Shown here: positions 1 through 64,000 of the stretch, in pieces
Layout: the number at the start of each line of letters is the position of its first letter
Position numbering within the stretch: position 1 is the stretch's first letter
Assembly: GCF_900156505.1 (NCBI RefSeq)
Contig: NZ_FTPR01000002.1
Coordinates: 310,001 to 374,000 of the forward strand
DNA: 64,000 nucleotides
Source of the DNA: Yoonia rosea
Lineage (GTDB): Bacteria > Pseudomonadota > Alphaproteobacteria > Rhodobacterales > Rhodobacteraceae
Direction: 5' to 3'
Notes under the pieces: generated by a model
The model's database searches: none
Told to the model about the DNA's origin: nothing
What the model saw: the letters and a program-made list of their open reading frames with translations, nothing else
Program-made: the position numbers and the translations under genes

Positions 1-196
1 TCATGCGCTTCCCTATGCATACTTCTGAAATTGAAATAGGCTAGATCAGGCCGTCGTCAAATTGCTGGCGATTATCCTGTGGGTGAATTGCGCAAGCGGC
101 TGCAAAGACAAATCACAGACAACAACGCAGAGCACATTGAACCTGTGTGCGATCGGCTTATCCTCACTATCGCATCATGGAACTGGATCTCAGGTT
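1..196. other. 5' flank of regB, no supported gene
   Basis: The first 196 bases hold no gene I can support. The regB frame is open upstream from 62, but that extension reads as low-complexity sequence unlike RegB N-termini and the family start fits position 197. Promoter and regulator sites for regB probably lie here, but I could not pick out a convincing one. Confidence 0.4.
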
Positions 197-1600
197 ATGT
201 CGGCCACAGGAAATTTGCTGATCAGAGGACAAGAGCGCACTGATTGGGTGCGCCTTCGGACGCTCGTCACCCTGCGCTGGTTTGCCATCGTGGGACAAGC
301 TATCGCAATTCTTGTGGCCGTGCGCATTTACGAAGTTGAAATCGCCGTCGGTCTGGCAGTTCTTGTTGTGACAGCCGCAGTCGTTGCGAACCTCGTGTCG
401 TTCTTCGCCTACCCCTCGAACAAACGCCTTTCAGATTTTGAAGCCACGCTTTGGCTTGTCTTCGACCTGATCCAATTAAGCCTTTTGCTCTTTCTGACAG
501 GTGGCTTGAACAACCCTTTCGCCATGCTCGTGCTGGCGCCAGTGACAATTTCAGCCACGGTTCTGCACCTGCGCAGCACGATATTTCTCGGGCTGGCCGC
601 AATCACAATTATCACGGTCATCAGCCGCTATAGCCTGCCGCTGATCACATCAGACGGCGTTGTTTTGGTGCTTCCTGTCCTGTTCCAGTTCGGTTTTTGG
701 GTCGCGCTTCTGATCAGCCTTGTCTTCTTGGCCTTCTATGCACGGCAGGTGACGTCCGAAATGAACGCAATGAACGAGGCCTTGCTGGCAACCCAGCTGG
801 CCTTGTCACGCGAACAAAAGCTTACAGACCTTGGTGGTGTTGTCGCCGCAACCGCGCATGAATTGGGCACACCTCTCGCGACAATCAAACTTGTCAGTAG
901 CGAGTTGAAGGAAGAACTGGCCGACCGCCCCGATCTGCTGGATGATGCCGAGCTGATCAGCTCTCAGGCGGACCGGTGCCGCGATATCCTGCGCTCGATG
1001 GGGCGGGTCGGAAAGGATGATCTTCATCTGCGCAACGCACCCATCGAAATTGTTGTCAGAGAAGCCGCCGAGCCACACCGCAACCGCGGCAAAGACGTTG
1101 AGTTCAATATCTTCCCGCTTGATGGCGCGAACCTGACACAACCCAATATCCAAAGGCGCCCCGAAATCATCCACGGTTTGCGCAACCTGATCCAGAACGC
1201 TGTCGATTTTTCGGAATCGCAGGTCACCATCGACGCGACATGGTCTGATACTCAGATCAACATCAAGATCTCGGACGATGGCCGTGGTTTTCCGCAGTCC
1301 GTCATCGGGCGCATCGGCGACCCCTACGTGCGCCGACGGCGTTTTTCAGAAGATGGTGCGCGCAGGCCCGGCTATGAGGGAATGGGCCTGGGACTGTTTA
1401 TCGCCAAGACGTTGCTGGAACGGTCGGGTGCCACGCTTTCGTTTTCCAATAGCCGCCGCCCCGGTCACGCCAGTTGGACGGGCCACCCCACAGGCGGTGC
1501 TGTGGTCGAGGTCAGCTGGCCAAGCGATGCGCTGCTTTTGCGTGGACAGGCCAATGATACCCCTCTGGGCAAGAACCAACCAATCCCGAGTTGGCCCTGA
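197..1600 (+). CDS. regB: Redox-sensing histidine kinase RegB/PrrB
   Basis: Membrane sensor kinase of the RegB/PrrB family, which responds to the redox state of the quinone pool and phosphorylates RegA/PrrA to control respiration and photosynthesis genes. The 467-residue protein has a hydrophobic N-terminal half with several membrane spans. The ubiquinone-linked heptad GGLNNPF sits near residue 102, the H-box AHELGTPLATIK near 221, and the redox-active cysteine in DRCRDILRSMGR near 260, followed by HATPase N and G boxes (GLRNLIQNAVDF, MGLGLFIAKTLLERSG). Start ATG 197 gives the family N-terminus; an in-frame extension to 62 is unlikely to be translated. The partner regA and senC are not in the window. 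Confidence 0.93.
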   Translation: MSATGNLLIRGQERTDWVRLRTLVTLRWFAIVGQAIAILVAVRIYEVEIAVGLAVLVVTAAVVANLVSFFAYPSNKRLSDFEATLWLVFDLIQLSLLLFLTGGLNNPFAMLVLAPVTISATVLHLRSTIFLGLAAITIITVISRYSLPLITSDGVVLVLPVLFQFGFWVALLISLVFLAFYARQVTSEMNAMNEALLATQLALSREQKLTDLGGVVAATAHELGTPLATIKLVSSELKEELADRPDLLDDAELISSQADRCRDILRSMGRVGKDDLHLRNAPIEIVVREAAEPHRNRGKDVEFNIFPLDGANLTQPNIQRRPEIIHGLRNLIQNAVDFSESQVTIDATWSDTQINIKISDDGRGFPQSVIGRIGDPYVRRRRFSEDGARRPGYEGMGLGLFIAKTLLERSGATLSFSNSRRPGHASWTGHPTGGAVVEVSWPSDALLLRGQANDTPLGKNQPIPSWP

Positions 1601-1677
1601 CATTGTTTCCATAATTAACACCACATTAACTTTCCTGACCGATGCTTTCCCTGAGCAGTGACAGGATCGGATGGAAA

Positions 1678-3234
1678 ATGGTAATCAACCTGGTCGAGTT
1701 TGGCGCCATCTTGGTTGCAGCTGTCACTGGTGCCATGGTGATCATGTCTGTTTTGCGGGCCAATGGGGCATTCGGCACCACGATGCAACTGAATACCCAA
1801 TCCCATCCAGATGAGGGTGCTGTTTTTCTTTTTCATGACAACGATCTGGTTGATGCGACAACACAGGCTTGGGCTTTGATCAACAATAGCCCCCGTAACC
1901 TTACCGATAAGGATGCGATGCTCTTGGCGCTGGAGGTTGAGTTTCCCACGCTCAGAGAGCGGCTCTCGGATGTGAGTGCCGCGCATTGCCAAATCCGCAG
2001 TGAAAGTGATCGGTCTGTTTTTGTGGCGATCCAGCGCGTCAACCAACAGTTGCGCGTTTCACTCATGGGCGACGAAACCCCTGCGTATCAAGCAGCAACC
2101 AACCGGTTAAGCGATGCAGCACGCGACAAACAGGCCGCATTGATGCAAAGCATCGCCGCCAATTCCCCGCAATTGATCTGGCAGGAAGACAGCAAAGGGC
2201 ATTTGCTTTGGGCGAATGATACCTATGCGAACCTGCTGAAACGCCATCGCCAGATGTCGCTTTTCGAGCCGTCGAAATACGCTGGCGACACCCCTGACCG
2301 TAGAGTTTCCGTAAAACTGGCTGGCGACCGCAGAGAGCGCTGGTTTGACATTTCTACCGTCAAACACGCAGACGGCTATCTGCACTTTGCCAATGACGCC
2401 ACCGATGTGGTGCGGGCAGACACAGCACGCACCGAATTCGTCAAAACCCTTGGCAAGACCTTTGCCGAATTATCCATCGGCATCGCCATCTTTGACAACA
2501 ACAGGCAGTTGACCATGTTCAATCCGGCACTGCTCGATATGACCAACCTTCCGGTCGATTTTCTAAGCGCCAGCCCAACAATCGACACGGTACTCGACCG
2601 CTTGCGTGAAATGCGCATGATGCCAGAACCCAAAAACTACGTGACCTGGCGCGAACAATTCACAGCCGTCGAAACGGCCGCCAAGGAAGGTACTTACAGC
2701 AAAAACTGGTCTCTTCCCGACGGGCAGACATACCGTGTGACCGGACGGCCCTATCCTGACGGCGCTTTTGCACTTCTGTTCGAAGATATTAGCGCCGAGG
2801 TCTCGCTCACGCGGCGTTTCCGGCTGGATATTGAAACAGGGCAGGCCGTCCTTGACACGCTTCCGGACGCGATCGCGGTGTTTTCCTCTGCGGGTACTCT
2901 GGTGATGTCCAATCAGGCCTATGCCGATCTCTGGGCCAGCAACACGGACCACATCCTCGAACATCGCGTCCTACAGTCTGAAATGCGCATCTGGAAGAAC
3001 CAGTCTATTCCATCGCCCATCTGGAACAATCTGTGCGATTTCATCCAGCAGCTTGGTACACGGCAACCTTGGGACGATGATGTTTTGCTGGATGACGGGC
3101 GGCAACTTCATTGCCAAGCCAACCCGATTTCGGGCGGCATGACGATGCTGCGCTTCTCTGTCGCGCGGCCAAAACGGCCCGAGTTTACAAAGCTGATGGC
3201 CGCTGATCCCGCGATACAATTGATGAAGCGCTGA
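1678..3234 (+). CDS. divL: PAS-domain protein, probable DivL lacking its kinase module
   Basis: About 518 residues from ATG 1678, which is preceded by a GGA-rich stretch; ATG 1642 is an alternative. A single membrane span lies near residues 3-22, followed by a variable region and three PAS-like blocks: one around 165-250 (SPQLIWQEDSKGHLLWAND), one around 265-370 (GIAIFDNNRQLTMFNPAL) and one around 390-500 (LDTLPDAIAVFSSAGTLVMS). The protein ends without any HisKA or HATPase domain. From memory, Caulobacter divL sits immediately upstream of tsaE, as this gene does, and the Rhodobacter capsulatus DivL is described as a PAS protein that affects CtrA and gene transfer agent production. The DivL assignment is therefore inferred from synteny and architecture. 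It could instead be an unrelated PAS sensor. Confidence 0.62.
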   Translation: MVINLVEFGAILVAAVTGAMVIMSVLRANGAFGTTMQLNTQSHPDEGAVFLFHDNDLVDATTQAWALINNSPRNLTDKDAMLLALEVEFPTLRERLSDVSAAHCQIRSESDRSVFVAIQRVNQQLRVSLMGDETPAYQAATNRLSDAARDKQAALMQSIAANSPQLIWQEDSKGHLLWANDTYANLLKRHRQMSLFEPSKYAGDTPDRRVSVKLAGDRRERWFDISTVKHADGYLHFANDATDVVRADTARTEFVKTLGKTFAELSIGIAIFDNNRQLTMFNPALLDMTNLPVDFLSASPTIDTVLDRLREMRMMPEPKNYVTWREQFTAVETAAKEGTYSKNWSLPDGQTYRVTGRPYPDGAFALLFEDISAEVSLTRRFRLDIETGQAVLDTLPDAIAVFSSAGTLVMSNQAYADLWASNTDHILEHRVLQSEMRIWKNQSIPSPIWNNLCDFIQQLGTRQPWDDDVLLDDGRQLHCQANPISGGMTMLRFSVARPKRPEFTKLMAADPAIQLMKR

Positions 3235-3275
3235 TTTCTGCTTGCAGGCACCGCGCAACCCCATAATGTCGGTGC

Positions 3276-3740
3276 ATGGCCCGCACCCTGTTTGAGTTTT
3301 CCCTCGCCGATGAAGGCGCAACCGGCGCATTGGCCTCGCAAATTGCAGCACGGCTTTTGCCTGGCGATACGCTTTTGCTGGAGGGTGAGATCGGGGCCGG
3401 AAAATCCGCTTTTGCGCGCGGCGTCATCCGCGCCCGACTTGGCCGGATGGAGGACGTGCCCTCACCCACCTTTACGCTGGTTCAGACCTATGAGGACCCG
3501 CGCGGCGATATCTGGCACTGTGATCTTTACCGGTTAACCCACCCTGACGAAGCGCTCGAGTTGGGGCTGGACGAGGCGTTTGAGACCGCCATCTGCCTGA
3601 TCGAATGGCCGGACAGATTGGGCGATGCCGCCCCTGCATCTGCGCTCTCCCTTTCTTTTCTCGCAAACACCCATGCACACCATGTCACGATCAGCGGCCC
3701 AGACCCTTGGCCCGAACGTCTTGAGGGCCTCGATGTCTGA
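3276..3740 (+). CDS. tsaE: tRNA threonylcarbamoyladenosine biosynthesis ATPase TsaE
   Basis: TsaE (YjeE) is the P-loop ATPase that cycles the TsaB-TsaD complex during formation of t6A at position 37 of ANN-decoding tRNAs. The 154 residues match the family length. The Walker A reads LEGEIGAGKSAFARG (families more often have GDLGAGKT), followed by the conserved VPSPTFTLVQTYE stretch and LYRLTHPDEALELGLDEAF with IEWPDRLG near the end. It overlaps the next gene by 8 bp, the usual tsaE-amgK arrangement in alphaproteobacteria. Confidence 0.93.
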   Translation: MARTLFEFSLADEGATGALASQIAARLLPGDTLLLEGEIGAGKSAFARGVIRARLGRMEDVPSPTFTLVQTYEDPRGDIWHCDLYRLTHPDEALELGLDEAFETAICLIEWPDRLGDAAPASALSLSFLANTHAHHVTISGPDPWPERLEGLDV

Positions 3741-4704
3741 CCGTGCCGCTCTTATCGATGAATTTCTGTCCGATACCGTATGGCAGAACTGGACGCGCAC
3801 AGTTTTGGCCGGCGATGCGTCAGCCCGACGCTATATTCGGCTGACCTCAAATAGCCAGTCAAAAATCCTGATGGATGCACCGCCCGAGAACGGCGAAGAT
3901 ACAGCGCCATTTGTCCAAATCGCCACGCTGTTGCGGAAGGCGGGCTTTGCCGCCCCTGATGTGCTGCGGCATGATGCAAGGACTGGCCTGCTCTTGCTGA
4001 GTGATCTTGGCACGGTCGACTATGCCCAACGGTTGCGCCAAACCCCGGCTGACGAAAGCACCCTCTATCACTCCGCCACCACCGTCCTTCTAAGGCTGGA
4101 GCAGCTCGCCCCGCCGCCACACCTCAAACATCTGACACCCGCCGTTGGCGCAGAGATGGTCGAGATCGTCGGCACGCATTATGCCCACGCACCCGTTTCG
4201 GATCTTTGTGCCGAGGTTCAAAAATCGCTCGAAGAATTCGCACCCGAACCAACCGTTCTGGCGCTGCGCGACTATCACGCCGAGAACCTGATCTGGCGGG
4301 CAGATAGAACAGGGATAGATCAGGTCGGCTTGCTTGATTTTCAGGACGCTTTCGTCGCCCCGCCCGGCTATGATCTGGTGTCGCTTTTGCGTGATGCGCG
4401 GCGCGATGTCAGCCCTGCAATCGTTGAGGACATGATCACCTATTTCGGCGCACATACCAAAGCAACAACACCATTGCGCACGTCGCTTGCCTGCCTTGGG
4501 GTGCAGCGGAACCTGCGCATCCTGGGCGTTTTCGCCCGCTTGGTCAGCACGCTCAACAAACCACGCTACACCGCATTCATGCCCCGCGTCTGGGCACACA
4601 TCATGCAAGACCTGCAAGATCCCGCACTGGCAACTCTGCGACAGGCGGTGATGGATCTGGTCCCCGAACCCACCGCAACACGGCTTGCGGGGCTTACCAC
4701 ATGA
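3733..4704 (+). CDS. amgK: N-acetylmuramate/N-acetylglucosamine kinase AmgK
   Basis: Aminoglycoside-phosphotransferase-fold sugar kinase. In the AmgK/MurU route, AmgK phosphorylates the anomeric hydroxyl of recycled MurNAc so that UDP-MurNAc is rebuilt without the fosfomycin-sensitive de novo steps. Kinase landmarks are ILMDAPPENGED, LLLSDLGTVDYAQRL, the catalytic loop LRDYHAENLIW and the metal-binding LLDFQDAFVAPPGYDL. ATG 3733 lies inside the end of tsaE and gives 323 residues; the longer open frame from 3625 lies in tsaE and is not expected to be used. It overlaps murU by ATGA. The assignment rests on fold plus the adjacent murU-type gene. Confidence 0.87.
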   Translation: MSDRAALIDEFLSDTVWQNWTRTVLAGDASARRYIRLTSNSQSKILMDAPPENGEDTAPFVQIATLLRKAGFAAPDVLRHDARTGLLLLSDLGTVDYAQRLRQTPADESTLYHSATTVLLRLEQLAPPPHLKHLTPAVGAEMVEIVGTHYAHAPVSDLCAEVQKSLEEFAPEPTVLALRDYHAENLIWRADRTGIDQVGLLDFQDAFVAPPGYDLVSLLRDARRDVSPAIVEDMITYFGAHTKATTPLRTSLACLGVQRNLRILGVFARLVSTLNKPRYTAFMPRVWAHIMQDLQDPALATLRQAVMDLVPEPTATRLAGLTT

Positions 4705-5372
4705 CACTGCCGATCCTCTTTTTCGCCGCTGGGCGGGGCACCCGTATGGGGCCGCTGACCAAAGACCGGCCAAAACCCCTGATCAACGTGGCCGGCAAAG
4801 CGCTGATCGACTACGCACTCGATATCGCAAACGCGGCCGGGGTTGGCCGGAAAGTCGTGAACGTACATTACCACGGCGAGATGATCCGGCAGCATCTGGC
4901 AGGTCAGGACATCACTTTTTCTGATGAGAGTGCACAGCTTCTCGAAACAGGCGGCGGCCTCAAAAAGGCCTTACCACTACTAGAAACCAGTCCCGTCCTG
5001 ACAATGAACACAGATGCGGTGTGGCAGGGGCCAAACTCGATCACACAAATCCTCAACGCTTGGCGCCCTGAAATGGAGGCGCTGATGCTGCTTGTCGAAA
5101 AGAAAGATGTGGTGGGCCATCTGGGCAAAGGTGATTTTAAGATCGACAGCAACGGACGGCTCAAACGCGCGCCAGAGGACATCTACACCGGCCTCCAGAT
5201 TATCCGGACCGATGTGCTAGGCGAAATCACGGACACTGCGTTTTCCATGAATGCCGCATGGGATAGAATTGCCGCACGCGGCGGGCTTTTTGGCACACGT
5301 TTTGTGGGCAAATGGTGCGATGTCGGCCAGCCTGAAAGCATCCCTTTGGCCGAGGATATGCTGCATGTTTGA
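4701..5372 (+). CDS. murU: N-acetylmuramate-1-phosphate uridylyltransferase MurU
   Basis: Nucleotidyltransferase of 223 residues that would convert MurNAc-1-phosphate and UTP to UDP-MurNAc, the second step of the AmgK/MurU salvage path. The N-terminus carries the sugar-nucleotidyltransferase signature FFAAGRGTRMGPLTKDRPKP, with a conserved lysine in the PKPL segment, then LETGGGLKKALPLL and the metal-binding MNTDAVW. The C-terminal KWCDVGQPESIPLAE is typical of this subgroup. Start ATG overlaps the amgK stop by 4 bp and the end overlaps addB by 8 bp, so translational coupling is likely. Confidence 0.88.
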   Translation: MTLPILFFAAGRGTRMGPLTKDRPKPLINVAGKALIDYALDIANAAGVGRKVVNVHYHGEMIRQHLAGQDITFSDESAQLLETGGGLKKALPLLETSPVLTMNTDAVWQGPNSITQILNAWRPEMEALMLLVEKKDVVGHLGKGDFKIDSNGRLKRAPEDIYTGLQIIRTDVLGEITDTAFSMNAAWDRIAARGGLFGTRFVGKWCDVGQPESIPLAEDMLHV

Positions 5373-8292
5373 CCCTGGCAAAGCTCCTCGCATCTTTGCG
5401 AGTCCCCCCGGCGTGGATTTCGCTGACGGGTTGGTTGCAGGGCTCTTGGACCGCACGGCTGGAATGGCGCCCAATGATCTGGCAAGGATCGAAATCTACG
5501 TCAACACAACCCGGATGCAGCGCCGGATCAGGGCCGTCTTTGACGCAGGCCGCGCGAGGTTGCTGCCGCGCATCAGGCTGATCACAGACCTCGCCAATGA
5601 TCCGGTTTCGCTTGCCTTGCCGCCAGCGGTTTCACCCCTGCACAGGCGGTTGGAATTGTCCCAATTCGTGGCCAAACTATTGGAACAACAGCCCGATCTT
5701 GCACCGCGCGCAGCACTCTACGATCTGTCCGACAGCCTTGCGAAACTGATGGACGAAATGCAGGGCGAGGGCGTTAGCCCCGACACGATCGCCAATCTTG
5801 AGGTCGCTGACGAATCCGGCCATTGGGAACGCGCGCTGCAATTCGTTAAAATCATCACACGGTATTTTGACGACCAGAACCAAGCGCCCGACAAAGAAGC
5901 CCGCCAACGCATGGTCATCGAAGCGCTGGCCGCCCGCTGGCAAGATACGCCGCCGGATCATCCGGTCATCATCGCGGGCTCCACAGGTTCACGCGGCGCG
6001 ACGGCGCTGTTCATGCAGGCAGTAGCGAAACTGCCACAAGGTGCGATCATCCTGCCCGGTTTTGATTTTGATCTGCCCGCCCATGTCTGGGACGCGATGG
6101 ACGATGACATGACCGCCGAGGACCACCCGCAATACCGCTTCCGCCGCTTGATGGATCTCATCGGTTTCACGCAGGATGACGTCAAACCATGGTCGGACCA
6201 CGCACCGGTCCATCCCCAACGCAATGCGCTGGTGTCCCTTTCACTCCGCCCAGCGCCTGTCACCGACCAATGGCTGGCCGAAGGGCCCGACCTTGGCGAT
6301 CTGCATAAAGCGACCAAAGGCCTGACGCTGGTCGAGGCCGCATCCCCCCGCGCCGAGGCAGAAACCATTGCGCTGCGTCTGCGCCAAGCGGCGCAAGAGG
6401 GCATCACAGCCGCGCTGATATCCCCCGACCGTATGCTGACCCGTCAGGTCACGGCGGCCCTGGATCGCTGGAACATCAAACCTGATGACAGCGCAGGCAT
6501 CCCTCTGGCGCTTTCCCCGCCGGGGCGGTTTCTGCGCCATGTCGCAGACCTTTTCGGCAGGCCCTTAACAGGCGAGGCCTTGCTGACGCTGCTGAAACAT
6601 CCGCTAAGCCATTCCGAGCACCCCGACCGAGGCGATCATCTGCGCCACACCCGCGATCTGGAATTGCACCTGCGCCGCTTTGGGCCACCGTTTCCGACAG
6701 CTGATGACCTTATGACTTGGGCCAAAAACGGATCTGGGCGCGCGGAATGGGGCGCATGGCTTGCCGGTCTTGTGACAGGGCTGGAAACGGTTGGCGCAAA
6801 ACCGCTCGCTGATCATCTCAGCGATCATCTGGCACGCGCAGAACAACTCGCCGCTGGGCCGGAGGTCGATGGCACAGGCGGTCTTTGGTACGAGGCCGCA
6901 GGACGCGAGGCCCGCAAGATTTGCGACAACCTGATACAGGCCGCCAGCGCCGGCGGCACCATGACCGCGCGCGATTACACTGCTCTTTTCAGTGCTGTCA
7001 TCGCCGAGGGCGTCGTGCGCGACAGGGACGCGGGCCACCCCGGTATTCTGATCTGGGGCACGCTCGAGGCACGGGTGCAGGGCGCGGATCTGACCATCCT
7101 TGGCGGCATGAACGATGGCGTCTGGCCCGAGGCACCACCACCTGATCCGTGGCTCAATCGCGTGATGCGGGCCAAAGCGGGGCTCTTGCTGCCGGAACGC
7201 CGGATCGGTCTGTCTGCGCATGATTACCAGCAGGCGGTTGCCGGGCGCGAGGTCTGGATCACACGGGCGAAACGTTCGGCGGACGCAGAAACCGTCCCGT
7301 CCCGCTGGGTAAACCGGCTGACAAACCTGCTCAAAGGATTACCCGAACAGGGTGGGGAGGACGCGCTGAAAGCCATGCGCGAAGAGGGTGATCGCTGGTG
7401 CGCAATGGCAGAAACCCTCTCTGCGCCTGATCGAAACACCGCACTGGAACCGCGTCCTGCACCCTGTCCGCCAATTGAAGCAAGACCCAAGAAGTTTTCG
7501 GTCACGGAAATCAAAACCCTGATCCGCGATCCCTTTGCGATCTATGCACGCAAAACCCTGCGGCTAAGGGCGCTTGACCCGCTGGTGCCCACCGCCGATG
7601 CCCCTTTGCGCGGCACGCTGATCCATCGAATCCTTGAAATCTTTATTGCTGCGGGCCACGGCCCCGATGACCGAGCAGCTCTCCTGAAAATCGCTGAAGA
7701 CGTGTTCGAACAAGATTGCCCATGGCCGACAATCCGTGCGCAATGGATGGCCCGACTGGCCCGATCTGTCGATCAGTTCCTCGCCGATGAAGGCGCGCGT
7801 CAGGCGCTGGCCCCTGACCGGTTGCTTGAAAAATTCGGTGAAATCATCGTCGCCCCGTCCGGCGTAACGCTGACCTGCAAAGCCGACCGGATTGATCTGA
7901 CACCATCAGACGAAGCGTTGATCTATGACTATAAGACCGGTGCCGTGCCTACCGGCCCGCAGCAGGAAAAATTCGACAAACAACTCTTGCTCGAGGCCGC
8001 GATGGTCGAACGCGGCGCGTTCCGTGATGTGGGTAGCAAACCAGTTCTGGCGGCCACGTTTATCGGCGTAAACACCACGATGAAAAACAGCGATGCGCCA
8101 CTGGACAAACACCCGCCCGAACAGGTCTGGGAAGAACTCGAAGCGCTTTTCGCGGCATGGCAAGACATCAGCCGCGGTTACACCGCCCGCCTCGCGCTGT
8201 TTTCGAAAACCGACATCAGCGACTATGACCACCTCTCCCGCTTTGGCGAATGGGACACGCATGATGCGCCGACCCCGCAGGTGCTGACATGA
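5365..8292 (+). CDS. addB: Double-strand break repair protein AddB
   Basis: AddB subunit of the AddAB helicase-nuclease that resects double-strand ends for RecA loading in alphaproteobacteria. The 975-residue protein begins MFDPGKAPRIFASPPG and has the inactivated helicase-like middle (GTLEARVQGADLTILGGMNDGVWP). It ends in a RecB-family nuclease domain: LRGTLIHRILEIF supplies the conserved histidine and LIYDYKTGAVPTGPQ near residue 855 gives the D-Y-K catalytic motif. Start ATG 5365 was chosen because it overlaps murU by 8 bp; the frame is open further upstream only inside murU. The stop overlaps addA by 4 bp. Confidence 0.94.
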   Translation: MFDPGKAPRIFASPPGVDFADGLVAGLLDRTAGMAPNDLARIEIYVNTTRMQRRIRAVFDAGRARLLPRIRLITDLANDPVSLALPPAVSPLHRRLELSQFVAKLLEQQPDLAPRAALYDLSDSLAKLMDEMQGEGVSPDTIANLEVADESGHWERALQFVKIITRYFDDQNQAPDKEARQRMVIEALAARWQDTPPDHPVIIAGSTGSRGATALFMQAVAKLPQGAIILPGFDFDLPAHVWDAMDDDMTAEDHPQYRFRRLMDLIGFTQDDVKPWSDHAPVHPQRNALVSLSLRPAPVTDQWLAEGPDLGDLHKATKGLTLVEAASPRAEAETIALRLRQAAQEGITAALISPDRMLTRQVTAALDRWNIKPDDSAGIPLALSPPGRFLRHVADLFGRPLTGEALLTLLKHPLSHSEHPDRGDHLRHTRDLELHLRRFGPPFPTADDLMTWAKNGSGRAEWGAWLAGLVTGLETVGAKPLADHLSDHLARAEQLAAGPEVDGTGGLWYEAAGREARKICDNLIQAASAGGTMTARDYTALFSAVIAEGVVRDRDAGHPGILIWGTLEARVQGADLTILGGMNDGVWPEAPPPDPWLNRVMRAKAGLLLPERRIGLSAHDYQQAVAGREVWITRAKRSADAETVPSRWVNRLTNLLKGLPEQGGEDALKAMREEGDRWCAMAETLSAPDRNTALEPRPAPCPPIEARPKKFSVTEIKTLIRDPFAIYARKTLRLRALDPLVPTADAPLRGTLIHRILEIFIAAGHGPDDRAALLKIAEDVFEQDCPWPTIRAQWMARLARSVDQFLADEGARQALAPDRLLEKFGEIIVAPSGVTLTCKADRIDLTPSDEALIYDYKTGAVPTGPQQEKFDKQLLLEAAMVERGAFRDVGSKPVLAATFIGVNTTMKNSDAPLDKHPPEQVWEELEALFAAWQDISRGYTARLALFSKTDISDYDHLSRFGEWDTHDAPTPQVLT

Positions 8293-11200
8293 TCCGCGAC
8301 GAGGCCACCCAAAGACAGGTCGATGCCGCCAATCCCGGCACCTCGACATGGCTCTCTGCCAATGCCGGATCGGGCAAAACCCGCGTGCTGACTGACCGTG
8401 TTGCACGGTTGTTGCTGGATAAGGTGTCGCCCCAGAATATCCTGTGCCTGACCTATACCAAAGCTGCTGCCGCCGAGATGCAGAACCGGCTGTTCCAGCG
8501 CCTTGGCGAATGGGCAATGATGCCCGAAGATGACTTGCGCCGCGCCCTGCAAACGCTTGGCATTGATCGCGCCATTGATGCCGCACAACTGGCACAGGCA
8601 CGCACCCTCTTCGCCCGCGCCATTGAAACCCCCGGTGGACTGAAAATCCAGACCATCCACTCGTTCTGTGCGGGCGTCCTACGGCGGTTTCCACTTGAAG
8701 CACAGGTCAGCCCGCAGTTCCGCGAGATGGAAGACCGCGCTGCCGAAATCCTCCGCGCCGAGGTGGTGGATGAAATGGTCTTGGGGCCAAGGGCAGAGGT
8801 CGTGCACAAACTGCTTGCGCTGTTCACAGGCGATGATCTGGCAAAGTTCACCGCCGAGATTGCAGGGAAGGGCGACCATTTCACACAAGAGCCGGATCTT
8901 GCGCGGCTTTGCGATATCCTGGAAATACCGCAAGGGCTGACGGTTGAAACGCTCTACAATAATATCTTTGACAAGGACCTGATTGCGCAGTTCATCAACG
9001 CTTGTGCCGCCGGATCGGTCACCGACGTCAAAGCCGCAAACGCCCTCCGCCCGCTGCTGTCAGGGTCCCTTTCACCGCATGACGCGCTTGCCATCCTTGA
9101 AAATGTCTTTCTGTTCGGAGAGGGCGCCGCCGCTCCTTTTGGCGCCAAGATTGGCAAACTGCCCACCAAGAAAACCCGCGAAGCAAACGCCGAACTTATG
9201 GAACAGATTGAGCCGATCATGGGGCAGGTCGAGGACATGCGCCCCTATCGCCTCGGCCTCATCGCGTTTGACCGCACCATCGCACTTTACAATTTCGCCC
9301 GCGTCTTTGTGCCCGCCTACGCCGCGCGCAAACTGGCGATGGGGATGCTCGATTTCGACGATCTGATCCGCAAAGCCAAGGCGCTTTTGACCGACCGCGA
9401 TGTGGCGCAGTGGGTGCTGTTCCGGCTTGATGGTGGCATCGACCACATTCTTGTCGATGAAGCACAGGACACCAGCCCGACCCAATGGGCAGTGATCGAA
9501 CAATTGACCCAGGAATTCGCCACAGGCGAGGGCGCGCGCATGGACCGCGAGCGCACGGTTTTCATCGTCGGTGATAAAAAGCAGTCGATCTATTCGTTCC
9601 AGGGGGCGGATCCGGCAGCCTTTGACAAGATGAAGGCCTATTTCGAGGCGACCCATGCCGCGATTTCGAAACCATTCAACGAGACCTCTCTCGACTATTC
9701 ATTCCGCTCTTCGCAGGCCATCCTGACGGTGGTGGACAAGACATTCACAGGTGACCGCGCGGCGGGCATGGACGACAACCTGAACCACCGCGCGTTTAAG
9801 GAAAACATGCCCGGTCGTGTTGATCTGTGGCCCGTGATCGAGAAATCCGAGGCCGCGCCCGACCGCGAATGGTTCAAGCCCGTCGACGAACCCAGCAGCA
9901 CCGACCACACCGTTCTGATGGCCCAGCGCGTGGCGGAAAAGATCAAATATATGATCGCCCAAGAAACCATCCCCGAAGAGATAGAAAACACTGGCGACTT
10001 TATCCGTCGCCCGATCACCGAAGGCGATTTCCTAATCCTCGTGCAGCGCCGATCCGAGCTTTTCGCCGAAATCATCCGCGCCTGCAAATCGGCGGGCCTG
10101 CAAATTGCGGGTGCCGACAGGCTGCGTGTGGGGGCAGAACTTGCGGTCAAAGACCTAGCCGCGGTGCTGCGGTTTCTGGCCCTGCCCGAAGACGATCTGT
10201 CACTTGCCGCCGCTCTGCGATCACCGCTGTTCGGCTGGAGCGAGCAAGATCTTTTCACCCTCGCGCACCATCGCCCCGACAAGGCCTATCTATGGGAAAC
10301 CCTGCGCAACGCGGACCACCCCGAAACGCTGGCGATCCTGAATGATCTGCGCAGTAAGGCGGATTTCCTGCGCCCTTACGACCTGATCGAACGTATCCTC
10401 ACCCGCCATGACGGGCGGCGCAAATTACTGGCGCGACTAGGGCCAGAGGCGGAGGACGGGATCGACGCGCTGCTGTCGCAGGCACTTGCCTATGAAAATA
10501 CAGCTGTGCCGAACCTCACCGGATTTTTGTCGTGGATGGACACCGATGATCTCGAGGTCAAGCGCCAGATGGACGGCCAAGGCGACCAGATCCGCGTGAT
10601 GACGGTGCATGGCGCAAAGGGGCTTGAGGCACCCATTGTGATCCTGCCCGATACCGCGAAACGCGATGTGCAGGTCAAACAGGAAGTCCTGCCAGCGGAT
10701 GACCATGTCATCTGGAAGCCCCCTGCCAGATCTGCATCCCCTGCGGTCATGGCCCTGCGCGATGATGTCGTTGCTAAACAAACCCGCGAACGCCTGCGCC
10801 TGCTCTACGTCGCGATGACCCGCGCCGAAAAATGGCTGATCGTCGGGGCGGCAGGTGATGTGGGCGAGGGCGATGCAAGCTGGTACAATATCGTCGCCGA
10901 CGGCATGCGCGCATGCGGTGACTATGATGCAAAATTGGGTGATCTTGATCTGCGGCGTGTGTCCGAACTGGCATGGGATGCGCCCGCCCTGCAAGAAAAG
11001 TCACCCGTCGAGAAAACGCAGGTCACGCTGCCCGCATTCGGTGAACTCCCCGTTCCGGTACAGACCAAGACCATCTCGCCTTCTGAACTGAAAGGCGACA
11101 AAATCCTCAAAGGTGATCCCGCGGGTGACAACGAAGAAGACGCGATGGAGCGCGGCACGCAGATCCATAAACTCCTTGAGCATCTGCCGATGGCCGCCCC

Positions 11201-11627
11201 TGCAGACCGGCACGCCCTTGGTCTGCAACTTTTGCAAAATGATGACACGACCTTGGTTGCAGAGGTGATGGCACTGATCGACAACCCTGATCTGGCTTGG
11301 ATCTGGGACGCTGATGCCTTGAACGAGGTCGACATCACCGCCGACATTCCCCGACTTGGCCGCATCCATGGCACAATTGACCGCCTGCTGATCGGGCCCG
11401 ATACAATCACCGCGATCGACTATAAATCGAACCGTTTGGTACCGACAAAGCCCGAGGATACGCCCATCGGTCTTGCGCGCCAACTCGCCGCCTATGACAG
11501 CGCGCTCCGGCAAATCTATCCCGATCATACAATCAGGACCGCTATTCTCTGGACCCACACCGGAACCTTGACCACTTTATCGCAAGAGCATCTTCACGAA
11601 GCCCTGAACACGCTTGCGGCATCTTGA
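8289..11627 (+). CDS. addA: Double-strand break repair helicase AddA
   Basis: AddA is the UvrD-like helicase and nuclease subunit of AddAB. At 1112 residues it has the normal length. Landmarks in order are the Walker [20 protein letters not shown] near residues 19-36, [16 protein letters not shown], Walker [49 protein letters not shown] and [16 protein letters not shown]-terminal nuclease domain follows, with [13 protein letters not shown] and the catalytic AIDYKSNR near residue 1042. It is translationally coupled to addB through ATGA. trxA follows in the same orientation, as in many relatives. Confidence 0.96.
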
Positions 11628-11686
11628 CCATCACGGACAGGGTACCTAGTTTCCCACTTCAACGCATTTCGCCAAGGAGCACCCCA

Positions 11687-12007
11687 ATGGCAACCGTAGC
11701 AGTAACCGACGCAACCTTTGACGCCGAAGTCCGCCAGTCCGATATCCCCGTTGTTGTGGATTTCTGGGCAGAATGGTGTGGCCCTTGCAAACAGATCGGC
11801 CCCGCTCTGGAAGAGCTGTCAGCCGAAATGGAAGGCCGCGTGAAGATCGTCAAAGTGAACGTGGACGAAAACCCCAATTCACCCGCACAAATGGGCGTGC
11901 GTGGCATTCCTGCGCTTTTCGTCTTCAAGAATGGCGAAGTTGTCTCGAACAAAGCAGGCGCAGCACCCAAGGCAGCAATTCAAGGCTGGATCGAAGAGTC
12001 GATCTAA
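11687..12007 (+). CDS. trxA: Thioredoxin TrxA
   Basis: Cytoplasmic thioredoxin of 106 residues with the canonical active site [11 protein letters not shown] near residue 30 and the cis-proline loop [14 protein letters not shown]. It reduces protein disulfides using electrons from thioredoxin reductase. ATG 11687 is preceded by AAGGAG at 11674-11679, which fixes the start; the frame is open upstream to 11624 but that extension has no family support. A GC-rich hairpin follows 22 bp after the stop. Confidence 0.97.
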
Positions 12008-12029
12008 GCGCTACGCGCATCAGGTATCA

Positions 12030-12054
12030 AAGGGCGTCCCATGCGGGCGCCCTT
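12030..12054. terminator. GC-rich hairpin between trxA and the convergent gene
   Basis: AAGGGCG and CCC pair with GGG and CGCCCTT around the loop ATGC, with one unpaired T, followed by CTTCGTT on the + strand. It fills the 53-bp gap between trxA and the convergent capsule-like gene, so it can serve transcripts from either side. The downstream U-run is weak. Confidence 0.55.
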
Positions 12055-12060
12055 CTTCGT

Positions 12061-12978
12061 TCAAACGGGCCAACCGTGGCCGCGCAACACATTGCGAATC
12101 TTCTTGGCTGCCTCTGGCCTACCTGCGTTAATGGCCCGCTGCTGGAGGAACCAGAAAAGATAGGCCGCAAAATCCGGCCTGTGGCCATGGACCAGATCAA
12201 ACGCGCTTTCGGCACCAATGTCGGCCACGTTCAGCGCAATATGGTGAAAGTCCGATTTCCCGAACAGAATGAGCGGCTTACCGAAGAAATACCCCTCAAA
12301 ACCAACAGCCGAATTCTGCGTCACGATGTAATCGCAGTTCTTCAAATTCTGGTTTGTGCCTTGTTCGTCAAGCGTGAGGCGGTCTTCACTCGCGACCAGC
12401 GCCGCCAATGCATGGCGCTCTTCTGCAGAATATGTCTCGGATGGGTGAAGCGTCACAACGATATGTTTGTTTGGCTCTTCCTCCAGGACCGTTTTGACCA
12501 TCTCCAAAGGGCTACAGGATTGAAAAGACCGCCGGCGCAAAAGCTGCCCTTGCAAGGGCACATAGACAAAGCCGTCCTGCCGGGCGTTGAGCGGCGCTTC
12601 ATCGAACAGACGTTGCCGCCAGAACCGGTAGAAATTTGCGGCCTTGCGCGGATCAACCGCGGCCGGATCGAACCGCTCTTTCGCAACAGGCCATTCCCAA
12701 CGCTCGGCCTCTTTCTCGATATGCCAGAACGGATAGATATAGGTTTTGCGAAACGTCAGGCCGCGCCCGTTCGCTGGCGGGTCCATCAGATAAAGCCCGC
12801 GCCCCGGCCGCGCGTGGGCACGCAAACGCGCGAAATCATCGTCGTCGTCATAATCAACCGAAAGCCCAGCGCCGCTCAGCACCTCGCTCACCTTCTTGAT
12901 AAAATTGTGATCGCCGCGCTCGGCCTGATTGCGCAGCTGCAATGGTAGGTAAAATGTCACGGTGTCACGGGCGCTCAT
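12061..12978 (-). CDS. Capsule-polysaccharide-type glycosyltransferase-like protein
   Basis: A 305-residue protein I do not recognise by name. Its C-terminal half resembles the GT-B-like Kps/capsule synthesis family: [16 protein letters not shown], then [19 protein letters not shown] and [15 protein letters not shown]. These are the pattern by which such proteins bind a nucleotide sugar or lipid-linked acceptor. The N-terminal half has a distinctive [16 protein letters not shown] block. No membrane span or signal peptide is visible. ATG 12978 is preferred over the frame's extension to 13482, which runs antisense to hslV. The gene stands alone, so the polymer it might act on cannot be told from context. 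Confidence 0.6.
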
Positions 12979-13078
12979 GCGGCGAAAGCTAGCCGCGCGT
13001 GTCGGCATGAACAAGCCATGCGGGGTTGTTTGCCCGCATTTGGCCCGCCATATATGCAAAAGCGACAAGGAGCAGATG

Positions 13079-13636
13079 ATGGCAAGTGAAGAATTTCCCG
13101 GCTGGCACGGAACGACAATCATCGGTGTCCGCAAAGGTGGACAGGTTGTGATTGCCGGTGATGGCCAAGTCAGCCTTGGACAGACCGTCATCAAAGGCAC
13201 GGCGCGCAAGGTCCGGCGCCTGTCACCCGGCGGGCAGGACGTGATCTGCGGGTTTGCCGGATCAACGGCCGATGCCTTTACCCTGCTTGAACGTCTGGAA
13301 AAGAAACTCGAAGCCACCCCCGGGCAACTGGCCCGCGCCAGTGTTGAACTGGCCAAGGATTGGCGCACCGACAAATACCTGCAAAAGCTCGAAGCGATGC
13401 TGATTGTCAGTGACGGATCAGAGCTATTCGTGATCACCGGTGCCGGTGATGTGCTGGAGCCAGAACACGATATTGCCGCCATCGGATCGGGCGGAAACTA
13501 TGCGCTGGCTGCTGGCCGCGCCTTGATGGGCACCGATAAGGATGCCGAAACAATCGCCCGCGAAGCTATGGCGATTGCCGCTGACATCTGTGTTTACACC
13601 AACGGCAACCTGACGGTTGAGACAATCAAAGCATGA
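13079..13636 (+). CDS. hslV: HslV, peptidase subunit of the HslVU protease
   Basis: HslV forms the proteasome-like dodecamer that degrades proteins unfolded by HslU in the cytoplasm. The sequence [18 protein letters not shown] places the catalytic N-terminal threonine at HG|TT after removal of a short propeptide, and [34 protein letters not shown] and [15 protein letters not shown] are family blocks. ATG 13079 (185 residues) is 6 bp from AAGGAG at 13067-13072; the adjacent ATG 13076 is only 3 bp away and less suitable. The stop overlaps the DUF2157 gene by ATGA. Confidence 0.96.
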
Positions 13637-14688
13637 TTGAACGTGACGATCTCCGCGCCGCTGTCGGCAGTGGTCTGCTGTCGGAAAAGCAGGCCGCAGA
13701 CCTGATCAGCCTGTCCGACAGCCGCCGTGGCGCGCGTGAGAACCTGAATCCGGGGGATGAACCCTTCGAGCTGTTCAAAGGATTCAACGAGATTTTCATC
13801 GTTGTCGGCCTCTTGATCCTTTCATCTGGCTGGTGGGGTGTTTCCATGCTTGTTTTCAATGACCGTGTCGTCAATCTGCAAGAGTTTGCTATGTGGTCCT
13901 CGCTTTCGACCGGCGGTGTTTTGTGGATGTTGTCGGAGTATTTTATCCGGAAAAGACGGATGATCGCGCCTGCGATTTTTCTGTCGATACTGTTTGCCGG
14001 AAATGCCGCCTTCGGTTTTGTGGCTGTCTTGTCCGAACCATTTATGATCGCGCAAAACGATTATTCGAGCGTGCCTTTCCCGTTGTTGCTCGCCACGCTT
14101 GCACTTGCAGTTTACTGGTGGCGCTTCCGTGTTCCTTTTGCCATGGCGATGATTGCCTTGGGCCTTTTCGCAGTCGCTATCGTCTTTGCCGCCAGCCGCG
14201 AAGGACGCACCGCGGACCTGAGCGAGTTTTTCCTACTCTCGGCAGGCGGGCCCTTTGCATGGATCACGCTGGTGCTGGGTGTCCTCGTCTTCGCCGTCGC
14301 CATGGCCTTCGACATGAGCGACCCACATCGTGTGACACGCCGTTCAGCCAACGGATTTTGGCTGCACATGGTTGCGGCACCCGCGTTGGTGAACACCATG
14401 GCGCTTTCGCTTATGGGGCAATCCAACCTGATCCTTCTTATCGTTCTTGCGATGTTTGCCATCGTCGCCATCGTCATCGACCGCAGGTCGTTCCTGATTG
14501 CCGCCATAGGATATATCGTGGCGCTTGGGGCAGCTATTTTTGACGGTGCCGGAACAGCCCCAACCATCCTGATCCTTGGCGTCGTCCTGCTTCTTCTTGG
14601 TGCATTCTGGGAACGGATCCGCGCACGCATCCTGCGCGTGATGCCCGGATTTATCCCGCTGCACCGTCTTCCTCCTTCTCAAGTTTAA
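13633..14688 (+). CDS. DUF2157-type multi-span membrane protein
   Basis: A 351-residue, strongly hydrophobic protein. A short soluble N-terminus ([23 protein letters not shown]) resembles the DUF2157 leader and is followed by about eight to ten membrane spans with small polar loops. There is no catalytic motif, so its function is unknown. Its start codon overlaps the hslV stop and hslU begins 9 bp after its end. It is therefore probably co-transcribed with, and translationally coupled to, the protease genes. The charged [12 protein letters not shown] segment near the C-terminus is typical of the family. Confidence 0.75.
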
Positions 14689-14697
14689 GGTTCATTC

Positions 14698-16005
14698 ATG
14701 ACTGACCTCACGCCTCGCGAAATTGTCTCTGAACTTGACCGGTTCATCATCGGCCAGAAGGATGCCAAACGCGCCGTTGCTGTCGCACTGCGCAATCGTT
14801 GGCGGCGCAAGCAATTGGGCGATGACCTGCGCGATGAGGTTTACCCGAAAAATATCCTGATGATCGGACCAACCGGTGTGGGCAAAACCGAAATCTCGCG
14901 CCGTTTGGCAAAACTGGCGCGCGCGCCATTCCTGAAAGTCGAGGCGACGAAATTCACCGAAGTCGGGTATGTCGGCCGCGATGTCGAACAGATCATCCGC
15001 GATCTGGTCGATACCGCAATCATCGACACCCGCGAACACATGCGCGAAGACGTCAAAGCCAAAGCGCGTGCCGCCGCCGAAGAACGGGTGATCACCGCAG
15101 TTGCAGGCACCGATGCGCGCGAAGGCACACGCGATATGTTCCGCCGCAAACTCAAATCAGGCGAGCTTGATGACACTATCATCGAGCTTGAGTTAACCGA
15201 CAATTCCAACCCCATGGGCGGTTTCGAAATCCCCGGCCAGCCCGGCGGTATGGGCGGCATGATGAACCTTGGTGATCTGTTCGGCAAAGCCATGGGTGGC
15301 CGGACGGTCAAAAAGCAGATGACCGTCGCCGATAGCTATGACGCGCTGATTGCCGATGAGGCCGACAAGTTACTGGATGATGAAACCGTCACCAAAGCCG
15401 CACTTGAAGCGGTTGAGCAGAACGGCATCGTCTTTCTGGACGAGATCGACAAGGTTTGCGCCCGCGCTGATGCGCGCGGTGCTGATGTATCCCGCGAAGG
15501 TGTGCAGCGTGATCTGCTTCCCTTGATCGAAGGCACGACCGTGTCCACAAAACACGGGCCAATCAAAACCGACCATATCCTGTTCATCGCCTCGGGCGCG
15601 TTCCACGTAGCCAAACCGTCTGACCTTCTGCCCGAACTGCAAGGTCGCCTGCCCATCCGTGTCGAACTGCGTGCCCTGACGGAGGATGATTTCGTGCGTA
15701 TCCTGACTGAAACCGACAACGCGCTGACCCTGCAATACACAGCCCTGATGAAGACCGAAGAGGTCACCGTGACCTTCACTGAAGACGGGATAAAAGCACT
15801 GGCCAAAATCGCCGCAGAAGTGAACGAAGCGGTTGAAAACATCGGCGCGCGCCGCCTTTACACTGTGATCGAGCGGGTGTTCGAGGACCTGTCATTTAAT
15901 GCCCCCGACCGTGCCGGTGATAATATCGCTGTCGATGCGGCCTTTGTCGAAGAACACTTGGGCGAACTATCCCGCTCAACCGACCTCAGCCGCTACGTGC
16001 TTTGA
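14698..16005 (+). CDS. hslU: HslU, ATPase subunit of the HslVU protease
   Basis: AAA+ unfoldase that feeds substrates to HslV. The 435-residue protein has the N-terminal [23 protein letters not shown] (split here by the quote limit), Walker [21 protein letters not shown], and pore loop [11 protein letters not shown]. The intermediate I-domain is seen around residues 110-225, including the Gly/Met-rich [13 protein letters not shown]. Walker B is [11 protein letters not shown] and sensor 2 is [13 protein letters not shown]. The last residues SRYVL match the C-terminal tail that docks into HslV. A DUF2157 gene separates it from hslV. Confidence 0.97.
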
Positions 16006-16054
16006 CCAAAAAATTCCGCTTTTAACTTTGGCATAGTCGGATCATTTAGAGCAG

Positions 16055-17290
16055 ATGACCCGACAGCCGAGTTACCTTCGTTTCATACGCGACAATCTCC
16101 CGTTCCTTGCAACGGGATTTTTGTTGTCGTTTCTGTCCAGCTTTGGCCAGACATTTTTTATCTCGATCTTTGGCGGTGAAATCCGTGAAGCCTACGGGCT
16201 GACCAACGGTGAATGGGGGCTGACCTATATGATCGGCACAGGTGCCTCGGCGGTGGTGATGGTCTTTGCGGGCGGTCTGGCTGACAGGTTTCGGGTGCGG
16301 ACATTGGGGATCGTCGTGGTCCTGCTTCTTGCGTCCGCCTGCCTGTTCATGGCCTTCAATAGCATTGTCGCGCTGCTGCCTTTCGTGATTTTCGCGCTGC
16401 GTTTCACAGGCCAAGGCATGACCACCCATGTCGCCACCGTCGCCATGTCCCGCTGGTTTATTGCCACGCGCGGCCGCGCGCTGGCGGTTGCCGCCTTTGG
16501 CTTTATGCTGGGCGAGGCTGCACTCCCGCTGACGATGGTCTGGCTCAAATCCATGATTGAGTGGCGGACACTCTGGGTCTGTTTCGCTGTTTTCTGTGTG
16601 TTGGCCTGTTTTGTCCTCTACCGTCTTCTCCGTTTGGAGCGCACACCGCAATCCATGGCGGAAACCGCGCAATCGACAGGGATGGGGGGGCGCCATTGGA
16701 CACGCAGCGATGCACTGCGCCATCCTCTGTTCTGGGCGATGGTGCCGGCTGTCATGTCATTTTCGGGTTTCGGGACAGCTTTCTGGTTCCATCAGGTGCA
16801 TTTTGCGGAAATCAAAGGCTGGTCACACCTTGCACTTGTCTCGGTGTTCCCTTTGGGCACCGCGGCACTTCTCATCTCGACCATCGGCTACGGCTGGGCA
16901 GTTGACCGTTTCGGTGCAACGCGGCTTTTGCCAATTTACCTGATTCCACTGGTGATCGCCTTTATCCTGCATTGGTACGCGCCGTCACTGGGTTGGACCG
17001 CGCTCGCAGTCATGCTGATGGGGATAGCGGGCGGTGGTCAGGCAACATTACTCAACGCGTGCTGGGCCGAGTTTTATGGCACACGGCATATTGGTGCGAT
17101 CAAAGCGGCAGCGGCGGCTTTGATGGTGCTCGGGTCCGCCATTGGGCCGGGCCTGAGCGGTTGGTTGATTGACAAAGGTATCGGGTTTGAACAGCAACAA
17201 TTAGGCTATGCTGCTACTTTTGCTTTCGCCGCCCTGATACTGATCATTCCGACACGCAAGGCGCGACAGGCTTTAGCGGTTTCGCTTTAA
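16055..17290 (+). CDS. Major facilitator superfamily transporter
   Basis: A 411-residue protein with about twelve membrane spans, the length and hydrophobic periodicity of the major facilitator superfamily. The loop between spans 2 and 3 reads GGLADRFRVRTLG, matching the MFS motif A G-x-x-x-D-R-x-G-x-R in relaxed form, and a related motif recurs in the second half (GYGWAVDRFGATRLLP). Substrate is not predictable. It follows hslU by 49 bp and overlaps the convergent smr gene by 18 bp, so both reading frames share their ends. Confidence 0.85.
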   Translation: MTRQPSYLRFIRDNLPFLATGFLLSFLSSFGQTFFISIFGGEIREAYGLTNGEWGLTYMIGTGASAVVMVFAGGLADRFRVRTLGIVVVLLLASACLFMAFNSIVALLPFVIFALRFTGQGMTTHVATVAMSRWFIATRGRALAVAAFGFMLGEAALPLTMVWLKSMIEWRTLWVCFAVFCVLACFVLYRLLRLERTPQSMAETAQSTGMGGRHWTRSDALRHPLFWAMVPAVMSFSGFGTAFWFHQVHFAEIKGWSHLALVSVFPLGTAALLISTIGYGWAVDRFGATRLLPIYLIPLVIAFILHWYAPSLGWTALAVMLMGIAGGGQATLLNACWAEFYGTRHIGAIKAAAAALMVLGSAIGPGLSGWLIDKGIGFEQQQLGYAATFAFAALILIIPTRKARQALAVSL

Positions 17291-17860
17291 ATACACGTAA
17301 TATGCACCATGGCCGCCATGTCTGATATGCGCTGGCGTCACCTGCAAAATCGCCTGCGACAATGGCGGCAGCGCAAGCCACTGCGGCACCTGATGCCGCA
17401 AGACGCCATGCCGTGTCGGGATCGGTCCGCCATCATCACGGTCTTTTCCTTTCCCAGTAATCACCAGAACCAACCGCCGGCCCTGCGATTGCGATCCAAG
17501 GATGAAAGATACCAATGCCGGATGTGCCTGTGCCATCGTCATGCCGTGCAAATCAATCCGCCCCTCGGGTTTCAGCTTGCCACGCTTCATTTTCCCGAAA
17601 GACTTGTTGTCCATATTGACGGGCGAGGCGGCCAAGCGCTCAACAAGGGGGCGCATGATGTCATGGGGCCGCGCGGCGTTTGTTTTTTGCCCGACGCGGA
17701 AATCCGGCACAGGTTCGCGGATATCAGCAGGTTTTGGTTTCGGTTTTGCTGCCAACTCTGGCGCACGCGTTTTGCGCTTGGGATCAAGCGGTGTAGCGCG
17801 TTCTGCCACGCGATCCCAAAGCGCGCGTTCTTCGGATGAAAGGTGCCGTGGCTTGCGCAT
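17273..17860 (-). CDS. Smr/MutS2-type endonuclease domain protein
   Basis: A 195-residue protein whose C-terminal half is an Smr domain, the nicking-endonuclease fold also found at the end of MutS2 and now linked to RNA cleavage at stalled ribosomes in several bacteria. Motifs are GRIDLHGMTMAQAHPAL (the D-L-H-G signature), VLVITGKGKDRDDGGPIP (T-G-x-G) and the terminal HGGHGAYYVYLKR. The N-terminal half is Lys/Pro-rich and probably unstructured. Its start abuts the mltA stop, giving a tim44-mltA-smr cluster on the minus strand, an arrangement I recall beside the Caulobacter origin. Confidence 0.85.
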   Translation of the reverse strand: MRKPRHLSSEERALWDRVAERATPLDPKRKTRAPELAAKPKPKPADIREPVPDFRVGQKTNAARPHDIMRPLVERLAASPVNMDNKSFGKMKRGKLKPEGRIDLHGMTMAQAHPALVSFILGSQSQGRRLVLVITGKGKDRDDGGPIPTRHGVLRHQVPQWLALPPLSQAILQVTPAHIRHGGHGAYYVYLKRNR

Positions 17861-18813
17861 CAGCTTTCCACCAGTTGCGCGGGCAATAACACAACCATCC
17901 GCCCGCCATCCTTGATCCGGCCGGCCCGCAAACCTGCTTCTGGACCGGTTCCGAAAAAGATATCCGCCCGTTGCGCCCCTTTGATCGCGCCACCTGTATC
18001 TTGCGCAATCATCAGGCGTTGCATTGGCAGATCACCGTCCTTTTCAATCCAGACAGGGGCACCCAGCGGCACAAAAGCGGGGTCAATAGCGATAGACCTG
18101 CCAGCGGTAATGGACCGGTTCATCGTTCCCAAAGGTCCTTGATGGGCAGGAATTTCGCTGACCTCGCGAAAAAACACATAGCTTTCGTTTTCCAGCAAAA
18201 GCGCACGGCCCGCTTCACCGTTCGCATGCACCCAATCGCGGATCGCGTCGGCAGAAACCTGATCCGGCCCGAACACCCCACGGGCCACCAACAGCTTACC
18301 AATCGAGGTATAGGGCCGCCCGTTTTTTCCACCAAACCCCACACGCATCATGCTGCCATCAGGCAGACGAATGCGACCGGACCCCTGCACCTGAAGAAAG
18401 AACACATCAACAGGGTCTGTCAGCCAAGCCAGTTCAAGCCCGCGATTTGCAAGGATACCGTCCTGGTCTATTTCGCGGCGCGCATGGTTGAGGTCGTCCG
18501 GTCTGGTATAAATCGGATAGCGATAGGGTTCACCGCGTTCGCGCGATCCGGTCAGTTCGGGCTCATAGTATCCGGTGAACAACGTCGGATCTCCGTCTTC
18601 GATCAAAACCGGTCGAAAGAATTCCTCAAAGAACCCACGCGGCGCGGGGTCTGCGCGGGCAATCTCATGTAGCGTCGCCCAGGCGGGGCCATCCATATCG
18701 CCACAGGTGGTCTTGAAAACATCAAAGGCGGCCTGATGATTATCATCACGCCACCCTTTCAGCTGATCAAACGCCAGCGTGGTATATCTTGGTTCCGCCA
18801 TCGCACCGCCCAT
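17860..18813 (-). CDS. mltA: Lytic murein transglycosylase, MltA family
   Basis: MltA-type lytic transglycosylase that cleaves the MurNAc-GlcNAc bond of peptidoglycan, leaving 1,6-anhydroMurNAc. Family blocks include FTGYYEPELTGSRERG, the QVQGSGRIRLPDGS block with its catalytic-region residues, YTSIGKLLVARG and MIAQDTGGAIKGAQRADIFFG in the C-terminal 3D domain with catalytic aspartates. At 317 residues it starts MGGAMAEPRYTTLAF with no visible signal peptide or lipobox. An upstream in-frame TTG at 18849 adds only 12 residues before a stop codon. Export is expected for this activity, so the missing signal is odd. Confidence 0.87.
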   Translation of the reverse strand: MGGAMAEPRYTTLAFDQLKGWRDDNHQAAFDVFKTTCGDMDGPAWATLHEIARADPAPRGFFEEFFRPVLIEDGDPTLFTGYYEPELTGSRERGEPYRYPIYTRPDDLNHARREIDQDGILANRGLELAWLTDPVDVFFLQVQGSGRIRLPDGSMMRVGFGGKNGRPYTSIGKLLVARGVFGPDQVSADAIRDWVHANGEAGRALLLENESYVFFREVSEIPAHQGPLGTMNRSITAGRSIAIDPAFVPLGAPVWIEKDGDLPMQRLMIAQDTGGAIKGAQRADIFFGTGPEAGLRAGRIKDGGRMVVLLPAQLVES

Positions 18814-18853
18814 CTGCCTGCAGGGTCAGGCAGCCACCAAACCCTGCCAAGGG

Positions 18854-19516
18854 TTATTCACCCGTTGCAACCAGCCGCCAGTTCGGATCACCAGAATCCA
18901 TTTTGCGGGCAAAGGTCCATGTGTCCTTCTGGCGTTTGATCTCTTTTTCGCTGCCTTCGATAATGTCGCCCGCGCTGTCACGTACGATAGAGGTCATTTC
19001 GCTCTTGAATTGCACGGAAACCTCGGCCTCGTTCGTGGTATCGTCAAATTCGGCGGCAACCAGTTTCATATCACTGATACCGATAAACTTGGCGTCGATG
19101 GTCAAGCCCTGACGTTGCCGTTCATCAACGACCGACGCGAATGCTTCGTAAACGTCCTCAGAAATGAACGGCACGATTTCATCAAGATCACCCTTTTCAA
19201 AGGCCATCAGGATCATCTCATAGGCGCCACGGGCACCGCCCAGGAATTCGCTTACGTTGAACGACGGATCAACGCGTTTCATGCTGGCCAAAGCCTTGGC
19301 CGAAACAGAATCTTCTTCAACGTGATCGGTGATGTCGAGATCAGGGCCACCTTCGATCACATCAAATTCCGGCTTGCCGATACGGCTTGACGGTTCAGGA
19401 CGCGCAACGGGTGGCTTTTCAAAACCTTCGCGGGTGCCAAGAACACCACGCAGACGCAAAATCAAGAAAACAGCGATGCCAGCTAGCACCAAGAGCTGAA
19501 TAATTGGAGAGTTCAT
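18854..19516 (-). CDS. timA: Tim44/TimA-like domain protein
   Basis: A 220-residue protein with one N-terminal membrane anchor (residues 1-22, IIQLLVLAGIAVFLILRLR), a short linker, and a Tim44-like domain seen in EFLGGARGAYEMILMAFEKG and the later DTWTFARKMDSGDPNWRL. The family is related to the mitochondrial import motor subunit Tim44; the bacterial role is uncertain. ATG 19516 was chosen because the anchor follows directly; the frame's extension to 19549 is unnecessary. It is divergent from fxsA across 111 bp. Neighbours mltA, fxsA and secB match the origin-proximal order of other alphaproteobacteria. Confidence 0.85.
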   Translation of the reverse strand: MNSPIIQLLVLAGIAVFLILRLRGVLGTREGFEKPPVARPEPSSRIGKPEFDVIEGGPDLDITDHVEEDSVSAKALASMKRVDPSFNVSEFLGGARGAYEMILMAFEKGDLDEIVPFISEDVYEAFASVVDERQRQGLTIDAKFIGISDMKLVAAEFDDTTNEAEVSVQFKSEMTSIVRDSAGDIIEGSEKEIKRQKDTWTFARKMDSGDPNWRLVATGE

Positions 19517-19627
19517 CGGGACCTCGTTCAGGGGAAGGCATGGAAACACGCCCTTTCGTTCCCTATGTAGGTCGCAGGCAGGCCCAAGTCCACCTTAGGC
19601 CCGCACATGTTATGAAAGGCTCGGATA

Positions 19628-20110
19628 ATGTGGCTGTTAATTGCGTTTATCGCAGTCCCGATGATCGAAATTGCGCTGTTTATACAGGTCGGCGGCCTGA
19701 TCGGCGTCTGGTGGACCCTCTTGATTGTCCTTCTGACGGCGATCACCGGGTCTTATCTGGTCCGTAACCAGGGCCTGCGTGAGTTGGGCAACCTGCAGAA
19801 GTCTTTTACAGAGCTCGACGACCCGACAGAACAGCTTGCCCACGGGGCAATGATCCTTTTTGCCGGTGCGTTGCTTTTGACACCCGGATTTTTCACCGAT
19901 GTGGTCGGTCTTTTGCTTCTAGTCCCAAGCTTCAGGCGCGCCGCTTTCGTCTGGGCCAAATCCCGCGTGAATGTGCAGCGCTTTGAAATGGGCGAGACCC
20001 CGCACCAACGCCCTCAGCAACCAAATGATCGTGTGATCGACGGTGAATTCGAAGACGTCACACCGCAGAAGAACCGGCCGGAGGGCCCTTCAAACTGGAC
20101 GCGGGATTGA
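19628..20110 (+). CDS. fxsA: FxsA family membrane protein
   Basis: A 160-residue protein beginning with two closely spaced membrane segments (MWLLIAFIAVPMIEIALFI and GLIGVWWTLLIVLLTAITG). A conserved loop SYLVRNQGLRELG follows, then a third to fourth span ending in the family hallmark LLTPGFFTDVVGLLLLVP. FxsA of E. coli reduces phage T7 exclusion by the F plasmid; the general role is unknown. The polar C-terminal tail is variable. It is followed by secB. Confidence 0.88.
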   Translation: MWLLIAFIAVPMIEIALFIQVGGLIGVWWTLLIVLLTAITGSYLVRNQGLRELGNLQKSFTELDDPTEQLAHGAMILFAGALLLTPGFFTDVVGLLLLVPSFRRAAFVWAKSRVNVQRFEMGETPHQRPQQPNDRVIDGEFEDVTPQKNRPEGPSNWTRD

Positions 20111-20168
20111 GCCTGCTCTTTTAGGCTGATAGGAACGCGCGAACCTTATTCAACTGGAGCAGTTTCCA

Positions 20169-20666
20169 ATGTCCGATACACCTGAAAACGGTGCCGCCGC
20201 CCAACCCGCCGCCGCCCAAGTCACGAACCGTGTTCTTGCACAATACATCCGCGATATGTCTTTCGAGAATATCCTGGCGCAAAAAGGCGTCACAGGTGAT
20301 GCACAACCAGAGATTCAGGTGCAGGTGAACCTTGATGCACGCAAGCGCGGCACCGAAAACCAGTACGAAGTGATCACAAAGCTGAACATCACCAGCAAGA
20401 CCAAGGAAAAAGGCGATCCGCTTTTTGTGCTTGAACTTGAATATGCTGGCGTTTTCCTCGTGCAGGGCGTTCCGGAAGAGCAAATGCATCCCTTCCTGCT
20501 AATCGAATGTCCGCGCATGACCTTCCCGTTCGTGCGCCGGATCGTCAGCGACGTCACACGTGACGGGGGCTTTCCGCCGCTGAACCTTGATACGATTGAT
20601 TTCCTTGCGCTTTACCGCTCCGAGCTGGCCCGCCGGACAGAAGCCGAAAAAGCAAAAGCCAACTAG
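20169..20666 (+). CDS. secB: Protein-export chaperone SecB
   Basis: SecB keeps preproteins unfolded and passes them to SecA. The 165-residue protein has a long Ala-rich N-terminus typical of alphaproteobacterial SecB and the conserved core: RDMSFENILAQKG, ELEYAGVFLVQG, HPFLLIECPRMTFPFVR and GGFPPLNLDTIDFLALY. A homotetramer is expected. It is tail to tail with dnaQ, the two stops lying 3 bp apart. Confidence 0.97.
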   Translation: MSDTPENGAAAQPAAAQVTNRVLAQYIRDMSFENILAQKGVTGDAQPEIQVQVNLDARKRGTENQYEVITKLNITSKTKEKGDPLFVLELEYAGVFLVQGVPEEQMHPFLLIECPRMTFPFVRRIVSDVTRDGGFPPLNLDTIDFLALYRSELARRTEAEKAKAN

Positions 20667-20669
20667 GCC

Positions 20670-21395
20670 TTAGTTTTTCCAAATTGCGCCGTCGCCCAGC
20701 TTTTCGATGAAAGCAGCATGGGCGGCGGCTTCTTCTTTTGTGATCCGCGGCGCAAGCGGTTCCTGACGCGGCATCGGGCGCCAATCATCGGCACCGCCAC
20801 TTGCGTTTCGGCTGCGGGTATCTGTTGCCAATGCAAAATCCGGCTGTCGGCCACCGATCAGTTCCAGATAAACCTCTGCCAAGATCTCACTATCCAACAG
20901 CGCGCCGTGCAATGTCCGCGAGCTGTTGTCGATGGCAAAGCGCCGGCACAGCGCATCCAATGACGCGGGTGAGCCCGGAAATTTGCGGCGTGCAATGGCA
21001 AGCGTATCGATGGCCTGATCCATCGGCAAAAGCGGGCGATTGAGCCAGCCCAATTCGGCATTGAGAAATTTCATATCGAATGCCGCGTTATGGATCACCA
21101 GTTTTGCATCACCGATGAAATCCACGAAATCCTGTGCAATATCCTTGAAAAGTGGCTTATCGCGCAGCGTTTCTTGCCCCGGCTTGGGCTCTTGCGGTGG
21201 TTCCAGCAGATCGGGACCGATCCCGTGCACGCCAAACGCCTCTGCCGGCATCGACCGCTGGGGGTTGATATATTGATGATATGTGCGGCCCGTCGGGACG
21301 TGGCCCATCAGTTCAACTGCACCGATTTCGACAATGCGGTCACCCTCATGGGGTTCAAAACCGGTGGTTTCCGTATCAAGTACGATTTCACGCAT
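20670..21395 (-). CDS. dnaQ: DNA polymerase III epsilon subunit (proofreading exonuclease)
   Basis: The 3'-5' proofreading exonuclease of the replicative polymerase. ExoI is REIVLDTETTGFEPHEGDRI at the N-terminus with the metal ligands D-T-E, ExoII is IHNAAFDMKFLNAEL, and ExoIII lies in RTLHGALLDSEILAEVYLEL with H and D. The 241-residue length includes a C-terminal tail for binding the alpha subunit. It overlaps the coaE stop by 8 bp and is the last gene of the maf-aroE-coaE-dnaQ run transcribed away from the proposed origin. Confidence 0.95.
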   Translation of the reverse strand: MREIVLDTETTGFEPHEGDRIVEIGAVELMGHVPTGRTYHQYINPQRSMPAEAFGVHGIGPDLLEPPQEPKPGQETLRDKPLFKDIAQDFVDFIGDAKLVIHNAAFDMKFLNAELGWLNRPLLPMDQAIDTLAIARRKFPGSPASLDALCRRFAIDNSSRTLHGALLDSEILAEVYLELIGGRQPDFALATDTRSRNASGGADDWRPMPRQEPLAPRITKEEAAAHAAFIEKLGDGAIWKN

Positions 21396-21978
21396 CTGTT
21401 TGCCCTGTCAGTTTCGCAATCAGGTGTCGCACGGCCTGTCGGGTGTCGTCCAGTGTCAGGGTTTCAATAATGTGGTCCGCACAGGCCCGTTTTTCAGCAT
21501 CCGGTATTTGGCGTTCCAAAATCCGCTGAAACTGGCTTTCGGTCATACCCGGGCGGGCCATGACCCGTTCTCTTTGCACATTTGCAGGGGCTGTGACGAC
21601 AAGAACAGAGGACAACCAGTTCTGTGCACTGGTTTCAAATAGCAACGGGATATCGAGAACGACCAATGGGTCACTATGTGAGGCAAGAAACGCCGCGCGG
21701 TGCTCTGCGACCAGCGGATGCACGATCTCTTCGAGTTTTCCCATAACACTGAGATCATCCGCGATCATTTCCTTGAGCCGGTCACGGCTGACATGACCGT
21801 CCTCAATCGCCTCGGGTAATGCGGCGCTGATGGGGCCAACTGCCGCGCCACCTTTGGCGTAAAGCGCATGTACTGCTTCGTCCGCGTCCCACACGGGGAT
21901 CCCTTCGTCACGAAACATCTGGGCTGTTGTAGATTTTCCCATTCCAATCGAACCGGTTAATCCCAACAGATGTGTCAT
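21388..21978 (-). CDS. coaE: Dephospho-CoA kinase CoaE
   Basis: Catalyses the last step of coenzyme A synthesis, phosphorylation of the 3'-hydroxyl of dephospho-CoA. The Walker A GLTGSIGMGKSTTAQMF is at the extreme N-terminus, VWDADEAVHALYAKGG supplies the conserved D-A-D, and VLDIPLLFETSAQNWLS with VVTAPANVQRERVMAR completes the fold. At 196 residues it has the usual length. It overlaps aroE upstream by 4 bp and dnaQ downstream by 8 bp. Confidence 0.95.
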   Translation of the reverse strand: MTHLLGLTGSIGMGKSTTAQMFRDEGIPVWDADEAVHALYAKGGAAVGPISAALPEAIEDGHVSRDRLKEMIADDLSVMGKLEEIVHPLVAEHRAAFLASHSDPLVVLDIPLLFETSAQNWLSSVLVVTAPANVQRERVMARPGMTESQFQRILERQIPDAEKRACADHIIETLTLDDTRQAVRHLIAKLTGQTDA

Positions 21979-22802
21979 GCGAGCACCGCCGCGCGGGTCG
22001 CATCATCAACCTCTGGCCTTTTCCCGAACCATCGTTCAAAGCCAGGCACGCCCTGATGCAACAACATCCCGAGGCCATCGACCGTTCGGGCGCCTTTCGC
22101 TTCAGCCGCTTTCAGAAACGGCGTCCGCAAAGGATTATACACGATGTCAGTCACGACCGCGTCTTTCGAGAGCGCATCAAGCGATACTTTGAATTCCTGC
22201 GCGCCAACCATACCAAGCGATGTGGTATTGATCACGGTGTTCGCACCATCAAGCATCTGATCGGCCTGTACCCAGTCTACCACTCTCACACGGGCGCCAA
22301 AATCAGCGCGCAAGGCCTCGGCCTTGGGTCGGGTCCGGTTTGCAATGATGATTTCGGGAACACCGGCGTCAGCAAGGGCCACAATAATCGCACGCGCAGC
22401 ACCACCTGCCCCGAAAATGGCGGCCGGGCCTGCCTTAGGGTCCCAGTCCGGTGCACCCTGACGGACATTTGCCATGAAACCATAGCCATCGGTGTTATCT
22501 GCGAAAATACGCCCATCTTCTTTGAAAATCAGGGTATTTGCAGCACCAATCAGCGTGGCGCGATCTGTGATTTGATCGGCAAACTGCATCACACTCACTT
22601 TATGCGGCAAAGTGACATTCGCGCCGATAAATCCCTGCTTTGGAAGATCACGCAAAGTGCTTTCAAGTGCATCTTCCGAGACCTGAAGTGCCGTATATTC
22701 ACCTTCAATGCCGTAACGTTTGAGCCAATAGCTATGCAGCTTTGGTGACAGCGAATGACTGATTGGATTGCCGATAACACCGGCGCGGGGAATACTGGTC
22801 AT
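21975..22802 (-). CDS. aroE: Shikimate dehydrogenase AroE
   Basis: NADPH-dependent reduction of 3-dehydroshikimate to shikimate in aromatic amino-acid synthesis. Substrate-binding features are GVIGNPISHSLSPKLHSYWL and GANVTLPHKVSVMQFAD with the catalytic lysine. The NADP-binding loop is AIFGAGGAARAIIVALAD followed by IIIANRTRPKAEAL, where NRT indicates NADP preference. The C-terminal GLGMLLHQGVPGFERWFG is conserved. It overlaps both maf and coaE by 4 bp, so this is a tightly coupled operon. Confidence 0.95.
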   Translation of the reverse strand: MTSIPRAGVIGNPISHSLSPKLHSYWLKRYGIEGEYTALQVSEDALESTLRDLPKQGFIGANVTLPHKVSVMQFADQITDRATLIGAANTLIFKEDGRIFADNTDGYGFMANVRQGAPDWDPKAGPAAIFGAGGAARAIIVALADAGVPEIIIANRTRPKAEALRADFGARVRVVDWVQADQMLDGANTVINTTSLGMVGAQEFKVSLDALSKDAVVTDIVYNPLRTPFLKAAEAKGARTVDGLGMLLHQGVPGFERWFGKRPEVDDATRAAVLA

Positions 22803-23398
22803 GACGGTAATGTTCCGCGAAGTGTCAGATATGACAAGAGTTCTAAGAGCGGCAAACCGAGGACGGTGAAATAATCTCCTTCAATGCGTGTAAAAAGTCG
22901 CACTCCTTCTTCTTCAAGCTTATAGGCGCCAACAGAATGGCGGATACTGTCCCAGTTCCGGTCGACATAATCCGCAAGATAAGTGTCGGACGCGTCGCGC
23001 ATATGCAGCCGGACGACGCCAACATGACGCCAAAGCGGTTTTCCTTCACCATAGATCACAGCAGCTGACAAAAGCTGGTGTTTTTGACCGCGAAGGGACT
23101 GAAGCTGCGACAGGGCCTCGGCGGGTGTTTCGGGCTTGTTGAAAATTTGCGGGCCTAGCGCAAGAACTTGATCGCAGCCAATCACCAGGGCATCTGGGTG
23201 ACGCGCCGCAACACGCTGGGCTTTCAATTCTGCCAGCGTATCGGCAATATCGCGGGGGCTGGCAGTTTCAGCCAAAAGGGACGCGCGCACAGCGTCCTCA
23301 TCGACGCGGGCAACGGAAACGTCAAAATCGAGGCCTGCGTTTTTCAGCAATTGCGCGCGGATTTCCGAGCCTGATGCAAGAATGATCTGGTCGCTCAT
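22799..23398 (-). CDS. maf: Maf-family nucleoside triphosphate pyrophosphatase
   Basis: House-cleaning pyrophosphatase of the Maf/YhdE family, which hydrolyses canonical and modified NTPs such as dTTP and UTP. The N-terminal ILASGSEIRAQLLKNAG and the central VIGCDQVLALG (catalytic Asp) are conserved, and DTYLADYVDRNWDSIRHSVG with YKLEEEG lies in the nucleotide pocket. At 199 residues it is full length. Its start codon overlaps a perfect DnaA box, and it is the first minus-strand gene to the left of the proposed replication origin. Confidence 0.92.
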   Translation of the reverse strand: MSDQIILASGSEIRAQLLKNAGLDFDVSVARVDEDAVRASLLAETASPRDIADTLAELKAQRVAARHPDALVIGCDQVLALGPQIFNKPETPAEALSQLQSLRGQKHQLLSAAVIYGEGKPLWRHVGVVRLHMRDASDTYLADYVDRNWDSIRHSVGAYKLEEEGVRLFTRIEGDYFTVLGLPLLELLSYLTLRGTLPS

Positions 23399-23406
23399 GT
23401 GGATAA
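23398..23406 (-). promoter_or_regulatory. Perfect DnaA box
   Basis: TGTGGATAA on the + strand is the exact complement of the consensus DnaA box TTATCCACA. It overlaps the last base of the maf start codon, so DnaA binding here could also dampen maf-operon transcription. Confidence 0.7.
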
Positions 23407-23803
23407 CCTTTTGGACAAGTCTTGTGTCGACGCGCGGATTGATACGGGCATAACTAGCAGGCTGCAGCGTTTTGTGTAGAACAGACCTGTCCCAAATTGC
23501 ACCACAGGGTTTTTTCCACGGTGGGTATGAATAAGTCGGGCCTGTGGAAGAATCGGGTTGATGAGAGAGTCAATGCTGTAACCGACCGGATTACGTAGAA
23601 AAATATACTCCACAAGACATTGTTTTTAAATAGTTTATTTTGCAATCTGTTCTCTTCAGCTGTTACCTTAGAGAAATCCCACCTTGGGATAAATCTGAGG
23701 ATGAAAAAACAACCCACAGAAAATCGGGTGACAAACAACAACATCATCTTTTCTTTCTCTTTATATTTATTATGGAAGAGCAGGGCAAAGAAGGCATAAG
23801 CAC
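23399..23803. other. oriC: Candidate chromosomal replication origin (oriC)
   Basis: A 405-bp gap without a supportable gene. A perfect DnaA box (TGTGGATAA, reverse of TTATCCACA) spans 23398-23406, with two-mismatch candidates at 23512-23520, 23543-23551 and 23606-23614. The interval is clearly AT-richer than its surroundings, notably 23599-23645 and 23748-23775, which could be the unwinding element. Genes diverge from it: maf-aroE-coaE-dnaQ to the left and hemJ-rho-mnmE-mnmG-rsmG-parAB to the right. From memory the Caulobacter origin lies beside the same maf-aroE-coaE-dnaQ-secB block, and parABS is close by here as expected. hemE and ppsR, which I would expect nearby, are absent. Confidence 0.62.
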
Positions 23804-24253
23804 ATGATGGATTTTTTGAGTGGTATCTATCCGTGGATCAAGGCACTCCATATCATGGCAGTGCTCGCATGGATGGCTGGCTTGTTCTATCTGCCGCGCC
23901 TGTTTGTTTATCATGCCGAGAAAGCGACTGTTGGATCAGAGCTTGATCAGACTTTTCAGATCATGGAAGAGAAACTTCTGCGGGTGATTATGAACCCAGC
24001 AATGATCGTTGCATGGATTGCCGGTCTGATCATGATCGGTTTGGGTGCGTTTGACTGGGGCGCGGCCTGGTCGTGGGTCAAGCTTGTCTCGGTGATTTTG
24101 ATGACCGGTGCGCATGGCTGGATGAGTGCGCGACGCAAAGAGTTTGCAGCGGGCACAAATACACGGTCAGGGCGGACGTACCGGTTATTTAACGAGGTGC
24201 CCACCGTTTTGATGGTCTTGATCGTTGTCGCAGTAATTGTGCGGCCCTTTTAA
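23804..24253 (+). CDS. hemJ: Protoporphyrinogen IX oxidase HemJ
   Basis: HemJ is the small membrane protoporphyrinogen oxidase used by most alphaproteobacteria in place of HemY/HemG. The 149-residue protein has four membrane spans. The first carries the conserved histidine and motif LHIMAVLAWMAGLFYLPRLFVYH, and LLRVIMNPAMIVAWIAGL and LMTGAHGWMSARRKEFA follow with further conserved His and Arg; the end reads RLFNEVPTVLMVLIV. The start could also be the next codon, ATG 23807. It is the first plus-strand gene right of the proposed origin and precedes rho. Confidence 0.92.
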   Translation: MMDFLSGIYPWIKALHIMAVLAWMAGLFYLPRLFVYHAEKATVGSELDQTFQIMEEKLLRVIMNPAMIVAWIAGLIMIGLGAFDWGAAWSWVKLVSVILMTGAHGWMSARRKEFAAGTNTRSGRTYRLFNEVPTVLMVLIVVAVIVRPF

Positions 24254-24372
24254 GCGCGATTGACTCAGATGCTTTGCGTGCCTATGTGTGGCAGCGCTTC
24301 CCGTCCGGGAAAGTGATTTTCCATTCCTAACCGTAGAAATGCTGGCATGCGTGCTGGCAACAGGATTTACTC

Positions 24373-25644
24373 ATGTCACAGCACCGTTTGAATCTTGCTG
24401 ATCTGAAGGCGCAAAGCCCGAAGGATTTGCTGTCTCTGGCCGAAGAGCTTGAGATCGAGAACGCATCGACGATGCGTAAAGGCGACATGATGTTCGCCAT
24501 CTTGAAAGAACGGGCAGACGAGGAATGGGTCATCGGTGGTGATGGCGTTTTGGAAGTGCTGCAGGACGGGTTTGGTTTCTTGCGGTCACCCGAAGCAAAC
24601 TATCTGCCGGGCCCAGATGATATCTACGTTTCACCGGATATGATCCGGCAGTATTCCTTGCGCACCGGAGATACGGTCGAAGGGGTCATGAAAGAGCCCA
24701 ATGACAATGAACGTTATTTTGCGCTGACCTCGGTTGAGCTGATCAACTTTGAAGATCCCGAGAAAGCGAAGCACAAGGTGGCCTTTGATAACCTGACACC
24801 GCTCTATCCTGATGAGCGGCTGACGATGGAGATTGAAGACCCAACAGTAAAAGACAGGTCGGCGCGGATCATTGATCTGGTGGCCCCGATCGGGAAAGGC
24901 CAGCGGTCTTTGATTGTGGCGCCACCGCGGACCGGTAAGACGGTACTGCTGCAAAATATCGCGAACTCGATCGAGAAGAACCATCCGGAGTGTTATCTGA
25001 TCGTCCTGTTGATTGACGAACGCCCCGAAGAGGTGACGGACATGCAGCGCTCTGTGAAGGGCGAGGTAGTGTCGTCGACCTTTGATGAACCTGCAACGCG
25101 TCACGTGGCTGTGTCCGAGATGGTGATCGAAAAGGCGAAACGTCTGGTCGAGCATAAGCGTGATGTTGTGATCCTGCTGGATTCGATCACGCGTCTGGGG
25201 CGTGCGTTCAACACGACTGTGCCATCGTCCGGTAAGGTTCTGACCGGTGGTGTGGATGCGAACGCGCTGCAAAGGCCCAAGCGGTTCTTTGGTGCGGCAC
25301 GGAACATCGAAGAAGGCGGGTCGCTGACGATTATTGCGACAGCGCTGATTGATACCGGTTCGCGCATGGACGAGGTGATCTTTGAGGAATTCAAAGGGAC
25401 GGGCAACAGCGAGATTGTGCTGGACCGGAAGGTGGCTGACAAGCGTGTCTTCCCGGCGATGGATATCCTCAAGTCCGGGACCAGGAAGGAAGAGCTGCTG
25501 GTCGATAAGGCAGATCTGGCAAAAACCTATGTGTTGCGCCGTATTCTGAACCCGATGGGTACCACAGACGCCATTGAGTTCCTGATCGGGAAGCTCAAGC
25601 AGACGAAGACGAATTCAGACTTCTTTGATTCAATGAACACGTAA
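24373..25644 (+). CDS. rho: Transcription termination factor Rho
   Basis: Hexameric RNA helicase that ends transcription of untranslated RNA. At 423 residues it has the standard parts: N-terminal [19 protein letters not shown], cold-shock RNA-binding region [19 protein letters not shown] with [16 protein letters not shown], Walker [33 protein letters not shown], the Q-loop [12 protein letters not shown] and the R-loop [20 protein letters not shown] in part. The hemJ-rho gap of 119 bp contains a short inverted repeat TTCCC/GGGAA (24298-24311); whether it regulates rho is unknown. Confidence 0.98.
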
Positions 25645-25673
25645 CTTATTGTTATAAAACAATTGGTTAACCT

Positions 25674-26954
25674 ATGGATACGATTTTTGCCTTAGCGACG
25701 GCACAGGGCCGGGCAGGTGTTGCTGTGGTGCGGATTTCCGGACCCATGGCGGTGCCTGCGGTTGCCGGGCTTTGCGGTGATGTGCCTGCCAGCCGTGGTG
25801 TCCGTGCCCTACGCGATGCGGATGGTGAGCTGCTGGATGAGGCGTTGATCCTGCAGTTTCCTGAGGGCAAGAGCTTTACCGGTGAAAGTGTGGTCGAGCT
25901 GCAGCTGCATGGTAGTCCGGCGGTGGTGCATGCGGTGCTGCGTCGCCTTGGTGATATCCCCGAACTGCGGCAAGCCGAAGCCGGAGAATTCACGCGCCGT
26001 GCACTTGAAAACGGACGGTTGAATCTGGCCGAAGTGGAAGGTCTTGCAGACCTGATCGACGCCGAGACCGAGAGCCAGCGCAAGCAGGCTGTGCGGGTGT
26101 TTTCCGGCGCGCTGGGGGTATTGGCGGATAGCTGGCGGACGCGGCTAATTCGGGCGGCTGCTCTGCTTGAGGCCACAATTGATTTCGCTGATGAAGAGGT
26201 GCCCGTTGATGTCAGTCCCGAAGTGAATGACCTTTTGGACCAGGTCCGCAGTGAGATGAGCAAAGAGGCCGCCGGTGTGCGCGTGGCAGAGCGGGTACGC
26301 GACGGGTTCGAGGTGGCGATTATTGGTGCGCCGAATGTCGGCAAGTCAACGCTATTGAACCGGCTTGCGGGACGTGATGTTGCAATTACCTCCGAAGTTG
26401 CCGGAACAACGCGTGATGTGATCGAGGTACAGATGGACCTTGATGGCCTGCCTGTTACGTTGTTGGATACGGCAGGTGTCAGAGACACGGATGATATCGT
26501 CGAGGGGCTTGGTGTTGCGCGGGCCAAGGAACGCGCCGAGCGTGCCGATTTTCGCATTCATTTGGTTTTAGATCCGTCAGAAATGGATAATGAGCTTGGG
26601 CTTGATGATGTTGTTGTCCAAGCAAAGTCTGACCTACATCATGGCGATGGGCTGGGGGTTTCAGGCAGGACGGGTGAAGGGATCGACGAGCTGATCGATC
26701 ATGTGAGCAGGCGGCTGCAGGAAAAGGTCGGGCAGGTTGGAATTGCAATGCGCGAACGACACCGGGTCGCGATGGTGCGTGCAATCGGATATCTGGATGA
26801 TGCAGTGCTAGCACTTGAAACACCTGATGCGATGACTGATCTCATAGCAGAGGATTTGCGATCAGCCATTCGTGCAGTGGATAGCATTGTTGGCCGTGTT
26901 GATGTAGAGCACGTGCTTGATGAGATCTTTAGCAGTTTTTGCATCGGGAAGTAG
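25674..26954 (+). CDS. mnmE: tRNA uridine-5-carboxymethylaminomethyl GTPase MnmE
   Basis: MnmE with MnmG installs the (carboxymethyl)aminomethyl group at U34 of several tRNAs. The N-terminal formyl-tetrahydrofolate-binding domain starts [20 protein letters not shown]. The G domain has G1 [18 protein letters not shown] near residue 222, G2 [10 protein letters not shown] and G3 [12 protein letters not shown]. The NKxD block reads weakly here ([11 protein letters not shown]). The C-terminus FCIGK carries the essential cysteine of the family. At 426 residues it is slightly short. mnmG starts 3 bp after the stop. Confidence 0.96.
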
Positions 26955-26957
26955 GGA

Positions 26958-28835
26958 GTGTTTCACGTGAAACATCAGGACTACGACGTAATCGTGATTG
27001 GTGGTGGCCATGCAGGCGCAGAAGCGGCCCATGCCGCCGCCCGTATGGGTGTGCGCACAGCCTTAGTCACACTGACAAAAGCGTCAATCGGTGTGATGTC
27101 TTGCAATCCAGCGATTGGTGGGTTGGGAAAAGGCCACCTCGTGCGCGAGATTGATGCGCTGGACGGCGTTATGGGGCGTGTCGCCGATAAGGCAGGTATC
27201 CAGTTTCGCTTGCTGAACCGGAAAAAAGGGCCTGCCGTACAGGGGCCGCGCGCCCAATCTGATCGGCAAATCTATCGCAAGGAAATGCAGGCAGAGCTGG
27301 ATTTGCTGGAAAACCTGACGATCCTTGAAGGTGAAGCTGTTGATCTATCGATGTCTAACGGCCGCATCACCGGTATCCAGATGCGCGACGGCGCGATGAT
27401 TTCCGCGCCGAGTGTCATCCTTACGACGGGTACCTTCCTGCGCGGTGTCATCCATATCGGCGATGTGTCGCGGCCTGGCGGCCGTATGGGTGATGATCCC
27501 TCGGTAAAGATGGCCGAGCGGCTGGATAATTTTGGCTTGCCACTTGGCCGGTTGAAAACGGGTACACCGCCACGTTTAGATGGCCGCACGATTGCCTGGG
27601 ACAAACTGGAAGCGCAGCCAAGCGATGCGGATCCTGTGCTTTTTTCCTTTATGTCAAAAGGGCCATCTGCACCCCAGATTGATTGCGGTATCACGCATAC
27701 GAACGAGGCGACCCACGATATTATCCGAGAGAACCTTGGTCGTTCTGCGATGTATGGTGGAAAGATCGACGGCGTTGGCCCGCGGTATTGCCCGTCAATC
27801 GAAGATAAGATTGTTCGCTTCGCCGATAAGACCTCACACCAGATTTTTCTTGAGCCTGAAGGGGTCAATGACAATACGGTCTATCCAAATGGCATTTCCA
27901 CGTCACTGCCCGAGGATGTGCAGAAGGCCTATGTAAATTCAATCTATGGTCTTGAAAATACAACGATTTTGCAGCCCGGTTATGCAATTGAATACGACTA
28001 TGTCGATCCGCGGGCCTTACGGGCGACACTGGAACTCCGCGATGTTCCAGGGCTGTTTTTGGCGGGTCAGATCAACGGGACAACCGGTTATGAAGAGGCC
28101 GCGGCGCAGGGCATGGTTGCGGGCCTAAATGCGGCTGCGCGGGCAAAAGGGCAGGATTCTGTCATCTTTAGCCGACGCGAATCCTATATCGGCGTGATGA
28201 TTGATGATCTGATCACACGAGGTGTATCAGAGCCCTACCGCATGTTTACCTCACGCGCCGAGTTTCGTTTGTCGCTTCGCGCAGATAACGCAGATCAACG
28301 GCTGACGGAACGGGGCCATGCGATTGGCTGTGTGGGTGAGAACCGGTGGTCGCACTTTAGCGATAAGATGGAGCAGATCGAAAAGGCCAAGACGTCACTT
28401 TCCAATATGATGATCTCGTCGCGTGACATTGCAGGTCTTGGAGTGAAATTGAATGCGGATGGGCCACGCAAATCTGCGTTGGATGCGCTTGCCTTGGCAG
28501 ATTTTAATTTCGAACATCTGGCGCAATTGCAGCTAGATGTAGATGATATTTCTGATCAGATACAAGACCAGGTAAAGAAAGATGCACTCTACGCGCATTA
28601 TATCGCCCGGCAAGAGCGCGATATTGCGGCGATGGAGCGGGATGAAAACCACATCATTCCCGATGATACAGACTACACGCAAATCAAAGGCCTTTCGAAT
28701 GAGATCGTTGCAAAGCTGTCCGCAACGCGTCCGTCGACGATTGCGCATGCGGGTCGGATCGAAGGCATGACGCCTGCGGCGCTGATGTTGATTATCGGCG
28801 CCATAAAGAAGCAATATCAAGCGACCGGAACCTGA
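26958..28835 (+). CDS. mnmG: tRNA modification FAD enzyme MnmG (GidA)
   Basis: MnmG is the FAD/NADH partner of MnmE in U34 tRNA modification. The dinucleotide fold [20 protein letters not shown] follows the start, then [20 protein letters not shown] with conserved cysteine, [35 protein letters not shown] and the C-terminal MnmE-binding region ending in [14 protein letters not shown]. The protein is 625 residues. Translation starts at GTG 26958, and the first codons read FHVKH because they are also a parS site. The start codon itself overlaps that site. rsmG follows after 3 bp. Confidence 0.97.
26959..26974. promoter_or_regulatory. parS: parS centromere site in the mnmG start
   Basis: TGTTTCACGTGAAACA is a perfect 16-bp palindrome identical to the bacterial parS consensus bound by ParB. 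It begins on the second base of the mnmG GTG start codon and encodes residues 2-6 of the protein. parA and parB lie 2.5-4 kb downstream, giving a complete parABS system next to the proposed origin. Confidence 0.95.
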
Positions 28836-28838
28836 CCA

Positions 28839-29459
28839 ATGTCACAGGTTATTGCTGGCGTGGATGTTTCACGTGAAACAATCTTAGACCTTGAGGCATT
28901 TGCCGCGCTGACTGCGAAGTGGACCGCAAAGATTAACCTGATTGCGCGCGGCACAGTCGATTCGATCTGGGATCGTCATATTGTTGATTCGGTGCAACTT
29001 TATAAGTTTGCGCCAAAGTCCTTTGAAAAATGGGTCGATATCGGCAGTGGAGGCGGCTTTCCCGGTATCGTCATGGCGATTGTCGCCAAAGAGAAGCACC
29101 CGCAGGCGCAATTCGTTCTCATCGAAAGTGATCAGCGTAAAGCCACATTTCTGCGCACAGCGGCGCGTGAACTCAACCTTCCTGTCCAAGTGATTGCCGA
29201 GCGAATTGAGACTGCCCCAGTCCAAAACGCAGATGTGGTATCCGCCCGCGCACTTACCGCATTATCTGGGTTGCTTTCCTTGACCCAGCGCCACCTCAAT
29301 CAGGACGGCCTGGCCCTATTTCACAAAGGCCGCCAGTCCGGACAGGAAGTTGCCGATGCGCAAAAGAGCTGGTCGTTTGACCTTGAAGAAAACGCCAGTA
29401 TCACTGATCCTGACGCACGAATACTCGCCATCCGAAGGATAGATACGCTTGGCTCATGA
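28839..29459 (+). CDS. rsmG: 16S rRNA m7G527 methyltransferase RsmG (GidB)
   Basis: Methylates N7 of G527 in 16S rRNA with S-adenosylmethionine. The SAM-binding motif WVDIGSGGGFPGIVMAIVA is near residue 66, followed by FVLIESDQRKATFLRTAARE and VVSARALTALSGLLSL; IWDRHIVDSVQL is also conserved. At 206 residues it is full length. Near the N-terminus VSRETILDL is encoded partly by a second parS site. The end overlaps the TTG start of parA by 11 bp. Confidence 0.96.
   Translation: MSQVIAGVDVSRETILDLEAFAALTAKWTAKINLIARGTVDSIWDRHIVDSVQLYKFAPKSFEKWVDIGSGGGFPGIVMAIVAKEKHPQAQFVLIESDQRKATFLRTAARELNLPVQVIAERIETAPVQNADVVSARALTALSGLLSLTQRHLNQDGLALFHKGRQSGQEVADAQKSWSFDLEENASITDPDARILAIRRIDTLGS
28865..28880. 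promoter_or_regulatory. parS: Second parS centromere site, inside rsmG
   Basis: A second perfect copy of TGTTTCACGTGAAACA, 1,906 bp from the first, lies about nine codons into rsmG and encodes part of DVSRETI. Two exact 16-bp copies this close to parAB cannot be chance. Confidence 0.95.
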
Positions 29460-30246
29460 TCCAATAATCATCGCGGTTGCGAACCAAAAAGGGGGCGTTG
29501 GGAAAACGACCACCACTATCAATTTGGGTGCAGCCTTGGCAGAAAAAAAGAAAAACGTCTTGCTGATAGATCTGGACCCGCAAGGGAATGCATCGACCGG
29601 TCTTGGCGTTGATCATGACAAGAGAGAGGCCACAACCTACGATCTTTTGGCAGGTGATGTTACCCTGACCAAGGCCATTCAGAAAACATCCGTCAATCGG
29701 CTTTGCATCATTCCGGCCACAACAGACCTGAGCTCTGCTGATCTTGAGCTTGTCGATAATGCAAAGCGAAGCTTTCTTTTGCGCGATGTGTTGCGGGGTA
29801 GCGATCCGGCGCTTTTCGTTTTCGACTACATTTTGATAGATTGTCCGCCGTCTCTCAACATATTGACGGTAAATGCGATGGTTGCGGCGCATTCCATTAT
29901 CGTGCCGTTACAAAGTGAGTTTTTCGCGCTTGAAGGCCTTTCCCAGCTTATTCTCACGGTCCGTGATGTTCGGCAAACCGCCAACCCTGATCTCCGGATC
30001 GAAGGTATTGCGCTCACCATGTACGACAGCCGAAACAATCTCTCGCTCCAGGTAGAGGATGACGCACGGCAGAACATGGGTGATATGGTGTTCAAAACCG
30101 TCATTCCCCGCAACGTCCGCCTCAGCGAGGCGCCATCCTTTGCGATGCCGGTGCTCTCTTACGACAGCACGTCAAAGGGCAGCGTTGCATACCGGGCGCT
30201 TGCAGACGAATTGATCGAACGAACAAAGAAAAAGAAGGCTGCATAA
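29449..30246 (+). CDS. parA: Chromosome partitioning ATPase ParA (Soj)
   Basis: ParA forms an ATP-dependent gradient on the nucleoid that moves ParB-parS complexes after origin duplication. The 265-residue chromosomal-type protein has the deviant Walker A IAVANQKGGVGKTTTTINLG with the signature lysine, Walker A' LIDLDPQGNASTGLG and Walker B YILIDCPPSLNILT. Translation starts at TTG 29449, overlapping rsmG by 11 bp, with AAGGAT at 29434-29439 as ribosome binding site. There is no N-terminal DNA-binding extension, so it is not the autorepressor type. parB begins directly after the stop. Confidence 0.97.
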   Translation: MAHDPIIIAVANQKGGVGKTTTTINLGAALAEKKKNVLLIDLDPQGNASTGLGVDHDKREATTYDLLAGDVTLTKAIQKTSVNRLCIIPATTDLSSADLELVDNAKRSFLLRDVLRGSDPALFVFDYILIDCPPSLNILTVNAMVAAHSIIVPLQSEFFALEGLSQLILTVRDVRQTANPDLRIEGIALTMYDSRNNLSLQVEDDARQNMGDMVFKTVIPRNVRLSEAPSFAMPVLSYDSTSKGSVAYRALADELIERTKKKKAA

Positions 30247-31134
30247 ATGACACGCACACCAAAGAAATCGCGCGGACTTGGTCGTGGCCTGTCTGCCCTG
30301 ATGTCAGATGTCGCAACAGATGGTGGAACCGAAGCCCCCATGAAGCGGCCCGATCTGGTCGTTCCCATTGAGCGGGTCCAGCCCAACCCTGATCAGCCCC
30401 GCCGCACATTCGCCGAGGATGCGCTTGACGAACTGGCAAATTCCATCGCCGAGAAAGGCATTATTCAGCCTCTGATCGTTCGCCAGTCCCCGTCCGACCC
30501 CGATCTTTTTGAAATCGTCGCCGGTGAACGCCGCTGGCGTGCTGCGCAACGGGCCAAATTGCACGAAATCCCGGTTCTTTTGCGCGATTATGATGATACT
30601 GAAGTTCTTGAAATTGCGATTATCGAGAACATCCAGCGCGCAGACCTCAATCCCGTGGATGAGGCCGCAGGCTATAAACAGTTGATGGATCGCTTCGGGC
30701 ATACGCAGGATAAACTCGCCTCCGCCTTGGGCAAAAGTCGCAGCCACATCGCAAACCTGCTCCGTTTGTTGACCTTGCCGGAAGAAGTGCAGACCTACCT
30801 TGTCAGCGGCCAGCTGTCTGCCGGTCACGCGCGTGCCCTTGTAGGGCACGATCATGCTGTCGCCTTGGCCCGCGAAATCATTCAACGCAAACTCTCGGTC
30901 CGCGAGACAGAGAAACTTGCCAAGAAGGGCCCTGCGATTAAAAAACGTGCGGTCCCTGGCGCACCAGTGCCCAAAGATGCCGATACGATCCAGATCGAGG
31001 ATGAGCTGTCAGCCACCCTGCGGATGAAAGTCACCATCGATCACCCCGCCGGAAGCGAAGGTGGAAAGATGACAATTTCGTATAAGTCGCTTGATCAACT
31101 GGATGATTTGCTGCGCGCACTTTCCGGTGGCTAG
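30247..31134 (+). CDS. parB: Chromosome partitioning protein ParB (Spo0J)
   Basis: ParB is a CTP-dependent clamp that loads at parS and spreads along DNA. In the 295-residue protein the N-terminal KKSRGLGRGLSALM is the ParA-interacting region. VQPNPDQPRRTF and VAGERRWRAAQRAKLHEIPV are the ParB boxes that bind CTP. The helix-turn-helix follows (LGKSRSHIANLLRLLTLPE), and the C-terminal dimerisation region ends DLLRALSGG. The stop codon TAG forms a CTAG shared with the stop of the convergent hemW. The two parS targets lie upstream in mnmG and rsmG. Confidence 0.97.
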   Translation: MTRTPKKSRGLGRGLSALMSDVATDGGTEAPMKRPDLVVPIERVQPNPDQPRRTFAEDALDELANSIAEKGIIQPLIVRQSPSDPDLFEIVAGERRWRAAQRAKLHEIPVLLRDYDDTEVLEIAIIENIQRADLNPVDEAAGYKQLMDRFGHTQDKLASALGKSRSHIANLLRLLTLPEEVQTYLVSGQLSAGHARALVGHDHAVALAREIIQRKLSVRETEKLAKKGPAIKKRAVPGAPVPKDADTIQIEDELSATLRMKVTIDHPAGSEGGKMTISYKSLDQLDDLLRALSGG

Positions 31135-32285
31135 TCGTCCAATAAGGTGCGCAGGACAGCGTTCAACACTGGGGCACCTTGTGGCGTAAGTTGCAGTCTC
31201 TCCGACTCACAGGTGACCATTCCTATCTCAACTAAACCATTGATTTTATTTACATATTTTTCACTGGTGAGCTGTGGAAACCGCGTGATATCCACACCTT
31301 CGCGCAAGCGCATCCCCATTAACAGGAACTCGGCAAACTGCTCGTCTGGGGTTAGTGCCTCACGCGACAAGTCCCCGTTTCCTGTTTTGCGGACCTGTGC
31401 CAACCAGCCCGCGGGCGCGCGTGGTGCCTCGGTTGCGAAACGCTGGCCACCCAGCGTCAAACGCCCATGCGCGCCCGGACCGATCCCAGCATAATCGCCA
31501 TACCGCCAATAGATCTTGTTATGGATACTTTCACAGCCCGCCCGCGCATGATTTGACACCTCATAGCCCGCAAAACCGGCCATTTCGCATATCTCTTGCG
31601 TCGCAGCGTACATATCAGCTGCTGCATCATCATCCGGCAAATCCCGCAGTTTGCCGGCCGCATAGCGATCGCCAAAGGCGGTGCCATCCTCAATTGTGAG
31701 CTGATAAAGCGATAAATGGTCGACGGCCAAATCCAACGCACGCTGCAATTCCGCCGTCCAATCCGCGACAGACTGGCCTTGCCGCGCATAGATCAGGTCA
31801 AAACTCACCCGATCAAAGACGTCGCGTGCAATCTCAAAGGCCCGCATCGCCTCATCTGCGCTATGCAACCGGCCAAGGGCCTTCAAATCCGCATCGTTCA
31901 GCGCCTGAATCCCCATGGATACACGGTTCACTCCCGCATCGCGGTACCCGGCAAAGCGTCCCGCCTCAACAGAGGTTGGATTCGCCTCCAACGTGATCTC
32001 GATATCATTCGCCATCGGCCAGGTCGCACGTACCTTTGTCAGGATTGCATCAACCACCGCCGGATCCATCAGGCTAGGCGTGCCTCCTCCAAAGAAAACG
32101 GACCGCAAAACGCGGCCCTCTGTTTCGGCACCAACACGACCAATTTCGCTCAAATAGGCCTCGGCCCAGGCATTCTGGTCAATCTGGGCCACGACATGAC
32201 TGTTAAAATCACAATAGGGACACTTCGCCTGACAAAACGGCCAGTGAATATAGAGGCCAAAGCCTCCATGTTCCCAGTCTTCCAT
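31131..32285 (-). CDS. hemW: Haem chaperone / radical SAM protein HemW
   Basis: HemN-like radical SAM protein of the HemW group, thought to insert haem into respiratory enzymes rather than to oxidise coproporphyrinogen. The cluster motif YIHWPFCQAKCPYCDF (C-x3-C-x2-C) lies near the start, followed by VFFGGGTPSL and ITLEANPTS. It lacks the extra N-terminal region found in true HemN. ATG 32285 (384 residues) was preferred over TTG 32294 inside rdgB. The C-terminal HemN domain is present. It is convergent with parB, with stops overlapping by 4 bp. Confidence 0.9.
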   Translation of the reverse strand: MEDWEHGGFGLYIHWPFCQAKCPYCDFNSHVVAQIDQNAWAEAYLSEIGRVGAETEGRVLRSVFFGGGTPSLMDPAVVDAILTKVRATWPMANDIEITLEANPTSVEAGRFAGYRDAGVNRVSMGIQALNDADLKALGRLHSADEAMRAFEIARDVFDRVSFDLIYARQGQSVADWTAELQRALDLAVDHLSLYQLTIEDGTAFGDRYAAGKLRDLPDDDAAADMYAATQEICEMAGFAGYEVSNHARAGCESIHNKIYWRYGDYAGIGPGAHGRLTLGGQRFATEAPRAPAGWLAQVRKTGNGDLSREALTPDEQFAEFLLMGMRLREGVDITRFPQLTSEKYVNKINGLVEIGMVTCESERLQLTPQGAPVLNAVLRTLLDD

Positions 32286-32286
32286 C

Positions 32287-32895
32287 TTAGGCAAAACAAC
32301 CGGCGATCAGCTTGGCAAAGGCATCAGCACGGTGGCTGATCTTGTTCTTTTCCCAACGATCCATCTCGCCAAAGGTGATGTCATAGCCGTCAGGCTGGAA
32401 AATTGGATCATATCCATGCCCTTGGTCGCCCCGCATCGGCCAAACAATCTGGCCGGGCATGACGCCGGGAAAGACCTCATCATGTCCATCAGGCCACGCC
32501 AGAACCAAGGTGCAACAAAACCGCGCAGTCCGTGGGTAGGGGGCAGAAACAGACTCTAATTCGGCCCAACTCCGCGCCATCGCCATCTTGAAATCTCGGC
32601 CGTTGGGCGTTTCCGCCCAATCCGCCGTATAAACACCGGGTGCACCACCAAGGCCGTCAATCTCGATCCCGCTATCATCGGACAGGGCCGGCAGGCCGGT
32701 TGCCTTGGCTGCTGCATGCGCCTTGATCCGGGCATTGCCGACAAAGGTCGTTTCCGTCTCTTCCGGCTCGGGCAACCCGTGATCCGCGTTTGACGTCAAA
32801 GACACCCCGTAAGGGCGCAACAGATCGGCAATCTCTTCCAGCTTCCCTTGGTTATGGGTCGCAATCACCAATTCCTTGCCGTCAAATCGCCGCAT
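32287..32895 (-). CDS. rdgB: XTP/dITP diphosphatase RdgB
   Basis: Removes non-canonical purine triphosphates (XTP, dITP, ITP) from the nucleotide pool. Family blocks are LVIATHNQGKLEEIADLLRP, GLPALSDDSGIEIDGLGGAP with the catalytic Asp, GVYTADWAE, and the C-terminal GHGYDPIFQPDG and KNKISHRADAFAKL. The 202-residue length is normal. It starts on the rph stop codon and ends just before hemW, making an rph-rdgB-hemW operon, which is a common alphaproteobacterial order. Confidence 0.95.
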   Translation of the reverse strand: MRRFDGKELVIATHNQGKLEEIADLLRPYGVSLTSNADHGLPEPEETETTFVGNARIKAHAAAKATGLPALSDDSGIEIDGLGGAPGVYTADWAETPNGRDFKMAMARSWAELESVSAPYPRTARFCCTLVLAWPDGHDEVFPGVMPGQIVWPMRGDQGHGYDPIFQPDGYDITFGEMDRWEKNKISHRADAFAKLIAGCFA

Positions 32896-33602
32896 CAGGA
32901 CACCGCAGCCAATTGCGCCGCAGTCAGTTCCGCGACACCTTTTTCTGCCAGATCAAGCAAAGCATCCATCTGCGCGCGCGTATAGGTCGATCCTTCGGCT
33001 GACATCTGTACTTCGATCAGTTTGCCGGCAGTCATAACAAAGTTGCCATCAACACCGGCTTCGCTGTCCTCGAGATAATCCAGGTCAAGCACTTCCTGAC
33101 CCGCGTAAATCCCGCAGGAAATTGCCGCAACAGGGTCAATCAAAGGATCACTGATCACATCACCGGCCTTCATCAGCTTCTGCACTGCCAGCTTCAATGC
33201 CACCCAACCACCGGTGATTGACGCACAGCGTGTGCCGCCATCAGCCTGAATTACATCGCAATCCACCACGATCTGGCGCTCCCCCAAAGCGACCCGATCA
33301 ACACCGGCCCGCAAAGACCGCCCGATCAAACGCTGGATTTCCTGTGTGCGGCCGGACTGACCGTTCTTGGCCTCGCGACGCATCCGCGTATTTGTCGCAC
33401 GTGGCAGCATCCCGTATTCCGCGGTAACCCAGCCAAGGCCGGAATTCTTCAGAAATGGGGGCACACGCTCATCAATTGTTGCGGTACACAACACATGGGT
33501 ATTGCCACATTTGATCAGACAAGACCCTTCCGCATGCATCGTCACGCCTGTCTCGATTGAGATTTCGCGCATTTCGTTCGTTTGACGGCCAGATGGACGC
33601 AT
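32895..33602 (-). CDS. rph: Ribonuclease PH
   Basis: Phosphorolytic 3'-5' exoribonuclease that trims tRNA 3' ends. The 235-residue protein starts [19 protein letters not shown] and has the conserved [19 protein letters not shown] in part, the RNA-binding [21 protein letters not shown] region, [19 protein letters not shown] with catalytic Asp, and [14 protein letters not shown] 33602 is the family start; the frame extends to 33659 without support. It is divergent from hrcA across 115 bp. Confidence 0.95.
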
Positions 33603-33717
33603 CGGGTTTCCTCCTATCGGTTGCATCAGCGGCATACGCTGCCCACATATGAAATCCAACCCCGATTGACGCTACCGCAAACTTCGTTTTAATTGCGACG
33701 CCTTGCCAGTGGAACCA

Positions 33718-34782
33718 ATGACAGAACAATCGCCAAATATTGACGAAATGAATGCGCGCTCGCGTGAGGTGTTTCGCCGCGTGGTCGAAGGCTACCTTGA
33801 AAGCGGGGCACCTGTCGGGTCGCGCACGCTCACCCGTGATTTCTCTGAACAGGTTAGCGCCGCAACCATCCGCAATGTGATGCAAGACCTTGAATACCTC
33901 GGACTGTTGGGAAGCCCCCATGTCAGCGCTGGCCGCATTCCCACCCAGTTGGGGTTGCGCCTCTTCGTTGATGGGTTGCTTGAAGTTGGCGATCTCGATG
34001 GTCAGGACCGCGAAAAGATTGACCGCACGGTCACATCGAACAATCAGGACGTTACCTCCGTTCTGGATCAGGTAGGCCAGGCGCTCTCTGGCGTGACGCA
34101 TGGTGCCAGCCTTGTGCTGACCCCGAAACACGAGGCGCCGATCAAACATATCGAATTTGTGTCGCTTTCTGCCGAGCGCGCGCTGGTTGTGCTGGTCTTC
34201 GGTGACGGTCATGTTGAAAACCGCGTCTTCACGCCACCGCCGGGGCAAACGCCGTCGTCTATGCGCGAGGCTGCGAATTTTCTGAATGCCATCGCAGCAG
34301 GGCATACGCTATCGGACCTCAGCGCCGTAATCTCACGTGAGATCAAAACACGGCGTCAGGAAATAAACGCCTTGGCCGCCGCCCTCGTCGAAAATGGCGT
34401 TGTTCTTTGGGAGAATGAGGGCGAATCGACCGAGCGCTTGATTGTCCGCGGTCGCGGCAATCTGCTGGGCGAGGGCGGTGACGAGGCTGATCTTGCCCGT
34501 ATCCGCACCCTGTTTGACGACCTTGAACGCAAGCGTGACATCGCGCAATTCCTTGATCTTGCCGAAGAAGGTGAGGGGGTGCGCATTTTTATTGGCTCAG
34601 AGAACAAATTGTTCTCACTTTCGGGTTCATCTCTGGTCGTTTCCCCTTATATGAACGCCGACAAAAAGATCATTGGCGCCGTTGGGGTGATTGGTCCAAC
34701 ACGGCTGAACTATGGGCGTATCGTACCAATCGTGAACTACACCGCAAAGCTGGTTGGCAAAATGATTGCCGACCGCTCGTAA
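33718..34782 (+). CDS. hrcA: Heat-inducible transcription repressor HrcA
   Basis: HrcA represses chaperone genes by binding CIRCE operators, with GroE as its thermosensor. The N-terminal winged helix covers roughly residues 10-75 (NARSREVFRRVVEGYLESG, GSRTLTRDF, AATIRNVMQDLEYLGLL, HVSAGRIPTQLG). The central GAF-like dimer domain and the C-terminal GVIGPTRLNYGRIVPIVNYT are both typical. ATG 33718 gives 354 residues; TTG 33703 is an alternative. I find no CIRCE copy between rph and hrcA, so its targets must lie outside this window. grpE follows after 11 bp. Confidence 0.95.
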   Translation: MTEQSPNIDEMNARSREVFRRVVEGYLESGAPVGSRTLTRDFSEQVSAATIRNVMQDLEYLGLLGSPHVSAGRIPTQLGLRLFVDGLLEVGDLDGQDREKIDRTVTSNNQDVTSVLDQVGQALSGVTHGASLVLTPKHEAPIKHIEFVSLSAERALVVLVFGDGHVENRVFTPPPGQTPSSMREAANFLNAIAAGHTLSDLSAVISREIKTRRQEINALAAALVENGVVLWENEGESTERLIVRGRGNLLGEGGDEADLARIRTLFDDLERKRDIAQFLDLAEEGEGVRIFIGSENKLFSLSGSSLVVSPYMNADKKIIGAVGVIGPTRLNYGRIVPIVNYTAKLVGKMIADRS

Positions 34783-34793
34783 AGGGAAGACTG

Positions 34794-35351
34794 ATGTCTG
34801 ATAAAGACGAAGAACTACAAAGCCTTGATGAACTCGCAGCTGAAGGCGACGAGGTTGATTTCGATGCTGCTGAAGCAAGCTTTGATGAAATCGAAGCCCT
34901 GCGCGCAGAGCGTGATGAATTCCGTGACAAGTTCATGCGCGCACTGGCCGATGCGGAAAATACCCGCAAACGGGCCGACCGTGACCGCCGCGAGGCTGAA
35001 AACTATGGCGGCTCAAAACTCGCCCGCGATATGCTGCCGGTTTACGACAACCTGCGCCGCGCGCTGCAGTCCTCAGCCGAAGCCGAGCAAGAAGCAAACA
35101 AAGCCTTGCTAGAGGGTGTTGAGCTGACAATGCGCGAATTGATCAGCGTGTTCAAAAAGCACGGAATCGACCCTATTACACCTGAAGTCGGCGATAAATT
35201 TGACCCGCAACTGCACCAGGCGATGTTTGAAGCGCCCGTGCCCGGTACCAAAGCAGGCGAGATTATTCAGGTCGCTGCCGAAGGCTTCATGTTGCACGAC
35301 CGCCTTTTGCGCCCCGCACAGGTCGGCGTGTCATCCATGCCTGCATCGTAG
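34794..35351 (+). CDS. grpE: Nucleotide exchange factor GrpE
   Basis: GrpE releases ADP from DnaK. In this 185-residue protein a long acidic N-terminus and coiled coil (EIEALRAERDEFRDKFMR, ENTRKRADRDRREAENYG) are followed by the beta domain, with LLEGVELTMRELISVFKKHG and the signature FDPQLHQAMFEAPVPGTKAG. It is in an operon with hrcA. The stop codon lies inside a GC-rich palindrome shared with the convergent mutS. Confidence 0.97.
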   Translation: MSDKDEELQSLDELAAEGDEVDFDAAEASFDEIEALRAERDEFRDKFMRALADAENTRKRADRDRREAENYGGSKLARDMLPVYDNLRRALQSSAEAEQEANKALLEGVELTMRELISVFKKHGIDPITPEVGDKFDPQLHQAMFEAPVPGTKAGEIIQVAAEGFMLHDRLLRPAQVGVSSMPAS

Positions 35352-35372
35352 GGTGGGTCAAGCCCGCCCTAC
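35348..35372. terminator. Palindrome holding both grpE and mutS stop codons
   Basis: GTAGGG-T-GGG and CCC-G-CCCTAC form a 10-pair stem with one T/G mismatch and a TCAAG loop. The grpE TAG and the mutS stop (CTA on +) are both inside the stem, so the hairpin occupies the whole convergent junction. There is no T-run, so termination may be Rho-assisted, or the element may simply protect 3' ends. The TAGGGTGGG...CCCACCCTA type of palindrome is a common dispersed repeat in bacteria. Confidence 0.6.
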
Positions 35373-37990
35373 AGCTTCGACCGCAACTCATAAATCAGAT
35401 CAAGCGCATCCCGGGGGCTCAGCTCATCGGGGTGCACATCGCGCAAACGTTCCTCAATAGCCGAGGGTTTTGGCGCAACGCTCACTGGGGCAGGTGTTGC
35501 AGAAAAAAGCGGCAGATCATCAATGATCGCTTTTTGCGCTGTCCCGCCTTCACGCTCACCTTTTTCCAAAGCTTCCAGAACCACTTTGGCGCGCTCCACA
35601 ACGACGGCGGGCAAGCCTGCCAAACGCGCAACCTGCACCCCATAACTGCGATCCGCCGTGCCGCGCTTCACCTCATGCAGGAAAATCACGTCACCTTCCC
35701 ACTCTTTTACAGTGACCGTCGCATTATCCACACCCTCGAGCTTTGCCGATAGCGCCGACATTTCATGGTAATGCGTGGCAAACAGTGCGCGACAGCGGTT
35801 CACATCATGCAAGTGTTCCAACGTCGCCCAGGCAATCGACAAACCGTCATATGTCGCGGTGCCGCGCCCGATTTCATCCAGAATGACAAGCGCCCGATCA
35901 TCGGCCTGATTGAGAATTGCCGCCGTTTCCACCATCTCGACCATAAAGGTCGACCGCCCACGCGCCAGATCGTCTGACGCCCCGACGCGGCTGAACAACT
36001 GGCTGACAATCCCGATGTGGGCCCCGGTGGCTGGCACAAAGCTCCCCATCTGGGCTAAAATCGCAAGCAGCGCATTCTGCCGCAGAAACGTCGATTTACC
36101 CGCCATGTTCGGACCGGTCAGCAACCAGATCGGTGTGTCTGTCAATCCGCAATCATTGGCGATAAATGGCAAGCCGTCTTTCTGCAAGGCCGCCTCAACC
36201 ACGGGGTGTCGCCCGCCTGTGATGTCAAATGCGCGGCTGTCGTCCACCCGTGGCCTGACCCAGTTTTCGGTCACCGCCAATTCCGCCAAACCCGCGTGCA
36301 AATCAATTTCGGACAGCGCCCGCGCCAATGCGCCAAGCGGCCCTGCTTGCGCAATAATTGCCTCTTTCAGGCTGGAATAGAGTCTCTTTTCGATCTCGAG
36401 TGCACGCCCGCCCGCATTGAGGATACGCGTCTCGATTTCTGACAGCTCTACGGTGGTAAAACGCACCTGATTGGCGGTGGTCTGGCGGTGAATAAACGTC
36501 TCGTTCAGGGGCGGGGCCATCATTTTGGCCGCATGTGTTGCTGTTGTCTCGATGAAGTACCCCAGCACATTGTTGTGCTTGATCTTCAGCGACGCCACGC
36601 CTGATATTTCAATGTACTCTGATTGCATTTGCGCAATCACTGAACGGCCTTCGTCACGTAACTTGCGCACTTCGTCCAGTTCGGCGTCATACCCCGGCGC
36701 AATGAACCCGCCGTCGCGCGACAAAAGCGGCGGCTCTGCAATCAGCGCCTCATCCAGCAGGTCCAACAACTCCTCATGCCCTATCAAATCTTGCGTCGCA
36801 TCCGCCAGAATAGGGGGCAAATCCGCCGGCATCAGCGCGGAGAGCGCAATGGCCTGTCCGATGGTGTTGCGAATTGCTGCCATATCCCGTGGCCCGCCAC
36901 GATCCAGCGCCAAACGTGACAACGCGCGGTCCAGATCATGCACGCCGCGCAAACTCTGTCGAATATCCTTGGTCAGCCGCGCCTGATTGGCCAAGAACCC
37001 GACCGCATCCAACCGCCCCGTGATGACATCACCATTGCAGGACGGTGACGAAAGCCGCCGTTCCAACAATCGCGCACCACCTGCGGTGACTGTGCGATCA
37101 ATGCAATGCAAAAGCGACCCTTGCTTGCCGCCGTTCATCGCTTGGGTCAGCTCCAATGATCGCCGTGTCGCCGCATCAATCTGCATTGCTGCTGACTGGC
37201 CCTCCTGAACGGGCGGGCGCAACAACGGAAGATTACCGCGCTGCGTAATATCCAGATATTCAGCAACAGCAGACATGGCCCCAATCTCGGCGCGACCAAA
37301 GCTGCCAAACGCATCAAGTGAGCTGACTTTATAGAGACTACAAAGGCGTTTTTCGCCAGAAACGCTGTCAAACGCCGCTGCACCCAAGGTGGTCAGCGTT
37401 GCACCGGAATCAGACACTATTCCAGCCCAATTAGTCTCTGATCCGTCTGCAACAATCACCTCGCGCGGCGTCAATCGTGCCAGTTCTGGGCCCAGTTGCG
37501 CGCCGCCGCATGGCATCACATGAAACGCCCCGGTCGAGATATCAACCCAAGCAAGCGCCCCTGCATCGCGCACGCTATGATAGGCGGCTAGAAAATTATG
37601 CCGGCGTGCATCCAGTAGCGAATCCTCGGTCAAGGTGCCGGGCGTGACCAGACGGACGACTTCACGTTTCACAACCGCTTTGTAGCCGCGCTTTTTTGCC
37701 TCGGCGGGGCTTTCCATCTGCTCGCAAACCGCGACGCGGAACCCTTTGCGGATCAGCGTCAGGAAATAGCCTTCAGCCGCGTGATGCGGCACACCGCACA
37801 TCGGTATGTCCTGATCATCATGTTTGCCGCGTTTTGTCAGCGCGATATCCAGCGCTTCGGCGGCCGCAACGGCATCGTCAAAGAACATCTCATAGAAATC
37901 GCCCATCCGGTAAAACAGCAGCGCATCAGGATGCTCTGCCTTGATTTCCAGATATTGCGCCATCATCGGCGTGACTGTGCTGTTGCTCAT
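35369..37990 (-). CDS. mutS: DNA mismatch repair ATPase MutS
   Basis: MutS recognises mismatches and small loops. The 873-residue protein has the mismatch-binding domain with FYRMGDFYEMFFDDA (the Phe-x-Glu wedge), connector and lever regions, the clamp, and a C-terminal ATPase with Walker A LLTGPNMAGKSTFLRQNAL, Walker B VILDEIGRGTATYDGLSIAW and LFATHYHEMSAL. The tail carries the tetramerisation-like DELSPRDALDLIYELRSKL region in part. It is convergent with grpE and divergent from maeB. A mutL gene is not in the window. Confidence 0.98.
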   Translation of the reverse strand: MSNSTVTPMMAQYLEIKAEHPDALLFYRMGDFYEMFFDDAVAAAEALDIALTKRGKHDDQDIPMCGVPHHAAEGYFLTLIRKGFRVAVCEQMESPAEAKKRGYKAVVKREVVRLVTPGTLTEDSLLDARRHNFLAAYHSVRDAGALAWVDISTGAFHVMPCGGAQLGPELARLTPREVIVADGSETNWAGIVSDSGATLTTLGAAAFDSVSGEKRLCSLYKVSSLDAFGSFGRAEIGAMSAVAEYLDITQRGNLPLLRPPVQEGQSAAMQIDAATRRSLELTQAMNGGKQGSLLHCIDRTVTAGGARLLERRLSSPSCNGDVITGRLDAVGFLANQARLTKDIRQSLRGVHDLDRALSRLALDRGGPRDMAAIRNTIGQAIALSALMPADLPPILADATQDLIGHEELLDLLDEALIAEPPLLSRDGGFIAPGYDAELDEVRKLRDEGRSVIAQMQSEYIEISGVASLKIKHNNVLGYFIETTATHAAKMMAPPLNETFIHRQTTANQVRFTTVELSEIETRILNAGGRALEIEKRLYSSLKEAIIAQAGPLGALARALSEIDLHAGLAELAVTENWVRPRVDDSRAFDITGGRHPVVEAALQKDGLPFIANDCGLTDTPIWLLTGPNMAGKSTFLRQNALLAILAQMGSFVPATGAHIGIVSQLFSRVGASDDLARGRSTFMVEMVETAAILNQADDRALVILDEIGRGTATYDGLSIAWATLEHLHDVNRCRALFATHYHEMSALSAKLEGVDNATVTVKEWEGDVIFLHEVKRGTADRSYGVQVARLAGLPAVVVERAKVVLEALEKGEREGGTAQKAIIDDLPLFSATPAPVSVAPKPSAIEERLRDVHPDELSPRDALDLIYELRSKL

Positions 37991-38054
37991 GTATCCCCCG
38001 GGATCATCCCGCGCACATTACCACCGCATGAAAGCTGCGAAACCCTGAAATGAA

Positions 38055-38075
38055 TCCGTTGCAGGTCCGTTGCAG
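38055..38075. repeat. Direct repeat upstream of maeB
   Basis: TCCGTTGCAG occurs twice, at 38055-38064 and 38066-38075, an 11-bp period equal to one DNA turn. It lies in the 123-bp divergent region between mutS and maeB, 38 bp before the maeB start. This is the layout of an operator for a dimeric or tandem-binding regulator, but no regulator is known to me for it. Confidence 0.5.
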
Positions 38076-38113
38076 AAACCGCTATGTCTTGTGGACTAAA
38101 ACAGGGGGACCAG

Positions 38114-40369
38114 ATGCCGAAGAACAAATTAACCCGCGAAGATGCACTGCAATTCCATATGCATCCAACCCCGGGCAAATGGGAAATTCAGGCGACTGTC
38201 CCGATGACGACGCAACGCGATCTGTCGCTGGCCTATTCCCCCGGCGTCGCGATCCCCTGCGAGGAAATCGCCGCAAACCCCGCGCTGGCTTATGATTACA
38301 CCAATAAGGGCAATCTGGTTGCCGTGATTTCAAACGGCACTGCGGTTCTTGGCCTTGGCAATCTCGGCGCGCTGGGCAGCAAACCGGTGATGGAAGGCAA
38401 ATCCGTACTTTTCAAACGTTTTGCCGACGTCAATTCCATCGACATTGAACTGGATACCGAAGACCCGGATGAATTTATCAAGGCTGTCCGCCTGATGGGT
38501 CCCACCTTTGGTGGCATCAACCTTGAAGACATCAAGGCGCCCGAGTGTTTTATCATCGAACAAACCCTCAAAGAGCAGATGGATATCCCTGTCTTTCATG
38601 ATGACCAGCATGGGACAGCAGTGATCTGTGCCGCAGGTCTGCTGAACGCGCTGCATCTGTCGGGCAAGAAAATCGAAGATGTCAAAATCGTCCTGAACGG
38701 CGCAGGCGCTGCGGGGATTGCGTGCCTCGAATTGCTCAAGGCGATGGGTGCGAAACACGACAACTGCATCATGGCTGATACAAAAGGTGTCATTTACCAA
38801 GGCCGGACCGAAGGCATGAACCAATGGAAATCTGCCCATGCCGCCAATACCACCGCCCGCACACTTGATGACGCGATGAAGGGCTGTGACGTGTTCCTTG
38901 GCGTGAGCGCCAAAGGTGCTGTGACCCAAGAAATGGTGTCTAACATGGCAGAAAACCCGGTTATTTTTGCCATGGCGAACCCTGATCCGGAAATCACGCC
39001 CGAAGATGCCCATGCTGTCCGCGAGGACGCCATCGTCGCCACAGGCCGCAGCGATTACCCCAATCAGGTGAACAACGTGCTGGGCTTTCCCTATCTTTTC
39101 CGTGGTGCGCTCGACATCCACGCCCGCGCGATCAACGACGAAATGAAAATCGCCTGTGCCGAGGCGCTTGCCGCGCTGGCGCGCGAGGATGTGCCGGATG
39201 AAGTCGCTATGGCTTACGGCAAAAAGCTGACCTTCGGGCGCGATTACATCATCCCGACACCGTTCGATCCCCGCCTGATTCACCGCATTCCAACATCTGT
39301 GGCGCGGGCTGGTATGAAAACAGGCGTCGCACGGCGCCCCATCGTTGACATGGATGCCTACGAATTATCGCTCAAATCCCGGATGGATCCCACGCAGTCC
39401 ATTCTACGCAGCCTAAATACGCGTGCCCGCGCCAACCAATCCACCGTTGTGTTCGCGGAAGGTGATGATCCCCGCGTGTTGCGCGCTGCCGTGATGTATC
39501 AGCGCTCTGGCATGGGCAAAGCGTTGATTGTTGGCCGCAAGGACGATGTGAAACAGAAATTGACAGCTGAGGGTCTGGCCGAGGCTTTTGACGAGCTTGA
39601 AATCGTCAACGCCGCTACGACCCCGCATTTGGAAACCTATAAGGATTTCCTGTATAAGCGGCTGCAACGCAAAGGTTTTGATGCGCAAGACGTGCACCGC
39701 CTCGCCGCGCGCGACCGTCACGTATTTGCGGCACTCATGCTTGCGCATGGCCATGCCGATGGGATGGTGACAGGGGCGACACGTAAGTCGGCGCATATTC
39801 TGGAACTGATTAACCACGTCTTCGACGCAGAACCACACGATGGTGCAGTGGGTGTTACCGCCGTCCTGCATAAAGGTCGGATCGTGCTCATCACAGATAC
39901 GCTCGTCCACGAATGGCCCGATGAAAACGATCTCGCGGATATCGCCGAACGCGGTGCTGCCGTCGCGCGCGAACTGGGGCTAGAACCGCGCGTGGCTTTC
40001 CTGTCTTTCTCGACCTTCGGTTACCCCGTCTCCGAGCGGGCAGAAAAAATGCACAAAGCCCCCCAAGTGCTCGACGCGCGCAAAGCCGATTTCGAATACG
40101 AGGGTGAAATGACGGTCGATGTGGCACTCAATGCCGCCGCACAAGAGAACTATCCGTTCCAACGCCTGACGGGTCCAGCGAACGTATTGGTCGTGCCGGC
40201 GCGTCATTCCGCGTCAATTTCCGTGAAACTGATGCAGGAAATGGCAGGTGCGACGGTGATTGGGCCAATCCTGTCGGGTATCGGAAAGCCAATCCAGATC
40301 TGTTCGACGGTCTCGACGGTCAACGACATCTTGAACATGGCTGTAATTGCGGCCTGCAAGGTCGACTGA
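38114..40369 (+). CDS. maeB: NADP-dependent malic enzyme with phosphotransacetylase-like domain
   Basis: Decarboxylates malate to pyruvate with NADP. The 751-residue hybrid form has two parts. The malic enzyme domain (about 1-410) shows SLAYSPGVAIPCEEIA, GNLGALGSKPVMEGK, PVFHDDQHGTAVICAAGLLN and nucleotide-binding VLNGAGAAGIACLELLKAMG. The C-terminal phosphotransacetylase-like domain (about 430-751) shows VFAEGDDPRVLRAAVMYQ, AHGHADGMVTGATRK and PILSGIGKPIQICSTVSTV. In such hybrids the second domain is thought to be regulatory, sensing acetyl-CoA, rather than catalytic. ATG 38114 gives the family start. The stop overlaps the next gene by one base. Confidence 0.95.
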   Translation: MPKNKLTREDALQFHMHPTPGKWEIQATVPMTTQRDLSLAYSPGVAIPCEEIAANPALAYDYTNKGNLVAVISNGTAVLGLGNLGALGSKPVMEGKSVLFKRFADVNSIDIELDTEDPDEFIKAVRLMGPTFGGINLEDIKAPECFIIEQTLKEQMDIPVFHDDQHGTAVICAAGLLNALHLSGKKIEDVKIVLNGAGAAGIACLELLKAMGAKHDNCIMADTKGVIYQGRTEGMNQWKSAHAANTTARTLDDAMKGCDVFLGVSAKGAVTQEMVSNMAENPVIFAMANPDPEITPEDAHAVREDAIVATGRSDYPNQVNNVLGFPYLFRGALDIHARAINDEMKIACAEALAALAREDVPDEVAMAYGKKLTFGRDYIIPTPFDPRLIHRIPTSVARAGMKTGVARRPIVDMDAYELSLKSRMDPTQSILRSLNTRARANQSTVVFAEGDDPRVLRAAVMYQRSGMGKALIVGRKDDVKQKLTAEGLAEAFDELEIVNAATTPHLETYKDFLYKRLQRKGFDAQDVHRLAARDRHVFAALMLAHGHADGMVTGATRKSAHILELINHVFDAEPHDGAVGVTAVLHKGRIVLITDTLVHEWPDENDLADIAERGAAVARELGLEPRVAFLSFSTFGYPVSERAEKMHKAPQVLDARKADFEYEGEMTVDVALNAAAQENYPFQRLTGPANVLVVPARHSASISVKLMQEMAGATVIGPILSGIGKPIQICSTVSTVNDILNMAVIAACKVD

Positions 40370-41235
40370 TGGCAATCTGGAACCTGGGGTCGATCAACGC
40401 GGATTTTGTCTATCGCGTCCCGCATATCCCGGCACCCGGTGAAACGCTGTCGTCCACCGGCCGCCAGATGTTCTTGGGTGGGAAGGGCACCAATATGTCG
40501 GTCGCTGCGGCCCGTGCTGCGGCCCGCGTCAATCACATTGGCGCTGTTGGTCAAGACGGGCGATGGGCGATCCAGCGCTTGCTTGAATACGGCGTGGATA
40601 CCCGCAATATCGCCGTGTTAGACACTGAAACAGCCCAAGCGATCATTATGGTCGACCCCGCGGGCGAGAATGCAATCGTCCTTCATCCGGGTGCGAATGC
40701 GGAAATTCCTCAAGTTACCCTGCAGGCCGCAATGGCCGAAGCCGAAACCGGCGATTGGCTGATCATCCAGAATGAAACGAACCTGCAACGCACCGCCGCC
40801 GAAATGGGCAAAGAGCTGGGGCTGCAAATCGCATATGCTGCCGCGCCCTTCGATGCGGATCGCGTTCAGGCGGTGCTGCCGTCGCTTGATTTCCTGATCC
40901 TCAATGCGGTTGAGGCCGCCCAGCTTGAAGAAGCTATTGGGACCGCGCCCGCTGATCTGCCTGTGCGCGATGTGATCGTGACCCGCGGTGCCGATGGCGC
41001 AGATTGGTACAGTGCGGCAGGAAAACAGCACTTCCCTGCGATCAAGGTCGATGCTGTCGATACAACCGGCGCAGGTGACACCTTCACCGGTTACGTTCTT
41101 GCCGGCCTTGACCGTGGCCTGCCTATGGAGCAAGCCATCGGGCAAGCGACCAAAGCAGGCGCACTTATGGTCATGCGGCATGGTACCGCTGACGTTATTC
41201 CTGATCTGTCCGAAGTGCAGGACTTTCACCCCTGA
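40369..41235 (+). CDS. PfkB-family sugar kinase, ribokinase-like
   Basis: A 288-residue ribokinase-superfamily kinase. The N-terminus has AIWNLGSINADFVYRVPHIP and the GGKGTNMSVAAARAAARVNH glycine motif in ribokinase style. The C-terminal signature DAVDTTGAGDTFTGYVLAGL contains the catalytic Asp and anion hole. The substrate may be ribose or another free sugar or nucleoside; no transporter lies beside it to help. It starts on the last base of maeB, so it is likely co-expressed with it, which is not a standard ribose operon context. Confidence 0.85.
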   Translation: MAIWNLGSINADFVYRVPHIPAPGETLSSTGRQMFLGGKGTNMSVAAARAAARVNHIGAVGQDGRWAIQRLLEYGVDTRNIAVLDTETAQAIIMVDPAGENAIVLHPGANAEIPQVTLQAAMAEAETGDWLIIQNETNLQRTAAEMGKELGLQIAYAAAPFDADRVQAVLPSLDFLILNAVEAAQLEEAIGTAPADLPVRDVIVTRGADGADWYSAAGKQHFPAIKVDAVDTTGAGDTFTGYVLAGLDRGLPMEQAIGQATKAGALMVMRHGTADVIPDLSEVQDFHP

Positions 41236-41259
41236 CACCTGCGTTTTCCCTCTTGGAAC

Positions 41260-41275
41260 GGCCAGAACACTGGCC
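41260..41275. repeat. Small inverted repeat before the aminotransferase gene
   Basis: GGCCAG-AACA-CTGGCC is a perfect 6-bp stem with a four-base loop in the 66-bp gap between the sugar kinase and the aminotransferase gene. It has no T-run. It could separate the two transcripts or act as an operator half-site pair. Confidence 0.4.
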
Positions 41276-41301
41276 TAGCGTCCACGACAAGGAGAACACC
41301 A

Positions 41302-42201
41302 ATGACCGAAGTCACCACCCATCAGGCCGAGGATGATGCCCGCAATGAGGCCATCCTGATCTACGTTGACGGACAGATTGTCCCGAAAGCCCAGGCCACT
41401 GTCAGCGTCTACGACAGCGGCTTTATGCTGGGTGATGGGGTTTGGGAAGGGCTGCGGCTTTATGATGGCAAATGGGCCTTCATGGATGAGCATCTGGACC
41501 GGCTTTTTGAGGCGGCAAAGGCGATTGATCTCGACATCGGCATGGACCGGAAAGGCGTTGTTTCCGTATTGTTAGAGACACAAAAAGCCAACGGTATGAC
41601 GACAGACGCCCATGCGCGGCTGATGGTGACCCGTGGGGTAAAGGTGCGCCCTTTCCAACACCCCAGCCTGTCGCAATCAGGGCCTACTTTTGTGATCATC
41701 ATGGAACATTCGCGCCCGAAAATCCCGCGCCCGATTACGCTTGCCACGGTTCCCCACCAGCGCGGCCTGCCGATGACGCAGGATCCGAAACTGAACAGCC
41801 ACTCGAAACTCAACTGCATTCTCGCCTGTATCGCTGCGCAGAAGGCAGGGGCAGATGAGGCGCTGATGCTCGACGTGCATGGTTTTGTGAACACGACAAA
41901 CGCCTGTAACTTCTTTATCGTCAAAAAGGGCGCGGTCTGGACCAGCACGGGTGACTATTGCATGAACGGCATTACCCGCCAGAAGGTGATCGACCTGTGC
42001 CGTGCCAACGACATTCCGGTGTTCGAGCGCAACTACAGCCTCGTCGACACTTACGCGGCCGATGAGGCGTTTCTCACAGGCACCTTCGGCGCGCAAACGC
42101 CCGTCAGCAGCATTGATGGCCGCATCATAGGTACCGGCGAACTGGGTCCAATAACCGCACGTTTGCGCGCGCTCTACAAGGATTTGGTGGACCGGTCATG
42201 A
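41302..42201 (+). CDS. Class IV (branched-chain/D-amino acid type) PLP aminotransferase
   Basis: A 299-residue fold-type IV PLP enzyme. VYDSGFMLGDGVWEGLRLYDG at the N-terminus (split by the quote limit) is the family signature, SHSKLNCILACIAAQKAG contains the lysine expected to bind PLP, and FVNTTNACNFFIV and ITRQKVIDLCRAN hold the Glu-less variant of the phosphate-binding region. AAGGAG lies at 41289-41294. The substrate is not clear: branched-chain amino acids, D-amino acids or aminodeoxychorismate are all possible for the class. It closely resembles the C-terminal half of the plant proteins called branched-chain aminotransferase-like 1 and 2, whose N-terminal half resembles the next gene. 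Confidence 0.85.
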   Translation: MTEVTTHQAEDDARNEAILIYVDGQIVPKAQATVSVYDSGFMLGDGVWEGLRLYDGKWAFMDEHLDRLFEAAKAIDLDIGMDRKGVVSVLLETQKANGMTTDAHARLMVTRGVKVRPFQHPSLSQSGPTFVIIMEHSRPKIPRPITLATVPHQRGLPMTQDPKLNSHSKLNCILACIAAQKAGADEALMLDVHGFVNTTNACNFFIVKKGAVWTSTGDYCMNGITRQKVIDLCRANDIPVFERNYSLVDTYAADEAFLTGTFGAQTPVSSIDGRIIGTGELGPITARLRALYKDLVDRS

Positions 42202-42210
42202 TGTGTCATC

Positions 42211-42243
42211 TGTATGTACAGGTTGTGTACAGCTTGTGTACGG
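42211..42243 (+). repeat. Three tandem imperfect 11-bp repeats
   Basis: TGTATGTACAG, GTTGTGTACAG and CTTGTGTACGG follow each other without spacing. The shared core is T-x-TGTAC-x-G. They fill the 52-bp gap between the aminotransferase stop and the sulfotransferase-like ATG. If the alternative GTG 42203 start were used they would be translated, but the family N-terminus begins after them. Confidence 0.6.
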
Positions 42244-42253
42244 GATGTGGCCG

Positions 42254-42955
42254 ATGAGAATCGCCATGTGGTCCGGTCCCCGCAATCTCTCGACCGCGAT
42301 GATGTACGCCTTTGGCAACCGTGCGGATTTCGCCGTCTGGGATGAACCATTCTATGCTCCCTACCTGAAAGCAACCGGCGCAAACCACCCGATGCGGGAT
42401 GAGATCATCGCCGGACACGAGACGGACCCGATAATTGTTGCACAGCGCTGTTTAGACACTATTCCTGACGATAAGCCGCATTTCTACATGAAGCATATGC
42501 CGCATCACATGATTACGGGCTTCCCGCTGGATTGGGCTCGGGATTGCATCAATATCCACCTCATCCGCCACCCCGCCCGCGTGATCGCAAGCTACGGTGC
42601 GAAGATGGATCATATGAGCTTGGAAGATATCGGTTTTCCGCAACAGACCGCCCTTTTTGAAAAGCTCGGCGGCATCGTCATCGACAGCGCCGACATTCGC
42701 GCAGACCCCGAACGAATGCTACGGAAACTCTGTGATGCCATAGACTTAGCCTTTGATTCGGCAATGCTACATTGGCCTATCGGTCCGCGTTCAGAAGATG
42801 GGATCTGGGCTGCGCATTGGTATAATGCCGTCCACGAAAGCACCGGCTTTGCAGGGGCAGAGGGGGATTTGCCGGAAATTGAGACGGCCTACTCACCAAT
42901 ACTAAAGGAAGCTGAGTTACACTATGAAGGCTTGATAGAACGGAAATTGACCTAA
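42254..42955 (+). CDS. Sulfotransferase-like P-loop protein paired with the aminotransferase
   Basis: A 233-residue protein with a sulfotransferase-type nucleotide fold. IAMWSGPRNLSTAMMYAFGN at the start is the modified 5'-phosphosulfate loop, and FYMKHMPHHM and INIHLIRHPARVIASYGAK match the 3'-phosphate-binding segment (R-x-P...S). AMLHWPIGPRSEDGIWAAHW and VHESTGFAG are diagnostic of the small subgroup found fused to a class IV aminotransferase in plants. ATG 42254 matches that subgroup's start; GTG 42203 is possible. Whether it transfers sulfate, or uses the fold for another purpose, is unknown. The aminotransferase is its immediate upstream neighbour. Confidence 0.75.
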   Translation: MRIAMWSGPRNLSTAMMYAFGNRADFAVWDEPFYAPYLKATGANHPMRDEIIAGHETDPIIVAQRCLDTIPDDKPHFYMKHMPHHMITGFPLDWARDCINIHLIRHPARVIASYGAKMDHMSLEDIGFPQQTALFEKLGGIVIDSADIRADPERMLRKLCDAIDLAFDSAMLHWPIGPRSEDGIWAAHWYNAVHESTGFAGAEGDLPEIETAYSPILKEAELHYEGLIERKLT

Positions 42956-43030
42956 GTCCTTGATGTAGATTCAGATTTTTGATTTCTTAAGCTATTGAGT
43001 TTGTTATTGAATCTCAGGCGATTTAATGAC

Positions 43031-43075
43031 AAAATAAAAACAGGGCGGCCACCCCTGGAAGAGTTAGCCGCCCTG
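43031..43075 (-). terminator. Rho-independent terminator of the 44-residue gene
   Basis: Read on the minus strand, CAGGGCGGC pairs exactly with GCCGCCCTG across a 17-base loop and is followed by TTTTTATTTT. Perfect stem plus U-tract, 4 bp after the stop codon of the small gene. Confidence 0.9.
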
Positions 43076-43079
43076 AAAC

Positions 43080-43214
43080 TTACTTCCTCTTGCGAGGCGT
43101 CGTTTTTTTCACGGTTTCGACAACATGCGTTTTGGGCTTGTTGCGAGCCGTGGAGACCGAAGTGAAGCGACCTGTGATCGCGCTCCGACCTACTTTACGT
43201 GTAGATTTAGCCAT
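43080..43214 (-). CDS. Small basic protein, 44 residues, unknown function
   Basis: An open frame ATG 43214 to TAA 43080 encodes a 44-residue, Lys/Arg/Thr-rich protein, roughly a third of it basic. The conserved-looking core is VGRSAITGRF followed by NKPKTHVVETV and a KKTTPRKRK tail. I recall short unnamed proteins with the pattern GRSAxTGRFV...HPxTTVxETV in many bacteria, some misnamed multidrug transporter, but know no function. Expression is well supported: AAGGAGGTGA lies at 43221-43230, six bases from ATG, close to the ideal Shine-Dalgarno, and a perfect terminator follows the stop. The composition suits nucleic-acid or ribosome binding. Confidence 0.78.
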   Translation of the reverse strand: MAKSTRKVGRSAITGRFTSVSTARNKPKTHVVETVKKTTPRKRK

Positions 43215-43220
43215 TAGCTT

Positions 43221-43230
43221 TCACCTCCTT
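43221..43230 (-). promoter_or_regulatory. Near-ideal Shine-Dalgarno of the 44-residue gene
   Basis: AAGGAGGTGA on the minus strand is complementary to ten bases of the 16S rRNA 3' end, with 6 bp to ATG. This is the strongest ribosome binding site noticed in the window and decides the start of the small gene. Confidence 0.85.
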
Positions 43231-43319
43231 TCCCGGGCCGTTGCCCGCCGCTTATCAGGCTAGGGCTTGGGTCTGGAGATTCATCTACACCATCATATGG
43301 TATCAAGCATGACTATGGT

Positions 43320-43350
43320 GAGTCCAGCAAATTTGGACTCTTTTTGTTCT
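43320..43350 (+). terminator. Plus-strand terminator facing the argG 3' end
   Basis: GAGTCCA pairs with TGGACTC over a 7-base loop and is followed by TTTTTGTTCT on the plus strand. No plus-strand gene ends nearby: the sulfotransferase-like gene stops 365 bp earlier. It may end that transcript, end an unannotated plus-strand RNA, or block antisense reading into argG. Confidence 0.7.
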
Positions 43351-43366
43351 CATGCCTGTTAGGTTT

Positions 43367-44581
43367 TTACCCCTTGCGATTACGTGCTGCCAACAGTTTC
43401 AACCGCAGCGCGTTCAATTGGATGAACCCTTGCGCATCCGTCTGGTCATAAGCGCCCGCATCATCCTCAAAGGTCACATGCGCCTCGGAATAAAGCGACT
43501 GGTCCGACCAACGTGCCACAGTTGTCGCTGATCCCTTATACAACTTCACACGGACTGTGCCCGACACATGCTCCTGGCTCTTGTCGATCAGGGCCTGCAG
43601 CATTTCACGCTCTGGCGAGAACCAGAAACCATTGTAGATCAGTTCCGCATATCGCGGCATGATGCTGTCTTTGAGGTGGCCCGCACCGCTATCCAGCGTA
43701 ATCTGTTCAATCCCGCGATGCGCTTCCAGCAGCACGGTACCGCCGGGCGTCTCGTAAATCCCGCGTGATTTCATCCCGACAAAGCGGTTTTCCACCAGAT
43801 CAAGCCGGCCCACACCATGCTTGCCACCCAGTTCATTCAGTTTGGTCAGGATGGTTGCAGGCGACATGCGCTCACCGTTGATCCCCACGGCGTCTCCGCG
43901 CTCAAATTCGATCTCGACCATCTCCGCAACATCGGGCGCTTCTTCGGGTGCGACTGTCCGCTGGTACACGTAATCCGGCGCCTCAACACCGGGATCTTCC
44001 AGTACTTTCCCTTCAGACGATGTATGCAAAAGGTTTGCATCCACACTGAACGGCGCTTCGCCGCGCTTGTCCTTGGCAACAGGGATCTGGTTCTTCTCGG
44101 CAAACTCCAACAGACGTGTCCGGCTCGTCAAATCCCACTCACGCCAAGGCGCGATCACTTTGATTTCAGGGTTCAACGCATAGGCGGCCAGTTCAAACCG
44201 CACCTGATCATTGCCTTTGCCAGTCGCGCCGTGCGCCACAGCGTCGGCACCTTCAGCGGCCGCAATCTCGACCAGCCGCTTGGAAATCAAAGGGCGGGCA
44301 ATGGATGTACCCAAGAGGTAAAGGCCTTCGTAAAGTGCGTTGGCACGGAACATCGGGAACACAAAGTCGCGCACAAACTCTTCGCGCAGGTCCTCGATGT
44401 AGATCGCAGAGGCACCCATCATCTCGGCCTTGGCGCGCGCTGGCTCCAGTTCCTCACCCTGACCGAGATCGGCGGTAAAGGTCACCACCTCGCAGCCGTA
44501 CTCGGTCTGCAGCCATTTCAGGATGATCGAGGTATCAAGCCCACCGGAATAGGCCAGAACAACTTTTTTCGGAGCGGTCAT
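43367..44581 (-). CDS. argG: Argininosuccinate synthase ArgG
   Basis: Joins citrulline and aspartate with ATP to make argininosuccinate in arginine synthesis. The 404-residue protein has the PP-loop [18 protein letters not shown] at the N-terminus, [52 protein letters not shown] and [20 protein letters not shown] in part. ATG 44581 is used; the first codon of the longer frame (44587) is TTG. argH is not adjacent. Confidence 0.97.
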
Positions 44582-44680
44582 CAGCAAGCGCCTTTACGTC
44601 AATATAAGTTGTCTCGCGCGATAAAGGTTTTTCCTGACAGGGGCAAGAACAGCAACCGGTCCCGTCATTATTGGCCCAAA

Positions 44681-44721
44681 AATATCCTGGGGGAGGTGCG
44701 CAGCACCGGGGGCAAAGCCCC
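44681..44721 (-). repeat. Rhodobacterales-type double-hairpin 3' element
   Basis: Directly after the Nudix stop the minus strand reads GGGGC-TTT-GCCCC, then GGTGC-TGC-GCACC, then CTCCCCCAGGATATTTTTGGG: two adjacent perfect 5-bp hairpins and a conserved-looking tail. From memory, this combination with a CCCCGGGATATTT tail is a recurrent 3'-end element across Rhodobacterales genomes. No second copy was noticed here. It probably ends or protects the Nudix mRNA. Confidence 0.6.
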
Positions 44722-45159
44722 TTAGAACGCAAATCGTGCGACAAAATCCGCATCGCCGTCATTATAAAGCTCTGCCAAAGCCTCCTCGACGGACAACCAC
44801 AGCGCCATATGCCCGGGTTCGGTTGGTGGACCATGGGGTCGTACGGGCCTTGCCAGATAGATATGACACAGCTTTTCGGCCCATAGGTCGTAGTCCGGCA
44901 TAAAGGTGAATCGCCGGAACGCGCCCAGCTTGCGTGGTGCTGCAATGCGCCAGCCTGTTTCCTCAAACACCTCGCGGTGCAGCGCATTCAACGGATGTTC
45001 CCCGGGGTCAATACCGCCGCCGGGCAGTTGTACCTCGAAATGCGGATCGCCCTGATAGGTGCACAGCAGCTTGCCTGCACGCGGTAAAATCGCGTAAACA
45101 CCGGGTCGTAATTTGTAGCGCTGCCCGTTTTGTGGCACCTCGCCATACCGTCTGATCAT
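44722..45159 (-). CDS. Nudix hydrolase
   Basis: A 145-residue Nudix protein. The catalytic box is complete: GGIDPGEHPLNALHREVFEE followed by TGW, fitting G-x5-E-x7-R-E-x2-E-E-x-G. PGVYAILPRAGKLLCTYQG forms the preceding strand pair. Its substrate is a nucleoside diphosphate derivative that cannot be named from sequence. ATG 45159 is preferred to the open extension to 45351, which overlaps hslO antisense. It is divergent from hslO across 76 bp. Confidence 0.88.
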   Translation of the reverse strand: MIRRYGEVPQNGQRYKLRPGVYAILPRAGKLLCTYQGDPHFEVQLPGGGIDPGEHPLNALHREVFEETGWRIAAPRKLGAFRRFTFMPDYDLWAEKLCHIYLARPVRPHGPPTEPGHMALWLSVEEALAELYNDGDADFVARFAF

Positions 45160-45235
45160 AGCTTCACCCTTGGACGCCGCCTTGCCCCACCTATATAGGC
45201 GCGGTATGCCATCCAGAAACCTGTTAGGAAAGACC

Positions 45236-46228
45236 ATGAGCCTCGGCACCAAAATCGCCTGGGACGACACCGTCCTGCCATTCCAACTTGACGCCTCCGA
45301 CATCCGTGGACGGGTGGCGCGGCTTGATGGTGTCTTGGAACAGGTTCTCAAGCAACATAACTACCCTGCCATGATCGAAGGTCTGGTGGCCGAGATGGCT
45401 TTGCTGACCGCTTTGATCGGTCAAACCATGAAACTGCGGTGGAAGCTGTCGTTGCAGGTGCGCGGCGATGGCCCCGCCCGTTTGATCGCGACCGATTACT
45501 ACGGCCCGACCGAGGACGGCGCCCCTGCGCGTATCCGTGCCTATGCGTCCTATGATGCGGAAACACTGGATCAGACGGCTGATCCGTTCAGCCAGATCGG
45601 CAAAGGGTATTTTGCAATCCTGATTGATCAGGGTCAGGATATGGCCCCCTATCAGGGGATCACACCGATTGCTGGTGGCTCACTTTCGGCCTGTGCCGAA
45701 ACCTATTTTGCGCAATCCGAACAACTGCCGACGCGCTTTCAACTGACCCATGGTCTGTCGCAACTGCCCGGTGAAGGAACCCATTGGCGTGCGGGTGGCG
45801 TGATGTTGCAGCATATGCCCAAGGCGTCACCCCATGTGACCGGTGAAGGCGGATCGGGCGAAGATGGCCTGCTGGACGCAACTGATATCTTGGATGCCGA
45901 AGAGGGCGAAAACTGGATTCGTGCCAATGTGCTGTTGGATACGGTAGACGAGATTGAGCTGATCGGCCCAAGCGTTGCGCCCACGGACCTGCTTGTGCGT
46001 TTGTTCCACGAGGAACAGCCGCGTGTCTATGATGCCCAGCCTGTTAAATTCGGCTGTAGCTGTTCCGAAGATGCAGTCCGCCAAAGCCTGTCGATCTATT
46101 CGGCCAAGGATATCGGCACCATGACAACCGAAGAAGGCACCGTAACAGCGGACTGCCAGTTCTGCGGCGCGCATTATACCTTCAAACCTGAAACGCTGGG
46201 GTTTGAAGCCACGGATACCGGTGCCTGA
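45236..46228 (+). CDS. hslO: Redox-regulated chaperone Hsp33
   Basis: Hsp33 is a holdase switched on when oxidation releases zinc from four C-terminal cysteines. They are all present: FGCSCSEDAV (C-x-C) and DCQFCGAHY (C-x2-C), separated by about 30 residues. The N-terminal domain shows LVAEMALLTALIGQTMKLRWK and the GGSLSACAETYFAQSEQLPT core in part. ATG 45236 (330 residues) has AGGA eight bases upstream; the frame is open back to 45170 without support. It heads a long plus-strand run that may be one operon down to the RNA methyltransferase. Confidence 0.94.
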   Translation: MSLGTKIAWDDTVLPFQLDASDIRGRVARLDGVLEQVLKQHNYPAMIEGLVAEMALLTALIGQTMKLRWKLSLQVRGDGPARLIATDYYGPTEDGAPARIRAYASYDAETLDQTADPFSQIGKGYFAILIDQGQDMAPYQGITPIAGGSLSACAETYFAQSEQLPTRFQLTHGLSQLPGEGTHWRAGGVMLQHMPKASPHVTGEGGSGEDGLLDATDILDAEEGENWIRANVLLDTVDEIELIGPSVAPTDLLVRLFHEEQPRVYDAQPVKFGCSCSEDAVRQSLSIYSAKDIGTMTTEEGTVTADCQFCGAHYTFKPETLGFEATDTGA

Positions 46229-46805
46229 TCTACGTAAAAGACTGGAAGACGCGCTTGCACAAGCGGGCAGCGCGTCTTCTGATTTTGACCTGAACGCTGA
46301 TGTGAAAAAACCCGATGCGGTGCTCACGCCTGCGGCCGTTCTGATCGGAATTCGCGCGGAAACAGAGACTGTTATTCTAACGAAGCGCTCGGCGCGGCTG
46401 AAACATCATCCCGGTCAGATTGCCTTTCCTGGCGGCAAACAAGACCCGACTGACGCCACGCTTACTGATGCCGCCCTGCGCGAAGCGCGCGAGGAGATTG
46501 GTCTGCCCCCTGTGATTGTCGATGTTCTGGGTGAACTGCCTCCGCATCAGACCGTCACGGGGTATCAGGTGACCCCGGTTGTTGGCCTCATTGACGGGCA
46601 CTATGATCCTGTGCCGGAGCAGGGCGAAGTGAGCGAGATCTTCGAGGTCCCTCTGGCGCATCTCATTGACCCGCGAAACTACCTGATCGAGGGCCGGCGC
46701 TGGCAAGGTCGCCGCAGGCTCTATTACACCGTACCTTTCGGCCCCTATTATATCTGGGGTGCGACCGCGCGTATCTTGCGCGCCTTTGCCGAGCGGATGA
46801 CATGA
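46221..46805 (+). CDS. CoA pyrophosphatase-type Nudix hydrolase
   Basis: Nudix protein of the NudL/YeaB group, which splits CoA and its derivatives to 4'-phosphopantetheine and 3',5'-ADP. The group signature before the box, LTKRSARLKHHPGQIAFPGG, leads into GGKQDPTDATLTDAALREAR and EEIGLPP, an extended Nudix box. ILRAFAERM closes the fold. Start GTG 46221 gives MPDLRKRLEDAL, as in relatives, and overlaps hslO by 8 bp; TTG 46203 is an alternative. It overlaps cca by ATGA, the Nudix-cca pairing being common in alphaproteobacteria. Confidence 0.87.
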   Translation: MPDLRKRLEDALAQAGSASSDFDLNADVKKPDAVLTPAAVLIGIRAETETVILTKRSARLKHHPGQIAFPGGKQDPTDATLTDAALREAREEIGLPPVIVDVLGELPPHQTVTGYQVTPVVGLIDGHYDPVPEQGEVSEIFEVPLAHLIDPRNYLIEGRRWQGRRRLYYTVPFGPYYIWGATARILRAFAERMT

Positions 46806-47938
46806 CGCGCATTTCCGCATCATGGTTGCACGATGAGGCTGCGCAAAAGGTCTGCGCCTTGCTGACTGACGCGGGCCATCAGGCGTGGTTTGTGGGGGGA
46901 TGTGTCCGCAATGAACTGTTGGGTGCACCTGTGGCGGATCTTGATCTTTCGACAGATGCCTTACCGCAAACCGTGATGACTTTGGCCAAAAAAGCACGGA
47001 TCAAGGCCATTCCCACAGGGATCGACCACGGGACAGTCACTTTGGTTGTCAACGACACCCCGTTCGAGATCACGACGTTTCGCCGCGATGTCGCCACCGA
47101 CGGCCGCCGCGCTGCTGTCGCCTTTTCCGATAACATCAAGGATGATGCGCGGCGTCGCGATTTCACCATGAATGCGCTCTATGCCGCCCCTGATGGCCAG
47201 ATTACCGACCCTTTGGATGGTTTGCCCGATCTTATCGCGCGCCGTGTGCGGTTTATCGAAGATGCCGATCAGCGGATCAAAGAAGACTACCTGCGCATCT
47301 TGCGGTTTTTCAGGTTTTACGCGTGGTATGGGGATGTGAGCGAAGGCCCTGACCGCGATGGACTGGCTGCCTGTGCCGCCAACATCGAGGGCCTACAATC
47401 GCTTTCCGTAGAGCGCATCACCGCCGAGATGCTGAAACTGCTTGGCGCGCCTGATCCTGCACCGGCCTTGGCTGCGATGGCCTCTACCGGGGCCTTGGCG
47501 CAGGTCTTGCCTGGTGCAGAAAGCGGGGCACTGGCCGTGCTTGTGCATCTGGAACAGTCATTTGGTATTGCGCCAGACTGCTTGCGCCGTTTGGCGGTGA
47601 TTGGTGGGCAGCCCGCGCAGGCCCTGCGCCTGTCTAACGCCCAATCCCGCGCGTTGGGTCACATCATCGCCGGTCTGTCGCCGGTTGAAACCGCTTATCG
47701 CCACGGTGAAGCCGCGGGCAGGGATGCCTTACTGGTGCAATCCGCATCATTGGGACAGCCAATCGCCGGCACCGCTCTTGCGGCGATCACCCATGCGGCA
47801 AACCAAGTATTCCCCCTCAAGGCCGCGGATCTGATGCCTGTGGTTTCCGGTCCCGCGCTGGGCAAGGCCCTGCAAGACGCCGAGGCGCGGTGGATCGCCT
47901 CGGGCTTTACCCTCACGAAAGCAGACCTGCTTGGCTGA
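46802..47938 (+). CDS. cca: CCA-adding tRNA nucleotidyltransferase family protein
   Basis: Class II polymerase-beta-type nucleotidyltransferase. The catalytic head has WFVGGCVRNELLGAPVADLD with the two carboxylates in DLDLST, then ITTFRRDVATDGRR, RRRDFTMNALYAAPDG and the neck IKEDYLRILRFFRFYAWYG. These give CTP/ATP selection and tRNA 3'-CCA addition in the family. The 378-residue length and the Ala-rich C-terminal tail fit alphaproteobacterial members. No HD domain is visible. Confidence 0.9.
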   Translation: MTRISASWLHDEAAQKVCALLTDAGHQAWFVGGCVRNELLGAPVADLDLSTDALPQTVMTLAKKARIKAIPTGIDHGTVTLVVNDTPFEITTFRRDVATDGRRAAVAFSDNIKDDARRRDFTMNALYAAPDGQITDPLDGLPDLIARRVRFIEDADQRIKEDYLRILRFFRFYAWYGDVSEGPDRDGLAACAANIEGLQSLSVERITAEMLKLLGAPDPAPALAAMASTGALAQVLPGAESGALAVLVHLEQSFGIAPDCLRRLAVIGGQPAQALRLSNAQSRALGHIIAGLSPVETAYRHGEAAGRDALLVQSASLGQPIAGTALAAITHAANQVFPLKAADLMPVVSGPALGKALQDAEARWIASGFTLTKADLLG

Positions 47939-48512
47939 GTTTCTGCCTCTCATCGGTTTTGTTTTCTTCGGCCTTTTCTCGCCGGGGCCGAATGTGATCT
48001 TGATCACAACCTCCGGCGCGCGTTTCGGGTTTCAACGCACTCTGCCGCATATCATCGGTGTGGCTTTGGGTGTTGGCATTATCGCTGCTGTCACCGGAAT
48101 CGGTATCGGGGCGTTGATCACCACGCACCCTGCGCTTGGTGGAGTGTTGAAGATCATCGCGGGTCTTTGGATCCTGTGGATGGCCTATAACCTGTGGCGT
48201 GCTGATCCGGTGAAACGGCGTGAGTGGGACAGGCCTTTTACCTTCCTTCAGGCGATCCTGTTTCAATGGGTGAACCCCAAGGTCTGGGCTGTTGCGCTCA
48301 GCGCCACCGCTTATGTCGCGACACTGGCGCCTATGCAGCAGGCGCTGACCTTGGCAACAACGTTCTCCTCGCTTAACCTTGGCGTCTGCATTTTTTGGGC
48401 GGTCGCTGGCAGTTTGCTGGCTTATCTGCTGAAAAACCCTGCTGCCTGGCGTATCTTCATGCGCGTTATGGCGCTGGCTTTGGCGGGTTTTTCGGTCCTT
48501 CTTTTTCTCTGA
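47931..48512 (+). CDS. LysE-family amino-acid exporter
   Basis: A 193-residue protein with about six membrane spans. FFGLFSPGPNVILITTSGAR near residues 12-30 is the LysE/RhtB signature (G-x-x-x-P-G-P), followed by FGFQRTLPHIIGVALGVG and LKIIAGLWILWMAYNLWRA. Family members export basic or neutral amino acids; the substrate here is unknown. Translation starts at TTG 47931, overlapping cca by 8 bp. Confidence 0.88.
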   Translation: MAEFLPLIGFVFFGLFSPGPNVILITTSGARFGFQRTLPHIIGVALGVGIIAAVTGIGIGALITTHPALGGVLKIIAGLWILWMAYNLWRADPVKRREWDRPFTFLQAILFQWVNPKVWAVALSATAYVATLAPMQQALTLATTFSSLNLGVCIFWAVAGSLLAYLLKNPAAWRIFMRVMALALAGFSVLLFL

Positions 48513-48558
48513 GATAAGCTTTGCTATAGCGGGGGTCTAACTCAGAAAGGCAGGCCCC

Positions 48559-50406
48559 GTGTTTCGTTGGTTCGAAGGTCTTGTCGATCCCTATGTGCCC
48601 TACAAGGAGAACGACACGCCGCCCAAGCGGCTTTACCCGTTTCTGCGCGCCTACGCAGAGCCGTTCAAAAAGGTGTTCTGGGTCACAGGTATTTCCGCCA
48701 TCATCATCGCGATGATCGAAATCTGGCTGCTGAGCTATCTTGGCCGCCTTGTTGATATCCTTGGCGGTGGCACACCTGCGCAGGTGTGGGCCGAAAGTGG
48801 CGGTGAATTCCTGCTGGTCGCATTCCTGATCCTCACGATCCGTCCCGCCTTTCACATGCTGCAGATCCTGCTGCTGAACAACACGATCCTGCCGAATTTT
48901 GGCACGTTGGTCCGTTGGCGGGCGCACCGCCATGTCTTGCGGCAATCTGTGGGCTGGTTCGAGGATGATTTCGCAGGCCGGATTGCGAACCGCATCATGC
49001 AAACGCCCCCTGCTGCGGGGTCTGTCGTGTTTCAACTGTTCGATGCGCTGACCTTTGCCGTGGCCTATATCATTGGCGCGGCCGTTTTGCTGGGGCAGGC
49101 GGATTTGCGGCTGTTGCTGCCGTTGATGCTCTGGCTTGTGCCCTATCTCTTCCTGCTTCACTGGGTCATCCGCCGCATTACACCTGCCTCTGAGGCGGCG
49201 TCGAATGCGCGCAGTGCGGTAACGGGGCGGGTTGTGGATAGCTACACCAACATTCACGCCGTCAAGATGTTCGCCCACCACGACCGCGAAATTGATTACG
49301 CCAAAGAAGCAATCGAGGAAGCGCGCCGGACCTTCCAGATCGAAATGCGGCTCTATACGCTGATGGACGCGGGTTTGATGCTGCTGAATGGCGTATTGGT
49401 TGTGGGGGTCGTTGGCTGGTCCATCTGGCTCTGGATGCAGGGGATGGCGTCGGTTGGTGTGGTGGCTGTCGCAACCTCGCTTGCGCTGCGCCTGAATTCG
49501 ATGTCGGGCTGGATCATTTGGGCGATGACAGATTTTTTCCGCGAACTGGGCGTGGTGAAGGAGGGGATGCTGACGATCGCGCAACCTGTGACTTTGGTGG
49601 ATCAACCGGATGCCAAGGTATTGGATATTCGGGCCGGCGCAGTCGAGGTCCGCAATCTGTCGCATCACTATGGCAAGAAAACCGGCGGTCTGGATCATGT
49701 GAACCTGTCCATTGCTGCGGGTGAAAAGGTCGGTCTTGTCGGGCAATCCGGTGCCGGAAAATCCACGCTCGTGAAGCTGCTGCTGCGGTTCTACGACGTG
49801 GAGCAGGGCCAGATCCTGATCGACGGGCAGGACATCAAATCCGCCACGCAGGACAGCCTGCGCAGCGCCATCGGCATGGTGCAACAGGATAGTGCGCTTT
49901 TGCATCGCTCGGTGCGCGAGAATATCCTTTATGGCAATCCCGCCGCCACTGAAGAGGCTATGATTACTGCCGCCCAAAAGGCCGAAGCTCATGATTTCAT
50001 TCTTGGTCTGCAAGACAACGAAGGGAATACGGGATATGATGCCCGTGTCGGTGAACGCGGTGTGAAACTTTCGGGTGGACAGCGACAGAGGATCAGCCTT
50101 GCACGGGTTATTCTGAAGGACGCGCCCATCCTGCTCTTGGACGAAGCGACGAGCGCACTAGATAGTGAGGTCGAAGCCGCCATTCAGCAGACACTCTATG
50201 GTATGATGGAAGGCAAGACCGTCATCGCCATCGCACACCGTTTGTCGACGATTGCCCAGATGGACCGGATTATCGTGATGGATCAGGGGCGTATCATCGA
50301 AGACGGCACGCATGACGCGTTGCTGGCGGCAAATGGACAATACGCACGGTTCTGGGCGCGCCAATCAGGGGGCTTTCTGGGACGTGGCGGACAGGAAATA
50401 AAATGA
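48559..50406 (+). CDS. ABC exporter subunit (fused membrane and ATPase domains), first of a pair
   Basis: A 615-residue exporter half: about six membrane spans in residues 30-340, then an ATPase with Walker A LVGQSGAGKSTLVKLLLRFY, Q-loop MVQQDSALLHRSVRENILYG, signature GVKLSGGQRQRISLARVILK, Walker B PILLLDEATSALD and the H-loop histidine IAHRLST. The GTG 48559 start gives MFRWFEGLVDPY. No substrate-binding protein or peptidase domain is present. Its stop overlaps the next, similar half by ATGA, so a heterodimer is likely. Substrate unknown; lipids or drugs are typical of MsbA-like exporters. Confidence 0.9.
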   Translation: MFRWFEGLVDPYVPYKENDTPPKRLYPFLRAYAEPFKKVFWVTGISAIIIAMIEIWLLSYLGRLVDILGGGTPAQVWAESGGEFLLVAFLILTIRPAFHMLQILLLNNTILPNFGTLVRWRAHRHVLRQSVGWFEDDFAGRIANRIMQTPPAAGSVVFQLFDALTFAVAYIIGAAVLLGQADLRLLLPLMLWLVPYLFLLHWVIRRITPASEAASNARSAVTGRVVDSYTNIHAVKMFAHHDREIDYAKEAIEEARRTFQIEMRLYTLMDAGLMLLNGVLVVGVVGWSIWLWMQGMASVGVVAVATSLALRLNSMSGWIIWAMTDFFRELGVVKEGMLTIAQPVTLVDQPDAKVLDIRAGAVEVRNLSHHYGKKTGGLDHVNLSIAAGEKVGLVGQSGAGKSTLVKLLLRFYDVEQGQILIDGQDIKSATQDSLRSAIGMVQQDSALLHRSVRENILYGNPAATEEAMITAAQKAEAHDFILGLQDNEGNTGYDARVGERGVKLSGGQRQRISLARVILKDAPILLLDEATSALDSEVEAAIQQTLYGMMEGKTVIAIAHRLSTIAQMDRIIVMDQGRIIEDGTHDALLAANGQYARFWARQSGGFLGRGGQEIK

Positions 50407-52235
50407 CCCCAGAACGCTGGATCGACCCCTTTGAACCCGCCGAGGGCCCGCCGCCGCAGACGCTGATGGCGTTCTTGCGGTGGTGCCTGAAAGGCAGCAC
50501 AAAAATCACGCTTTGGGCTGGATTAGTGTCTGCTTTGGCAGGCACGCTTGAGGTAGCAACGGCGCTCATGCTGGGGTGGGTCATTGATGCCGCGCTCAAC
50601 TCATCGGGCGAGGGGTATTTTACGGAAAACGTGATCCTGTTGATGGGCGTGACCGCATTCTTCGTCGTTTTGCGCCCCGTTATCCTTGGTATCTCTGGTG
50701 TAATGCAGGCGGTGGTCGTTGGCCCGTCATTGGGCAATCTGATCCTGTCACGCTTGCACCGCCATTCGATTGGCCAGTCGGTGACGTTCTTTGATGATGA
50801 TTTTGCCGGACGCATTGCACAAAAACAGATGCAAGCGGCGCGTGCGACGACCGACCTGATCGTTGATATGATCCATACGGTGGCCTTTGCTTTAGCGTCT
50901 TTGGTCGCCTCGATCATCCTTTTGTTCACAATTGATGCGCGTTCTGCGCTCCTGCTGGCCATCTGGGCAGTGTCCTATATCTGGCTGATCCGCTTTTTCA
51001 TGCCGCGCATCCGTGCACGATCGAAAGCACGTGCCGCTACGAGGGCGATGGTAACGGGGCAGGTCGTTGACACGATTACCAATATCAAGACCGTCAAACT
51101 GTTTGCGCATGACGCCCATGAAGACCGCGCGGCGATTGACGCGATGGAGAATTACTGGGGCACTGCTGTGCGCTATGGCTGGATGTCCGCATCCTTCCGC
51201 TTTTGGCTGATGGCGCTGGGCGGTCTTTTGCCTGTCATTCTGGTCGGCATGACACTCTATTTCTGGAGCTTAGGCACTGCTTCGGCCGGTGATATCGCCG
51301 CCGCCGGTGCGATATCGCTACGGCTTGCGCAGATGACCGGTTGGGTCAGTTTCACCTTAATGGGCATGTACGCAAATGTGGGCGAGGTCGAAGATGCGAT
51401 GATCACGCTCAGCCCTGCACATACGCTGACTGATGCTGAAAACGCGATTGAATTGACTGCGCACAAGGGCGCGATTGCGCTGGAGGATGTGTCATTTACC
51501 TACGGCGGCGGCCCCGGTGGGTTGGATGGCGTGTCTCTCAATGTAGCGCCGGGAGAAAAGCTTGGGTTGGTTGGCGCATCGGGTGCAGGCAAATCAACTT
51601 TGGTCGCATTGTTGCTGCGGCTTTATGATGCCGAGGCAGGCAGGATTGCGATTGATGGCACCGATGTGCGTGACGTGACCCAAGAAAGTCTGCGTCGCCA
51701 GATCGCGATGGTCACGCAGGAAACAGCGATGTTTAACCGCTCAGCCCGCGATAATATCAAATACGGAAAACCCGATGCGACGCAGGACGAAATTGAAGCG
51801 GCAGCAAAGCAGGCCGAGGCGCATGATTTCATCCTGACGCTGAAAGACCATAAAGGGCGCACCGGCTATGATGCGCATTTGGGGGAACGCGGGGTTAAGC
51901 TCTCGGGCGGTCAACGCCAGCGCATTGCCATCGCGCGCGCAATCCTGAAAGACGCACCAATTCTGGTGTTGGACGAGGCGACAAGCGCGCTTGATTCCGA
52001 GGTTGAAGCATCGATTCAGTCAGCGTTAGACTCTATTATGGATCGAAAGACCGTTATTGCGATCGCACACCGCTTGTCCACCTTGGCGCGGATGGACCGG
52101 ATCGTCGTGCTTGACGCAGGTCGCATTGTCGAAGAAGGAACGCATGATGTGCTTTTGGCCCAAGGCGGGCTTTATGCGCGCTATTGGAATCGCCAGTCCG
52201 GTGGGTTCATCAATGTGAAAGATGCGGCGGAATAA
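50403..52235 (+). CDS. ABC exporter subunit, second of a pair
   Basis: A 610-residue homologue of the preceding gene with the same layout. The membrane half includes the shared coupling-helix segment VTGQVVDTITNIKTVKLFAH. The ATPase has Walker A LVGASGAGKSTLVALLLRLY, Q-loop MVTQETAMFNRSARDNIKYG, signature GVKLSGGQRQRIAIARAILK, Walker B PILVLDEATSALD and IAHRLSTLARMDRIVVLD. The Walker B glutamate is present in both partners, so neither site is obviously degenerate. It starts 4 bp inside the first half and is followed without a gap by the methyltransferase gene. Confidence 0.9.
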   Translation: MTPERWIDPFEPAEGPPPQTLMAFLRWCLKGSTKITLWAGLVSALAGTLEVATALMLGWVIDAALNSSGEGYFTENVILLMGVTAFFVVLRPVILGISGVMQAVVVGPSLGNLILSRLHRHSIGQSVTFFDDDFAGRIAQKQMQAARATTDLIVDMIHTVAFALASLVASIILLFTIDARSALLLAIWAVSYIWLIRFFMPRIRARSKARAATRAMVTGQVVDTITNIKTVKLFAHDAHEDRAAIDAMENYWGTAVRYGWMSASFRFWLMALGGLLPVILVGMTLYFWSLGTASAGDIAAAGAISLRLAQMTGWVSFTLMGMYANVGEVEDAMITLSPAHTLTDAENAIELTAHKGAIALEDVSFTYGGGPGGLDGVSLNVAPGEKLGLVGASGAGKSTLVALLLRLYDAEAGRIAIDGTDVRDVTQESLRRQIAMVTQETAMFNRSARDNIKYGKPDATQDEIEAAAKQAEAHDFILTLKDHKGRTGYDAHLGERGVKLSGGQRQRIAIARAILKDAPILVLDEATSALDSEVEASIQSALDSIMDRKTVIAIAHRLSTLARMDRIVVLDAGRIVEEGTHDVLLAQGGLYARYWNRQSGGFINVKDAAE

Positions 52236-53438
52236 ATGCTGACAATTGAAAGCCTGACCCACCTTGGCATGGGGCGCGCCTCTGACGGGCAATCCTTGCT
52301 GCCGCGTGTCCTGCCGGGTGAAGAGGTGGATGTCGCGCAAGATGGTACTTTGCGGATTGTGACGCCTTCCGTGGATCGGGTCGCTGCCCCCTGCCGTCAT
52401 TTCAAGACCTGTGGTGGTTGCGCGATGCAACATGCCACTGATGCGTTTGTTGCCGCGTGGAAACAAGATATCGTTGTCAAAGCCGTCCATGCCCGCGGGC
52501 TGGACCCAGCGTTCCGCGAAATCGCGACGTCACCCGCACAGTCGCGCAGGCGGGCGAAATTCTCGGGGCGGCGCACGAAAAAAGGTGCGATGGTCGGGTT
52601 TCACACCCGCGCGTCGGATAACCTCGTGCAGGTGACAGATTGCCAACTGGTCACACCGGCATTGCTGGCCAGTTTTCCCGCGCTTGAGGCTTTGACCGTT
52701 CTGGCCTGTTCGCGCAAAGGCGAAATCGACCTGACTGTGACCGAAGCGGTTCTTGGCCCTGATATTTTGATCGGGACCGAGAAAGAGCTGACGCCGCAGT
52801 TGCGCGTGGAACTGGCTTCGCTGGCGAACCAGTTCGGTCTGTCACGGTTGGTGTGGAACGACGAACCTGTCGTCACGATTAACCCGCCGATGCAGGATTT
52901 TGGTGGGACAGGCGTTGTGCCGCCGCCCGGTGCGTTTTTGCAGGCAACGAAACATGGTGAGGCCGCGTTACTTGCCGCAGTTGACGAAATCACTGTAGGT
53001 GCGGCCCGCATCATCGACCTTTTTGCAGGCTGCGGCACGTTCACCCTTCCGCTTTCAAAACGCGCAGAGCTGCACGCAGTTGAGAGCGAAGCTGCGATGC
53101 TGGCCGCACTTGATCGGGGCTGGCGGACAGGACATCAGTTGCGTCGTGTCACGACAGAAACCCGCGATTTGTTCCGCCGTCCGCTCGAGGCGGATGAGCT
53201 GCGCCACTTTGATGCTGCTGTGATTGATCCACCACGCGCAGGGGCCGAGGCCCAGATCGCTACGCTGGCAGACTCAGACATCAAGACCATTGCAATGGTA
53301 TCCTGTAACCCTGTGACATTCGCCCGCGATGCCAAATTGCTCATTGATGCAGGGTTTACGATGCCTTGGGTACAGGTCGTGGATCAGTTCCGCTGGTCAC
53401 CGCATGTAGAGGTTGTTGCATCATTCACGCGGAAATGA
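52236..53438 (+). CDS. TrmA/RumA-family RNA uracil-5 methyltransferase
   Basis: A 400-residue S-adenosylmethionine-dependent RNA methyltransferase of the RlmC/RlmD/TrmA family. The iron-sulfur cysteines are CRHFKTCGGC plus a further one in TDCQLV, as in RlmD. The SAM motif is IIDLFAGCGTFTLPLSKRA, VIDPPRAGAEAQIA is motif IV, and MVSCNPVTFARDAKLL holds the catalytic cysteine. The target (23S U747/U1939-like or tRNA U54) cannot be chosen from sequence alone. The start codon follows the ABC gene stop directly. Confidence 0.9.
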   Translation: MLTIESLTHLGMGRASDGQSLLPRVLPGEEVDVAQDGTLRIVTPSVDRVAAPCRHFKTCGGCAMQHATDAFVAAWKQDIVVKAVHARGLDPAFREIATSPAQSRRRAKFSGRRTKKGAMVGFHTRASDNLVQVTDCQLVTPALLASFPALEALTVLACSRKGEIDLTVTEAVLGPDILIGTEKELTPQLRVELASLANQFGLSRLVWNDEPVVTINPPMQDFGGTGVVPPPGAFLQATKHGEAALLAAVDEITVGAARIIDLFAGCGTFTLPLSKRAELHAVESEAAMLAALDRGWRTGHQLRRVTTETRDLFRRPLEADELRHFDAAVIDPPRAGAEAQIATLADSDIKTIAMVSCNPVTFARDAKLLIDAGFTMPWVQVVDQFRWSPHVEVVASFTRK

Positions 53439-53526
53439 ATGTAATCGTTCAACAATCTCTTTTCCGAAACGTCTTGATCATATATTCTAGGTTAAACGGC
53501 GTAGACCGTAGTGATTGGGCAGAGAT

Positions 53527-54018
53527 ATGATTTCAAGACGTTCGATGATAGCGGGTTCGGCCGCTTTCGGGTTCGCCGGATGTGCAAGCCAACCAACGGT
53601 TTACTCCGGACCCGAGGTAACGCGCATTCAGGTGCTGAAAGAACGGCGCGAGATGCAGTTGCTGAACAACCGCACCCTTTTGAAATCTTACAAAATTGAT
53701 CTGGGTTTTGACCCGATTGGTCACAAGACCCAAGAAGGTGACGGCCGAACACCCGAAGGTGGCTACCGGATTGACCGGCGCAACCCCAACAGCCGCTTCC
53801 ACCTTTCTTTGGGGATCTCTTATCCTGATGCCAACGACCTTGCCTATGCGAAGGCCAATGGTGTGGATCCGGGGGGTGATATCTTTATCCATGGCACGCC
53901 CCAAAAATGGGTCGGCACACCGGATTGGACGTGGGGTTGCATTGCGGTGACCAACGAAGAGATGGAAGAGGTCTATGCCATGGTCGATACAGGCACGCTG
54001 ATCTACATCTACGCTTAA
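53527..54018 (+). CDS. L,D-transpeptidase family protein, short form
   Basis: A 163-residue YkuD-domain protein. The N-terminus MISRRSMIAGSAAFGFAGCA combines a twin-arginine-like start with a lipobox ending at Cys, so a periplasmic lipoprotein is likely. The catalytic region is FIHGTP then TWGCIAVTNEEMEEVY (H...G-C, with Trp before Gly instead of the usual Ser-x-Gly-Cys). The family crosslinks peptidoglycan peptides at meso-diaminopimelate or attaches lipoproteins. ATG 53527 fits the signal; TTG 53515 is possible. Its stop overlaps that of the convergent CAP gene. Confidence 0.85.
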   Translation: MISRRSMIAGSAAFGFAGCASQPTVYSGPEVTRIQVLKERREMQLLNNRTLLKSYKIDLGFDPIGHKTQEGDGRTPEGGYRIDRRNPNSRFHLSLGISYPDANDLAYAKANGVDPGGDIFIHGTPQKWVGTPDWTWGCIAVTNEEMEEVYAMVDTGTLIYIYA

Positions 54019-54566
54019 AAGCTGAAGCCGGCGATTGGCTGTCTGACGCTTGGGTCGCTTCCCATGTTCAAGGTCCACCAAAGCTTGGCTGATTCCTCTT
54101 GGAACCACGCAAAGCCCATAAAACGTGCGTCAGGATCAAGGATTACGGCGCGTGTATCGGGTTGCGCCATCCACGCACCAAGTGTCTGCAGTTCGGATTC
54201 AAACGACTCCGAGATATTCTCGCCCAAAAGCCGCCCCGGGAAACCCACGCGGCGCGCCCGTTCCAGCGGGCTCGAACCATCAGATCCAAAAAGCCAGGGC
54301 CGGTTTTGTACGGCCATATCGCGTGAGTGCGTGGCGGCGGCGGCATTCAGCCGTGCATCGAGTTCGACTAGCGGGACGCCTGCGGTGCGCCGCAACGCGT
54401 TGACACTGTCCAGCATCCGGAATTGGATTGCGGCTTCGTCGCCAGGACGGATAACATATGCTGTCGGCAATGGGAGACCATCCGGCCCAAGCGCTCTGTT
54501 GCTCGGAGCACTACAGGCCGCAAGTCCGACTGCTACCAGTCCCATCACCATTTCGCGTCGCAACAT
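54015..54566 (-). CDS. CAP/SCP-domain lipoprotein
   Basis: A 183-residue CAP (CRISP/antigen-5/PR-1) domain protein. The N-terminal LRREMVMGLVAVGLAACS is a lipoprotein signal with lipobox LAAC. The CAP core includes MLDSVNALRRTAGVPLVELD, AAATHSRDMAVQNR, GENISESFESELQTLGAWM and IDPDARFMGFAW-like strand residues near 150. Bacterial members are secreted or surface proteins of unknown activity, often near cell-wall genes, as here between two L,D-transpeptidases. ATG 54566 has AAAAGGAC upstream; TTG 54596 is a weaker alternative. Confidence 0.85.
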   Translation of the reverse strand: MLRREMVMGLVAVGLAACSAPSNRALGPDGLPLPTAYVIRPGDEAAIQFRMLDSVNALRRTAGVPLVELDARLNAAAATHSRDMAVQNRPWLFGSDGSSPLERARRVGFPGRLLGENISESFESELQTLGAWMAQPDTRAVILDPDARFMGFAWFQEESAKLWWTLNMGSDPSVRQPIAGFSF

Positions 54567-54734
54567 TAGACCGCTCGTCCTTTTTGGGTTTCTCAACCTT
54601 TAGCTTGATTGGCGTGACACTTCAAACCCACATCCACACAGATCGGCGGGAATGACATTTGTTTGAATTGCGATGCTATGCCAGACGCATTATCTAGCGG
54701 TGATAAGAAAAGTGATCCTTTGAGGAGGGCCAAA

Positions 54735-55316
54735 ATGACAAATTCATTCTCGCGTCGCGGATTTCTGGCCGCTTCGGCAGCGATGGTCGGCACAGGGGCA
54801 GTTGCGCAGACGGCCAATAGTACTGAAATCGAGGCTGATATCTCGCAGGGTGTTCAACGGAATATTGCAAGTTTCCGGTCTTTGGATTGGCAACCGTATT
54901 TCAGCAATCTGAACAACGGCGCGATTCTTGTCGATCTGCAGTCGCGGGCTTTGCATTTCTGGTCCGAAGATGAGGCGATTTATAAGCTTTATCCGACAAG
55001 TGTTCCGCTGTCCGATGAGCTAACACGGACGGGCCGGACCGAGATTACACGCAAAGTGGAAGGTCCAAGCTGGGCGCCAACGCCATCCATGAAGCTGCGT
55101 AACCCTGAGTGGCCTGATTTCATTGGTCCGGGTCCTGCTAACCCCCTTGGTACGCATGCCTTGCACCTGTCTTGGCAGTACTACCGCATTCACGGCACCC
55201 ACGACACACGCAAGATTGGCCGCCGGTCATCGAACGGGTGCGTTGGTCTTTATAACGAACAGATTGCGGAACTGTATGCGCTAAGTCGTGTTGGTACGCA
55301 GGTTTTGCTCATTTGA
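54735..55316 (+). CDS. L,D-transpeptidase family protein, Tat-exported
   Basis: A 193-residue YkuD-domain enzyme. The signal NSFSRRGFLAASAAMVGTGA is a good twin-arginine signal without a lipobox and probably cleaves after AVAQ. The catalytic motif is YRIHGTHDTRKIGRRSSNGC, with His, Ser, Gly and Cys all in place. AILVDLQSRALHFWSEDEA is the typical opening strand. GAGGAGG at 54722-54728 sets ATG 54735; the frame is open to 54663 without support. A strong terminator follows. It differs from the short neighbour at 53.5 kb in both signal type and catalytic motif. Confidence 0.9.
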   Translation: MTNSFSRRGFLAASAAMVGTGAVAQTANSTEIEADISQGVQRNIASFRSLDWQPYFSNLNNGAILVDLQSRALHFWSEDEAIYKLYPTSVPLSDELTRTGRTEITRKVEGPSWAPTPSMKLRNPEWPDFIGPGPANPLGTHALHLSWQYYRIHGTHDTRKIGRRSSNGCVGLYNEQIAELYALSRVGTQVLLI

Positions 55317-55343
55317 CGCCGACGATAGCGTTTATCCAAATAG

Positions 55344-55376
55344 AAAAAGGGCGCCTCACCAGATGCGCCCTTTTTT
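55344..55376. terminator. Bidirectional Rho-independent terminator
   Basis: AAAAAGGGCGC pairs with GCGCCCTTTTT over a 10-base loop, with a T-run after the stem on the plus strand and the matching A-run before it. It lies between the L,D-transpeptidase gene and the convergent kinase gene, so it can serve both. Confidence 0.9.
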
Positions 55377-55412
55377 GATCGGTAGGTCCTATGTGTTCGG
55401 CGGACAAGATTA

Positions 55413-56693
55413 TTAAAAACCCAGACGCCACCACTTTTTCTTGCGTGCTTCGGCAGCCAATCGTGCCGCTTTGCGGGCTTCAAGTTCTGCTACTGTTTTT
55501 TCCACCGCGCGCTGCTCTTCGACCGTATCGACGAGATTGCTAATCCCCGCCTGAGGTGCTTTTCCTGTTTCTTGGTTGAATTCCTGAACCCAGCCCGGTG
55601 CCTTTACCGGTTTCTCTACTGCTGGCTTGAGCTCGAGCGGTTGTGACTTGGGTATGCGTGGCTCCGAATTCAGGACGTATTCATTTGTCTCGGACACCAA
55701 CCGTGTCAGAGTCTTGTTGAGGTCAAAGCGGGGATTCACCTTTAGCGGTTTTACTCGCTGGCCTTCTTTGTTGATAATGTTCAGCCATTCCCGTGCTGAC
55801 TGGATCCGTGCCTTCGGCAAGATCTGCATGGCCTTGTCGATTGCTTCGAGAAAAGCGCGATCATATTCAGGGAAGCGCCCGGCAAGCGGTTCACATGGAT
55901 CAGGGTTTTTGCCAGCAAATTCGGCCATGCGGGTTTGGCTGTTTGGCGGGGCAACACCGCTGATCAGGTGATAGAATGTAGCGCCCAGCGCATAAAGGTC
56001 ACTGCTGGGGCCTTGCTTACCGCCTGCAAAGTAGAATTCCTGCGGGGAATAGCCATCTTTCACGATCAATACGGATGACACAGCACGTGTTTCACGGCTG
56101 GCTTCCTCGCGCGCAGCCCCAAAATCAATCAGGAACGGGCTTCCCCATTTGTCCAACAGGATGTTGTCAGGTGAAATATCACGGTGCAGCAGGTCATTCT
56201 GGTGCACCAGATCAACCGCATCCAGAACCTTGATCAGGATTTCCTTGATCTGCGCCGGTGGCAAAGGCTTGTTCTTGTCATTCACAATGCTCAGCAAATC
56301 GCGGCCATGAATCAGATCAAGAACCATATATGCGGTCTGGTTGTCCTCAAAGATGCGGTGGACGCCCACGATATTGGGGTGACGCATCTTTGCGATGCTG
56401 CGCGCTTCGCGCATGAACATCTTGACGATGGTACGGTACTTTGCCTTGTGCTGGTCAGATCGTACAACGACCTTCTTGCCTTCGCGCATACAAAAAACTT
56501 CGGGGTAGCATTCTTTGATAACGACGCGGCGATCAAGATAGTTGTCTCTCGCCAAATAGGTTATACCGAACCCACCATTGCTCAGCGCTCTTTCGATCGT
56601 AAACTGATCGCCCAACAGGGGAGTGCCGTCAGGAAGAGCTTCGCTTCTTTCCTGTGGTGCGTCACCTTGGATTGGCTGGTGTGCTGCAGTCAT
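55413..56693 (-). CDS. Hanks-type serine/threonine protein kinase
   Basis: A 426-residue cytoplasmic kinase. Kinase landmarks in the first 290 residues are the Gly-rich loop ALSNGGFGITYLARD, catalytic lysine RRVVIKECYP, catalytic loop LLHRDISPDNILLDKWG, magnesium loop LIDFGAARE and activation segment SVLIVKDGYSPQEFYF with GPSSDLYALGATFYHLISG. A variable linker is followed by a Lys/Arg/Ala-rich coil (KTVAELEARKAARLAAEARK) and a basic aromatic end KKWWRLGF. No membrane span is seen, but that tail could hold it at the membrane. No cognate phosphatase or FHA gene is adjacent. ATG 56693 is preferred to the extension to 56732. Confidence 0.9.
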   Translation of the reverse strand: MTAAHQPIQGDAPQERSEALPDGTPLLGDQFTIERALSNGGFGITYLARDNYLDRRVVIKECYPEVFCMREGKKVVVRSDQHKAKYRTIVKMFMREARSIAKMRHPNIVGVHRIFEDNQTAYMVLDLIHGRDLLSIVNDKNKPLPPAQIKEILIKVLDAVDLVHQNDLLHRDISPDNILLDKWGSPFLIDFGAAREEASRETRAVSSVLIVKDGYSPQEFYFAGGKQGPSSDLYALGATFYHLISGVAPPNSQTRMAEFAGKNPDPCEPLAGRFPEYDRAFLEAIDKAMQILPKARIQSAREWLNIINKEGQRVKPLKVNPRFDLNKTLTRLVSETNEYVLNSEPRIPKSQPLELKPAVEKPVKAPGWVQEFNQETGKAPQAGISNLVDTVEEQRAVEKTVAELEARKAARLAAEARKKKWWRLGF

Positions 56694-56919
56694 AATTCTC
56701 ACTCGTCGTGCTATACAGGTGGCACGCTCCAAACAAACACTTTTACGACTATTTTATGTCACGGAATTATGTTTCCTTTGCGGCGGCAGCCCATAGAAAT
56801 ATGGCACAACTTGCGCAAAATGCAGTCTTTTGAACCAATAAGGGGATGATTCTTCATCTAGGGTCGCTCGAGGTTGCAGATAATTGCGATAGCAGACGAT
56901 GTTTTGGCAGCTGCTGAAA

Positions 56920-57171
56920 TCAGGATGTGGCGTTGATTCTTGTTGTCTTCAGTACGGTCCCGTCCGCGTCGCAAATCAGCCGAACGCGCTGGCTTTTATA
57001 CCAAAATGTCAGGCGGACGCGCCCGGCATCCTCGTCGATGCCTTGTTCGGAACGGCTTGTGATCTCTCCTGCCCGCATTTTTGCAGGTACTTCAGAAGGA
57101 TCCAGACCAAGGAGTGGCCCAAGATCATGGGCATCAACCGTCGCACCGCCATGAGATAGGTCGATTTTCAT
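56920..57171 (-). CDS. DUF6522-like small protein
   Basis: An 83-residue protein resembling the small DUF6522 family found in Rhodobacteraceae. GGATVDAHDLGPLLGLDPSEVP and the later TFWYKSQRVRLICDADG make a compact alpha/beta unit (quoted in part). There is no signal peptide, cysteine pair or known active site, so its function is unknown. It ends 9 bp upstream of nothing else on its strand and begins 10 bp after the hemH start side gap closes, so hemH and this gene are probably one transcript read hemH-last; neighbouring DUF6522 genes often sit beside haem or copper genes in my recollection, which is weak support. Confidence 0.55.
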   Translation of the reverse strand: MKIDLSHGGATVDAHDLGPLLGLDPSEVPAKMRAGEITSRSEQGIDEDAGRVRLTFWYKSQRVRLICDADGTVLKTTRINATS

Positions 57172-57180
57172 CCTTGGCGT

Positions 57181-58266
57181 TTAGCCCAACCAGCCCTTGA
57201 GATTTTTCTCAATCACGCCCGAGAGTGCATCAATATGCGCGGGATCATCATTGAGGCATGGAATATAGGTAAAGTGCTCGCCGCCCGCTTCTTCAAAGCT
57301 TTCTTTGATCTCTTCGTTGATCTCTTCCAGAGTCTCGATGCAGTCAGCTGAGAAAGCAGGGGCACAAACGGCGATGTTTTTTACGCCGTCCTCTTCTGCA
57401 AGGCGCGCAACCTCTTCAACCGTATAGGGTTTCAACCATTCTTCGGGACCGAAACGCGATTGGAATGTCGTGACGATCTGCGTGTCATCCCAGCCCAGAC
57501 GTTCCTTTAGCAAGCGCGTTGTTTTCTGGCATTGGCAGTGATAAGGGTCGCCCTCGCGCAGGTAACGTTCCGGAACGCCGTGGTACGAACACACCAGTTT
57601 TTCGGGCTTTGTTTCTGCTTCCGCATAGGCGCGTTCGATGGATTGCGCCAAAGCCTCGATATAGGCTGGTTCGTTGAAGTAAGGCTCAACGACACGCGCC
57701 ACAGGCTGCCATTTTTCGTCCATCAGGGCGCGGAAGAATTGGTCGTTTGCCGTCGCTGACGTCGCACCGGCGTAATGTGGATAAAGCGGGAAAAACAGGA
57801 TCTTGGTACATCCTGCATCGACCATTTCACGCACCTTCGATTTGGTCGAAGGATTGCCGTAACGCATGCAGAAATCAACGCGGACGTCATCGCCATAGCG
57901 TTCAACCATCTGCGCCTTGATCGCAGCGGTTTGTTTCTTGGTAATGGTCAGAAGCGGACTTTCGTTGTCTTCTTCGTTCCAGATTGATTTATACGCCGCG
58001 CCTGACGAAAACGGGCGCTTGGTCAGGATGACCAACTGCAAGAGCGGTTGCCAGATCCACGCGGAATAATCCACGACGCGTTTGTCGGACAGAAATTCAT
58101 TCAGGTACCGCCGCATGGACCAATAATCGGTCGCGTCAGGTGTCCCGAGATTTGCCAGCAAGATGCCAACACGGGCCGGTTTCACCGCCGGATGATCGGG
58201 TTGCGCATGTACGGGGCATACGGCGGGGCGCTCTTCGGCCTGGTTCTGTGCATCAAACATTTTCAT
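57181..58266 (-). CDS. hemH: Ferrochelatase HemH
   Basis: Inserts iron into protoporphyrin IX, the last step of haem synthesis, and so works downstream of the HemJ encoded at 23.8 kb. The 361-residue protein has VGILLANLGTPDATDYWSMR, MRYGNPSTKSKVREM, FPLYPHYAGATSATANDQFF with conserved metal-site residues, VCSYHGVPERYLREGDPYHC with the catalytic His, and AVCAPAFSADCIETLEEI with the conserved Glu. Several cysteines (CPVH, YHCQCQKT) are visible. Its stop lies 9 bp from the start of the DUF6522 gene on the same strand. Confidence 0.95.
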   Translation of the reverse strand: MKMFDAQNQAEERPAVCPVHAQPDHPAVKPARVGILLANLGTPDATDYWSMRRYLNEFLSDKRVVDYSAWIWQPLLQLVILTKRPFSSGAAYKSIWNEEDNESPLLTITKKQTAAIKAQMVERYGDDVRVDFCMRYGNPSTKSKVREMVDAGCTKILFFPLYPHYAGATSATANDQFFRALMDEKWQPVARVVEPYFNEPAYIEALAQSIERAYAEAETKPEKLVCSYHGVPERYLREGDPYHCQCQKTTRLLKERLGWDDTQIVTTFQSRFGPEEWLKPYTVEEVARLAEEDGVKNIAVCAPAFSADCIETLEEINEEIKESFEEAGGEHFTYIPCLNDDPAHIDALSGVIEKNLKGWLG

Positions 58267-58318
58267 GGGCCCTTAGGTAACGTTATTTCGCTGGTAGTTA
58301 AATGGGATACGCGCCGCG

Positions 58319-59152
58319 TCAATCATTGGACCTGTTTAAAGGCGTTTCTTTTGTGTTTAGCGCATCCGCAAGGCGCGTTTTCGCGCTACCGGGGCGCAAT
58401 GGTTGCGGTTGGCTCTCGGCCGGTGCCCATCCTGTGAGCGTGATGAGCTCAAAAGTGGCATCGACGCGATTCTCGGCATTGCGGAAATTATCGGCGTAAA
58501 TACAGGCGGCCTCGGTCAGGACATTGCGCCGTGTCGGGTGTTTGATCCTGCCCGTCAGCGCATTGTTTTCGCCCATCTTGCGCAGATCATGCATCAGGTG
58601 GAAGGCGTTCACATAGCTTGCGGTCAGCGGTGTGCCGTCGGCGACAGGCAAGGCAAAGCCGGCCCGTTGCAACAGCCCGCCCAAATCACGAATTTCGCCC
58701 ATCGGTGCAACTCTCGGCGAGAGGCCCCCAGTGATAGCCACCTCGGCCTCGGCCAATGACATGCGCAACTCATGCAGGGTTTGCCCGCCGAGGAATGTGC
58801 AGAGCAACAATCCATCAGGCTTCAACGCATGGCGCGCCTGCACCAGCTGGCCGACCGGATCATTCGCCCAATGCAGGCACATGGTGTGCAGGATCAGATC
58901 ATACGCCTGTGGTTTCAGATCAAGCGTGTCTTCATCCGGTACAATCGTCGCATCAGGGTAACGCGCGCGCCAAAAATCGGGGAAACCGGTGACAATCGCG
59001 ACGGACGTAAAGGTTCTATTAACCTCGATCAGTCTCTCTTGAATTTCATCGGCGGCGTGCTCTTGCAGGAACAACGCATCGGGCAAAGCGCGGGCGCGGT
59101 TGCGCATCAAGGCGGCGCGGTCGGTGATCTGGGGCATAGTCATGCCGGTCAT
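58319..59152 (-). CDS. BioC/NDUFAF5-like SAM methyltransferase-fold protein
   Basis: A 277-residue protein of the family that includes BioC and the mitochondrial complex I assembly factor NDUFAF5, the latter reported to hydroxylate an arginine of a complex I subunit. AYDLILHTMCLHWANDPVGQ is the post-motif II region and LKPDGLLLCTFLGGQTLHEL the next strand. The SAM motif I is degenerate: VAIVTGFPDFWRA has no G-x-G-x-G. RDLGGLLQRAGFALPVADG and RKMGENNALTGR complete the family pattern. ATG 59152 is used; ATG 59143 and 59137 are close alternatives. It is divergent from comF by 13 bp. Confidence 0.75.
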   Translation of the reverse strand: MTGMTMPQITDRAALMRNRARALPDALFLQEHAADEIQERLIEVNRTFTSVAIVTGFPDFWRARYPDATIVPDEDTLDLKPQAYDLILHTMCLHWANDPVGQLVQARHALKPDGLLLCTFLGGQTLHELRMSLAEAEVAITGGLSPRVAPMGEIRDLGGLLQRAGFALPVADGTPLTASYVNAFHLMHDLRKMGENNALTGRIKHPTRRNVLTEAACIYADNFRNAENRVDATFELITLTGWAPAESQPQPLRPGSAKTRLADALNTKETPLNRSND

Positions 59153-59165
59153 TTAGGGTGCATTC

Positions 59166-59888
59166 ATGCGGTTGCAAAGCGTCATTCGGGCAATTTATCC
59201 CGCGCAATGTGTCGCGTGCGATGCGCCGACCGAGGATGACTTTGGTCTTTGCGCCGCATGTTGGCGCGAAACACAGTTCATTGGCGGGCTGGTTTGCGAC
59301 AGTTGCGGTGTGCCGCTGCCAGGCGAGGATCACGGAGAAACGGTACAGTGTGATGATTGCATGACCATTGCGCGCCCTTGGGATCGCGGGCGTACAGTGC
59401 TGGCCTATAGCGGCGTTGGACGGCGCCTTGTCTTGGCGCTCAAACATGGTGACCGAACCGAGCTTGCACGCCCTGCCGCGCGGTGGATGGCGCAAAAAAT
59501 TCCTGATTGGGCCGGAATAGACACTGTTTTTGTGCCCGTGCCGCTTCATTGGCTCCGGCTGCTGCGCAGGCGCTACAACCAATCCGCGCTGCTTGCGCAA
59601 GAGATCGCCAAAGTGATGAATACGCCGGTTTGTGTTGATGCGCTTTTGCGGCCCAAACGCACTGCAACCTTGCAAGGCCATAGCCGTGACGCGCGTTTTT
59701 TCGAACTTGCAGGGGCTATCTTGCCCAATCCCAAACGCTTAGCGCAGATCGCGGATAAACATGTGATTTTGGTGGATGATGTCATGACGTCGGGGGCCAC
59801 GCTGGCGGCCAGTGCCGAGGCTGCGATGGCCGGTGGTGCCAGAAATGTGTCGATTGTTACTCTGGCAAGAGTGGTCAAAGACGCTTAG
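59166..59888 (+). CDS. ComF-family phosphoribosyltransferase-like protein
   Basis: A 240-residue ComF-like protein. The N-terminal zinc-finger cysteines are paired: CVACDAPTEDDFGLCAAC and CDSCGVPLPG with QCDDC further on. The C-terminal phosphoribosyltransferase fold has the PRPP loop HVILVDDVMTSGATLAASAE and the earlier RRYNQSALLAQEIAKVM. In transformable bacteria ComF takes part in DNA uptake; in other species the role is unclear. It heads a comF-grxC-amidase-marR run. Confidence 0.88.
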   Translation: MRLQSVIRAIYPAQCVACDAPTEDDFGLCAACWRETQFIGGLVCDSCGVPLPGEDHGETVQCDDCMTIARPWDRGRTVLAYSGVGRRLVLALKHGDRTELARPAARWMAQKIPDWAGIDTVFVPVPLHWLRLLRRRYNQSALLAQEIAKVMNTPVCVDALLRPKRTATLQGHSRDARFFELAGAILPNPKRLAQIADKHVILVDDVMTSGATLAASAEAAMAGGARNVSIVTLARVVKDA

Positions 59889-59920
59889 ATCAGTGCCAAC
59901 ACGATGCAAGGATCATTCTT

Positions 59921-60178
59921 ATGGCAACTGTCGAGATTTATACCAAACCAACCTGCGGGTTTTGTCATATGGCCAAACGCCTGCTGTCTTCCAAAGGCAT
60001 CAGCTTTGCCGAGGTGAATATATCTGCGCAGCCCGAGCGCCGTGCAGAAATGATCCAGCGCGCGAATGGCGGCAGCACTGTGCCGCAGATTTTCATCGAC
60101 GGCACCCATGTGGGCGGTTGTGATGATCTTTTCGCACTTGAGCGCGGCGGCAAACTGGACGCGCTGCTCGCTGCATGA
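59921..60178 (+). CDS. grxC: Glutaredoxin 3
   Basis: An 85-residue glutaredoxin. The active site is PTCGFCHMAKRLL (C-G-F-C rather than the textbook C-P-Y-C), the glutathione-binding TVPQIFIDGTHVGGCDDLFA contains the cis-proline and G-G-C-D-D. It reduces disulfides using glutathione. The C-terminus overlaps the start of the following amidase gene by ATGA, a common alphaproteobacterial arrangement. Confidence 0.95.
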   Translation: MATVEIYTKPTCGFCHMAKRLLSSKGISFAEVNISAQPERRAEMIQRANGGSTVPQIFIDGTHVGGCDDLFALERGGKLDALLAA

Positions 60179-61005
60179 AGGCGGCCCTCCTACAACTCAA
60201 TGTCAGCGATGATCCCGTCACCAATCTGGCGCGGACCGCTGACATGGTCGCTCAAGCGGCCGGGCAGGGTGCAGGTTTTGTCCTGACGCCGGAAGTCACC
60301 AACTGCGTCTCGCAGGATCGCGCGCATCAAAAGCGCGTGTTGCAGCACGAGACCGAGGATATCACCCTTGCCGGACTGCGCGAGGCGGCGATCCGCCATG
60401 GTGTCTGGCTCTCGGTTGGTTCTTTGGCACTGAAAACCGACGACCCTGACGGGCGTTTTGCAAACCGTTCTTTCCTGATTGATCCTGCGGGGCGAATCGT
60501 TGCGCGTTATGACAAGATCCATATGTTCGATGTGACTGTGTCAGAGACAGAAACCTACCGCGAATCCGCCGGGTATCGGCCTGGCACACAGGCGGTTGTC
60601 GCAGATACGCCTTTCGCAAAGATCGGGCTGAGTATCTGCTACGATATCCGTTTCGCCTATCTTTACCGTGCGCTTGCCCAGGCAGGTGCGCAGGTTCTGC
60701 TGGTGCCGTCCGCATTTTCTCCCGTAACGGGGGCCGCACATTGGGAACCCTTGCTGCGCGCCCGCGCCATTGAGACGGGGTGCTATGTCCTGGCCGCCGC
60801 TCAGACCGGCCAGCATGCGGCCCAAGCAGGCAGGCCGCGCCAAACATATGGGCACACGATGGCAATTTCGCCTTGGGGCGAGGTGTTGGCGGATTTAGGG
60901 ACGGAACCGGGGCTGGCTTTGGTTGATCTTGACCCTGCGGAAGTGGCACAAAGCCGCAAACGGATTGCGGCACTTAGCCATGATCGCCCCTTTGAAGGCC
61001 CCTGA
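60175..61005 (+). CDS. Nitrilase-superfamily amidase, deaminated-glutathione amidase type
   Basis: A 276-residue carbon-nitrogen hydrolase of the Nit1 type. The catalytic triad is visible: Glu in FVLTPEVTNC, Lys in VARYDKIHMFDVTVSETE, Cys in KIGLSICYDIRFAYLYRAL. Nit1 members remove the amide from deaminated glutathione, a transaminase side product, and its place directly after a glutaredoxin gene suits that role. A general omega-amidase role is the main alternative. Its stop overlaps the MarR gene by one base. Confidence 0.85.
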   Translation: MKAALLQLNVSDDPVTNLARTADMVAQAAGQGAGFVLTPEVTNCVSQDRAHQKRVLQHETEDITLAGLREAAIRHGVWLSVGSLALKTDDPDGRFANRSFLIDPAGRIVARYDKIHMFDVTVSETETYRESAGYRPGTQAVVADTPFAKIGLSICYDIRFAYLYRALAQAGAQVLLVPSAFSPVTGAAHWEPLLRARAIETGCYVLAAAQTGQHAAQAGRPRQTYGHTMAISPWGEVLADLGTEPGLALVDLDPAEVAQSRKRIAALSHDRPFEGP

Positions 61006-61448
61006 TGTCAGATACCGCACATAATCTTGCCGTGTCCCTGTTCAGCGAAATTCTCGCTGTGGATCAGTTGGCGCGGGCAAATGTGGCGCGGGTCTTGCCC
61101 AAAGGGATGGAGCTTTCACATTTTTCGGTTCTGAACCATCTGGCGAATGCAGGTGTTGAACGGACGCCTGCGCAACTGGCCAAGACGTTCCACCTGACCC
61201 GCGGGGCGATGACGAATACCCTTCAAAAACTTGAATGGGCGGGGTGGGTGCATGTCCGTCCTGATTGGGATGATGCACGGCGCAAGATGGTGGCGATCAG
61301 CCCTTCGGGTCAGGCTGCCCGTGACGCGGCACTGGCCGCTATCGCGCCTGTAATTGCCGATGTCGTGACCAAAGTGGGTGAAGACAAAGCCAAAGCCGTT
61401 CTGCCCGTTCTGCGGGAAATGCGATTGAAGCTGGGCCAAGTCGAATAG
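61005..61448 (+). CDS. MarR-family transcriptional regulator
   Basis: A 147-residue winged-helix protein of the MarR family. Helices 2-4 include GMELSHFSVLNHLANAG and TPAQLAKTFHLTRGAMTNTL, followed by LQKLEWAGWVHVRPDWDDAR (the wing), the whole being flanked by dimerisation helices. The ligand and target genes are unknown. It may regulate its own comF-grxC-amidase operon. A 14-bp palindrome follows the stop. Confidence 0.88.
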   Translation: MSDTAHNLAVSLFSEILAVDQLARANVARVLPKGMELSHFSVLNHLANAGVERTPAQLAKTFHLTRGAMTNTLQKLEWAGWVHVRPDWDDARRKMVAISPSGQAARDAALAAIAPVIADVVTKVGEDKAKAVLPVLREMRLKLGQVE

Positions 61449-61462
61449 CGTGGCGCCACGCG
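61449..61462. repeat. Perfect 14-bp palindrome between convergent genes
   Basis: GCGTGGCGCCACGC fills the 15-bp junction between the MarR gene and the convergent UDP-glucuronate decarboxylase gene. It has no loop and no T-run, so it could be a simple hairpin end or chance. Confidence 0.4.
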
Positions 61463-61463
61463 T

Positions 61464-62432
61464 CTAGAGGATGTCCCTCAGAACCGGCTCTTCCAGATCA
61501 AGAAGTGACAAGAGACCTGCCCTTAATGAGACTTTCGGTGCCCACCCCAAGACGCTTTCAGCCTTTTTGATATCAGGCCGGCGGCGCTGAGGGTCGTCGA
61601 TTGGCCGACCCTCAAAGACGATATCATTCCCATCCCCAAACAGGGTCACAATCTCTTGTGCGATCTCAAAAATCGTATTCTCAACAGGGTTCCCAATGTT
61701 GAAAATCTCGCCCCGCGCAGCAGCAACTTCGCCGAGACGCAGCAACCCGTCAATGGTATCACTGACATGACAAAAGCTGCGGGTCTGTGTGCCGTCGCCG
61801 TGGATTGTCAGCGCCTTTCCGGATTTCGCCTGCGCTACGAAATTAGGGATCGCGCGCCCGTCCGACACCGTCATACCAGGCCCGTAAGTGTTAAAGATGC
61901 GGGCAATGCGAATATCGGCGCCCAAAGTGCGGACAGCGTCCATCAAAAGTGTCTCTGCGGCCCGCTTGCTTTCGTCATAGCAGGCGCGCGGTCCAACCGG
62001 GTTCACATGGCCCCAGTCAGTTTCCTTTTGCGGATGTGAAAGTGGGTCGCCGTAGACTTCGCTTGTCGAGGCCTGCACAAGTGTCGCATTGCAGGCCTGC
62101 GCATGGTCAAAGAGCTGCAGCGTCCCGAGGATATTGGTTTTCCAAGTTCGTATCGGATCACTTTGATAGTGCACGGGCGATGCGGGACTGGCCAGATTGT
62201 AGATGATATCGACCTGTGGAAGTGTCGTGGGCTGCGAAATATCGCCGGTCAGCACCGTTAAATTGGTTTGGTCCAGTGTTTTGAGTGGCCCTTCCTGCCC
62301 AGTGGAAAAGTCATCCAAGACATAAACCTTGCTGCCTGCCTCCAAAATTGCCCGCACCAGATGGCGCCCGATAAATCCTGCGCCCCCGGCAACAAGGACG
62401 GTTTTATTGCGCCAGAAAGTCACGCGCGGCAC
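61464..62432 (-). CDS. UDP-glucuronate decarboxylase (UDP-xylose synthase)-type protein
   Basis: A 322-residue short-chain dehydrogenase-fold enzyme. The Rossmann motif is VLVAGGAGFIGRHLVRAILE, NLASPASPVHYQSDPIRTWK is the hallmark of UDP-xylose synthases, and the catalytic Tyr-Lys pair lies in GPRACYDESKRAAETLLMDA. The start is GTG 62432, overlapping the GT90 gene by 13 bp. UDP-xylose formation from UDP-glucuronate is the expected reaction; other UDP-sugar epimerases of the same fold lack the SPASPVHY block. The GT90 neighbour could use the product. Confidence 0.87.
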   Translation of the reverse strand: MPRVTFWRNKTVLVAGGAGFIGRHLVRAILEAGSKVYVLDDFSTGQEGPLKTLDQTNLTVLTGDISQPTTLPQVDIIYNLASPASPVHYQSDPIRTWKTNILGTLQLFDHAQACNATLVQASTSEVYGDPLSHPQKETDWGHVNPVGPRACYDESKRAAETLLMDAVRTLGADIRIARIFNTYGPGMTVSDGRAIPNFVAQAKSGKALTIHGDGTQTRSFCHVSDTIDGLLRLGEVAAARGEIFNIGNPVENTIFEIAQEIVTLFGDGNDIVFEGRPIDDPQRRRPDIKKAESVLGWAPKVSLRAGLLSLLDLEEPVLRDIL

Positions 62433-63484
62433 TCGCGTTCTTCGATGGCACGCACCGCATAAACTGTTTCACTTTCAAAGGTCAGATCTTTGGCTAGGAT
62501 TTGGCCCTGTCTTGCGATGTCGCGCGCCTCGGCTGGATGCGATTTGACCCAGTCGATCCTTTCACGCAGGTCCGAAAGGTCGGCGCTGATCGGCACGAAA
62601 TGCACCCACGGGATCAGCCGGTCATAGTACCATTGCTTATACCCAAATGGGCTTGCGACCTTGAGCACACAGCAACCCAGTTTCAACCGCTGCAAAAGGT
62701 TGCACCACGCGTTCGTAAAGCCGTCAATATCAATCGCGTACTTCATGGCGCCCCAGTTGTGGGTGGGTATGAAATCGCCAAGAAACCCTGCATTCTTGAG
62801 GACCGCATAGTCATGCGCCTCGGGCATGACCACAAAGCGAAAATCCACGTCGAGAGCCTTGCACTTATGGGCCATATGCAAGCGTTGCATGATCCCCGGC
62901 AAAATAACCGTTTCAGGGTCGACACTCCAATGGCCTGTGCCATTGACGGCCCCCCGCCAGACAATGTCGTCTGACCGATCGTCCCATGACAGGCTGTTGT
63001 TTGCTGCAAATATATCGGTTTCAGCATAGCCGCGCTGCGCGAAGAAATGTGCGTCGGGCAGCAGGACATGCTGATCTGACACGCTTGAAAATCTGTAGTC
63101 CGCGATACTGGCAAGATTGCCATCAGCTGCGTTCACGGTGATCTGGCGCACATCATCAGACGTCTGTTGGAACCAAAAGATATAAGGCGCAATCTTGTTT
63201 CGCGTCTCAAAGACATATTCCCATTCGCAATCGGTGCGGACAAGCGCGACAATGCTGCCTTGTTCCTTGCGCAGGATCACATCTGTTGCAGGCTGCTGTT
63301 CCTGAGACTGGACAATCTTGTAGGCAAGGGGTTCGACACCTGCCTGTCGCACGACCTTGTTGTTCATGTGTGTAATGGCGCGCGCACGCTTGTCACTCAC
63401 ACTGGGTTTACCGAAAAACAGGTTTCTGAACAGTTTTGTGTAAAAGCGCACGACGCGGCGGGTGATCTTTTTGGGTCCTATCAA
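62420..63484 (-). CDS. GT90 (CAP10-like) glycosyltransferase
   Basis: A 354-residue protein of the GT90 family, whose eukaryotic members are O-glucosyl- or xylosyltransferases and which includes cryptococcal CAP10 and a xylosyltransferase. DDIVWRGAVNGTGHWS, FRFVVMPEAHDYAVL and MKYAIDIDGFTNAWCNLLQR then CVLKVASPFGYKQWYYDRLI are the family blocks. A basic N-terminus (KKITRRVVRFYTKLFRNLFF) has no clear signal. Translation begins at TTG 63484, directly after an upstream stop. Linked to the UDP-xylose-type gene by a 13-bp overlap, so xylosylation of a surface glycan is a fair guess. Confidence 0.8.
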   Translation of the reverse strand: MIGPKKITRRVVRFYTKLFRNLFFGKPSVSDKRARAITHMNNKVVRQAGVEPLAYKIVQSQEQQPATDVILRKEQGSIVALVRTDCEWEYVFETRNKIAPYIFWFQQTSDDVRQITVNAADGNLASIADYRFSSVSDQHVLLPDAHFFAQRGYAETDIFAANNSLSWDDRSDDIVWRGAVNGTGHWSVDPETVILPGIMQRLHMAHKCKALDVDFRFVVMPEAHDYAVLKNAGFLGDFIPTHNWGAMKYAIDIDGFTNAWCNLLQRLKLGCCVLKVASPFGYKQWYYDRLIPWVHFVPISADLSDLRERIDWVKSHPAEARDIARQGQILAKDLTFESETVYAVRAIEERECRA

Positions 63485-63511
63485 GTCTCTTCACTCATGC
63501 GTTTGCGTCGC

Positions 63512-63544
63512 AGAGTTGACTGGCCTTGAAAGCAGATCAACTCT
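63512..63544. repeat. Inverted repeat upstream of the GT90 gene
   Basis: AGAGTTGA (63512-63519) and TCAACTCT (63537-63544) are perfect complements separated by 17 bp, about 28 bp before the GT90 start codon on the minus strand. The spacing suits a dimeric regulator or a leader hairpin. Confidence 0.45.
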
Positions 63545-63572
63545 ACGCGGAACTTAAGGTTCTTTACGCTGG

Positions 63573-63812
63573 CTACGCAACCGGCTTTGTTGCGGCCGTC
63601 ACATAGTTGACTGACAGGTCACGGTCCGAGATGGACCATGTGAATTTTGCAAAATTACCACGAAACCTTTGCGATCAACGGGCGTCATGCCGGCCTTCTC
63701 CAGAAAATCGAACAGGTCATCCGGCGTGATGAATTTGTTCCATTCATGCGTGCCCTTTGGCAGCCAGCGCATCACGTATTTCGCACCGACAATCGCCATC
63801 GAGATTTCTCAT
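63573..63812 (-). pseudogene. ubiG: Decayed 3' fragment of ubiG
   Basis: Read on the minus strand from about 63799, [19 protein letters not shown] and then [17 protein letters not shown] followed by DRKGFVV match the C-terminal part of UbiG, the ubiquinone O-methyltransferase (E. coli ends in a similar GAEYILRMVPKGTHD stretch). The frame then runs off, but a different frame continues with [16 protein letters not shown] and a stop at 63573-63575. One base deletion or two insertions near 63660 would explain it. Upstream of 63800 the match is lost, so the remaining two-thirds of the gene, including the SAM-binding part, is missing. A working ubiG must exist elsewhere. Confidence 0.7.
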
Positions 63813-63899
63813 TCGGCGCTCTCGACTTGAGAAAGTTTTCAGGTCATCAACGAAACGAAGTTCAGGTAGACACTGTTATCAATTCTTGGAGGACAAAGG
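63813..63899. other. Short gap with a ribosome binding site
   Basis: An 87-bp stretch between the ubiG remnant and the last gene. GGAGGACAAAGG directly precedes the ATG at 63900. I see no other signal. Confidence 0.5.
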
Positions 63900-64000
63900 A
63901 TGGAGCGCGCGAACTTACCGTTCGGTGTTTTTTTGCGGTTGCCGCATCCACTTAAGTTTCGGGCTGTCGCATTCGCGATATTTGGATGCTTGCTTTTTCT
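63900..64000 (+). CDS. 5' end of a membrane or exported protein, cut by the window edge
   Basis: ATG 63900 opens a frame that is still open at the window end, 33 codons plus two bases. It begins MERANLPFGVFLRLPHPLKF and continues into a hydrophobic run (RAVAFAIFGCLLF), consistent with an N-terminal membrane anchor after a basic start. GGAGG at 63888-63892 sits eight to nine bases upstream, a good ribosome binding site. Only the start is visible, so no family can be named; the neighbouring sugar genes make a polysaccharide-export or chain-length protein possible but unproven. Confidence 0.6.
   Translation, partial: MERANLPFGVFLRLPHPLKFRAVAFAIFGCLLF

Follow-up and report, generated by a model that had tools for sequence, protein, structure and literature searches.

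A class IV aminotransferase-like protein lacking the catalytic lysine is coupled to a PF19798 sulfotransferase in Pseudomonadota

The transaminases IlvE, PRK08320 and D-AAT share their fold, the phosphate cup and the G-I-T-R and T-G-T blocks with the class IV aminotransferase-like protein considered in this work (AT), but they carry a catalytic lysine and a glutamate facing the pyridine ring, both of which are replaced in all 161 distinct members of the AT group. The roles of the residues were assigned from those of IlvE, including the hydrogen bonding of E193 to the pyridine nitrogen, this residue being matched to position 198 of AT. The best solved relative of AT (E 9e-90) has been deposited as 'Aminotransferase, class 4' under the PDB codes 7z79 and 9j32, with Variovorax paradoxus as its presumable source. 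The 7z79 entry contains the same L-N-S-H-S motif as AT, with Asn at the lysine position, whereas 9j32, unlike AT, has Lys there and is apparently an engineered form. Neither of these two entries, nor any class IV protein devoid of the lysine, was the subject of a paper among the open-licence articles listed. With regard to the partner protein, a sulfotransferase (ST), the domains of CurM (4gbm) and OLS (4gox) are the sole solved proteins clearly matched by its profile, 4gbm being also its best fold match. These domains form part of polyketide synthases and act on carrier-bound beta-hydroxyacyl chains, CurM sulfating the beta-hydroxyl to drive elimination, whereas ST is free-standing and is accompanied by a class IV partner.

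The plant proteins known as branched-chain aminotransferase-like 1 and 2 presumably combine the same two domain families as the pair, as was proposed in a sequence-only reading of the locus, and no paper naming the Arabidopsis loci At3g05190 or At5g27410 was found in the open-licence literature. PF19798, the family of ST, is one of the nine profiles employed in a plant study (PMC12506393) and is listed as a domain in a review (PMC11625862), and a maize protein with an aminotran_4 domain is called BCAT-like1 (PMC8670197). A Chlamydomonas 'D-amino acid aminotransferase-like' gene is mentioned in another study among acetate-requiring mutants and GreenCut2 proteins (PMC8448359), but it is not used as evidence here because a different plant enzyme may go by that name. 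The moss HIP6 report does not bear on this protein (PMC4867686). A further known system is constituted by the bacterial L-hydroxyproline clusters, which comprise LhpI/AcnX, LhpJ, a transporter and reductases, AcnX being responsible for the dehydration of cis-3-hydroxy-L-proline to 1-pyrroline-2-carboxylate (PMC5144071). AcnX, an ABC transporter and proline-type reductases are also found beside some ATs of a clade designated B below, but the term 'aminotransferase' is absent from the main text of that source, and the pair analysed here is not located in such a cluster.

The pair was studied in a window of 64,000 nucleotides, that is, the whole stretch of Yoonia rosea DNA that was analysed, and its features are collected in Table 1. 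Both genes announced by the sequence-only reading were recovered as open reading frames, separated by 52 bp and lying on the same strand. Against Pfam, AT scored 136.4 bits with Aminotran_4 (cut-off 28.5) and ST scored 311.8 bits with PF19798 (Sulfotransfer_5; cut-off 23.2), in keeping with the earlier description of the second gene as sulfotransferase-like. In a scan of NCBIfam, ST had zero matches and AT stayed below the cut-off for all the 18 models that it matched, the IlvE, D-AAT and PabC equivalogs included; the nearest models were those of branched-chain and D-amino-acid transaminases, headed by a branched-chain transaminase at 234.6 bits against a cut-off of 363. The blocks said to be shared with the plant proteins were present as W-S-G-P-R-N-L-S-T and D-G-x-W-A in ST and as G-D-G-V-W-E-G-L-R in AT, with the exception of the leading I of the late ST block, which reads R-S-E-D-G-I-W-A in the window. 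Among close relatives, AT is much better conserved than ST (98% versus 81% in G006).

Table 1. Position of the two genes and of their conserved elements in the window
Feature	Position	Strand	Basis
AT, class IV aminotransferase-like, 299 aa, without PLP-binding lysine	41302..42201	+	ORF, Pfam match, alignment
AT codons 164-168 (L-N-S-H-S), Asn165 at the Schiff-base lysine position	41791..41805	+	alignment with 5mqz, 7z79 and 9j32
ST, PF19798 sulfotransferase, 233 aa	42254..42955	+	ORF, Pfam match, model, nearest solved relative CurM
ST codons 6-14 (W-S-G-P-R-N-L-S-T), predicted 5'-phosphosulfate-binding loop	42269..42295	+	conservation; role as in PAPS sulfotransferases
ST codon 31 (Glu in D-E-P-F-Y), candidate catalytic base	42344..42346	+	166/166; putative role, after Stf0/TPST geometry
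ST codons 105-113 (R-x7-S), predicted 3'-phosphate-binding motif	42566..42592	+	conservation; spacing as in PAPS sulfotransferases

The distribution of both proteins was followed in two samples, and all the counts refer to sampled genomes. The first one comprised 398 Pseudomonadota genomes, with AT counted at E 1e-60 or better, and the second one 198 genomes of the window's own family, one per genus, in which a strong ST was defined as E 1e-50 or better and seven genomes with weak ST matches alone were scored as ST-negative. PF19798 was matched in 38 of the 398 genomes (37 strong matches and a weak one at 1.5e-16) and AT was present in 41, including every one of the 37 strong-ST genomes (Fisher p 5e-48); ST was absent from the other four (G260, G285, G318, G372). 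Among the 198 genera, strong ST was detected in 130 and AT in 132, with both proteins in 127, ST alone in three (G513, G587, G589), AT alone in five (G449, G508, G512, G539, G578) and neither of them in 63 (Fisher p 1e-41). Five of the 127 pair genomes (G487, G522, G611, G615, G619) have a sole AT of 47-54% identity placed away from ST, and these may be false pairs. The coupling of ST and AT is strong, about as good as comparative genomics allows. A functional link between the partners, of the kind predicted from the plant fusion and the bacterial adjacency, is supported by this co-occurrence, by adjacency in at least seven families and by the retention of AT even in genomes where it is unlinked. 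Carriage of the pair by phages or viruses was discarded, with 0 cases in phages and no relative confirmed in viral_contigs.

Adjacency was not confined to very close relatives, the outcome that would have counted against the sequence-only reading: AT and ST are neighbours in 28 of the 37 pair genomes of the Pseudomonadota sample, the own family contributing 14 of its 23 and six further families all 14 of theirs. The ATs of the own family are divided into clade A (at least 76% identity), nearly always adjoining ST, and clade B (66-73% identity), nearly always away from it, with adjacency in G377 and G437; in the 198 genera these labels were given by identity bands, supported by a phylogeny of 54 selected ATs, where clades A and B are supported sister groups. 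Clade A is present in 85 genera, all of them with ST, clade B in 40 and a more distant AT (47-59%) in seven. When the 113 genera without clade A are considered, clade B is found in 35 of the 45 that are ST-positive versus 5 of the 68 that are ST-negative (p 6e-15). On a tree of ST (65 chosen rows), genomes with A and B partners are interspersed, as are those with adjacent and unlinked AT, and the supported branches require at least eight changes for each AT label; shuffling of the labels gave equal clustering in 166 of 500 trials for B and in 14 of 500 for A. ST thus stayed while its AT partner was swapped, often to another site of the genome, and such an exchange with retention of ST argues for need rather than linkage.

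At the level of the active site, AT seems to have lost the residue that defines the enzymes after which it is named. In a phmmer alignment with the transaminase 5mqz, the column of the catalytic lysine is occupied by Asn165 of AT, which stands 20 residues upstream of the D-E-A block, exactly as the catalytic lysine does in E. coli PabC and 5mqz. In a MAFFT alignment, owing to a single additional residue in IlvE, its lysine lies one column to the left of Asn165, whereas those of PabC and an own-genome protein fall elsewhere; the assignment of the lysine column to Asn165 is not beyond doubt by alignment alone. All 161 distinct AT sequences have Asn at position 165, and the same invariance (161/161 each) is displayed by His167, Ser168 and the phosphate-binding residues R67 and T225. 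Position 198 is Thr in 146 of these sequences and Ser in the other 15; Glu occupies the equivalent position in IlvE and PabC of E. coli and in the three remaining class IV proteins encoded by the own genome. An aminotransferase reaction, which the name used for this gene in the sequence-only reading would imply, is not supported in view of the replacement of both the PLP lysine and the pyridine-facing Glu. In short, AT retains the fold and the profile of class IV PLP aminotransferases and lacks their Schiff-base lysine and their pyridine-nitrogen Glu. Since the site is invariant though altered, it fits a working site better than decay, and it is kept just as strictly in relatives without ST. 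Judging from the sequences, the name 'aminotransferase' is probably wrong for AT and a function other than transamination is likely. The family represents a protein group labelled as aminotransferase without the enzyme-defining residue, whose altered site is nevertheless strictly kept and which is tied to a sulfotransferase.

PAPS sulfotransferases possess a 5'-phosphosulfate loop and an R-x7-S motif for the 3'-phosphate. In ST, residues S7, G8, P9, R10, N11, S13 and T14, together with E31, K80, R105, S113, D182, G183 and W185, are each conserved in 166 of 166 distinct sequences. The predicted structure of ST (mean pLDDT 93.9) has the CurM sulfotransferase 4gbm as its top Foldseek match (E 2.5e-5, TM 0.51, rmsd 9.0), followed by tyrosylprotein sulfotransferases with PAP and, from rank 15, by adenylate kinases, which are also P-loop proteins. 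Among solved proteins, the ST profile produced meaningful E-values for 4gbm and 4gox only (4e-7 and 2e-7), and plain phmmer retrieved 4gox only, at 0.0036. With its motifs intact, ST looks active. The presence of an APS kinase gene in the own genome indicates that PAPS is available; as this gene is found in 184 of the 198 family genomes, PAPS supply does not discriminate and was rejected as a discriminating test. Distant relatives of ST (28-30%) on the Streptomyces plasmid pSALBX2 (L176) and on a Dolichospermum plasmid (L175) have non-ribosomal peptide synthetase genes and an adenylyl-sulfate kinase gene as neighbours. Some genomes, among them G106, G264, G357 and G382, also contain a second group of weak PF19798 matches (E from about 1e-7 to 1e-22) that is separate from the pair.

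Various neighbourhoods provide a lead on the substrate. A scan of 20 chosen of the 161 pair neighbours in other families returned mostly mixed housekeeping genes (moaA-type, cobS, lipoamide dehydrogenase, alpha/beta hydrolase and others), and the idea of a conserved wider operon around the pair was abandoned, none being seen across families. Hydroxyproline or sulfatase markers within 8 kb were present in 0 of 71 long AT+ST loci, and there was none near the window pair, so that the hint of a substrate comes from loci with the genes apart only. In loci with AT only, which were hand-picked from the search matches and whose fractions are not population estimates, an ABC ATPase was located within 8 kb of AT in 26 of 35 long loci without ST, 19 of these 26 ATPases being at least 45% identical to the query, the ATPase of a Mameliella amino-acid transporter; this compares with 3 of 71 pair loci, all of them with less than 30% identity to the Mameliella protein. 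Single lysine-less ATs are accompanied by an amino-acid ABC transporter, a CLC chloride channel and a ProC-type reductase in L167, L178, L261 and L263, three of which are on plasmids, and L174 has a short chloride-channel fragment and no ProC. A MmgE/PrpD gene lies by a single AT in L168, L169, L177, L260 and L262, and weakly in L234.

AcnX exceeds its cut-off in 31 of the 198 genera, 18 of the 132 with AT and 13 of the 66 without it; therefore, its presence alone shows no association with AT. In six of the 18 genera with both (G488, G509, G556, G562, G571, G578), AcnX lies within 9 kb of AT, and in the other 12 no linkage was seen, the two genes being mostly on different contigs. The six linked genera all belong to clade B (6 of 10 clade-B genera versus 0 of 8 others) and five of them have ST; the 9 kb limit and the marker set were chosen after the first cases, so that the binomial value of 1.5e-10 is no more than a rough guide. 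AcnX is directly beside AT in L303 and L304 (AcnX-AT) and in L305 (ABC-AT-AcnX), and L306 and L307 contain in addition an ABC transporter and a ProC-type gene. Five AT-linked AcnX genes scanned at full length were all above the NCBIfam cut-off of 700 bits, and the large domain alone was scanned in L305, with 672 bits. The own genome has neither AcnX (E 8e-4) nor an enolase-type cis-3-hydroxyproline dehydratase over the cut-off. An enolase-family gene of a Yoonia plasmid was rejected as such a dehydratase (48 bits versus a cut-off of 500). Enolase-type dehydratases over the cut-off were found in four of 164 genera searched, in 0 of the four near AT or ST, and their link with ST is restricted to L114 (Oceanibium sediminis), where a dehydratase of 715.6 bits (cut-off 500) is followed 18 bp later by ST; this locus also has a convergent sulfatase and an ABC transporter, and AT is absent from the 12.7 kb stretch.

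Sulfatases appear in a few of these contexts. On a Mameliella alba plasmid the order is ABC-AT-sulfatase-DapA family-FAD oxidoreductase-SDR-ALDH, with the sulfatase overlapping the AT gene, and a sulfatase is also found in the AT/AcnX cluster of G509. The Mameliella-type sulfatase operon exists as well without AT, in a genome without ST (G463, L298). As a constant third partner the sulfatase was discarded, being present at E 1e-130 in 33 of the 198 genera, with the closest one (G463, 79%) in a genome without AT and ST. An ABC transporter, the sulfatase, a DapA-family gene, a D-amino-acid dehydrogenase-like gene, SDR and ALDH are gathered in one operon in L298 (G463:C98) and in L266 (Mameliella alba plasmid pKUB257), the L298 operon continuing with additional SDR genes and a member of the proline racemase family. 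The Mameliella sulfatase is above the TIGR03417 choline-sulfatase cut-off. This operon is a candidate pathway for sulfated hydroxyproline. Taken as a lead, the AcnX neighbours point to cis-3-hydroxyproline and ST and the few sulfatases to sulfate, and the amino-acid-type substrate put forward by the sequence-only reading is considered probable.

To accommodate these observations, we tentatively favor a two-protein module for a sulfated amino acid of the 3-hydroxyproline type, formed by an ST of the CurM/TPST fold and a repurposed, non-aminotransferase AT. AT and ST would act as one functional unit on a shared substrate, a small cyclic hydroxy-amino acid, to whose hydroxyl ST would transfer sulfate from PAPS. 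The repurposed class IV protein, which with no lysine Schiff base would not be an ordinary aminotransferase, might use the carboxylate and phosphate pocket that it has kept to bind either the same compound or the following intermediate, and carry out a step other than transamination, be it isomerisation, elimination or release. Single AT relatives would have a matching role in uptake-and-degradation operons with an amino-acid ABC transporter, some of them with the cis-3-hydroxyproline dehydratase and a few with a sulfatase. Computation shows that the pair is coupled, that the ST motifs are intact and that the lysine has been lost; we infer the substrate class, the order of the steps and the chemistry of AT, and sulfated 3-hydroxyproline is itself hypothetical in these bacteria. 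Some neighbourhoods of relatives hint at hydroxylated-proline chemistry instead of ordinary amino-group transfer. The absence of the markers from the 71 pair loci, the lack of both dehydratases over the cut-off in the own genome and the restriction of the dehydratase-ST link to a single locus speak against this substrate, and the own-genome result slightly reduces the weight given to the whole reading.

AT might alternatively be a pseudoenzyme with no catalytic role, binding either a ligand or ST and serving to control or stabilise the latter, a possibility for which serine palmitoyltransferase, with lysine-less PLP-fold subunits acting as non-catalytic partners, offers a precedent. The lost lysine, the change of Glu to Thr or Ser, the near-obligate co-occurrence with ST and the presumed plant fusion are compatible with it, but N165, H167 and S168 are kept in all 161 sequences and a structural subunit of ST would be out of place in the AT loci without ST that have an ABC ATPase, so that we regard this role as doubtful.

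Somewhat less probable is that sulfation assists an elimination: ST would equip a beta-hydroxyl with sulfate as a leaving group, and AT, free of the lysine, would eliminate this sulfate with the help of non-covalent PMP or PLP. Serine-O-sulfate causes suicide inactivation of normal transaminases, and the loss of the lysine would protect AT from this fate. The precedent of CurM, the nearest solved relative of ST, and the Thr or Ser that replaces Glu at the pyridine nitrogen are in agreement with this route, but cofactor binding by AT is hypothetical, secondary amines are unable to form a normal aldimine and the sulfatases near some loci suggest hydrolysis of the sulfate instead. Also in its favor, the dehydration of cis-3-hydroxyproline (PMC5144071), itself a beta-hydroxy amino acid, is encoded in the neighbourhood of AT in six genera. 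A specific form of the preferred module along these lines, in which the PAPS sulfotransferase makes the beta-hydroxyl sulfate and the lysine-free class IV protein, relying on no cofactor or on PLP/PMP bound non-covalently, brings an elimination or a ring reaction of a 3-hydroxyproline-type amino acid to its end, is likewise held to be unlikely; sulfation of the beta-hydroxyl followed by lysine-free chemistry would fit, by analogy, a CurM-like ancestry. If true, this form would imply a PLP-fold chemistry without lysine, conserved in bacteria and possibly maintained as a fusion in plants. A possible action of PAPS on 2-aminoacrylate was also considered (PMC7990286).

Even less weight is given to the view of the sequence-only reading, an ordinary transaminase and a sulfotransferase performing two steps on one amino-acid-derived substrate, for which K163 or K169 would have to serve PLP as a displaced lysine. 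The class IV fold with its Pfam score, the retention of the phosphate-binding residues and the transaminase identity of the nearest NCBIfam models, all of them below the cut-off, speak for it, but neither candidate is constant: among 149 distinct sequences, 137 have K, 11 have R and one has M at position 163, 139 have K and 10 have R at position 169, and no lysine is 99% conserved anywhere in the family.

Joint inheritance by linkage without shared function is very improbable, for although most pairs are adjacent (AT lies in the same stretch in 54 of the best 80 of 579 confirmed ST relatives in genome_contigs and is absent from it in 26), both genes are kept when far apart, as in the 35 ST-positive genera of clade B, in almost none of which they are linked, and three gene arrangements are seen, which led to the rejection of linkage alone as the cause of the pairing. 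In the bacterial loci listed, AT and ST are separate genes, mostly in the order AT then ST, with the reverse order in three genomes (L033, L153, L251) and divergent orientation in Alteromonas oceani (L108). In L251 (G437) and L153 (G071), ST is directly 5' of AT, the two genes overlapping by 1 base in the former and standing a few bases apart in the latter, which is the domain order given for the plant fusion by the sequence-only reading.
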